Part shown: positions 1 through 32,077 of the stretch, piece after piece
Layout: each line of letters starts with the position of its first letter
Position numbering within the stretch: position 1 is the stretch's first letter
NCBI GenBank assembly: GCA_030037815.1
Contig: JASHPZ010000023.1
Coordinates: 1-32,077 of the forward strand
Direction of reading: 5' to 3'
DNA from: Thermoplasmata archaeon
Lineage (GTDB): Archaea; Thermoplasmatota; Thermoplasmata; Lutacidiplasmatales; UBA184
DNA length: 32,077 nt
Notes under the pieces: generated by a model
The model's input: only the letters and a program-made list of their open reading frames with translations
Databases searched by the model: none
Told to the model about the DNA's origin: nothing
Position numbers and translations under genes: made by a program

Positions 1-2853
1 AACCTGACCGCGATCCAGTACGTCCCGTCCGACCACGAACTCTACGGCGTCGACCCCGCGAACGACTCGGTGATCCCGTTCGACCCCACGACCATGCGCG
101 AGGCGGGGCCCGCGATCCCGGTCGGCCAGGACCCGAGCGCGATCGCGTTCGACCCGCAGACCGACCTCCTGTTCGTGGCGAACCGCGCCTCGAACAATGT
201 GACCGTCATCGATGCGGCGACGAACCAGGTGTATGTATCCGGGATTACCGTCGGAAGCAGTCCCTTGGCGTTAGTCGACGCTACCGGGGATCACGAGGTC
301 TTTGTGGCAAACGGGAACAGCTCGTGGCTCTCCGTGATCAATGCTGCATCACCGACAGGTGTCCCCGACGTGATTCCACTGACCGCCGACCCGACTTCGC
401 TCGCGTATTCGACCGCGGAGAATTTGGTAGTGTCGACTCTGAGTTCGGGGAGTCAACTCGCGATTATCAACGTCACGGCCCTCGCAGTTCAACTCTCCTT
501 CACTCCGGTCGGAGTCGGCGCGTCCAGCGCGGTATCCATCGGCCAGGGTTACGACGTGGCAGTGTTGAATACGAGCGGGCTTGGCGTTGAGTTGGTCAAC
601 CTGACTTTTGCAAATCCTTCGGTTAACAGCACAACGTCGCTCCAATCCCGGACAACGTGGCTTGCGGCGACTAGCTCCGCGAACCTCACATTTGCGTGGA
701 GTCAAACTTCGAGGACCATCGCAAGTCTCAATCTTCCGTCAAACAGCACGAGAGCGAACTCACCGGACCTGGGGGCAGCACTCTCTTCCGTTGCCCTCGC
801 GAAGGGGGGTGAGACAGGTTGGTACTCGTCCGCGGGCTCAAACTTTGTCGGGATCCTGAACTACACTGCAGGGGCAACGGATCCGGACTGGGTGAACGCC
901 GGCCAGCCTGTCCAAACCATGGAGTTCGACTCGACCTCCGATTTGTTGTACGTCGGGACGCGTGGTGCGGTCCTGTCCGTGTCGGCGACCACGGGCGTTG
1001 TCTCGGACCGGGACGCCTCGCTCAGCGGCAACAACTCGAACATTCTGACAGGCGATGATGGGATTGTCTGGGATACCAATTCGCAGGAGGGTGTTCTGGG
1101 CTTGGACGCCTCGTCGCTGGCAGTCGAGCTTCGACTCAACAACACGACATCAGTCGGCGATGGAGTTACCTCCGTCGCGTTGGACCCGGCACTCAACCAG
1201 GTCTACGTAGCAAACTCCACGGCTTCGACGATCACCATCTACAATGCATCCTCGGGTGGCCGGCTTGGGAACTCGATCAACGTACCGAACGGCGCCAGCG
1301 CGCTGCTGTTCGACCCGGTTAATCAGCTAGTGTATGCGGCGGGATCGAACCTTTCTCTAATCGATCCGACCGACGCGTCAATCGTCGGGACCATCCCCTT
1401 CCCGGCGGATATGGTCCCAGTCGGATCAACTTGGGACTCGAGCCGAGAAGATGTGGTCGTGACGCTGGACTCAACGAACAACTCCACCCCGGGGGAGCTG
1501 TTTGTGGTGTCCGGTGGAAGTCCGCCGACGGAGTCCGGGGCGGAGACCATTGTCCCGCTTGGCCTTGACCCGGGTCCCGCCTCGTTCGGTCACTCGAACT
1601 CGAGCGTCGCCGCTGCGTCGGGCGTAATGCTTGTGCCGGACCGAGACTCAGGTACGGTGAGCGTCGTCGCCGCTCCACCCGAGATCGAGACTTTCACGGC
1701 TTCCCCCCTCACGACGGACGTGGGGTCTACGATCGTGTTCAGCACCGACTCCATCGGGGGGGCCGCTCCCGATTCCCTCGGTTTCCAGGGCCTGCCGCCC
1801 GGATGCGTCGGTTCCGCCTCGGGGACCTTTTCCTGCCAGGCCGAGAACGTCGGGCGCTTCAACGTCACCGCCGTGCTGACCGACTCGCTCGGGCGGATGG
1901 CCACGGCAGACGTCCAACTGGTCGTTGACGACCAACTCGGCGTCACGGTCTCCTCCACTCCCGAAAATCAATCCGAATTCGACATCGACCAGCCGATCTC
2001 GTTCTCCGCGAGCGCCGACGGGGGTACCGCCCCGTTCGAGTTCTCGTGGAACTTCTCGGACGGCGGATCCGCCACCGGACCGTCAGTCGAACACTCCTTC
2101 TCGACCGCCGGAAGTCACCTGGTGACCGCCTCGGTGCGCGATGCCACCGGTCAGGTCTCCAGCTCCTCGCTCGTCGTGCTGGTGGCGGCATATCCAATGG
2201 TCGCGATCCGAGTCGGCGGCGTCGGTTCGACCGACGTCGGCGTGCCGCTGGGAATGTCCGCTTCGGTGAGCGGCGGAATTTCGCCCGGAGTCGGCGCGTG
2301 GACCTTCGGGGACAACACGACGTCCACCGGCCTCGCGGTCTCCCACGTCTGGAACCGCTCCGGGGCCTACGAGGTGCACTTCGCCTACGTCGACGCGGGT
2401 GGGCTGGTCGCGAACGCGACCGCCTCCGTCCTGGTCAATCCGGCGCTCGGAGCGACGGTCGCGATCTCGCCCGATGCGAACGGAACCGGCTTTCTCTTCG
2501 CGTCCAACATCTCGGGCGGGACCCCACCCTTCACCGTGGAGTGGGAATTCGGAGACGGCAGCTTTGGGTTCGGAACGCCCGCGTCGCACGCCTACGCCGA
2601 ACCCGGATTGTACAACGTCTCCGTGAACGTCACGGACGCCGCCGGGGTGTCCGTCGCCACCTCGACGCTGGTGGTCGTCTCTGCGCCGTCCGGCGGGAGC
2701 GGGACCGGGAGCACGCCGTACGCGGCGCTGATACTGGGTCTGTTGGTGGGCGCGACCGTGGCGGCCCTCGTGATGTTCGTCGCGGGGTCAGGTCGCCGGC
2801 GTCCGCCGTCGCATCCCCCGTCGCCGTACGTCCCGCCGACCGGACCGCGCTAG
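1..2853 (+). CDS. Large surface protein: YVTN beta-propeller, PKD domains, C-terminal membrane anchor (5' end outside window)
   Basis: The reading frame is open from the first base, so the true start and signal peptide lie upstream; the first in-window start candidate, GTG at 70, falls inside a propeller repeat. Roughly the first 560 visible residues are YVTN-type beta-propeller blades, with repeats such as FDPQTDLLFVANRASNNVTVID and LDPALNQVYVANSTASTITIY split by degenerate blades. After a linker come Ig-like/PKD domains with the W-x-F-x-D-G and H-x-F/Y/W core motifs (WNFSDGGS, WTFGDNTT, WEFGDGSF). The C-terminus has a Gly/Ser stretch, one hydrophobic helix (YAALILGLLVGATVAALVMF) and a short basic tail, which predicts an extracellular protein anchored by its C-terminus. 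Many N-x-S/T sequons suggest N-glycosylation. The substrate or partner cannot be named; adhesion or a cell-wall role is inferred. The stop lies one base from the convergent stop of the next gene. Confidence 0.85.
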   Translation, partial: NLTAIQYVPSDHELYGVDPANDSVIPFDPTTMREAGPAIPVGQDPSAIAFDPQTDLLFVANRASNNVTVIDAATNQVYVSGITVGSSPLALVDATGDHEVFVANGNSSWLSVINAASPTGVPDVIPLTADPTSLAYSTAENLVVSTLSSGSQLAIINVTALAVQLSFTPVGVGASSAVSIGQGYDVAVLNTSGLGVELVNLTFANPSVNSTTSLQSRTTWLAATSSANLTFAWSQTSRTIASLNLPSNSTRANSPDLGAALSSVALAKGGETGWYSSAGSNFVGILNYTAGATDPDWVNAGQPVQTMEFDSTSDLLYVGTRGAVLSVSATTGVVSDRDASLSGNNSNILTGDDGIVWDTNSQEGVLGLDASSLAVELRLNNTTSVGDGVTSVALDPALNQVYVANSTASTITIYNASSGGRLGNSINVPNGASALLFDPVNQLVYAAGSNLSLIDPTDASIVGTIPFPADMVPVGSTWDSSREDVVVTLDSTNNSTPGELFVVSGGSPPTESGAETIVPLGLDPGPASFGHSNSSVAAASGVMLVPDRDSGTVSVVAAPPEIETFTASPLTTDVGSTIVFSTDSIGGAAPDSLGFQGLPPGCVGSASGTFSCQAENVGRFNVTAVLTDSLGRMATADVQLVVDDQLGVTVSSTPENQSEFDIDQPISFSASADGGTAPFEFSWNFSDGGSATGPSVEHSFSTAGSHLVTASVRDATGQVSSSSLVVLVAAYPMVAIRVGGVGSTDVGVPLGMSASVSGGISPGVGAWTFGDNTTSTGLAVSHVWNRSGAYEVHFAYVDAGGLVANATASVLVNPALGATVAISPDANGTGFLFASNISGGTPPFTVEWEFGDGSFGFGTPASHAYAEPGLYNVSVNVTDAAGVSVATSTLVVVSAPSGGSGTGSTPYAALILGLLVGATVAALVMFVAGSGRRRPPSHPPSPYVPPTGPR

Positions 2854-2854
2854 A

Positions 2855-3343
2855 CTACGACCGAGGCGCACCGCGGTCGCGGGCGGACGGCCGGCCGTCA
2901 ATGCCGGCCTGGACGAAACCATACCGAACGGGAACTCGCCGCGCGGCGTGGGTCCAGTATTCGCAGCGAGTGCACCGCTGACCGAGGACCACGGTCTCTC
3001 CGCTGAGCGTCCGGTTCCGGATCGGGCGCAGCGGGGCGCCGCACACCGGGCAGTCGGTCGGGCTCGGGGTCTTCGGCCGTTCCCGGTACCGCACCGTGAG
3101 TCGAATACCGGGGGTTTCGACCAGGATCCGACGTAGCCGGGCACCCCCCACCGCGGCCAGCGGCTCATCGCGGCGGATCACGTCGAGCAGCGCCGCCCGG
3201 AACGCGGCCTGCGAGGCGTACGAAGCTCTCCCGCCGCGAACGACCCGGCGGGCGGCCCGCTGGATCTGTTCCGTCGAGGCGCGGCGGAACCGGGGCGCGG
3301 CGGCGTTACGCGGCGGCGCGTCCGTGTCGCCCTTCTCGGGCAC
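2855..3343 (-). CDS. Zinc-ribbon protein of unknown function
   Basis: This is a 162-residue protein with a basic N-terminal half and a C-terminal zinc ribbon formed by CPVCG and CTRC pairs about 26 residues apart, followed by YWTHAARRVPVRYGF. I do not recognise a characterised family. The pairing of a basic helical region with one zinc ribbon fits nucleic-acid or protein binding, but this is inference. The GTG start at 3343 is preceded by a strong Shine-Dalgarno stretch (gaggaggag), one of the few clear ribosome binding sites in the window. It overlaps the last 38 bases of the upstream AAA+ ATPase gene, so the two are almost certainly one operon with coupled translation. The 3' end abuts the convergent surface-protein gene. 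Confidence 0.75.
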   Translation of the reverse strand: MPEKGDTDAPPRNAAAPRFRRASTEQIQRAARRVVRGGRASYASQAAFRAALLDVIRRDEPLAAVGGARLRRILVETPGIRLTVRYRERPKTPSPTDCPVCGAPLRPIRNRTLSGETVVLGQRCTRCEYWTHAARRVPVRYGFVQAGIDGRPSARDRGAPRS

Positions 3344-4760
3344 GGATCTCCTCCTCGTAGAACCGCTCGGCGAAATCGGACTCGGCCGCGCGGATGGAGA
3401 GCGGCCCGGTCCCCTCCTGTCCGAAGTAGTTCAGCAGCGCCGCCGCCGCGCCGAGGCGCACGGCGCGGCTCTTGAGCCGCGGCGAGAACTTCGGGAATCC
3501 GGTCGTCTTGAGGGCTTTCTCCGACACGCCGCGGAGGCGGTCGTAGAGCGGCCGCTCGAGGCGGATCGGCCGGGAACGGAAGCGCGCGGGAACGAGCGGG
3601 TGTCCGGTCTGGATCGCGTGGACGAGCGTGAGATGGTCCCGGATCGGGCCGGCGAGGTCGAACGTGATCTCCCCGAGCTCGAGCCGCTCGGCGCTCGCTT
3701 CCACCGCACGGAACCGGGCGCGGGTCATCGGGTGAAAGCGCAGCAGCATCCGGTCCTCCAGGGCCGCGAAGTTCGGGTCCGCGATCGTCGTCCAGTAATC
3801 CTGCGCGCCCGCGGTCCGGACGTTGTAGTTCACGGAGAAGAAGGAGCGGAAGGTGTACGGCCCGACGGTGCCGAGGGTCGTTTCCCACTTCACCTCGCGC
3901 TGCTCCATCACGAGCTTGAGCGGTTCGACCATTCCGCGGTACTTGAACCAGTCGTTGAATTCGGGGACGATGAAGTTGAACGTGCGGCCGGTGTACGCGG
4001 AACCGACCCGAAGGAACTGCACCGGCGTGATCCCGCCGCAGTACCGGTTGCGGCCGGGCAGCCCGTGCGCGGGGACCCCGCTGCGGGGGTTGCCGCGGAC
4101 GAGGCCGTCGATCGAGAAGGTCTTGCCGGTCCCGGGCGGCCCGAACAGCGCGAGGTGGAACCCCGTCGCGCCGGTCGGCCGGCCGGTCGGGGCGAGCAGC
4201 GGGACGTCCGCCAGCGCGTACTGCTGCAGGATCGCGATCAGCGAGTCGAAGTAGAGTTCGTCTCCGAACAGTTCCCGCAGGTAGCCGGCGAGTCGGTCGA
4301 CCGTGAACGTGCGACCGAACGCGACCGTCGCCTCGAGGCGGTCCCGGAGCACCTCCCGGAGGTGGTCGAGGAACTCGGAGTCCATCGCCCGGATCTCCGC
4401 GCGCTCGTCGGGCACCGGCTGGACGGCCGACGGCTCGATCGACTCGCTCCGGACGACTTCGTCCGCCAGCAGCTGTCGTAGCTCTTCCGGGTACGGAACC
4501 TGGTAGGTCCGATCCCCCCGGCCTTCCGGCAGCTCGAGCAGGAAACCGCGCCGTTTGAGGCGCGTGAGGAGTCGGTTTGCGTCCTCGAACACCCGTTCCC
4601 GCAAGAGGCGCGTTCGCAACTCGGAGGCGTGGAACTTCGCGGGCTGGTGCGCGACTCCGCGCAGGGTGCGGCGGCGGTCCGAGTCGGAGACGAGGTCCGC
4701 GAGCACGCGGGCGACGGGGACGTCGGCCGCGACGATCTCGAGGCCGGCGGACGCTGCCAC
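3306..4760 (-). CDS. MCM-like AAA+ ATPase with N-terminal winged-helix-like region
   Basis: This 484-residue protein has a Walker A GPPGTGKT at residues 207-214. The residues around 261-295 (FNFIVPEFNDW, then EPLKLVMEQREVKW) line up in order with the Walker B and helix-insert/pre-sensor hairpin region of MCM-type ATPases (D-E-F-D-K, then E-A-M-E-Q). A sensor-1-like Asn follows (SVNYN, about 309-313), then an arginine-finger-like LLRF (339-342). The Walker B aspartate position is a proline, while the glutamate is kept. Residues about 40-100 have a winged-helix pattern. The C-terminal 120 residues are helical and resemble an AAA+ lid. It lacks the MCM N-terminal OB/zinc domain and is shorter than an MCM helicase. 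The GTG start at 4760 follows a TATA-like box shared with the divergent resolvase gene. A nucleic-acid-remodelling role is inferred; MoxR-type or other pre-sensor-1-insert ATPases are alternatives. Confidence 0.75.
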   Translation of the reverse strand: MAASAGLEIVAADVPVARVLADLVSDSDRRRTLRGVAHQPAKFHASELRTRLLRERVFEDANRLLTRLKRRGFLLELPEGRGDRTYQVPYPEELRQLLADEVVRSESIEPSAVQPVPDERAEIRAMDSEFLDHLREVLRDRLEATVAFGRTFTVDRLAGYLRELFGDELYFDSLIAILQQYALADVPLLAPTGRPTGATGFHLALFGPPGTGKTFSIDGLVRGNPRSGVPAHGLPGRNRYCGGITPVQFLRVGSAYTGRTFNFIVPEFNDWFKYRGMVEPLKLVMEQREVKWETTLGTVGPYTFRSFFSVNYNVRTAGAQDYWTTIADPNFAALEDRMLLRFHPMTRARFRAVEASAERLELGEITFDLAGPIRDHLTLVHAIQTGHPLVPARFRSRPIRLERPLYDRLRGVSEKALKTTGFPKFSPRLKSRAVRLGAAAALLNYFGQEGTGPLSIRAAESDFAERFYEEEIRAREGRHGRAAA

Positions 4761-4786
4761 CGGCCGCCTCCACTCCCGCGACCGCC

Positions 4787-4797
4787 TTTATATTAAT
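4787..4797. promoter_or_regulatory. Shared divergent TATA box between AAA+ ATPase and resolvase genes
   Basis: The A/T run tttatattaat stands in very GC-rich DNA. Its centre is about 26 bases before GTG 4817 on the plus strand, the distance expected for a leaderless archaeal transcript. On the minus strand it reads attaatataaa and lies about 30 bases before GTG 4760. One box, or two overlapping boxes, could drive both genes. Confidence 0.65.
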
Positions 4798-4816
4798 CTC
4801 CACGACAACCGGCGGC

Positions 4817-5365
4817 GTGGTCGGCCGCAGCTTCTCCGGCTACGAACGCGAGCTCCGCACGGTGCTCGAAGGAGACCCCGCGACGGTCCGCGCGTACGCG
4901 CGCGGCCTCCCGCCGGGAGCGCGCACCGAGTTCGAGCGCCTCGTCGACCACCCGTACCTGGTCGTCCGCGGCGCGGGGTCGCTGGGCTTCGACCTCGTGG
5001 CGCTCCGCCGCGACTTCGCCTTCCCGATCGAAGTCAAGGCGTCGTCCGAGGCCGTGATCCGATTCACCGCCGCGAGCGGGCGGGCGAACGCCCAACTGGA
5101 GGCGCACCGGCGCGCGGTCGCCCGGGTCGGCCTGACCGTCATCTACGCCTACCGGCGCATCGGCCTCCGCGGAGAGGAGCCGTGGCGCCTCTACGTGGCC
5201 GGGGCGGTCCCTTCGTCCGGGGTGCTGGGCACGGTCTGCCGTCGCCTCCCACCGGTCAACTCGACCCGGGAGGGCAACGCGATCCTCCGATGGGAGGAGG
5301 GCCAGCCCCTCTCCGAGTTCCTTCTCCGGACCCGGTTCCTCGAGCGCCCGGTCGCGGCCGGCTGA
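4817..5365 (+). CDS. hjc: Hjc-type Holliday junction resolvase (archaeal, PD-(D/E)XK nuclease)
   Basis: This predicted endonuclease cuts four-way DNA junctions during recombination. In the 182-residue protein the nuclease core runs TEFERLVDHPYLVVRGAGSLGFDLVAL then FPIEVKAS, giving the Hjc/PD-(D/E)XK residues Glu38 or Glu40, the R-x-x-G-S loop, Asp59, and Glu72-x-Lys74. About 35 residues precede the core (starting with GYERELRTVLEGD), making it longer than the usual 120-140-residue Hjc. GTG 4817 is chosen because it sits about 26 bases after a TATA box and starts the homologous part; the frame stays open further upstream, inside the divergent ATPase gene. Its TGA overlaps the thiolase ATG by one base, so the two are probably co-transcribed. 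The basis is motif recognition; activity is inferred. Confidence 0.8.
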   Translation: MVGRSFSGYERELRTVLEGDPATVRAYARGLPPGARTEFERLVDHPYLVVRGAGSLGFDLVALRRDFAFPIEVKASSEAVIRFTAASGRANAQLEAHRRAVARVGLTVIYAYRRIGLRGEEPWRLYVAGAVPSSGVLGTVCRRLPPVNSTREGNAILRWEEGQPLSEFLLRTRFLERPVAAG

Positions 5366-6501
5366 TGTCCGTCCACGTCGCGGCCGTCGGGTACGCGAAG
5401 TTCGGGAAACGGCCGGAAGACCTGGTCGCGCTGGCGGCCGAAGCGGGCACTGCCGCCCTCGAAGGGGTGGGCCGGAAGCCGGTCGACCTCCTGGTCGTCG
5501 GCAGCATGATGGCCCACGGGCCGCACGGTCCGGAGGCGCTGCTGCCGCGGCTCGCCGGTCGGCTGAGCCTCGAGTCGGCGGGGGGGCTGCGGGTCGACGG
5601 CGCGAGCGGCACCGGCGCGATGGCGTTCCATGCGGCGGTGCTCGCGCTCGAGTCCGGGCGGTATCAGCGGGCCCTCGTCGTGGCCGCCGAGAAGATGACC
5701 GACCGCTCGACCCCCGACAACACCCGCGACCTGGCGGCCTCGCTGCACTCGAGCGAGGTGGCCGCGGGGGCGACAATGCCCGCGCTCGCGGCGATCGTCG
5801 CGCGTCGGTATCTCGACCGATTCGAGTTCGCGACCGACGTGATCGACGCGGCCGCGCACCACGCGCGGTCGATGGCGCTCGACAATCCCAACGCGCATTT
5901 CTTCGGAAAACCGGTGACCGAGGCGGAGATCGCGGCGAGCAAGCCGGTGGCCCTCCCGCTCCGGTTGATGCACTGCTCCGCGATCTCGGACGGAGCCGTC
6001 GGGGTCGTCCTGGAGCGCGGGCATGGCCCCACGACGGTGCTGGGGCTCGGGCAGGGATTCGAGGCCCTCCGCCTCGTCGACCGGGCGGACCTGACGACGT
6101 TCGCCGCGACGCGGATCGCCGCGGCGCGGGCCTACGAGTCGGCCCACCTGACCCGGAAGGAGGTCCAGGTCGCCGAGCTCCACGACGCGTTCAGCCCGTT
6201 CACCCTGATCCACATGGAGGACATCGGCCTCTGCGGACCGGGCGAGGCGCCGGGCTGGCTCAGGAAAGGTTGGGTCCGTCGCGACGGCCGCGTACCGGTG
6301 AACCCCTCGGGCGGGGTAGTCGGGCGGGGCCACCCGGTGGCGGCGAGCGGACTCGCCGAGATCGCGGAGGTCGCTCTCCAGCTGGCGGGCGATGCGGGAC
6401 GGCATCAGGTCGCGCACCGCCCCAAGGTCGGACTCGCCCAGGCCGTGAGCGGGATCGCGTCGCAGAATTTCGTCACGATCCTGGGGCGGGGCGCCGCATG
6501 A
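5365..6501 (+). CDS. Thiolase-like protein (SCP-x/acetyl-CoA acetyltransferase family) lacking the nucleophilic cysteine
   Basis: The 378 residues match the thiolase fold end to end, including AISDGAVGVVLE, the ELHDAF motif (His273, the N-E-A-F/H-D-x-F equivalent) and SGGVVGRGHPVAASG with the catalytic His323. The loop that normally carries the acyl-accepting cysteine (C-A-S-G) reads VDGASGTGA, placing Gly79 (codon GGC at 5599-5601) where Cys is expected. Archaeal thiolases of this branch work as a complex with a DUF35 zinc-ribbon/OB protein and HMG-CoA synthase; here the DUF35 gene follows with an ATGA overlap, but no HMG-CoA synthase is in view. Without the cysteine, ordinary Claisen chemistry is not expected. 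The protein may be a structural partner, a CoA-ester retro-aldolase (DUF35/thiolase-fold pairs do this in bacterial steroid degradation), or a sequencing error could have turned TGC into GGC. Confidence 0.85.
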   Translation: MSVHVAAVGYAKFGKRPEDLVALAAEAGTAALEGVGRKPVDLLVVGSMMAHGPHGPEALLPRLAGRLSLESAGGLRVDGASGTGAMAFHAAVLALESGRYQRALVVAAEKMTDRSTPDNTRDLAASLHSSEVAAGATMPALAAIVARRYLDRFEFATDVIDAAAHHARSMALDNPNAHFFGKPVTEAEIAASKPVALPLRLMHCSAISDGAVGVVLERGHGPTTVLGLGQGFEALRLVDRADLTTFAATRIAAARAYESAHLTRKEVQVAELHDAFSPFTLIHMEDIGLCGPGEAPGWLRKGWVRRDGRVPVNPSGGVVGRGHPVAASGLAEIAEVALQLAGDAGRHQVAHRPKVGLAQAVSGIASQNFVTILGRGAA

Positions 6502-6881
6502 CCGCGGACGGGTCGCTCGAGGTCCGCCGGTGCGAGACGTGTCAATCTCGGTACCTGCCGACCGACGGCCCGTGCCCCCAGTGCGGGGGCCTCGCGAGCC
6601 TTCCGCTCGCCGTCCCGCCGCGCGGGTCGGTGCTCGCCGCCACGGAGCTCCAGTACCCGGCCGCCGGCTGGACCGCGCCGCACCCGATCGCGCTGGTCGA
6701 GGTCGCGGAGGGCGTACGGCTGCTCGGGATCGTCGAAGGTCCCTTGCCGGCGACCGGCGAGCTTGTCGAGGTCCGGCGGGACGGCGAGGTGTACCGCGTG
6801 CGGGCCGCCCCGCGCGAACGCGGGGAGGGGGACTCTCCGAAGGCCGGTTCGGCCGCGCCTTCCTTTGAACCCCCGAGGTGA
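6498..6881 (+). CDS. DUF35 zinc-ribbon/OB-fold acyl-CoA-associated protein
   Basis: This 127-residue protein begins with a rubredoxin-like zinc ribbon (CETC at residues 12-15, CPQC about 12 residues later). An OB-fold follows, running from about GSVLAATELQYPA to GEVYRVRAA. The family (DUF35/OB_aCoA_assoc) binds thiolase-like enzymes and channels the CoA ester. The ATGA overlap with the thiolase-like gene predicts translational coupling and a physical complex. The conserved domain ends near position 6815; the last 20 or so residues (Gly/Ser/Pro-rich, ending SFEPPR) are encoded on the strand opposite the 3' half of the tRNA-Ser gene. They look like read-through into tRNA antisense sequence and not like part of the fold. 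Confidence 0.85.
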   Translation: MTADGSLEVRRCETCQSRYLPTDGPCPQCGGLASLPLAVPPRGSVLAATELQYPAAGWTAPHPIALVEVAEGVRLLGIVEGPLPATGELVEVRRDGEVYRVRAAPRERGEGDSPKAGSAAPSFEPPR

Positions 6882-6933
6882 AACCACCACTGGATTAGCA
6901 ATCCAGCGCCTTGCCGGGCTGGGCCATCCCCGC
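6819..6933 (-). tRNA. tRNA-Ser(GCU), type II, with a probable T-loop intron
   Basis: On the minus strand G1 is at 6933 and G73 at 6819. The acceptor halves gcgggga and tccccgc pair at all seven positions. The D-stem is the 3-bp serine type (gcc/ggc) with A14 and G18G19. The anticodon stem ctgga/tccag encloses loop ttgctaa, giving anticodon GCU (codons AGC/AGU). The variable arm ggtg-gttt-cacc is long, as in serine tRNAs. The T-stem ggggg/ccccc has loop ttcaaa...t interrupted by 31 bases. The discriminator G73 is usual for archaeal tRNA-Ser and CCA is not encoded. The mature length would be 84 nt. A TATA-like gccttaaggc lies about 28 bases upstream. Without the intron the T-arm and acceptor cannot close. 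Confidence 0.85.
6833..6863 (-). other. Putative 31-nt tRNA intron at position 59/60 of tRNA-Ser
   Basis: The insert lies between A59 (6864) and T60 (6832) of the T-loop. It can form its own hairpin: gaaggc near its 5' end pairs with gccttc near its 3' end. Its first bases (gga) can pair with the first bases of the 3' exon (tcc), as in the core helix of a bulge-helix-bulge splice site, but I could not draw a perfect 3-4-3 motif, so it would be of the relaxed type. The exact boundary could shift by one base or so. On the other strand it encodes part of the DUF35 C-terminal tail. Confidence 0.7.
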
Positions 6934-6956
6934 GCGGCCCGGCGAGCGAGGACCCC

Positions 6957-6966
6957 GCCTTAAGGC
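6957..6966 (-). promoter_or_regulatory. TATA-like box of tRNA-Ser
   Basis: The palindromic gccttaaggc is centred about 28 bases upstream of G1 of the tRNA and sits in otherwise GC-rich DNA. Confidence 0.5.
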
Positions 6967-7061
6967 TTCGCCCGGCGACGCGGGGCCGGCGGCGATGTTC
7001 TCCAGCCGTCCCGTGATTCGGCGGACGTCGGGGGCCCCCGGCGGCGTCCGGACGAACGCGA

Positions 7062-7067
7062 CTTAAG
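7062..7067 (+). promoter_or_regulatory. TATA-like box of the multi-pass membrane protein gene
   Basis: The box cttaag is centred about 26 bases before GTG 7091, which implies a leaderless transcript. The 6934-7090 interval otherwise shows only this and the tRNA-Ser promoter facing the other way. Confidence 0.55.
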
Positions 7068-7090
7068 CGCGGCTCGAACTCCACCGGTTC

Positions 7091-8515
7091 GTGGCCGCCT
7101 CCCGGGCCGTCGGCTTCCTCACCCTCCGAGAAGTGCGTCGGTTCATCGCCTTCTCCCACGCCCGAATGGCCGTGGCGTTCTTCGCGCTCGTCTACGCGCT
7201 CGGGGCGATGCTCTGGGGCGGCATGCTCGTGCTGACCCCGACCCGATTGCCCTACTCGATCCTGATCTTCACCGGCAACGACCTCGGGCAGCAGGCGTGG
7301 AACTATCCCGGCCTGCTGATCACCACCCCCTGGGCCGTGGTGACGTTGCCGTTCTTCACGACGCTCACGATGGTCGTGTCGGCCTACGCGGTCGGTCTCG
7401 GGATGACCGTCGCGTTCCTCCTCGTCGTCCGGCTCGTCCGCCCGGTCGCCGCGTCCGGCCGGCAGTCGGCGGCGATGGGGTCGCTGACCGGCCTGACGCC
7501 GGCGATGATCAGCCTCGTCACGCTCGGCGCCTGCTGCTCGACCACGGGGGTCGCGACGGCCGGAATCGGCCTGATCGCGACCGCGAGCGGGACGTCCGTC
7601 GCGACGCTGCTCGTCAACAACTGGTATCTCGGGGTGTTCCAGGTCGCGATCGTCTGGGTCGCGCTGGTCGCCCAGGAGCTCCTCCTGCTCGTCTACGGCG
7701 GTCTCTTCGGGCTCGAACCGACGGCGGGTTCCGCGCGAGCGCCCCCGCGGTACGACCGAAAGTTCGCGGTCGGTGCGGCTCTGCGGGCAGCCCTGTTCGT
7801 GGGGGGCCTCCTCTGGTGCCTGACGGCGCTCTCCGACTGGACGACGATCTCGCCGGTCGGGGCCGGCGCCGGCCTGTGGTTCCGCTGGCTGTTCCAGCAC
7901 TTCCTCCTCGGCGGGGTCGCGATGGCGGCCGCGCTCTTCCCGCTCGAGACGCGCGCGGTGTTCGCCCGGGCCGCGGCCCGGTCGGCGCGATGGACGCGCG
8001 TAGCCGTCCTGCTCGCGGCCTCCCTCGCGTCGCTCGCCGGTTGCGTCCTTCTCCTGGACGTGAGTCCGTGGCTCGCCGGCGCCGCGGCGATCTCCGCCGC
8101 CGCCGGCCTCGGATACGCGGTCTACCGCTGGATCCCCGAAGCGCCGCTCGTCCTCGCGGGGTACGTGGCCGTCTCCGCCGTCGTCACGCTCACCTGGGTG
8201 CCGTCGGCGTGGGCGGCCGCCGGGGTCGAGACGCTCGGAGCCCAACTGCTCGGGCTCGCGGGCGCCCCCGTCGGCTGGGGGGCGGCGTCGGTGTCGCTCT
8301 ACGACCCGGGAGTCTACGTGCGGTTGGTCCTCGGCTATGCGCTCCTCGGCGCGTTCGCCCTCGTGAGCGCGCTCGCGCCTACGCGGTCGTTCGAGCCCCT
8401 TTCGTGGTCGGTCGGACGGCCGGTGTCCGACGGAGGGCCGATCGACGCCGAGCGCTCCGCGCGACTGTCCCCGAATCCGGTCCGCGTGCAGGACCGTTCG
8501 GACGGCCCGGCGTAG
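7091..8515 (+). CDS. Multi-pass membrane protein of unknown function
   Basis: The 474-residue protein is mostly hydrophobic, with roughly 10-12 predicted membrane helices (for example MAVAFFALVYALGAMLWGGM, VSAYAVGLGMTVAFLLVVRL and ALLGAFALVSAL) and a hydrophilic C-terminal tail of about 40 residues. A buried-looking segment LTLGACCSTTG puts adjacent cysteines at 148-149 next to Ser/Thr residues, near the end of a helix; such a pair could bind a metal or be redox-active, but this is speculation. I do not recognise the family. The GTG 7091 start fits the TATA box 26 bases upstream. It appears monocistronic: a GC-rich inverted repeat and a new promoter-like element separate it from the dehydrogenase gene. 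Confidence 0.75.
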   Translation: MAASRAVGFLTLREVRRFIAFSHARMAVAFFALVYALGAMLWGGMLVLTPTRLPYSILIFTGNDLGQQAWNYPGLLITTPWAVVTLPFFTTLTMVVSAYAVGLGMTVAFLLVVRLVRPVAASGRQSAAMGSLTGLTPAMISLVTLGACCSTTGVATAGIGLIATASGTSVATLLVNNWYLGVFQVAIVWVALVAQELLLLVYGGLFGLEPTAGSARAPPRYDRKFAVGAALRAALFVGGLLWCLTALSDWTTISPVGAGAGLWFRWLFQHFLLGGVAMAAALFPLETRAVFARAAARSARWTRVAVLLAASLASLAGCVLLLDVSPWLAGAAAISAAAGLGYAVYRWIPEAPLVLAGYVAVSAVVTLTWVPSAWAAAGVETLGAQLLGLAGAPVGWGAASVSLYDPGVYVRLVLGYALLGAFALVSALAPTRSFEPLSWSVGRPVSDGGPIDAERSARLSPNPVRVQDRSDGPA

Positions 8516-8552
8516 GCCCGTCGTCTGTCGTAGCGGACGTGCCCCCGCGCGA

Positions 8553-8571
8553 CGCCCCGCTTCGGCGGGGG
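8553..8571 (+). terminator. GC-rich hairpin after the membrane protein gene
   Basis: In the 112-base gap after the stop at 8515, gccccgc and the following gcgggggc can pair around a short ttcg loop. There is no long T-run, so termination is only suggested. Confidence 0.35.
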
Positions 8572-8627
8572 CGCCCGGGCGTTGCTCCGTTATGTAGCGC
8601 CCCGCGGTCGGCCGCTGCGAGGGGCGG

Positions 8628-9590
8628 ATGCGGGTCGCGAAGGCCGGGGTCGTGGGGGCCGGAACGATGGGCGCCGCGATCGCGGAGCTGCTGGCGTACA
8701 ACGGGATCGACGTCGTGCTGAAAGACGTGGATTCGCCGACGGTCGACAAGGGACTCGCGCGGGTCCGCTCCATCGTGGACGAGCTGGTCGACTTCCACGC
8801 GGGACGCGCGGAGCGCGAGGTCGAGCGCGTGCGCGGCCTCGTCGGGACCCTCGAGCCGGTCCAGGAGGCTCGGATCCGCGCCGCGCTCGCGCCGAAATTC
8901 ACGCGCGCGCGGGGCGACGAGGTCGTCGCCCGCGTGCACGGGACGACCGACTTCTCGGAATTCGGCGACGTCGACTTGGTCGTCGAAGCCGTGTTCGAGC
9001 GGTCCGAGGTCAAGCGCCCCGTGCTCGAGGCCGTGGACGCGGTCGCGCCGGACCACGCCGTGCTCGGGACGAACACCTCGTCCCTTTCCGTCACGCGCCT
9101 CGCCCGCGGGCTCCGGCACGCCCGCGCGACGCTCGTGACGCATTTCTTCAACCCGCCGTACACCCTGCCGCTGGTCGAGGTGGCCGGCGGCGTCGAGACG
9201 CGCGAGGAGGTCGTCAGCGAGACGGTCGAGTTCCTGGGCGGCCTCCGGAACCACCGCTACCCGCTCGTCCCGATCCGCGTGAAGGACGCGCCGGCGTTCG
9301 TCGTCAACCGCCTGTTGATCCCGGTGCTGAACGAAGCCTGTTTCGCGCTGGACGAACAGGTCGCCGGCGCTCGGGACATCGACGCCGCGATGAAGGCCGG
9401 CGCCGGCATGCCGATGGGGCCGTTCGAGTTGGCCGACCTCATCGGACTCGACGTCGCGCTCGAAGTCGCCGAGACCCTCCACCGCGAGTTCGGGGACCCG
9501 AAGTACCGACCCGCCTACGCGCTCCGCCGGCTCGTCGACGCGGGACACCTGGGGCGGAAGACCGGCCGCGGATTCTACGAGTACGCGTGA
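8628..9590 (+). CDS. 3-hydroxyacyl-CoA dehydrogenase
   Basis: This NAD-dependent enzyme oxidises L-3-hydroxyacyl-CoA to 3-ketoacyl-CoA. The 320 residues include the N-terminal Rossmann motif GAGTMG (10-15), the NTSSLS serine, the catalytic HFFNPP (His172) with the downstream glutamate in PLVEV, and the conserved PAFVVNRLL asparagine segment opening the C-terminal helical domain. The C-terminus GRKTGRGFYEY is typical. The length fits the stand-alone enzyme (about 280-320); no enoyl-CoA hydratase domain is fused. ATG 8628 is chosen because MRVAKAGVVGAG starts the Rossmann fold directly. A weak promoter-like gttatgtag lies about 35 bases upstream. With the nearby acyl-CoA ligase, thiolase-like/DUF35 pair and SCP2 protein, it suggests acyl-CoA oxidation or synthesis. 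Substrate chain length cannot be read from the sequence. Confidence 0.93.
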   Translation: MRVAKAGVVGAGTMGAAIAELLAYNGIDVVLKDVDSPTVDKGLARVRSIVDELVDFHAGRAEREVERVRGLVGTLEPVQEARIRAALAPKFTRARGDEVVARVHGTTDFSEFGDVDLVVEAVFERSEVKRPVLEAVDAVAPDHAVLGTNTSSLSVTRLARGLRHARATLVTHFFNPPYTLPLVEVAGGVETREEVVSETVEFLGGLRNHRYPLVPIRVKDAPAFVVNRLLIPVLNEACFALDEQVAGARDIDAAMKAGAGMPMGPFELADLIGLDVALEVAETLHREFGDPKYRPAYALRRLVDAGHLGRKTGRGFYEYA

Positions 9591-9652
9591 CCCGTCGGCC
9601 GCCAGGGGCGGGATGCGGGTTGAAATAGTCGGACCGCCGAGACGTTGCCCAC

Positions 9653-10015
9653 ATGAGCGACGCCCCGACCGCGGTCATGGAAGGTCTGATGGCGGAGATC
9701 TCCGCCGCCGTGGAGACCGACCTCGCACGCCCGTGGTGCATCCACCGCCTCTACGAGGAGGTCGTCAGCCCGAGCGGACGATTCCCGCTGGACGACCTTT
9801 TGCTCAAGACCGAGCTTGCCGCCAACCAGCTCGCCGCCCGGGGCGAGCTGCGCGCCGAGCCGATCTCGACCGTGTCGATCGGCGTCCACTGCCAGGACAG
9901 TCTCTACTGGTCGGTGCACGCCGCGCCGGGCCGTCTCGAGGAGTTCGGTCCCGAGTACGAGTCGCCGCGCGTCCTCTACCGCCTCGCCTCCCACTTCCGC
10001 TGCCAGGGGCTCTAG
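9653..10015 (+). CDS. Hypothetical protein, 120 residues
   Basis: The protein is a soluble, mixed alpha/beta 120-mer with no signal peptide or membrane helix. The N-terminal 60 residues are helical (MEGLMAEISAAVETDLARPW, then LDDLLLKTELAANQLAARGEL). The C-terminal half has strands with VSIGVHCQDSLYWSV and ends in SHFRCQGL. It holds three cysteines and no recognisable catalytic motif. ATG 9653 lies about 30 bases after the promoter-like gaaatagtc (9619-9627). Codon use matches its neighbours and the gene sits snugly between dehydrogenase and SCP2 genes, so I regard it as real, but I cannot name a function. Confidence 0.65.
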   Translation: MSDAPTAVMEGLMAEISAAVETDLARPWCIHRLYEEVVSPSGRFPLDDLLLKTELAANQLAARGELRAEPISTVSIGVHCQDSLYWSVHAAPGRLEEFGPEYESPRVLYRLASHFRCQGL

Positions 10016-10029
10016 GGCGGACCGCACCC

Positions 10030-10036
10030 CCTAAGG
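10030..10036 (+). promoter_or_regulatory. TATA-like box of the SCP2-domain gene
   Basis: The box cctaagg is centred about 25 bases before ATG 10058, directly after the stop of the preceding small gene. Confidence 0.45.
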
Positions 10037-10057
10037 CCCGCGGGGGTTGGCCGGGGG

Positions 10058-10447
10058 ATGCGGTTCCCGAGCGCCGAGTGGGCGGACGCCTACCGGGCGC
10101 AGCTCGGCGACAACGCGGCGTACCGGGAGGCGGCCCGGGCGTGGGAGGGGGACATCCTGCTCCGCGTCACCGGGACGCCCGCGCCCGGGATCCTTCTCCG
10201 ACTGTCGCACGGGGAGTGCACCGCCGCGGAGTTTTACCCCGACTCCGGGCCCGTCGGCAGCGAGTTCGTGTACGAGGGACCGATCGAGCAGTGGCGCCGG
10301 CTGATCCGCCGCGAGATCGATCCGGTCCGGGCGATCCTCGACGGCACGTTCCGGGTGCGCGGGAACCTCGCGAAGCTGATGCGGTTCAACCGGGCGGCCA
10401 AGGAGCTAGTCGAGACCGCGACCCGGGTCCCGACGGACCCCGAGTAG
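10058..10447 (+). CDS. SCP2 (sterol carrier protein 2)-like lipid-binding protein
   Basis: The 129-residue protein fits a single SCP2 domain. It has an N-terminal helix (SAEWADAYRAQLGDNAAYREA), the WEGDILLRV strand region, a hydrophobic ligand-binding sheet ending EFVYEGPIEQW, and the characteristic DPVRAILDGTFRVRGNLAKLM motif of family members (a W-x-x-I...D-x-x-x-A-I-L-x-G-x-x-x-x-x-G pattern). Such proteins bind fatty acyl-CoAs or other lipids and may present them to enzymes; in eukaryotic SCP-x the domain is fused to a thiolase. Here a thiolase-like protein and a hydroxyacyl-CoA dehydrogenase lie within 5 kb, which supports a role in acyl-CoA handling by inference. ATG 10058 follows a TATA-like box at leaderless distance. 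Confidence 0.75.
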   Translation: MRFPSAEWADAYRAQLGDNAAYREAARAWEGDILLRVTGTPAPGILLRLSHGECTAAEFYPDSGPVGSEFVYEGPIEQWRRLIRREIDPVRAILDGTFRVRGNLAKLMRFNRAAKELVETATRVPTDPE

Positions 10448-10455
10448 ACCCCCGA

Positions 10456-11478
10456 CTAGGCCGCGCCGGCTCGGGGCGCGGCCGACGCGGGAGCGGTCGG
10501 AGCCGCCGACGGAACGGCCGGCGCCGAGGTCTTCACGGGCGGCGACGGCGGGCGCGGGGGCGGCGGCATCAGTTTCTGCTTGAAGAACGCGACGACGCGC
10601 CCCCACGCCTCCTCGGCTTTCGGCAGGTCGTACGCCGCCCGGAGGTCGCGCGAAAGGAAGTCGTGGCGCGCCTCCGCGAGGTCCAGGAACTCCACTGGTC
10701 CGTGCGTTTCTGCCGCCGCGCGCTCGAGCTGCGCGCGCGCCCGCCGCGCCGCCGGGTCGCCTGAGCCGGCGACGAACAGCACCGGCGCGGAGACCAGCCG
10801 AACCAGGTCCGACGGGGTGAGCGGCATCGGGTACGCCACGGCGACCGCCAGGAGCTTCGGATCCCGCGCCGCGAGGGCGAGTCCGAGCGACCCGCCGTAG
10901 GACGTCCCGAAGACGCCCGTGCGCGCCGGGTCGACGAGCTCCCGGCCCCGCAGGAACGTGAGCGCGTCGCTGTAGAGCCGAACGATCGGGGCGACTCCGG
11001 ACGACTCGACCGGGACGCCCCCGCGGAACCGGGACCCGACCCGCATGCGGACGTGCTGGCCCGGCCCGACCCCGTCGGTCTTTCCGAGGTCCGGGATCAT
11101 CACCTCGAACCCCTCGCGCGCGAGCCGGATCGCGCCGTCGAGGAGCGTCGTCGTGATCCCGTAGACGTCCGGCGTCAGGAGGAGACCCGGTCGTTTGACG
11201 ACCTTGGTGGGAACCAAGAGGACGGCCGGCGCGCGGCCGGACTTGATCGCGGTCGTCTCGAACCAGACGCGCTCGCTCCGGTAGATCGGGGCGGGTGCGC
11301 CCGGCGCCTTGTCGGTCTTGAGCCAGGTCTTGTTGAGGAAGTCGATCACGCAGAGCTTGAATCGCTCCTTGGCCAGGACGATGACCGCCTGGCGGGTGCC
11401 GCACACGTCGCAGACGCCGACCACGCCGCTGCCGAACGCCGCGTCGGGCAGGTCGAGCAGCCGGTCGTCGTCCCGCAT
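10456..11478 (-). CDS. Alpha/beta hydrolase (dienelactone hydrolase-like) with N-terminal cysteine motif and Pro/Ala-rich tail
   Basis: The protein has 340 residues. The nucleophile elbow is GTSYGG with Ser193; Asp241 (AGSGD) and His272 (EARHDF) complete a plausible triad in the order expected for the dienelactone hydrolase/prolyl-oligopeptidase-like superfamily. Residues about 80-290 form the hydrolase domain. The first 60 residues carry CDVC (23-26) and a further Cys43, possibly a small metal-binding knuckle, which is not usual for the family. The last 40 residues are Pro/Ala-rich and look disordered. The substrate is unknown; an ester or thioester from the neighbouring acyl-CoA genes is conceivable. 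ATG 11478 lies 36 bases after cttaacc (11511-11517), which overlaps the stop codon of the PIN-domain gene, so it may have its own promoter or be the last gene of the operon. Confidence 0.82.
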   Translation of the reverse strand: MRDDDRLLDLPDAAFGSGVVGVCDVCGTRQAVIVLAKERFKLCVIDFLNKTWLKTDKAPGAPAPIYRSERVWFETTAIKSGRAPAVLLVPTKVVKRPGLLLTPDVYGITTTLLDGAIRLAREGFEVMIPDLGKTDGVGPGQHVRMRVGSRFRGGVPVESSGVAPIVRLYSDALTFLRGRELVDPARTGVFGTSYGGSLGLALAARDPKLLAVAVAYPMPLTPSDLVRLVSAPVLFVAGSGDPAARRARAQLERAAAETHGPVEFLDLAEARHDFLSRDLRAAYDLPKAEEAWGRVVAFFKQKLMPPPPRPPSPPVKTSAPAVPSAAPTAPASAAPRAGAA

Positions 11479-11511
11479 CGCGCTCCGCGCCGTTCGAGCC
11501 GCGCTCGATTC

Positions 11512-11916
11512 TTAACCGTTGCCGGACGCACGGCTCCGAGTCGGCGGTCGGAGCTCGAGGCGATGCCGGTCGCGAGGCGTGAGCACCGACACGCCCGCCC
11601 GACGGAGCCGCTCGACAAGGGCGCGGTCCGCCGTCGTGACGCTGGCCCGCGCGCGGACCGCGGCCCGCACGATCGCGTCGTCCCCCTGCCCCGAGGTCGC
11701 GAGGGTCGGCAGCGAGGCGACCCACGCCCGCGCGGCCGACGCGTGCGCGACGCCGCGGCGGGCGAGCCCGTCGAGCTCGACCCGGACCGAGACCGGCACG
11801 ACGACCTCGGCTCCGGGGACGAGTCGCTCCACCTCGGCGAAGAGCGGAAATCCGCTGCGGAACGGGAGGAGCGCCGCGTTTGCGTCCAGGAGGACGAGCG
11901 GACGCCGGCGCCGCAC
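11512..11916 (-). CDS. PIN-domain protein of the archaeal Fcf1/Utp23-like (COG1412) type
   Basis: This is a predicted RNA-binding or RNA-cleaving PIN domain of 134 residues. VLLDANAALLP gives the first acidic residue (Asp11), VSVRVELDGLA the glutamate (Glu47), GQGDDAIV the aspartates (79-80), and TTADRALVERLRRAGV the last aspartate (Asp97). The layout matches COG1412 proteins, relatives of eukaryotic rRNA-processing factors Fcf1/Utp23, better than toxin VapC proteins, and no antitoxin gene is adjacent. The C-terminal RHRLEL strand is also typical. The GTG start at 11916 lies four bases after the stop of the acyl-CoA ligase gene, so the two are likely co-transcribed, an unexpected pairing. Confidence 0.8.
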   Translation of the reverse strand: MRRRRPLVLLDANAALLPFRSGFPLFAEVERLVPGAEVVVPVSVRVELDGLARRGVAHASAARAWVASLPTLATSGQGDDAIVRAAVRARASVTTADRALVERLRRAGVSVLTPRDRHRLELRPPTRSRASGNG

Positions 11917-11920
11917 GACG

Positions 11921-13507
11921 CTACGGGCGCTTGAGGACGATCCCGAGCCGGTCGCGGTCGTGTTCGATGCCTCCCTTCCGCCCGCGCAGGACGTACCGCT
12001 GCGCCTTCTGGTTCGCGGTCTTCGGGATCTCCTCGATGAACTCGAGGTACTTCGGGACCATGAAGAACGGGAGCTCGGCCACGCAGAACTCGAACAGCGC
12101 GGTCGGCGTCACCGTCGCGCCGGGCTTCAACTGGACGAACGCCTTCACGTCCTCCTCGCCGAGCGGCGACGGCACCCCGACCACCACCGACTCGAAGACC
12201 GCCGGGTGCCGATTGAGCACCGACTCCACGTCGTACGGCGCGAGGTTCTCGCCCCGTCGGCGGATGACGTCCTTCTTCCGGTCGACGAAGTAGTAGTAGC
12301 CGTCCCGGTCGCGGGTGACGTAGTCGCCGGTGTGGAACCAGAGGTTCCGCCACGCCTCGACCGTCTTCTCGGGCTTGTTCAGGTACCCGAGGAACATTGA
12401 GTAGGGCGCGCGGGGCCGGACGACCAGTTCGCCGCGCGTGTCCGCGGGAACCGGGCGATCGTCGTCGTCCACCACGTCCGCCTCGACGAACCCGAGCGGG
12501 GTTCCGACCGACCCGACCCGGATCGCCGTCGGCGGGTTCATCAGCGTCGTGCAGCCGCATTCGGTCATTCCGTACAGCTCGACGATCGTCACGCCGAACC
12601 GGCGCTCGAACTCGGGCCACACCGAGCGCGTGGCCCCGGCGGTGAGCGCCGTGTGGACCCCGTGCCCGAGGTCCGTCGGCGCCGCCGGTTGCTTGAACAG
12701 GACGTTCACCATCGCGATCAGGAGCGAGACGTGGGTCGCGCCCATCGTCCGAGCCGTCGTCCAGAACGTCGAGGCGTGGAATCGCTCGTCGAACGCGGCG
12801 GTGAGGTCGTAGAGCAGTGCCGTGAGGGTGGTCATCTCCTGCGCATTGCAGTGGAACAGCGGAAGTCCGGTGAACAGGACCGACGCGGGGTCGAGCCGGC
12901 TCCTCCGTCCGATCTCGAGCGGCGTGAGGATCTGCTTCTCGTGCGGGATGATCGCCCCCTTCGGGGGACCGGTCGTCCCGCTCGTGTACATGATCGAGAC
13001 CGGGTCGTGCGGGGCCGGCGCCGCGCGCGCCTCGAACGGCCGGTCGGACAGGAGCTCGTCGAAGGGGGCGACCCCGGGCACGGCGGCGCCGTCCGAGGGA
13101 GAGGTCGTCCACTCGCGCGAGATTCCCAGCGCCGTGCGGAACGGCGCGTACGGTTCCCACAGGCGCGCGTCGCAGACGATCGCCGCGGGCGCGCTATCGG
13201 CCAGCTCGTAGCGCAGGATCTCGCCCTTGAGCCCGGTGTTCAACGGGACGAGGACCGCGCCCAGTTTCGCCAGGGCGAACCAGAGCAGCGGGAACTCGGG
13301 GGTGTTGTAGAGCAGCGCCGCCACCCGGTCGCCGGCGCGGATCCCCGCATCGGCGAGGCCGCGCGCCACGCGGTCCGAGTCCCGGTCGAGGCCCGCGTAC
13401 GTCAGCTCGCGTCCCGGAAAGCGGAGTGCGCACTTGCTGCCGTTCTTCGCGGCCTTTGCCCGCACGAGGGTGGCGAGGTCGTGGAACTCCTCGCCCGGGT
13501 CCAGCAC
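11921..13507 (-). CDS. AMP-forming acyl-CoA synthetase
   Basis: This enzyme activates a carboxylic acid to the acyl-adenylate and then the CoA thioester. In 528 residues it has the P-loop-like IMYTSGTTGPPKG (172-184), the YGMTECG motif, WFHTGDY, the hinge motif DRKKDVIRRRGENLAPYDVE, and the catalytic lysine near the C-terminus in TANQKAQR (about Lys501). The length and motifs fit ANL-superfamily ligases close to the crotonobetaine/medium-chain acyl-CoA ligase branch; the acid cannot be assigned. GTG 13507 is favoured because cttatc (13533-13538 on this strand) lies about 28 bases upstream. It heads a minus-strand set with the PIN protein and possibly the hydrolase, and is divergent from the Nudix gene. 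A CoA ligase here fits the acyl-CoA theme of the region. Confidence 0.92.
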   Translation of the reverse strand: MLDPGEEFHDLATLVRAKAAKNGSKCALRFPGRELTYAGLDRDSDRVARGLADAGIRAGDRVAALLYNTPEFPLLWFALAKLGAVLVPLNTGLKGEILRYELADSAPAAIVCDARLWEPYAPFRTALGISREWTTSPSDGAAVPGVAPFDELLSDRPFEARAAPAPHDPVSIMYTSGTTGPPKGAIIPHEKQILTPLEIGRRSRLDPASVLFTGLPLFHCNAQEMTTLTALLYDLTAAFDERFHASTFWTTARTMGATHVSLLIAMVNVLFKQPAAPTDLGHGVHTALTAGATRSVWPEFERRFGVTIVELYGMTECGCTTLMNPPTAIRVGSVGTPLGFVEADVVDDDDRPVPADTRGELVVRPRAPYSMFLGYLNKPEKTVEAWRNLWFHTGDYVTRDRDGYYYFVDRKKDVIRRRGENLAPYDVESVLNRHPAVFESVVVGVPSPLGEEDVKAFVQLKPGATVTPTALFEFCVAELPFFMVPKYLEFIEEIPKTANQKAQRYVLRGRKGGIEHDRDRLGIVLKRP

Positions 13508-13532
13508 GGCGCCGGACGGACTCGTGGACGCG

Positions 13533-13574
13533 GATAAGTCTTCGGCGCGAAGGCCTCGGGGGAGAGTTCTTACG
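13533..13574. promoter_or_regulatory. Divergent promoter pair for acyl-CoA ligase (minus) and Nudix hydrolase (plus)
   Basis: Two TATA-like elements face away from each other. On the minus strand cttatc (13533-13538) is about 28 bases before GTG 13507. On the plus strand gttcttacg (13566-13574) is about 27 bases before GTG 13597. Both spacings predict leaderless mRNAs. Confidence 0.55.
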
Positions 13575-13596
13575 CGGCCCGACCGTTCGTCCGCCC

Positions 13597-14055
13597 GTGC
13601 CGCGCGCGTCCGAACCGTTTCGTCCGGAGGCCCCGATCGTGCCCGAACTCGCCGCGGGCGCGCTCGTGCTCGCGGCCGGCACGCGGGACCTGCTGCTCCT
13701 GCACCACCGGGCGGAGGACCGGTGGTGCTTCCCGAAGGGGCACGTCGACCCGGGCGAGTCGCTCGAGGGGGCGGCGCGCCGCGAGGTCGCCGAAGAATCC
13801 GGGCTCGATCACGTCTCGCTCGAGGGAGAGATTCTCGAGGTCTCCTATCGGTTCTACCGGCCCGAGCGGCGCGAAAACGTGCACAAGACTACGGTCTACT
13901 TCCTCGGTCGGACGATGGACCGCACGCTCACGCTCGAACCGACGTTCGACCGCGCGCAGTGGGTGCGGCTCGATGAGGCGGCGCCGATGATGCCGTACGA
14001 CACCGACCGCGCCGTCCTCGAGGCGGCCGCGGGACGCCTTTCGGAATCGCACTAG
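13597..14055 (+). CDS. Nudix hydrolase
   Basis: The 152-residue protein has a complete Nudix box G-x5-E-x7-R-E-U-x-E-E-x-G-U at residues 48-70 (GHVDPGESLEG...REVAEESGL). The family cleaves nucleoside diphosphates linked to another moiety. The DRWCFPKGHVDPGE context is typical of diadenosine-polyphosphate or related hydrolases of the MutT/Ap4A type, but specificity cannot be fixed. The frame is open upstream into the antisense strand of the ligase gene; GTG 13597 is chosen for its position 27 bases after a TATA-like box. A second GTG about 14 codons later (VPELAAGALV) would also keep the whole fold. Confidence 0.88.
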   Translation: MPRASEPFRPEAPIVPELAAGALVLAAGTRDLLLLHHRAEDRWCFPKGHVDPGESLEGAARREVAEESGLDHVSLEGEILEVSYRFYRPERRENVHKTTVYFLGRTMDRTLTLEPTFDRAQWVRLDEAAPMMPYDTDRAVLEAAAGRLSESH

Positions 14056-14097
14056 GCCACCCGATCGTTCGGTGGGCAAAACGACGGGAAGGGGTTG

Positions 14098-14119
14098 GCC
14101 GGCCCCCCGGGGGGCCGGC
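14098..14119. terminator. Perfect 22-bp palindrome between convergent genes
   Basis: The half-site gccggcccccc is followed at once by its exact reverse complement. It lies in the 86-base gap between the Nudix stop and the stop of the convergent surface-protein gene. A loop-less palindrome could form a hairpin from either strand and serve as a bidirectional terminator, or bind a dimeric protein. No flanking T-run is visible. Confidence 0.4.
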
Positions 14120-14141
14120 AGGTTCGGAGGCGGACGCGGGC

Positions 14142-15458
14142 CTACGGCTTCGGGGCCTCTCCCGAGGCCGGCGGCTGGCGCCGACCGGCGGACGCCCGCC
14201 ACCCGACGAAGCCGAGCGCAGCCGCCGCGACGACGACCGCCGCGACCAGCGCCACGAGGAGCCCGCCGCCCAGACCCGTGGCCGACGCGGCCGCGCATCC
14301 GTTCTGAAGGCAGTTCGCCTGGCTCTCGGCCGCCGCGACGCTCATCGGCTGGGCGGTCACGGTGTTGCCCGGAGTCGGCGAACCGAGCGCCGCCGGCGCG
14401 ACTCCGCCGGCCGACGCGGCCACGGGCGCGCTCACGGTGGTCGTGCCGAACGTCGCCTGCGCGGCGCTGAGGCTCGAGACCGACACCGGCCCGGGCGTCA
14501 GGTAGAGCGTCTCGCCCGAGGCGATCGACGCGGCCCCCGACGCGACCGGCACCGACGGGCCGCCGCCGCCGAACAGGTCGAACCCGTGCGGCACGACGAT
14601 GAACCCGTCGTAGAGCTCGGCGCCGCCGTGGAGGATCAGCACGATCCCCGTCCGCGATTGGTGGTCGTGGAAGAGCCGCGGCGCGTCGACCTGGAATCCC
14701 GTCAGCGAGACCGGGGTCGTCGCGTTCCAGCTGCCCGACCGGGTCGCGTTCGCGCCGGACGTCGCATTCGGCCCGTGGGCGCTCCACGACGACGCGAACG
14801 ACCAGGAGGCGGCCGGGGTCGCGGTCGAAGTCGCGTTCCACGTGTGCACGCCCGAGAGGTTCAGCGGGATCAGGCCGAGCGCCGGGGCGAACTGCACCGA
14901 CACCTGGGCCGAGCCCGACTCGTTCACGAACTCGTCGTAGGCGTTCGCGCCGACCCGCGCGCTCAGCGACTGCGCCAGCGACGCGGTCGCGGACGCGGCC
15001 GCGTTCTCGAGGCCGAGCGCGGGGACCGAGCCCCCGTTCGCGTAGACGGTCGCGGCGTACGTCACGTTGGCGAACGCGACGTCCGCTTCGTGGGCCGACA
15101 GCCGGTACTGGGCGCTCGAGATCGGCCCGGTGTAGGTGACGTCCACCTGGACGCCCACCGTCCGCGCCTCCTCGAGCATCACGGTCGCGTTGGACGTGTT
15201 GGTCGCGGTGAACACGACGGTCCACCCGAACGACGCGTTCCAGGTCACGGTCGAGTTGCCGAAGGTCGACGTTCCGTTCGTCCAATTCATGCCCCCGTAG
15301 GCCCACTGCTGCGACGACGTGGAGTTCGTCCCCGCTGCAGAAGGCGCGGGCGCCGCGCTCGCGGTCCCCGAGAGCGCCGGGACCGCCGCCATCGCGGCGA
15401 TCACGAGCGCCACCCCGGAGAGGGCGAGCCAGCTCTTCGTTCTCGCGTTGTTCGCCAT
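14142..15458 (-). CDS. Secreted, C-terminally anchored surface protein
   Basis: This 438-residue protein starts with a classic signal peptide (basic ARTKSW, hydrophobic LALSGVALVIAAMAAVPAL, then small residues around TASAAPA). It ends with a hydrophobic helix (GLGGGLLVALVAAVVVAAAALGF) and a short Arg-containing tail. The exposed part is Ser/Thr/Asn-rich with many N-x-S/T sequons and beta-strand character. I do not recognise a domain; one Cys pair (NCLQNGC) lies just before the anchor. The frame allows a longer start at 15530, but ATG 15458 directly precedes the signal peptide and has a ggaaggaag ribosome binding site 2-3 bases upstream, with a TATA-like gttatctc near 15511-15518. It is probably part of the glycosylated cell envelope. 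Confidence 0.82.
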   Translation of the reverse strand: MANNARTKSWLALSGVALVIAAMAAVPALSGTASAAPAPSAAGTNSTSSQQWAYGGMNWTNGTSTFGNSTVTWNASFGWTVVFTATNTSNATVMLEEARTVGVQVDVTYTGPISSAQYRLSAHEADVAFANVTYAATVYANGGSVPALGLENAAASATASLAQSLSARVGANAYDEFVNESGSAQVSVQFAPALGLIPLNLSGVHTWNATSTATPAASWSFASSWSAHGPNATSGANATRSGSWNATTPVSLTGFQVDAPRLFHDHQSRTGIVLILHGGAELYDGFIVVPHGFDLFGGGGPSVPVASGAASIASGETLYLTPGPVSVSSLSAAQATFGTTTVSAPVAASAGGVAPAALGSPTPGNTVTAQPMSVAAAESQANCLQNGCAAASATGLGGGLLVALVAAVVVAAAALGFVGWRASAGRRQPPASGEAPKP

Positions 15459-15584
15459 CGCTTCCTTCCGACGGGGTTGACCCGCCAAGAGGTTCGAGCG
15501 GGCCCGGCCCGAGATAACTCCCTGTTCCACGAATCGACGAAACGGTTGGACGCTATGTCACGCCCTAGCACGGGGCGCGGCCCG

Positions 15585-16691
15585 TCAGCGGACGCGGCCT
15601 CCGCGGACGAGGACCCGGCCGTCGACGGAGAGCTCCGCGCCCCCCACCGTGAGGTACCCCAGGAAGTCGGATTTGTTCTTCCCGCCGAACCCGGCGTTCC
15701 CGCCGACGCCGAACGTCACGGCGCCGAGCTCCATCTCTTCGAGGCCCGGCGCGGTGCCGACGCCCGGCAGCAGCCCGACCTCGACGAACGACGGCCGGTC
15801 CTTCCCCTTCCCCGCGGTCCGGTACTCCGCGCGGAACGGCGAGCCGCCGCGCGAAAAGGAGGCGCGGACGAGCTTGCCCGCCCGGAATCTCCAGCGCCCG
15901 CCGACCTGCGGGAGCCCCTGGGCGGTCCCGACGCGGTTCGACACGATCTGGCCGTCGGCCGCGGAGTCGTCGACCGCGGCGTAGACCGTTCCGTCGGGGG
16001 CGTTCGTCATCATCCCGAATCGGGACTTCATCTCCTCGGGCGTGACCTCGCCGAGCGTCACGTGGACGGGGTAGTGGGCGAGCCGGAGCCGGAGGTCGGT
16101 GCCGTTCGCGTGCCGGATCCGCAGCTCCCGCCCCTTGGCGAGCGCCCGCTCGACCTTCTCCGCGTCCCGGCGCATCGTCGACGGGTCGCGCAGCGTAGCG
16201 TCGAACACTTCCTCTTCCCACGTCGCTCGCGACACGCCCCAGTGCCGCGCGTTCCGGCCCGTCGCGCGGGCGATCGCCATCCGCGCGCCGCGCAGACCGG
16301 CCTTGCGGGCCACCTCGTACCAGCGGCCGTTGAAGTCGGTCAGCGAGTTCTGGACCGCATCGGGCAACGCGCGGCGGCGCGCCATGTTCTCGGGCCCCCA
16401 GAAGTAGATGTACACGTCCGTCTCGGCGAGGGCGGCCCACTCGGCGTCGCTCGGTTGGCCGACCAGGTTCGCGCGCCCCTCGTTGACCGCCCGCCAGTAC
16501 GACCGCTCGTCCTCGTAATGGAGGAGCGGCCGGGCGCCCAGCCGGCGCGCCTCGCGGACGAATCCGGTCGCCCAGACGAGCGACGACGGATACGTCTCGA
16601 TCGTGACGTTCTCCTTCGGGCGGACGCGGAGTCGCTGCTTCAGTACGGCCCGGGCCATCCGGTCGGCGTTCTCGGCGGTCGCGAGCGGCAT
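15585..16691 (-). CDS. M29 aminopeptidase T-like protein that has lost metal ligands
   Basis: The 368-residue protein follows the architecture of the M29/COG2309 family (AmpS/aminopeptidase T): an N-terminal alpha/beta domain, then the C-terminal barrel. The metal-binding positions are mostly changed. The usual G-E-V-F glutamate is Asp in APDGTVYAA, the glutamate of E-L-G-I-G is kept in FVEVGLLPG, the histidine of H-I-A-L-G is missing in LGAVTFGVGGN, and the H-x-D near the C-terminus is replaced in KNKSDFLGYL. It is therefore unlikely to be a standard co-catalytic metallopeptidase. Its ATG at 16691 lies 22 bases after the urocanate hydratase stop, so the two form an operon, which hints at a role tied to histidine breakdown. 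The family call is good; the function is open. Confidence 0.72.
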   Translation of the reverse strand: MPLATAENADRMARAVLKQRLRVRPKENVTIETYPSSLVWATGFVREARRLGARPLLHYEDERSYWRAVNEGRANLVGQPSDAEWAALAETDVYIYFWGPENMARRRALPDAVQNSLTDFNGRWYEVARKAGLRGARMAIARATGRNARHWGVSRATWEEEVFDATLRDPSTMRRDAEKVERALAKGRELRIRHANGTDLRLRLAHYPVHVTLGEVTPEEMKSRFGMMTNAPDGTVYAAVDDSAADGQIVSNRVGTAQGLPQVGGRWRFRAGKLVRASFSRGGSPFRAEYRTAGKGKDRPSFVEVGLLPGVGTAPGLEEMELGAVTFGVGGNAGFGGKNKSDFLGYLTVGGAELSVDGRVLVRGGRVR

Positions 16692-16713
16692 GCCGCCGTC
16701 AGGAGTCGAAGGG

Positions 16714-18414
16714 TTATGGGGCTTTGCCGGCGGCCGGGTTCGCGGGGTCGAGACCGGGGACCCGGAATCCGGCGCGCGACGCGAGGGCGATCGACTCCGG
16801 ATAGCCCGCGTCCGCGTGGCGGGCGACGCCGATCCCCGGGTCGTTGTGGAGCACCCGGCCGATCCGTCGATCGGCCCCGTCCGTCCCGTCCGCCACGACC
16901 ACGAGTCCGGCGTGGATCGAGTTGCCGATCCCGACCCCGCCCCCGTGGTGGACGGAGACCCAGCTCGCCCCGCCCGCGACGTTCAGGAGCGCGTTGAGGA
17001 TCGGCCAGTCGGCGATCGCGTCCGACCCGTCCCGCATCGCTTCGGTCTCGCGGTAGGGGCTCGCGACGCTGCCGGTGTCGTGGTGGTCGCGCCCGATGGC
17101 GACCGGGGCCGCGAGCTCCCCGTCGTGGACGAGGCGGTTGACGAGGTGGCCGAACCGCTCCCGCTCGCCGTACCCCATGTAGCAGATCCGCGCGGGCAGT
17201 CCCTGGAAATGCACCTTCTCCCCGGCGAGTCGGATCCAACGGCACAGGTGCGCGTTGTCCGCGTACTCGGAGAGGATCATCCGGTCGATGCGCTGGATGT
17301 CCGACGGCTCGCCGCTCAGGGCGAGCCAGCGGAACGGGCCGCTCCCGACCGCGAACAGCGGTCGGATGTACCGCGGCACGTACCCGTGGATGTCGAACGC
17401 GTTCGCGACCCCGGCGTCCCGGGCCTGGGTCCGGAAGTTGTTCCCGTAGTCGAACGCGCGCGAACCCCGCCGCTGGAACTCGAGGATGGCGCGCGCCTCG
17501 TCCGCGATCGAGTCGCGGACGCGGGCGAGGTAGCCGTTGAGGTCCGCGGCGCGCGCCCGCTCCGCGTCGTCCACGGTCATCCCGCGGGGAATGTACCCGA
17601 CCCTAAGGTCGTGCGCGGCGGTCTGGTCGCTGACGATGTCCGGCGTGACGCCGCGCCGCACCAGTTCCGGGAAGACGTCGGCCGCGTTCGCGCAGAGGCC
17701 GACGGAGAGCGGCGTCCGCGACGCCACGGCGTCGCGCACCCACGCGATCGCTTCGTCCAACGACGCGGCCTGCCGGTCGAGGTAGGCGTGGCGGAGCCGC
17801 CGGTCCAGGGCCCGGGGGTCGACGTCGACGAACAGTCCGACGCCTCCCAGCATCGTGACCGCCAGCGGCTGCGCGCCGCCCATCTCGCCGAGGCCGCTCG
17901 TCAGCATCCACCGGCCCCGAAGGTCGGCGGCGTCGAACTCGAGACGCGCCAGCGACGCGAGGGTCTCGTACGTCCCCTGGAGGATCCCCTGCGTGCCGAT
18001 GTAGACCCAGCTGCCCGCGGTCATCTGGCCGTACATCGTGAGCCCGCGGGCCTCGAGGTCCCAGAAGCTCTCGTCGGTCGCCCAATGCGGGACGACGAGC
18101 GCGTTGGCGATCAGCACCCGCGGCGCGCCGGTGTGGGTGGGGAACACGCCGACCGGTTTTCCCGACTGGATCAGGAGCGTCTCCTCGTTCGACAGCTCCC
18201 GGAGGGCGGAGACGATGCGGTCGAACGACTCCCAGTCGCGGGCCGCCTTGCCCCGTCCCCCGTAGACGATCAGGTGGGCCGGGTCCCGCGCGACCTCGGG
18301 GTCGAGGTTGTTCATCAGGAGTCGCAGGGCGGCCTCCTGGTCCCAGCCCCGGCAGCTGCGCTCCGGGCCGCGGGGCGCCCGGACCACGCGGTCCGACTCG
18401 AGGGTCCGCACCAT
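16714..18414 (-). CDS. hutU: Urocanate hydratase (HutU)
   Basis: This enzyme converts urocanate to 4-imidazolone-5-propanoate with tightly bound NAD+, the second step of histidine degradation. The 566-residue length is full for the family (about 550-560). Clear signatures are [37 protein letters not shown], the nucleotide-binding [12 protein letters not shown], and [14 protein letters not shown] with the conserved cysteine at 411 (C410 in the Pseudomonas enzyme). The C-terminal [17 protein letters not shown] motif is intact. ATG 18414 lies about 28 bases after the TATA-like cttctatcc. No histidine ammonia-lyase, imidazolonepropionase or glutamate formimidoyltransferase gene is in the window, so the rest of the pathway must be elsewhere. 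It is followed in the operon by the M29-like gene. Confidence 0.96.
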
Positions 18415-18437
18415 CGTCCGGGTCAGGTCGGGTCGCG

Positions 18438-18446
18438 GATAGAAGG
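18438..18446 (-). promoter_or_regulatory. TATA-like box of the hutU operon
   Basis: The minus-strand sequence cttctatcc is centred about 28 bases before ATG 18414, so the transcript is predicted to be leaderless. Confidence 0.5.
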
Positions 18447-18478
18447 CTATGCCGCGGCGCCGCGCGGGCCGACCGAAC

Positions 18479-18487
18479 GGTATATCT
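18479..18487 (+). promoter_or_regulatory. TATA box of tRNA-Thr
   Basis: The box ggtatatct is centred about 36 bases before G1 of the tRNA, leaving room for a short 5' leader to be removed by RNase P. Confidence 0.5.
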
Positions 18488-18518
18488 CCGTCAGGCGCGA
18501 CTCCGGTGCGCCGGGAGC

Positions 18519-18591
18519 GCCGCCATAGCTCAGTCGGTAGAGCGGCTGATTTGTAATCAGCAGGTCGGGAGTTCGATCCTCTCTGGCGGCT
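18519..18591 (+). tRNA. tRNA-Thr(UGU)
   Basis: This is an intact 73-nt cloverleaf. The acceptor gccgcca/tggcggc pairs at all seven positions, the D-arm is gctc/gagc, and the anticodon stem gctga/tcagc encloses loop tttgtaa (anticodon UGU). The T-arm gggag/ctctc (one G-U pair) has loop ttcgatc. The discriminator is U73 and CCA is not encoded. No intron is present. Confidence 0.96.
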
Positions 18592-18612
18592 CGCCCGCCG
18601 CGTGCGGCCGCG

Positions 18613-21600
18613 CTACGACCGCCGGCGGCGCGCCACCAGCGTCACGGCGACGCCGACCCCGACGGCGAGCGCGGCGACCGACGCGAGGAGAACGGGCGCG
18701 TCCCGACTGGGGAGGAGCCCGAGGATCGACCCGCCCGCGCTGGAGGTAGCGCCGCTGGGAGTCGCCGCGAACGTGAGCGACACTCCAACCGGCGAACCGC
18801 CGACCGTCACGTTCCCGGAGTCGGGCGTCACGTTGTATCCGGCAAGGCCAGGCACGGAGAACGCGTACGTGCCGTTCGGAAGGGAGAGGGAGGTGGACGG
18901 GGAAGAGGCGTTCCACACGGTCCCCGCGAGGTCGACCGACCAGTTCGTCCCGGGCCCCAAGCCGGTTTCGGTGAACATCACCCGATACGTCGTCCGGTTC
19001 CATGCGAGCGACACCGAGACGTTCGAGCCCGCGACCGTGACGTTCGAGCGCGCCGGGGAGCCTCCCAGCTCCCAGCCGGGAACCGTGCCGACCACGGCGA
19101 GGTAGGTCCCGTTCGCCGCGAAGAACGTGATCGACCCGCCCGTCGTGCGGAGCGTGATGCCGTTCAGGGTGACGTTCCACGTGGTGCCGTTCGGGAGACC
19201 GACCGATGCGAACGTGACCGCGTAGGTGTCGCCCGCGAAGACGAGGTTCTCCGTGAGGCCGACCCCGGCGACCGTGAGGTTCCCCCCCGCAGGCAGCGTG
19301 GATTCGGTGTAGCCGGTGACGCCGCCGACCTGGTAGGCGTAGGTGCCGTTCGGCGCGTTGAACCCGATGGTGCCGGACCGATTCGTGGTCACATTGCTCC
19401 CCAGCACTCCCCCGAAGGTGACGTTCCAGAGGACACCGGCGGGCAGGCCCGACTCGACGAACTGGACGATGTACAACGGCGAGAAGAGGACCGTCACGGA
19501 CGCGCCCCCGCCGTCGACGACGACAGTGCCGCTCCCGAAGCTCGCGCGGTACTCGAACACCGGCGCGACCTGGTAGGCGTACGACCCGTTCGCGAGCCAG
19601 ACGGTCAGGGTCGACCGGTTGCCCGACGCGGCCGTCGACCCGACCGCGACCGACCACGCACTCGCCGCGGGGAGGCCGACCTCCGAGAACGACACCGGGT
19701 ACTCGGTCGTCCGCGTGAGCTGAGCCACGGTGTCGTTGCCCCAGTCGGCGACGAACATCTCGTCGAGCGCCCCGTCGTACGCGATCCCGGCGGGGTAGGT
19801 CCCGACCGGCAGGGAGACCGTGCCCTGGACCGAGAGCGAAGCGGGATCGATCACGGCCACGCTGTCGTTCTCGAATTCGGTGACCAGGAGGGCACCGGTG
19901 ACGGGGTCGACCGCGAGGCCGTCGGGCGACGGCCCGACCGGGACGGTCGCGAGCCAGCCCCCCGACGAGGCGTTGAACGCGTAGACGTCCGGGTCGCCGT
20001 CGATGTAATAGCCGGTCCCGGCGACGAACGCGTCCCCGCTGGCCGGATCGTAGAGTACGCTGCCCGGAAGTCCATGATCCGGAATCGTGGACGCCGCGAG
20101 GACGGAGCCGTTGGTCGGAGAGACCGCTTCAAACGTCTCGTTCAGGTTCCCTTCGGCCGACACGAGGAGCGTGCCGTCCGTGGGGTCGAACGCGAGCCCG
20201 AGCGGCAGGATCGGACCTAGAGGGATCGATCCGACGACCGAAAGATTGCCCGCCGCGACTTCGGTCACCACCCCGTTCGCGCTCGACGGCTCGATACCGG
20301 GCACGAACACCGTGTCCGTCTGTTGGTCCCAAGCGAGTGCGTTCGGGAACTCCGCAACCCCGATCGTGGCGACCACCGAGTCGCTGGCGCCCGAAATCAC
20401 GGACACTTCGGCGCTGGACGTATCGGCGACGAAGACGTCGTCGGTCGTCGGGTCGTAGAGGAGGGCCTGGGGATCGGTGGGAACGGGGACCGTGGCGATC
20501 ACCCGGTCCGTCGTCGGGTCGAGTACGCTCACGTTCCCGGAGCTCGCGACGAATAGAGTGTTGTCCGTGGAGTCGAACGCGAGCGCTTCGGGCCCGCCCC
20601 CGAGCGATTCGGTAGCGAACAGTTGACCGTCGTTGCTCGTGAGCTGCGACAGGGTGTCGGTGTCGTCGGTTAGCACCTGAATCGACGTGCCGTTGGCATC
20701 CGCGGCAAACGCCCACGGCGTCCCCGGGGTGGCGACCGTCGCGATCGCCGCGTCGGTCGACGCGTTGTAGACGTTCACATTGGGTCCGTTGGTGGCCAGG
20801 AGGACATCGTTCGTGACGGGATCGTAGGCGACAGGACCAGTCGGCAATTCTGTGGGACCTAAGGCGGCGAACTGCGCGAGCAATGCCCCACTCGAGCCGT
20901 TCACGACCCAGGTACCTTCCGGGCCCGGAAGGAAGACAGCGCCACTCTGGCTGTCGACCCCCACGCCCAAAAAATAGGGATCACCCATCGGGGGTCCCTC
21001 TTCACACCACGCCACAGTGGCTTTCGTGACGTTGAACGCGGCGACGCCGGTCCCGTCCTCGCCGACCGGGCCCTCGACGATCAGCCAGTCGTTGAGCGGG
21101 TCGACCGCCAGGTTCGTCGGCTGGTTTCCGCACGTCTCGTTCCAGTCGAGGAACGACGTCGCGTCGGTGGTGGCGTTGACGACCGAGACGTTGTATTGGT
21201 TGTAGAGCGGGCCGAACTCGTTGAAGCCGCCGGCGGCGTAGACGTCGTTCGTCGCCGCGTCGTAGGCGAGGGAGAGCGGCTCGAATCCGAGGTCGACCGT
21301 CTGGACGAGGGCCAAGGTCGTAGCCGAATACACATCAATCCCGAAGGGGTAGACCCCGACGTAGACCCAGTCGGTGGTCGGGTCCAGGGCGATCGCCGAG
21401 GGGTACGAGTCCCGGCCGGTCGGAATCGTCGCCACCACTTGGGGGGGCGAGCCCTGCACGACCTCCAGGGTCGATGGGAACTCCGTGATGAACGTGCGGT
21501 CGGTCGTCGGGTCGAACACGGCCTGGTCCGGGCTCGCGCCCGGATTCCCGAGCGGGATCTCGCTCCCGTACGTCCAGACCGAGCGTCCGGTCGAATTGTT

Positions 21601-21741
21601 CCCCGCCGACGCCGCGGCCACGACCGGGGCCGCTGCGGGATGGGCCGCCGTCGCGGAGGCGGGGAGAACGAGGACGGCCGTAAGGAGCGCCGTCACGACG
21701 CCCACGAGGAGGCTCCGCCCCGCTCGACTCCGTCGGTTCAC
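18613..21741 (-). CDS. Giant surface protein: YVTN beta-propeller plus four thermopsin-like repeats, C-terminal anchor
   Basis: This 1042-residue protein has an N-terminal signal peptide (RAGRSLLVGVVTALLTAVLVLPASATA) and about 13 propeller blades through residue ~640 (for example FDSTDNTLFVASSGNVSVLD and YDPTTDDVFVADTSSAEVSV). Four repeats of about 80 residues follow, each opening with Y-x-V-x-F-x-E-x-G-L-P-x-G-x-x-W-x-V and carrying an F-x-x-x-N-G-T-Y-x-Y/F-x-V block; similar repeats occur in thermopsin-type and other thermophile surface proteins. It ends in a hydrophobic helix (VLLASVAALAVGVGVAVTLVA) and a basic tail. N-x-S/T sequons are dense. The GTG start at 21741 directly precedes the signal peptide; cccttaaggg lies about 55 bases upstream, implying a short leader. 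It shares the propeller-plus-repeat-plus-anchor plan of the protein at the left edge but with different C-terminal modules. Confidence 0.87.
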   Translation of the reverse strand: MNRRSRAGRSLLVGVVTALLTAVLVLPASATAAHPAAAPVVAAASAGNNSTGRSVWTYGSEIPLGNPGASPDQAVFDPTTDRTFITEFPSTLEVVQGSPPQVVATIPTGRDSYPSAIALDPTTDWVYVGVYPFGIDVYSATTLALVQTVDLGFEPLSLAYDAATNDVYAAGGFNEFGPLYNQYNVSVVNATTDATSFLDWNETCGNQPTNLAVDPLNDWLIVEGPVGEDGTGVAAFNVTKATVAWCEEGPPMGDPYFLGVGVDSQSGAVFLPGPEGTWVVNGSSGALLAQFAALGPTELPTGPVAYDPVTNDVLLATNGPNVNVYNASTDAAIATVATPGTPWAFAADANGTSIQVLTDDTDTLSQLTSNDGQLFATESLGGGPEALAFDSTDNTLFVASSGNVSVLDPTTDRVIATVPVPTDPQALLYDPTTDDVFVADTSSAEVSVISGASDSVVATIGVAEFPNALAWDQQTDTVFVPGIEPSSANGVVTEVAAGNLSVVGSIPLGPILPLGLAFDPTDGTLLVSAEGNLNETFEAVSPTNGSVLAASTIPDHGLPGSVLYDPASGDAFVAGTGYYIDGDPDVYAFNASSGGWLATVPVGPSPDGLAVDPVTGALLVTEFENDSVAVIDPASLSVQGTVSLPVGTYPAGIAYDGALDEMFVADWGNDTVAQLTRTTEYPVSFSEVGLPAASAWSVAVGSTAASGNRSTLTVWLANGSYAYQVAPVFEYRASFGSGTVVVDGGGASVTVLFSPLYIVQFVESGLPAGVLWNVTFGGVLGSNVTTNRSGTIGFNAPNGTYAYQVGGVTGYTESTLPAGGNLTVAGVGLTENLVFAGDTYAVTFASVGLPNGTTWNVTLNGITLRTTGGSITFFAANGTYLAVVGTVPGWELGGSPARSNVTVAGSNVSVSLAWNRTTYRVMFTETGLGPGTNWSVDLAGTVWNASSPSTSLSLPNGTYAFSVPGLAGYNVTPDSGNVTVGGSPVGVSLTFAATPSGATSSAGGSILGLLPSRDAPVLLASVAALAVGVGVAVTLVARRRRS

Positions 21742-21848
21742 GACCCGACTCCGGCCCGTCGGAAGGGGTAGCCCGCGGGAGTACGTGTACTTTCCCTTAA
21801 GGGGTCGCGGACTCCCGCTCGTCCTTCGGCGGGCCGGGCCGGAACGTA

Positions 21849-21855
21849 GATATAG
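21849..21855 (+). promoter_or_regulatory. TATA box of the pilin gene
   Basis: The box gatatag is centred about 28 bases before ATG 21880. This decides in favour of that start over the in-frame ATG at 21862, which is only about 10 bases from the box. Confidence 0.55.
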
Positions 21856-21879
21856 CCCTCGATGCGCATTGATACGTCA

Positions 21880-22767
21880 ATGGCACCTGTGCGCCGGTGG
21901 CGTCGGTCCCGGCATCGCGGGGTGTCGAACATCATCGGCGTCATCCTCCTGGTCGCGATGACCGTGGTCGCCGGCGTCATCCTCTGGACGTTCCACATCA
22001 ACACCCCGCCGTCCGCGCCGTTCCTCACCTTCGCGATCAAGACCGGCGGCAGCAACCCCGTCTGGGGCGACCCGACCGACTGCCAGCCGACCGGGAACTG
22101 GTCGTACCCGTTGAACTCGACCGAGACGGGCGGCGGCGGCTACGGGCTCTGGGGCAACCTCTGGTTCGACGAGTGCTACCCGCCGGCCACGTCCGGGAAC
22201 TTCTCGTATCTCAACACGAGCCAGGTCCAGATCGTGTCGCACTCGCCGGCGAACATCCCGCTCGCCGACATCAACCTCACGTTCATCTGCAACAACGCGA
22301 GCTCGTCCGGCGGCCGCACGGTCCTGGTGCAGGGTTCGCTCGCCTCGATGACCTGGTTCCCGGGCTCGACCACCTCCCCAGCCGCGGACGCCCCCTACCT
22401 CGGATTCTGCGGGAACTTCGACGCGGGTGGCTACGGCGGCGGCTCGTACGGCACGCTCTACAACCGGCTCGGGATGTTCATCCCCATCGCGCAGAACCGC
22501 ACCGACCTCTCGAACGGGGACACGTTCCTCCTCTACATCCACAACGGCGGGTGGCCGGTCGATTACCAGTGCGTCGACCGTTCGCTCTACGGCTGCTACA
22601 CGAACGGCGGCAAGCCGGTGTTCGACACGGACGACTACCACGGCGCGCCCCCGTGGTGCTTCACAACGCCGGGCGCCTGCACGCTCTACCTGACCTACTC
22701 GGGCGATCCCGCCACGCTGCTCGCGACCATCCCCGTCTACTCGATGGCTCCGCCATCCGCGCAGTGA
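21880..22767 (+). CDS. Archaeal type IV pilin-like protein, large and cysteine-rich
   Basis: The N-terminus has the archaeal class III (pilin) signal: a strongly basic leader (RRWRRSRHRG) directly before VSNIIGVILLVAMTVVAGVILW, the hydrophobic helix kept in mature pilins (Pilin_N/DUF1628 type). A prepilin peptidase would cut near the R-G/V-S boundary. The mature part of about 270 residues is large for a pilin and contains eight cysteines (in TDCQ, DECYPP, FICNN, GFCGN, YQCVD, YGCYT, PWCFT and GACTL), enough for up to four disulphides, together with aromatic and Gly-rich stretches and N-x-S/T sequons. It may be a minor or adhesive pilin. ATG 21880 is preferred from the TATA spacing. It is divergent from the giant YVTN gene and followed by another anchored protein. 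Confidence 0.8.
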   Translation: MAPVRRWRRSRHRGVSNIIGVILLVAMTVVAGVILWTFHINTPPSAPFLTFAIKTGGSNPVWGDPTDCQPTGNWSYPLNSTETGGGGYGLWGNLWFDECYPPATSGNFSYLNTSQVQIVSHSPANIPLADINLTFICNNASSSGGRTVLVQGSLASMTWFPGSTTSPAADAPYLGFCGNFDAGGYGGGSYGTLYNRLGMFIPIAQNRTDLSNGDTFLLYIHNGGWPVDYQCVDRSLYGCYTNGGKPVFDTDDYHGAPPWCFTTPGACTLYLTYSGDPATLLATIPVYSMAPPSAQ

Positions 22768-22864
22768 GTCCGTTCCGCGGGCCGATCCCCCCCGCGCGAT
22801 ACCGGCGGGCGCCGGCCGTTCGGGCGGAAGGTTTACACCCGTCGGCCCCGCACTCCCGTCGGCC

Positions 22865-23350
22865 GTGAAGCTCTCGCTCGGGCGGGGCCGGCTCCTCCCG
22901 CTCGCGATCCTGGTCGTGGCGGTGTTCACCGCCTCGCTCTTGGTGCTGGTCGGCCTCGGGATCCTTGTCATCCCGACCGCGCCGAAACCGACCCTGCGGG
23001 TCCTCGGGGGCGACATCTGGATCGCGCAGGGGAGCACGTCGCACGGGGGCGGCTGGTTCGGTCCGTCCTACCTCAACATCACGACGCCGGCGGACGGCTA
23101 CCCCCTGAACGTCACGGTCGGCGGCTCGTTCGGCGTCTCGGTGACGCTCGACAACTTCGACACCGTGAGCCACACCGTCTATTCCGCGTCGGTCAACTCC
23201 CCGTTCCGGATCACCGGGACGTTCCCCACGCTGCCGTTCCCGGTGTCGGCCGGCACGGACAGTGGGGTGTTCCGGTTCACCGTGGCCGTGCCCGACTCCG
23301 CCGGCGCGGCGCTCTGGCTGAACCTGACGGTGAACGCTCTCACGCCGTAG
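22865..23350 (+). CDS. Small N-terminally anchored extracellular protein
   Basis: This 161-residue protein has one N-terminal hydrophobic helix (LLPLAILVVAVFTASLLVLVGLGILVI) after a short basic start. A beta-rich domain follows that looks Ig-like (FGVSVTLDNFDTVSHTVYSASV, then GVFRFTVAVPDSAGAALWLNLTV). It has no cysteines and no recognisable metal site. The helix has no cleavage-type end and probably stays as an anchor. GTG 22865 lies about 31 bases after gtttaca (22831-22837), so it probably has its own promoter. Its place directly after the pilin gene suggests an envelope or pilus-related role, by inference only. Confidence 0.7.
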   Translation: MKLSLGRGRLLPLAILVVAVFTASLLVLVGLGILVIPTAPKPTLRVLGGDIWIAQGSTSHGGGWFGPSYLNITTPADGYPLNVTVGGSFGVSVTLDNFDTVSHTVYSASVNSPFRITGTFPTLPFPVSAGTDSGVFRFTVAVPDSAGAALWLNLTVNALTP

Positions 23351-23360
23351 GGCGCCGAGG

Positions 23361-24566
23361 TTACCGCGCGCCCTTCCGAACGGCCGGGGGCCGACGGACC
23401 CAGGTCCCGCCGATGACCCACGGCGGCTCGGGGCCGATCGGGTCCATCACGTCCGACCGGAACCGCTCGACCGCGCGCTCGTCGACCTCGATGCCGAGGC
23501 CCGGCGCCTTCGGGATCGCGAACTCGCCCCGCTCGACGGAGTACCCCCGGACGAGCGACCGCTTCCACGCGGGCCAGCTCGCCTCGAAGCTCTCCTGGAG
23601 GAAGAACGTGGGGAGCGTCGCGTCCATCTGGAGGGTGGCGGCCGTCTGCACCGGTCCGAAGGCGTTGTGGTAGGCGACCGGCGCGCCGTGGGCCGCCGCA
23701 ACCCCGGCGATCTCCCGGCCGTAGGTGAAGCCGCCTGAGTTCGTGATGTCCGGCTGGAGGATGTCGACCAGCCCGCGGGCGAGGAAGCTCTCGAAGTCGG
23801 CGGCCGTGAGGAGACGCTCGCCGAGCGCGACCGGGGTCCGCACGACGCGGCGGAACTTGCGGAGGGCGTCGCACAACTCGGGCAGCACCGGCTCCTCCAT
23901 GAACCGCGGTTCGAACTCGTCCAGCGCGCGGCCCGCGCGCACCGCGGCTTCGGGGAGGAACCGTCCGTGGTACTCGATCAGGAGGTCGACCGTCGGCCCG
24001 ACCGCCTCGCGGACCGCGCGCACGCGGTCGACCGCCGCGTCAAGCCCTTCCGGCGAGAGCGTCCGGTACTGGTCGCCGAACGGGTCGAACTTGAGCGCGC
24101 GGAATCCGGTGCGGACCATCGCCCGGGCCTTGGCGGCGAACTCGGCGGGCTCGATGCAGTCGGAGTACCACCCGTTCGAGTAGGCGCGGACGCGGTCGCG
24201 AATCGCGCCGCCGAGCAACGTCGCGATCGGCGCCCCGACCTCCCGCCCGACGAGGTCGTGGCAGGCGATGTCGACGGCGGACAGCGCGCTGGTGGTCTCC
24301 ATCGAGCGGGACCGATAGAAGGAGTACCGCTCGAACTCGCGGAGCGCGGCGGCATGGTCGGCCAGGTCGCGGCCTTCGTAGAACCGCGCGACCTCCCGCA
24401 CGCTCTCGAACACCGGCCGGGTCATCAGGGTCGTGGGCGCTTCGCCCCAGCCGACCGACCCGTTCGAGGTGGTGACCTTCACGAGGACGACGGTCGAGCT
24501 CCACGGCGACGACATCTCGTCGCCCGGCGCGGCGACCTCGATCGGCTCGACGTGGGCGAGCTTCAT
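23361..24566 (-). CDS. Gluconate/galactonate dehydratase (enolase superfamily, non-phosphorylative Entner-Doudoroff)
   Basis: This enzyme dehydrates D-gluconate (and perhaps D-galactonate) to the 2-keto-3-deoxy acid. The 401 residues follow, as I recall it, the Sulfolobus gluconate dehydratase closely: AIDIA-type SAVDIACHDLVG, YSNGWYSDC, RALKFDPFG with the active-site lysine near 159, metal ligands Glu198 (LLIEYHGRF), Glu224 (RFMEEPV) and Glu250 (ALGER), ILQPDITNSGG, and the general base His300 in AYHNAFG. ATG 24566 overlaps the stop of the peroxiredoxin gene (ATGA), giving translational coupling. The frame stays open far upstream, but homology begins exactly at MKLAHVEPIEV. The superfamily is certain and the substrate likely; other sugar-acid dehydratases are the alternative. 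No KDG aldolase or glucose dehydrogenase is in the window. Confidence 0.85.
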   Translation of the reverse strand: MKLAHVEPIEVAAPGDEMSSPWSSTVVLVKVTTSNGSVGWGEAPTTLMTRPVFESVREVARFYEGRDLADHAAALREFERYSFYRSRSMETTSALSAVDIACHDLVGREVGAPIATLLGGAIRDRVRAYSNGWYSDCIEPAEFAAKARAMVRTGFRALKFDPFGDQYRTLSPEGLDAAVDRVRAVREAVGPTVDLLIEYHGRFLPEAAVRAGRALDEFEPRFMEEPVLPELCDALRKFRRVVRTPVALGERLLTAADFESFLARGLVDILQPDITNSGGFTYGREIAGVAAAHGAPVAYHNAFGPVQTAATLQMDATLPTFFLQESFEASWPAWKRSLVRGYSVERGEFAIPKAPGLGIEVDERAVERFRSDVMDPIGPEPPWVIGGTWVRRPPAVRKGAR

Positions 24567-25033
24567 GCGCCGCCCTCCCGAGGAGGAGACGCGCCGGCGA
24601 TCGGCCAGTGGTCGAGCGCGGCGCGCACGTGCGGCGCCGGCAGCACGCCCTGATGGACCGCCTCGACGGTGCCGTCCGGCCCGATCAGGAACGTGACCCG
24701 CTTGGCCATGCCGAGGAACCCGAGGACATCGTAGGCACGGGCGATCCGCTTGTCGTCGTCCGCGATCAGCGGGAACGGCAGGTCGCAGCGCTCCCGGAAC
24801 GACCGCTGCGCCGCGACGGAGTCCACGCTCACTCCGACGACCTGGACGCCGGCCTTCTGGAACGCGCCGTACTGTTCCGCGAACCCGCGCGCTTCCGCGG
24901 TGCACCCCGAGGTGTTCGCTTTCGGATAGAAGTAGAGCACCAACGGGTGCCCGCGCAACGTGGACGAGGTAAGGGTTCCCCCGTCGCTCGTCCGCCCATC
25001 GAATTCGGGCGCGTGCTCGCCGACGCCGACCAT
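24563..25033 (-). CDS. Peroxiredoxin of the BCP/PrxQ type
   Basis: This thiol peroxidase has 156 residues with the thioredoxin-like fold. YPKANTSGCT gives the peroxidatic Cys44 with the P-x-x-x-T/S-x-x-C signature; the conserved Arg and FPLIAD region follow. The usual PrxQ resolving cysteine five residues after the first is absent (CTAEARG), and Cys83 (ERCDLPFPL) is the only other cysteine, so it may act as a 1-Cys enzyme or use Cys83. ATG 25033 lies about 22 bases after the promoter-like gaaatacc, and the gene is first in an operon with the gluconate dehydratase. Confidence 0.9.
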   Translation of the reverse strand: MVGVGEHAPEFDGRTSDGGTLTSSTLRGHPLVLYFYPKANTSGCTAEARGFAEQYGAFQKAGVQVVGVSVDSVAAQRSFRERCDLPFPLIADDDKRIARAYDVLGFLGMAKRVTFLIGPDGTVEAVHQGVLPAPHVRAALDHWPIAGASPPREGGA

Positions 25034-25057
25034 GCCCGTCGAGGGGCCCGGGGTATT

Positions 25058-25981
25058 TCACGCTCCGCGGTCGACCCGCGGACCCGGGTCCGACGGGCTC
25101 GCGAGGACGCGGTCGACCTCCGCGCGGGTCAGCGGCCGCGCCCGGACGCCGTCCAGCCACGCCCGGAACCGTTCCGGTGCGGGCGGGGGGCAGCTCACGG
25201 TCGCAACCCACGGCCAGAACAGGGCGAACTGCAACGCGGCGTCGGGGAGGGTGCGTCGGCGTCCCTCCGTCAAGAAGCCGAGGCGGACGACCGGGTCGAA
25301 CTCCCGGTGGAGCGTCCGGAGGTCCGAAGGCACGCCCGGTCGGCCGAGCGATGCGGGCCCGATGCGCGAACCGTCCAGCCGACCCTGCGCGTAGGGGTCC
25401 CGGACAATGCCACGTAGCCGCTCGCCGGCGCCGGACGTCGCGACCTCCGCAGCCCACTCGGGCTCGAGCAGGGACATCGTCGAGATTTCGACCGGAGCAG
25501 TGGCTGGGCCGTGCTCCCGGTCCCGGGGGGGTGTGGGGCGTCGCTCGACGGCCCATGCGGCGATCGTTCCCGCTTCCGTCAACTGCTCGGCCTGCTCGAC
25601 CGCGCCTCGGGGAAGACCCCCCCGCTCGTCCGGTGAGATGACGCCGAGGAGCGGACCGAAACGGGCCAGCGGTTCCAAGAACGATTCGGTCGGCGCCGGG
25701 TGCGACGTCCGGCTTCCCGAGGGAGCGGACACCGGTACGATCAGTTCCACGGGCGGCGAGCCGTCGGGAAAGGCGGCGGCCAAGAGCGACGCGGCGCGCG
25801 GCAGGTTTGCGGTCGCGCCCAAGTCGAACGTGGTGACCCCCTCCGCCCGCGCGCGTCGCAACAGCGGGACGGGCCACGACGGGCCCGCGACGACGGGACT
25901 CGTCGGCACGTCCAGGGCGAGGCTGAGCGCCGATACGCTCCCGAGCCGTCCCGCGAGCGGCCGACGGGGGATCCCGGTCAC
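25058..25981 (-). CDS. Aldo/keto-reductase-like protein lacking the catalytic tetrad
   Basis: The 307 residues read like an aldo/keto reductase: an N-terminal IPRRPLAGRLGSVSALSLAL, a second-strand VTTFDLGATAN, the late-barrel LRGIVRDPYAQGRLDG, and TLPDAALQFALFWPWVATVSC near the C-terminus (the A-L-x-x-x-L-x-x-P-x-V motif). The catalytic positions do not fit. Tyr is missing after the aspartate (DLGATANLPRA instead of D-T-A-x-x-Y-G), and the lysine and histidine motifs are not recognisable. It may be a binding protein or a reassigned enzyme. The open frame extends over 900 bases further upstream across RfcL; GTG 25981 is chosen because the family N-terminus begins there. A tcaaatgg element about 37 bases upstream may be its promoter, divergent from rfcL. 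Confidence 0.65.
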   Translation of the reverse strand: MTGIPRRPLAGRLGSVSALSLALDVPTSPVVAGPSWPVPLLRRARAEGVTTFDLGATANLPRAASLLAAAFPDGSPPVELIVPVSAPSGSRTSHPAPTESFLEPLARFGPLLGVISPDERGGLPRGAVEQAEQLTEAGTIAAWAVERRPTPPRDREHGPATAPVEISTMSLLEPEWAAEVATSGAGERLRGIVRDPYAQGRLDGSRIGPASLGRPGVPSDLRTLHREFDPVVRLGFLTEGRRRTLPDAALQFALFWPWVATVSCPPPAPERFRAWLDGVRARPLTRAEVDRVLASPSDPGPRVDRGA

Positions 25982-26056
25982 GCGTGCGTCTCCAAAGGAC
26001 CACGGGGGTGGGCCATTTGAGGCCCGCGCCACCGGCGACCCGTCGGCCGGGCACCG

Positions 26057-26063
26057 CTTAAAC
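26057..26063 (+). promoter_or_regulatory. TATA-like box of rfcL
   Basis: The box cttaaac is centred 25 bases before GTG 26085. This sets the start well inside a much longer open frame and predicts a leaderless mRNA. Confidence 0.6.
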
Positions 26064-26084
26064 GACCGGCGGATTCGGCCGAGT

Positions 26085-27749
26085 GTGACGACCGAGACGC
26101 CGACGCTTCCGCTATCGGAGCGACTCCGTCCGGCGTCGCTCCGAGAACTCATCGGGAACTCCGCGGGGCGGGACGCGCTCCAGAAGTGGGCCCGGGACTG
26201 GGAAGGGGCCCGTCCCCCGGCCCGGCGTGCGGCGCTCCTGTCCGGGCCGCCCGGGGTCGGCAAGACGAGCGCGGCACTGGCGCTCGCCCACGACATGGGT
26301 TGGACGGTGGTCGAGATGAACGCCTCCGACGCCCGGAACGAACGGGCGATCGAGCAGGTCGCCGGTCGCGCCTCGCTCTCGCACTCCCTGATGTCGATCG
26401 GGGCGAGCCCCACGTCGCGCCACGCCCTGATCTTGCTCGACGAGGCGGACTGCCTGACCGGGCGCCTGACGGAGGCCGCGCGTCCGACGGCGGCGCCCCC
26501 GAACCTGCGCGAATTCCTGCGGGCCCGGTACCGGGCGGTCGACGCGCTGAACCGAGCGTGGGGGCTCGACGGCTCCGGTCGCTCGAAGCCGTTCGAGGAG
26601 TGGGAGTCGGTCCCGCGCAGCCCCGGGAATGCCGGATGGGCGCGGTTGCCGGCGAGCCGCGCCGACCTGGATGACTGGCGGGGCGTCCAGCGGCCGGCCG
26701 ACCTCACCGACCGCGGCGGCCTGGGGGCGATCGCGCGGCTCGTGCGGTCGACCCGGCAACCGATCGTGCTGACGGTGAACGACGACCGGTCGTTGACCCG
26801 GTACTCGGCAGTGTTCCGGTCGAGCGTCCTCGCGGTGCGGTTCGGCCCGATACGGGACGGCGACCTCGGGACCCGGCTCCGGGAGATCGCGCGGCGCGAG
26901 CGGTACGACCTCGCGGAGGCGGTGATCCCGACCATCGTGCGCCGGGCCGGGGGGGACCTCCGGGCGGCGCTGAACGACCTGGACGCGGTCGCGGTATTGT
27001 CGCCGGGGCCGGCGCAGCTCGCCGCGCTCGGCTACCGCGACCTGACGAGCGACCTCATCGGACTGACCGAGGAGGTGCTGACGTCGCGCCGATTCTACCG
27101 GAACGTCGAGGTCCGCGACCGGGTCGATGCGCCGCCGGACGACCTCCTCCCGTGGATGGAGGAGAACCTTCCCCACTTCGCTCCGGACCGGGCGCACGCG
27201 GCGGCGTCGTTCGCGACGCTCGCGGTGGCGGACCGGTTCCTGACCCGCGCCCGCCGGCAACGGGTGTGGGGGCTGTGGAGCTACGCGTCCGAACTCCTGA
27301 CCGGCGGGCTCTCGATCACGATCCGCGACGCCCCCGCGCACGTCGGGGCCGGCGCGGCGTTCCCGCGGTTCCTCGGCGAGATGGGCCGCAGTCGCGGCAC
27401 CCGCCAGTTGCGGGCCGGGTTGGTCGAAAAGCTCGGAAAGCGGTTCCACCTGTCCCACGAGAAGACGACGGAGTTCCTCCTCCCATTCCTCGAGAGCGTC
27501 TTCTTGGCCGCGCGCGGTCGGGAGGACCCGGACTGGGGCCCGCTCGCGCAGGGGATCGCGCGCGAGCTGGAACTCACGGCCGAGGAGGTGGCCGCCGTGA
27601 CGGGCGAAGAACCGTCGTCGCCGCGCGTCCTCGCGCTGGTCGCTCCGGAAGAGCCGGACCCGGAACCGGTCGCGGCGGACGACGGACCGGTCGAGACCCC
27701 GTCGCCCGCGAAGCGGGTCCAGCGCCAGCTCGGCGACTTCAGCGGGTGA
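26085..27749 (+). CDS. rfcL: Replication factor C large subunit (RfcL) with an insertion in the ATPase domain
   Basis: This clamp-loader subunit loads PCNA onto DNA together with small subunits (not in this window). In 554 residues it has Walker A GPPGVGKT (54-61), the EMNASDARN motif typical of RfcL, Walker B LILLDEAD (115-122) and sensor 1 TVNDD (230-234). The C-terminus VQRQLGDFSG resembles a PCNA-binding (PIP) box. In usual RfcL proteins the gap from Walker B to sensor 1 is about 35 residues; here it is about 105. The extra part spans roughly residues 127-208 and contains RARYRAVDALNRAWG and PFEEWESVP, a complex sequence and not a simple repeat. The motifs on both sides are intact, so the ATPase should work. 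GTG 26085 is chosen from the TATA spacing and the N-terminal family match (LRPASLRELIGN). Confidence 0.9.
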   Translation: MTTETPTLPLSERLRPASLRELIGNSAGRDALQKWARDWEGARPPARRAALLSGPPGVGKTSAALALAHDMGWTVVEMNASDARNERAIEQVAGRASLSHSLMSIGASPTSRHALILLDEADCLTGRLTEAARPTAAPPNLREFLRARYRAVDALNRAWGLDGSGRSKPFEEWESVPRSPGNAGWARLPASRADLDDWRGVQRPADLTDRGGLGAIARLVRSTRQPIVLTVNDDRSLTRYSAVFRSSVLAVRFGPIRDGDLGTRLREIARRERYDLAEAVIPTIVRRAGGDLRAALNDLDAVAVLSPGPAQLAALGYRDLTSDLIGLTEEVLTSRRFYRNVEVRDRVDAPPDDLLPWMEENLPHFAPDRAHAAASFATLAVADRFLTRARRQRVWGLWSYASELLTGGLSITIRDAPAHVGAGAAFPRFLGEMGRSRGTRQLRAGLVEKLGKRFHLSHEKTTEFLLPFLESVFLAARGREDPDWGPLAQGIARELELTAEEVAAVTGEEPSSPRVLALVAPEEPDPEPVAADDGPVETPSPAKRVQRQLGDFSG

Positions 27750-27755
27750 TCGCCG

Positions 27756-28193
27756 TTACTCGAGCGATGCGTGGACGGTGATCTCGACGTTGCCCTTCAG
27801 GGCCCCCGAGATCGGGCACCCCTGGCCCGCCGCCTTCGCCGCCGCCTCGAACTCCGCGGCGGAGAGGCCCGGCACCTTCCCGACGACCGAGAGCTCCATG
27901 GTCGCCACCTTCCAGCCGTCCCCGACCTTGTCGAACGTCGCGGTCGCGCCGACGCTGAGCCGCTGGGGCGGCTTCTGCATCCGGCCGAGCCCCGCCGACA
28001 GCGCCATCGAGTAGCAGGCCGCGTGCGCGGCCGCGAGCAGCTCCTCCGGGCTCGTCATCCCGCCCGGCGCCTCGGTACGGGCCGCCCACGACACCCGCGC
28101 CTCGCCCAAGCCCCCGCTCGTCCCCTTCACCGAACCGTGACCGTGGGCGAGATCCCCTTCCCAGACCGCCTGGGCCGTGCGCTTTGCCGCCAT
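27756..28193 (-). CDS. OsmC/Ohr-family peroxide reductase
   Basis: The 145-residue OsmC-fold protein has both redox cysteines: Cys60 in AAHAACYSMALS and Cys126 in GQGCPIS. Glu50/51 in SPEELLAAAHA is the usual partner motif. The family reduces organic hydroperoxides with dithiol donors; the K-V-P-G-L-S-x-x-E-F segment favours OsmC proper over Ohr. ATG 28193 is about 26 bases after the TATA-like cgttaaatc, so the mRNA should be leaderless. The stop lies seven bases from the convergent rfcL stop. Confidence 0.92.
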   Translation of the reverse strand: MAAKRTAQAVWEGDLAHGHGSVKGTSGGLGEARVSWAARTEAPGGMTSPEELLAAAHAACYSMALSAGLGRMQKPPQRLSVGATATFDKVGDGWKVATMELSVVGKVPGLSAAEFEAAAKAAGQGCPISGALKGNVEITVHASLE

Positions 28194-28214
28194 CGGCCGC
28201 CGAAGGAGGGTGCC

Positions 28215-28261
28215 GATTTAACGGGGAGGTCGGGGCGCCGGTGGACCGGGGGGTTTTTCTA
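28215..28261. promoter_or_regulatory. Divergent TATA pair for osmC-like gene (minus) and basic-tailed protein (plus)
   Basis: Minus strand: cgttaaatc (28215-28223) is about 26 bases before ATG 28193. Plus strand: tttttcta (28254-28261) is about 25 bases before ATG 28282. Confidence 0.55.
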
Positions 28262-28281
28262 GCGCGGCGGGTTCGACGGTC

Positions 28282-28794
28282 ATGGCGGTTGCGCTGGCCC
28301 GCCTCCCGCGGTTCCTCGTGCTCGAACCGGTCTCGACCGTACGGGTCGAGATCGAGCTCGAAGCGCCGGCGTGCGAGATCGACGTCGAGCTCGAGAACCC
28401 CGAACCGGGCCGGTCGTTCGTCCTGTTGATCGGCCACAAGGAGGGTCCGTTCGTGCAGCGCGTCCGGCTCGCCGGCCGCGCGCGCATCCTGTTCGACCCG
28501 GAAGCGCCCGGCGAGTACGTCCTCTTGCTCGCGAACCCGCACCGCGAGCCGCTGGTGCTCCGACTGAAGGGGCGGAACCTGCCGAAGGGGACCGTCGCGC
28601 CGAAGGGCGTGCCGGCCCGGCCGGTCCTGGACGCGCCGGTCGGGCCCGAACCGTCTCCGACCCGGTCGATCGACGGTCCTTCCCTTCCGCGCACGGCCCG
28701 ACGCAGCAAGTCGCCGCACCGCCGCCGCGCGCGCCCGCGGGCGACGGCCCGCCGGCGACCGGCGGCCGCACGCCACTCCTCCTCCTCGGGCTAG
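28282..28794 (+). CDS. Hypothetical beta-sandwich protein with a polybasic tail
   Basis: Of the 170 residues, about 1-100 alternate hydrophobic and polar positions in strands (TVRVEIELEAPACEIDVELE, RSFVLLIGHKEG, GEYVLLLANPH, PLVLRLKGRNL), suggesting a small beta-sandwich. From about residue 135 the chain becomes a highly basic, Arg/Ala/Ser-rich tail (RRSKSPHRRRARPRATARRR) that is surely disordered and could bind nucleic acid or acidic membranes. There is no signal peptide. The ATG 28282 start has a TATA-like box 25 bases upstream. I do not recognise the family. The tail is very GC-rich and could in part reflect loss of an earlier stop codon. Confidence 0.6.
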   Translation: MAVALARLPRFLVLEPVSTVRVEIELEAPACEIDVELENPEPGRSFVLLIGHKEGPFVQRVRLAGRARILFDPEAPGEYVLLLANPHREPLVLRLKGRNLPKGTVAPKGVPARPVLDAPVGPEPSPTRSIDGPSLPRTARRSKSPHRRRARPRATARRRPAAARHSSSSG

Positions 28795-28809
28795 CCCCGC
28801 CCGCCGGGT

Positions 28810-28818
28810 CCATATCTT
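28810..28818 (+). promoter_or_regulatory. TATA box of the methyltransferase gene
   Basis: The box ccatatctt is centred about 24 bases before GTG 28838, just after the stop of the preceding gene. Confidence 0.5.
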
Positions 28819-28837
28819 TCGAGCTCTACGGAGTGGT

Positions 28838-29647
28838 GTGCCGCGGGCGAACTCGGGCTCCGACGTGCGATGGGCCCAGCGCTGGCGCGCGCGGTGGGAT
28901 CGACAGCAAGAGCGGTACCTCCCGGACCGGGAGGAGCGGTTCGACGCGATCCTGGACGTCCTCGAGCACGCGGTCGCCGTCGACCGTCGCCGTCGTCACC
29001 ACAACGCCGACCACCCCTTCCGGTTCCTGGACCTGGGGGGCGGCACGGGGGCGCTCTCGGAACGGATCCTGCGCCGGTTCCCGCACAGTCGCGCCGTCGC
29101 GGTCGACTTCGACCCCGTCTTGATGCGCCTCGGCCGGACGGCGCTGCCGCAGTTCGCGTCGCGCCTCGCGTGGGTCGAGGTCGACCTCCGGAACCGGGAT
29201 TGGACTTCGAAGCTGCCGCCCGGCCGGTTCGATGCGGCGGTCTCGACGACCGCCCTGCATTGGTTGACCACGGCGGAGTTGGCCCGCGTCTACCGCGCCG
29301 TGGCCGGACGGATCCGCCCCCGCGGCGTGCTCGTGAACGGCGACGGGCTCCGATACGGGAGGGAGGCACCCTTCCTCGGACGGTGGGCCCAGGACCACCG
29401 GACCCTCGACCACGCCCACGCGCGGGACCGCGGCGAGGAGTGGAGCGCGTGGTGGGCCGCGGTCGTTAAGGACCCGCGCCTCGCGCGCGAAGCCGCGCTG
29501 CGCGCGACCCGCGTGCCCCGACACCACGAACGCACGCCGCCGGTCGACCTGCCGACCCACCGCCGGCTCCTCGCCCGCGCCGGATTCCGGGAGGTCGACG
29601 TCGCCTGGTCGCACTGGGAGAATCGGGTGCTGGTCGCCGTGCGGTGA
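28838..29647 (+). CDS. Class I SAM-dependent methyltransferase
   Basis: The 269-residue protein has motif I FRFLDLGGGTGALSE (62-76) and the acidic residue ending strand 2 (AVAVDFDPVLM, Asp90). The motif-IV-like RFDAAVSTTALHWLT and the post-motif RPRGVLVNGDGL have the layout of small-molecule methyltransferases (UbiE/trans-aconitate type, with the S-x-x-A-L-H-W-L signature). The substrate is unknown. The middle region (GEEWSAWWAAVVKDPRL) is Trp-rich and may form the substrate lid. GTG 28838 fits the TATA distance for a leaderless mRNA. Confidence 0.87.
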   Translation: MPRANSGSDVRWAQRWRARWDRQQERYLPDREERFDAILDVLEHAVAVDRRRRHHNADHPFRFLDLGGGTGALSERILRRFPHSRAVAVDFDPVLMRLGRTALPQFASRLAWVEVDLRNRDWTSKLPPGRFDAAVSTTALHWLTTAELARVYRAVAGRIRPRGVLVNGDGLRYGREAPFLGRWAQDHRTLDHAHARDRGEEWSAWWAAVVKDPRLAREAALRATRVPRHHERTPPVDLPTHRRLLARAGFREVDVAWSHWENRVLVAVR

Positions 29648-29651
29648 CCCC

Positions 29652-29668
29652 GCCCGCCGGCGGCGGGC
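29652..29668 (+). terminator. Hairpin after the methyltransferase gene
   Basis: A perfect 7-bp stem (gcccgcc/ggcgggc) with a 3-base loop begins five bases after the stop codon at 29647. There is no T-run, so the role is inferred from its position. Confidence 0.4.
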
Positions 29669-29710
29669 CGAAGGCTTGAAGCCTCGGGTCGCGGGTCGGT
29701 CGCCGCCCGC

Positions 29711-30346
29711 ATGAGCGACCTCGCCGAGTACCTCGCGGTCATCGTGAGCATCTTCGCGATTGTCGACCCGATCGGAGCGCTCCCGTTCTTCGTCAGCCTG
29801 ACCGAGGGGTACGACGCCGCCGACCGCCGGGTGATCCGGGGGCGCGCGGTCCTCGTCCTGGGCGCCGTGCTCGGCGGGATGGCCCTGTTCGGCCGCTTCC
29901 TGTTCGCCGCCTTCGGGTTCACGCTCGCCGCGTTCGAGATCGCCGGGGGGATCCTCCTGTTCGTGGTCGCGTTCGACATGCTCCAGGGGGAGGTCACCCG
30001 CACGCGCCTCTCGACCGAGGACCGCGCCGAAGCGATCACGCGCCGGGACGAGATCTCCGTCGTGCCCCTCGGCATCCCGCTCCTCGCGGGGCCCGGTGCG
30101 ATCTCGACCGTGATGATCTACGAGGGGAACGCCGGGAACGACCCGTTCCTGATCCTCGCCGTCTTCGTGGCCGTGGGGATCACGACCGCCCTGACGTACG
30201 TGGTCCTGCGCTACGGCGAGCGGATCTTCCGCTCGCTCGGAAAGGTCGGGGTGATGGCGATGACCCGGGTGCTCGGGCTGTTGCTCGCCGCGGTCGGGGT
30301 CCAGTTCGTGATCAACGGCGCCGTCGCGATCGCGCCGCACCTGTAG
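29711..30346 (+). CDS. MarC-family integral membrane protein
   Basis: The 211-residue protein has six predicted membrane helices in two halves. The family motif IVDPIGALPFFVSLTEG is near the N-terminus and its counterpart VPLGIPLLAGPGAISTVMI opens the second half, both typical of MarC/UPF0056 proteins (also called SNAT in archaea, where a small neutral amino-acid transporter role has been reported). The actual substrate is not certain. ATG 29711 follows a small inverted repeat (aggct-tga-agcct, 29672-29684) that may include the promoter. The 3' end overlaps the convergent DUF1684 gene by 35 bases. Confidence 0.92.
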   Translation: MSDLAEYLAVIVSIFAIVDPIGALPFFVSLTEGYDAADRRVIRGRAVLVLGAVLGGMALFGRFLFAAFGFTLAAFEIAGGILLFVVAFDMLQGEVTRTRLSTEDRAEAITRRDEISVVPLGIPLLAGPGAISTVMIYEGNAGNDPFLILAVFVAVGITTALTYVVLRYGERIFRSLGKVGVMAMTRVLGLLLAAVGVQFVINGAVAIAPHL

Positions 30347-30998
30347 CGGCGCGGGGCTTCGCCGGACGGGCGCGCTTCGGCGGGGCTCGCGCGGGCGCGG
30401 CGCCGGGTTTCGGGCGCCGTCCGCTGCGCTCCAGCATCAGGCTGGACGGCGTCCGGGGGTTCCGGTCGGCGGCCCAGACCCGCTCGCCGGCGCGGATCGG
30501 CACGGGCAGGTCGTTCTCGGCCGGTGGGAATCCGCACTCGAAGTCGTCCGTGTAGGCGCAGTACGGGTTGAACGCCCGGTTGAAGTCGAGCTCGTACTCG
30601 TCGTCCGGATTGAGCTCGAGCGTGAGGTACCGTCCGGGACCGTAGCTCTCTCGGCCGCTGGTCGTGTCCCGGAACGGCACGAACACCGAGGTCCCGACGC
30701 CCTCGCCCGCGTGGTAGACGCGGAGCCGCAGCGCCCGACCGCCGACCGAGAACGCGAGGTCTCCGAGGTACCGCATCACAGCCTGGTTGTCGCGATTCGT
30801 CCGGAGGTAGGCCTCCTCGGGCACCGGCGCCCGCTCGAGCGTCGCGGAGATCCGGAACTCGGGGTCCGGCGGAAAGTATCGGAGCTCGTGGAACGGGACC
30901 CGGCCGCCGACGAACGGCGACTCCGGGTGGCGGGCCATGAACTCGTTCTTCATCGCGCGCTCCGTTTCGAGCTCGCGCATCCAGGCGTCGTCCGACAT
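30312..30998 (-). CDS. DUF1684 protein with a basic C-terminal tail
   Basis: The 228 residues carry the DUF1684 pattern: an N-terminal helix with MKNEFMARHPESPF, LRYFPPDPEFRI, a central YLTLELNPDDEYELDFNRAFNPYCAYTDDFECGFPPAENDLPVPIRAGE block, which is the family hallmark, and no signal peptide. The function of the family is not established. The last 40 residues are Arg/Pro/Ala-rich and basic (RRPKPGAAPARAPPKRARP), and the final 12 codons overlap the convergent MarC gene. The frame permits a start at 31043, but ATG 30998 fits a TATA-like cgttaaagg 27 bases upstream and lies outside the neighbouring gene. Confidence 0.85.
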   Translation of the reverse strand: MSDDAWMRELETERAMKNEFMARHPESPFVGGRVPFHELRYFPPDPEFRISATLERAPVPEEAYLRTNRDNQAVMRYLGDLAFSVGGRALRLRVYHAGEGVGTSVFVPFRDTTSGRESYGPGRYLTLELNPDDEYELDFNRAFNPYCAYTDDFECGFPPAENDLPVPIRAGERVWAADRNPRTPSSLMLERSGRRPKPGAAPARAPPKRARPAKPRAATGAARSRRRR

Positions 30999-31020
30999 CG
31001 GCCCGGCCGAGCCGGCCTGC

Positions 31021-31029
31021 CCTTTAACG
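31021..31029 (-). promoter_or_regulatory. TATA-like box of the DUF1684 gene
   Basis: The minus-strand sequence cgttaaagg is centred about 27 bases before ATG 30998. It overlaps the stop codon region of the upstream GNAT gene. Confidence 0.55.
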
Positions 31030-31587
31030 CTTCGGCCCGTCACCCGGCGGAAGTTCGAGGGTCATCCACTCGAGGTCGATCCGCCGCTCGCCGCGCCGGA
31101 TCTCGCCGACCCATCGCCCGGTGCTCCGGAACCCGAACCGCTCGTAGAGCTGCCGCGCCCGCGGGTTGGTCGAGAAGACACCGAGCCGGACCCGCTCGAA
31201 CCGACCGCGGGCTTCGGCGAGCGCCCGCTCCATCAGCGCCCGGCCGCACCCGCGCCCCCGATGCGTCCGCTCGACCAGGATCCCGAGGACGCCGACGTGG
31301 GACGTCTCGGACGGCGGGGCGGAACCGCCCGCCGGGGCGATCGTGCACGCGCCGACGGCGCGCCCGTCGACCTCGGCGACCGCGACGATGACCTCCCGCT
31401 CGAGGACGCGGCGGTAGAGGTCGGAGAACCACGCCACCTCGCCGGACGGCTTCGGTCGCTCGTCGAACAGCGAGATCCCGATCGTCCCCTCCGCGTCGCG
31501 CTCGTCGTAGAGCGCGAGGTAGGAGTTGGCGAGCGGCTCGAAATCGTCCCAGTGAAGGTCGCGGACCTTCACGCCCCCGGCTCCCAT
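31024..31587 (-). CDS. GNAT-family N-acetyltransferase
   Basis: The 187-residue protein has the acetyl-CoA binding motif A as VGVLGILVERTHRGRGCGRALM (the R/Q-x-x-G-x-G/A loop at about 110-115) and motif B FSTNPRARQLYERFGF. The C-terminal GRWVGEIRRGERRIDLEWM strand pairs match GNATs that act on small molecules or protein N-termini; the acceptor is unknown. It starts four bases after the SufT-type gene stop, so the two are co-transcribed. ATG 31587 and GTG 31572 are both possible starts; the fold begins at VKVRDL, so the second is equally good. Confidence 0.88.
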   Translation of the reverse strand: MGAGGVKVRDLHWDDFEPLANSYLALYDERDAEGTIGISLFDERPKPSGEVAWFSDLYRRVLEREVIVAVAEVDGRAVGACTIAPAGGSAPPSETSHVGVLGILVERTHRGRGCGRALMERALAEARGRFERVRLGVFSTNPRARQLYERFGFRSTGRWVGEIRRGERRIDLEWMTLELPPGDGPKR

Positions 31588-31591
31588 CGGC

Positions 31592-31957
31592 CTACGCGTA
31601 GCCGAACTGGTGCTTCGCGAAGTCGCTCATTCGGTCCGGGGTCCACGGAGGGTCCCAGATCATGTCGACCTTCGCCGAGTGGACCTGCGGCACCTTCTCG
31701 ATCGCAAGCTTGACCTCTTCGGCGAGGATCCCTGCGACCGGACAGCCCGGGGCGGTCAGCGTCATCTTGAGCACGACGTCGTCGTTCGACCACTCGAACC
31801 CGTAGACGAGTCCGAGGTCGACGATGTTCATCGGGATCTCGGGGTCGTAGATCTGCTTCAGGCTCTCCGTGATCAGCCGCTCGGTCTCGGCGTGCGGCCC
31901 CGCGGTCGTCGCCGGAGCCGGGGCCCCCGGCGCCGGGGGGATCGCCGCTTCGGACAT
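31592..31957 (-). CDS. MIP18/DUF59 (SufT/PaaD-like) iron-sulphur assembly protein
   Basis: The 121-residue protein has the DUF59 core: LKQIYDPEIPMNIVDLGLVY, LKMTLTAPGCPVAGI with the conserved Cys72, and the C-terminal WDPPWTPDRMSDFAKHQFGY. Family members help mature Fe-S proteins. An Ala/Pro-rich extension of about 22 residues precedes the domain. ATG 31957 lies about 27 bases after the TATA-like ccttatac on this strand. First gene of a pair with the GNAT gene. Confidence 0.9.
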   Translation of the reverse strand: MSEAAIPPAPGAPAPATTAGPHAETERLITESLKQIYDPEIPMNIVDLGLVYGFEWSNDDVVLKMTLTAPGCPVAGILAEEVKLAIEKVPQVHSAKVDMIWDPPWTPDRMSDFAKHQFGYA

Positions 31958-31981
31958 CAGGGGAACGACCGGGCCGGGGCG

Positions 31982-31988
31982 TATAAGG
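31982..31988 (-). promoter_or_regulatory. TATA box of the SufT-type/GNAT operon
   Basis: The minus-strand sequence ccttata is centred about 27 bases before ATG 31957. Confidence 0.55.
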
Positions 31989-32032
31989 GTGGCCGACGGG
32001 AGGTTACGCGGGCGTCAGGGCGCGGACAACGC

Positions 32033-32040
32033 GTTTAAGG
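32033..32040 (+). promoter_or_regulatory. TATA-like box of the gene at the right edge
   Basis: The box gtttaagg is centred about 26 bases before ATG 32062, the same spacing as the other leaderless genes here. Confidence 0.5.
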
Positions 32041-32061
32041 GGGTCCTTCTACCCGCCGTCA

Positions 32062-32077
32062 ATGGTACCGCCCAAGG
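32062..32077 (+). CDS. Start of a further gene, cut by the window edge
   Basis: ATG 32062 reads MVPPK before the window ends. It is called only from the start codon and the well-placed TATA-like box, with a divergent operon on its left; nothing can be said about the product. Confidence 0.45.

Follow-up and report, generated by a model that had tools for sequence, protein, structure and literature searches.

A conserved T-loop intron in the tRNA-Ser(GCU) gene of a Thermoplasmata archaeon encoding an alpha'-type EndA without the CSL loop

The window analysed here, a stretch of 32,077 nucleotides from the draft genome of a Thermoplasmata archaeon, carries on its minus strand a tRNA-Ser(GCU) gene that is interrupted in the T-loop, between tRNA positions 59 and 60, by a 31-base intron. 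The intron is real and conserved and, judging from the sequence data at hand, very probably spliced. We regard it as highly probable that the gene is functional, with a bulge-helix-bulge (BHB)-type intron excised by the alpha'-type EndA endonuclease of the same organism and exons joined by the RtcB ligase. Judged by its motif, this is a BHB intron of the known kind; the lineage, the concentration of such introns at a single site and the type of EndA that accompanies them are new. The sequence-only reading from which this analysis set out had placed the intron at 6833–6863 on the minus strand, at 59/60, and proved exact to the base.

The gene with its intron spans 6819–6933 on the minus strand (115 nt), limits given by the sequence parse and by an out-of-sample covariance model. 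Exon 1 (6864–6933, minus strand, 70 nt) contains tRNA positions 1–59, comprising the 5' strand of the acceptor, the D-arm, the anticodon arm, a long variable arm, the 5' strand of the T-stem and the T-loop bases UUCAAA; its end coincides with spliced base 70, where the matches of about 82 relatives break off. The anticodon GCU (6897–6899, minus strand) sits in a loop of 7 nt, TTGCTAA, on a stem of 5 bp (CTGGA/TCCAG). The intron, GGAAGGCGCGGCCGAACCGGCCTTCGGAGAG, occupies 6833–6863 on the minus strand, and exon 2 (6819–6832, minus strand, 14 nt) supplies positions 60–73 with the 3' strands of the T-stem and the acceptor and the discriminator G73; CCA is not encoded. The intron-less form pairs 7/7 in the acceptor stem, 5/5 in the anticodon stem and 5/5 in the T-stem, so that the earlier claim of a complete acceptor and T-stem with G73 in place is confirmed by our parse. 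The predicted spliced junction between A59 and U60 reads ...GGTTCAAA|TCCCCC.... Intact Ser(GCU) orthologues of genus g17, from which the intron is absent, have the T-loop TTCAAAT and read TTCAAATCCCCC across the intron site, and it is for this reason that the limit is set at 59/60 and not at 58/59.

A TATA-like box, CCTTAAGG (6958–6965, minus strand), precedes the gene by about 30 nt; it is a putative promoter element and would provide for transcription; a simple TATA-like motif occurs in the matching upstream region of 14 of 28 tRNA genes of this genome, as against 1.5% of random windows. A convergent ORF on the plus strand (6270–6881), with zf-ChsH2 and OB_ChsH2 domains and adjoining a thiolase at 4555–6501, overlaps the tRNA gene antisense by about 63 nt, a stretch that takes in the intron as well as exon 2. 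Past the OB domain (from about 6777) the ORF has no recognised domain.

Conventional detection passes the gene by. ARAGORN makes no tRNA-Ser(GCU) call at 6819–6933 of the window, Rfam misses the gene at its gathering threshold, and RF00005 at a permissive threshold gives a mis-paired 60-nt tRNA match of 22.9 bits with the variable arm folded onto the acceptor. Since such genes are overlooked or given wrong ends by ARAGORN and the Rfam tRNA model, tRNA counts in these genomes can be too low. We built two covariance models from T-loop-intron tRNAs. Model R1 was trained on nine hand-assembled genes of the same genome, the window gene among them, which makes its score at the window gene circular; model R2 was trained on 12 such tRNAs from other species, with Ser(GCU) excluded entirely. 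Within the window R2 matches exactly 6819–6933 on the minus strand (73.8 bits, E = 8.1e-16), and an ordinary tRNA-Thr comes second. The tRNA-Ser(GCU) gene with its T-loop intron is not a chance match.

The window gene is one of many. T-loop introns at 59/60 interrupt 11 of the approximately 37 tRNA genes found in the genome, about a third, in an inventory built from targeted searches of a draft of 94 contigs and 89% completeness. Weak, shortened tRNA matches in this genome represent additional T-loop-intron genes. Nine were assembled by hand, namely Ser(GCU), Ser(GGA), Ser(CGA), Arg(UCU), Arg(UCG), Glu(CUC), Ala(GGC) and two Gly(UCC), all with introns of 29–33 nt between 59 and 60, and a search of the genome with R1 added His(GUG) and Lys(UUU) to bring the number to 11. 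The pair of tRNA-Gly(UCC) and tRNA-Ser(UGA) genes is present twice, near contig ends (G000:C66:12-259 and G000:C92:44075-44316), with near-identical exons and different T-loop introns; this is either a duplication or a case of two strains in one bin.

Inserts were also observed elsewhere in the tRNA genes. The tRNA-Arg(GCG) gene (G000:C87:37720-37825; L028/L049) has an apparent D-loop intron and is read by ARAGORN as a tRNA-Ser with an anticodon intron, and in a tRNA-Met gene (G000:C92:9125-9229; L020) an insert of about 28 nt fits the D-loop better than the anticodon loop in which ARAGORN places it. The tRNA-Trp(CCA) gene (G000:C69:324-423; L034) contains an anticodon-loop intron of 88 nt and so resembles in length the introns that hold a box C/D guide RNA in other euryarchaea. 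The tRNA-Lys(UUU) gene shows an apparent second insert upstream of its T-loop intron in 8 of 8 genomes (L048 in this genome, and L246, L257, L258, L260, L262, L265 and L267).

The case for a BHB motif rests on the comparison of introns. A common register accommodates all nine hand-assembled introns. In it the T-stem leads into U54 U55 C56 R57, which stand opposite bases -3 to -6 of the intron; next come a bulge of 3 nt, A58 A59 ^ N, the hairpin of the intron and a second bulge of 3 nt, N N ^ U60. In the window gene (all coordinates on the minus strand) the exon contributes U54 U55 C56 A57 (6866–6869) to the proposed central helix, opposite the intron strand GGAG (6835–6838), giving U.G, U-A and C-G pairs and A57 opposite G. 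The 5' bulge A58 A59 ^ G falls at 6863–6865 and the 3' bulge A G ^ U60 at 6832–6834, and the hairpin GAAGGC/GCCTTC with CGG/CCG, which both the precursor fold and the covariation identify as the inner helix, extends over 6839–6862. The predicted splice sites are accordingly 6864/6863 (5') and 6833/6832 (3'). Position 59/60 is a listed non-canonical intron site (PMC4090602).

When the nine introns are aligned, 93.4% of the structure cells are paired, a value reached in none of 500 shuffles (the alignment includes the tRNA stems), and two-sided changes are found at all nine inner-helix pairs. We then tallied the motif in a set of 132 distinct introns drawn from many species; the scripted parses of L042, L043, L249, L266 and L035, which failed or were ambiguous, are not part of the tally, and the two Gly(UCC) genes of this genome were parsed by hand. 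C56 stands opposite G in 132 of 132 introns and U60 is equally invariant (132/132), and base -6 tracks base 57, being C in 44 of the 47 cases with G57. With A57 (n = 85) it is G in 71, U in 11 and another base in 3, and the excess of G over U may reflect a shift of register or an A-G pair that is functional; for introns ending in GGAR such a shift, with C56 against -6, U55 against -5 and U54 against -4, is possible and equally admissible. Inner-helix positions are paired in 77–94% of the 132 introns compared with 43–65% after shuffling of the 3' arms among introns, and each position shows six pair types. The 3-4-3 spacing is kept and covaries, strictly so in G57 tRNAs (G-C); in A57 tRNAs such as the window gene the fourth pair is A opposite G. 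This pairing is non-standard, so that some tolerance on the part of the enzyme is needed. The initial reading of a tRNA-Ser(GCU) with a T-loop intron at 59/60, probably of BHB type, in a Thermoplasmata genome is borne out.

Energy folding of 27 Ser(GCU) precursors retains the T-stem and the inner hairpin in 26, with the central UUC fully paired in only a few and mostly replaced by a symmetric 7x7 loop. The BHB fold sought in the precursor is thus found in its outer and inner helices and seldom in its central one, and because the energy model seldom forms that helix, its support comes from covariation and invariance more than from stability. The whole gene has a single-sequence fold z-score of -2.9, and the T-arm region scores between -0.65 and -1.8; folding of single sequences is insufficient for this motif, and covariation was used for that reason.

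The endonuclease gene is located outside the window. The genome contains a single EndA frame of 354 aa with two PF01974 domains, an enzyme of the alpha' type (two fused repeats, homodimer-type) in which the second repeat is catalytic. Alignments, including those within the family, show that the three catalytic residues (Tyr, His, Lys) and the Arg equivalent to A. fulgidus R280 are conserved, and the best solved relatives by sequence include 1r0v/2gjw. We found no separate beta subunit gene in the draft genome, where both PF01974 matches at E ≤ 10 share one frame, and 22 draft genomes (19 from the archaeon's own family, here f1, and 3 sisters) have one match each to the EndA protein. The sequence-only reading had suggested an endonuclease of relaxed specificity, a suggestion that this enzyme does not bear out: the CSL loop insertion, which in broad-specificity enzymes lies beside the active site and carries a key Lys, is absent from it, the catalytic repeat reading YGSRVGDRLELSL where A. 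pernix 3p1z has a longer stretch, and no insertion at the CSL site appears in any EndA relative examined by alignment. The RtcB ligase is encoded in the same genome (PF01139, 570 bits, E = 1e-171). EndA is 60–80% identical to its counterparts in soil Thermoplasmata MAGs (the YP, JOPF, UBA61, UBA184 and AcS/SubAcS series), of which the AcS/SubAcS genomes form the Ca. Lutacidiplasmatales set with a GC content of about 69% (PMC9287336); the GC content of the window is 71%. On the basis of EndA similarity the host may belong among the Lutacidiplasmatales-type soil Thermoplasmata.

We propose that in the precursor the T-stem would be retained as the outer helix, that U54-U55-C56-R57 would form a short central helix with the last-but-two four intron bases (R/C-G-R-R), and that the hairpin of the intron itself would serve as the inner helix. 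The sole EndA, being of the alpha' homodimer type, would most likely cleave both bulges, at A59^G and G^U60, whereupon RtcB would ligate the exons into a normal cloverleaf; the identical device would operate in 10 further tRNA genes of this genome and across f1. As UUCR is present in the T-loop of every tRNA, one half of the motif is available in each of them, and this would account for the recurrence of one position in many isoacceptors. Published statements of narrow alpha'2 specificity (PMC6379350, PMC4033280) count as evidence against splicing by an alpha'2 EndA.

Could the gene instead be a disrupted pseudogene, a tRNA broken by an insertion and out of use? It escapes ARAGORN and Rfam, and another copy could be missing from a draft of 89% completeness. 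A second Ser(GCU) gene, which the sequence-only reading had set against its own claim, was looked for in this draft and not found, leaving the window gene as the sole AGC/AGU-decoding tRNA gene found in the genome, and the TATA-like box upstream is kept. Comparison with relatives points the same way. A search of 101 family genomes with the spliced Ser(GCU) sequence gave matches that stop at base 70, right after A59, in about 82 of them; in four genomes of genus g17 the gene is intron-free, matched over 1–84 at 90–93% identity, and none of the 101 genomes has a full intact match beside a disrupted one. The exons of the orthologues are near-invariant (median identity 99%) and fully paired, and the introns drift (71%). 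Decay of the gene is very unlikely indeed because the intact g17 orthologue has the form of the predicted spliced product, the hairpin shows compensatory changes and no second Ser(GCU) gene was found. It is also highly unlikely that the 31 bases persist in the mature tRNA as an extended T-loop arm and are never excised. The insert is a stable hairpin that could in principle stack on the T-stem, but such an arm would part A58 from U60 in the packing of the T-loop against the D-loop, it is absent from the intact orthologues, the flanking UUCR/RGRR pattern suits a BHB and would be without purpose in a retained arm, and the arrangement would have to apply to about a third of the tRNA set. The fragmentation of the draft into 94 contigs might raise the thought of an assembly or binning artefact, which is refuted by dozens of independent assemblies with the same site and different intron sequences; its probability is practically nil.

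Other alternatives concern the origin and persistence of the introns. At least 13 isoacceptors share position and motif, as would be expected of a mobile class that has recently spread by transposition between tRNA genes in the manner of Thermoproteales. The intron bodies of different tRNAs in this genome, however, have a median identity of 0.63 against 0.59 for shuffled sequences, and largely the same isoacceptors bear introns across seven genera; this background-level identity and shared distribution indicate old, vertically kept introns, and recent transposition is accordingly unlikely, with a small chance of being correct. A similarly small chance is given to the idea that, with splicing unchanged, the introns are kept because they interrupt the T-arm and 3' end targeted by virus and plasmid integrases. 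Many archaeal integrases target the 3' halves of tRNA genes, and introns have been proposed as protection; the intron sequence is hypervariable between species, as this would predict, but drift without selection would yield equal variability.

T-loop introns at 59/60 are a feature of a whole family. In a class-wide sample of 400 genomes, f1 is represented by about 95 genomes in seven genera, all of which have several strong matches (3 to 9); as nine candidates were scored per genome, the counts saturate and are used as presence and not as numbers; other Thermoplasmata families mostly have none or one match per genome. The class-wide matches include plain tRNAs in some families (for instance the 75-nt matches in f31), and selected matches were parsed singly. 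Seven well-covered f1 genomes and the genome studied here have 8–14 isoacceptors with a T-loop intron each, in a stable set. The view that such an intron would be unusual for Thermoplasmata therefore stands with respect to the literature, in which it is unexpected, and fails within the lineage, where the window intron is one of 11 in its genome and the rule in f1.

Several families other than f1 have an intact Ser(GCU) gene (G050, G040, G071, G108, G086), and in family f3 this gene has a T-loop intron of 13 nt (G026, L345). Such introns affect a few genes per genome in the class beyond f1. T-loop introns of 13–15 nt (L345 and L287 in G026, L284 in G071) offer hardly any room for an inner helix and may be near the smallest spliceable size. 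In the sister family f2, Ser(GCU) is without a T-loop intron and has instead, close to the anticodon, an insert of about 40 nt (G025:C3:29595-29721, G027:C15:42997-43124). True 59/60 introns of 22–46 nt are present in Arg(UCU) of five other families (L268, L269, L271, L272, L279), one of these cases being a complete single-contig genome, and the Arg(UCU) intron is a candidate for the oldest of the T-loop introns. In the EndA tree g17 lies within f1, beside g19–g21 (support 91/88); the Ser(GCU) intron of f1 may have been gained once and later lost in places, or gained several times.

What do these introns imply for the known relation between endonuclease and intron position? Most reports of non-canonical introns concern Crenarchaeota and Thaumarchaeota (PMC8450103). 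Reviews link such introns to EndA enzymes with CSL or ASL loops, the alpha4 and alpha2 enzymes of euryarchaea being said to cleave canonical motifs only (PMC4033280, PMC6379350); the restriction of alpha'2 EndA lacking the ASL has been stressed again (PMC12397907). We found no report of T-loop introns in Thermoplasmata in the open-licence literature, and the word intron is absent from the description of Ca. Lutacidiplasmatales (PMC9287336). The combination of T-loop introns with an EndA that appears loop-less in alignments conflicts with the published rule tying non-canonical introns to loop-bearing enzymes. Here each well-covered genome of a large soil-archaeal family has 8 to 14 T-loop introns, with no EndA loop as far as can be told from sequence, which bears on whether position or motif shape limits splicing by EndA. 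We tentatively suggest, stopping just short of favouring the idea, that Thermoplasmata, chiefly the Lutacidiplasmatales-type family, may have taken a separate route to non-canonical introns, in which a loop-less alpha'2 EndA acts on introns settled at UUCR. Under such a scenario the exon half of the BHB would always be present and the intron would have to supply only its hairpin and a 3' end that matches. Position would then be free without a broad-specificity loop, and the rule of co-evolution between EndA type and intron position would need rewriting in terms of motif rather than position.

Comparison with known systems places these introns between several precedents. The non-canonical BHB introns of Thermoproteales and other Crenarchaeota are likewise short, of BHB type and present in many tRNAs per genome, with 59/60 among the listed sites; those of Thermoproteales are associated with a heterotetrameric EndA with a specific loop, many positions and signs of recent transposition (PMC4090602, PMC8450103), in contrast to the single site, the loop-less alpha' EndA and the lack of any sign of recent inter-gene copying in the genome studied here. 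The soil Asgard archaea Atabeyarchaeia and Freyarchaeia also have many non-canonical tRNA introns recognised from genome sequence, but they belong to another phylum and have introns in 92–95% of tRNA genes, often several per gene, at varied positions and without a T-loop focus (PMC11291895). Korarchaeum cryptofilum, in 2014 called the only archaeon with both an alpha2 EndA and non-canonical introns, resembles the present case in combining such introns with a homodimer-type enzyme and differs in that its EndA is reported to have a specific loop, at the site of which our EndA has no insertion (PMC4033280). The alpha'2 enzymes of Archaeoglobus fulgidus, Thermoplasma acidophilum and Ferroplasma acidarmanus are two-repeat single chains like the one described here, but have been discussed for canonical 37/38 introns, those of A. 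fulgidus and T. acidophilum being listed as narrow (PMC6379350, PMC8707768). A study of the homodimeric enzyme of Ferroplasma, a Thermoplasmata relative, states that such forms are able to cleave BHL-like motifs (PMC8707768), and such cleavage would suit a motif with A57 opposite G.
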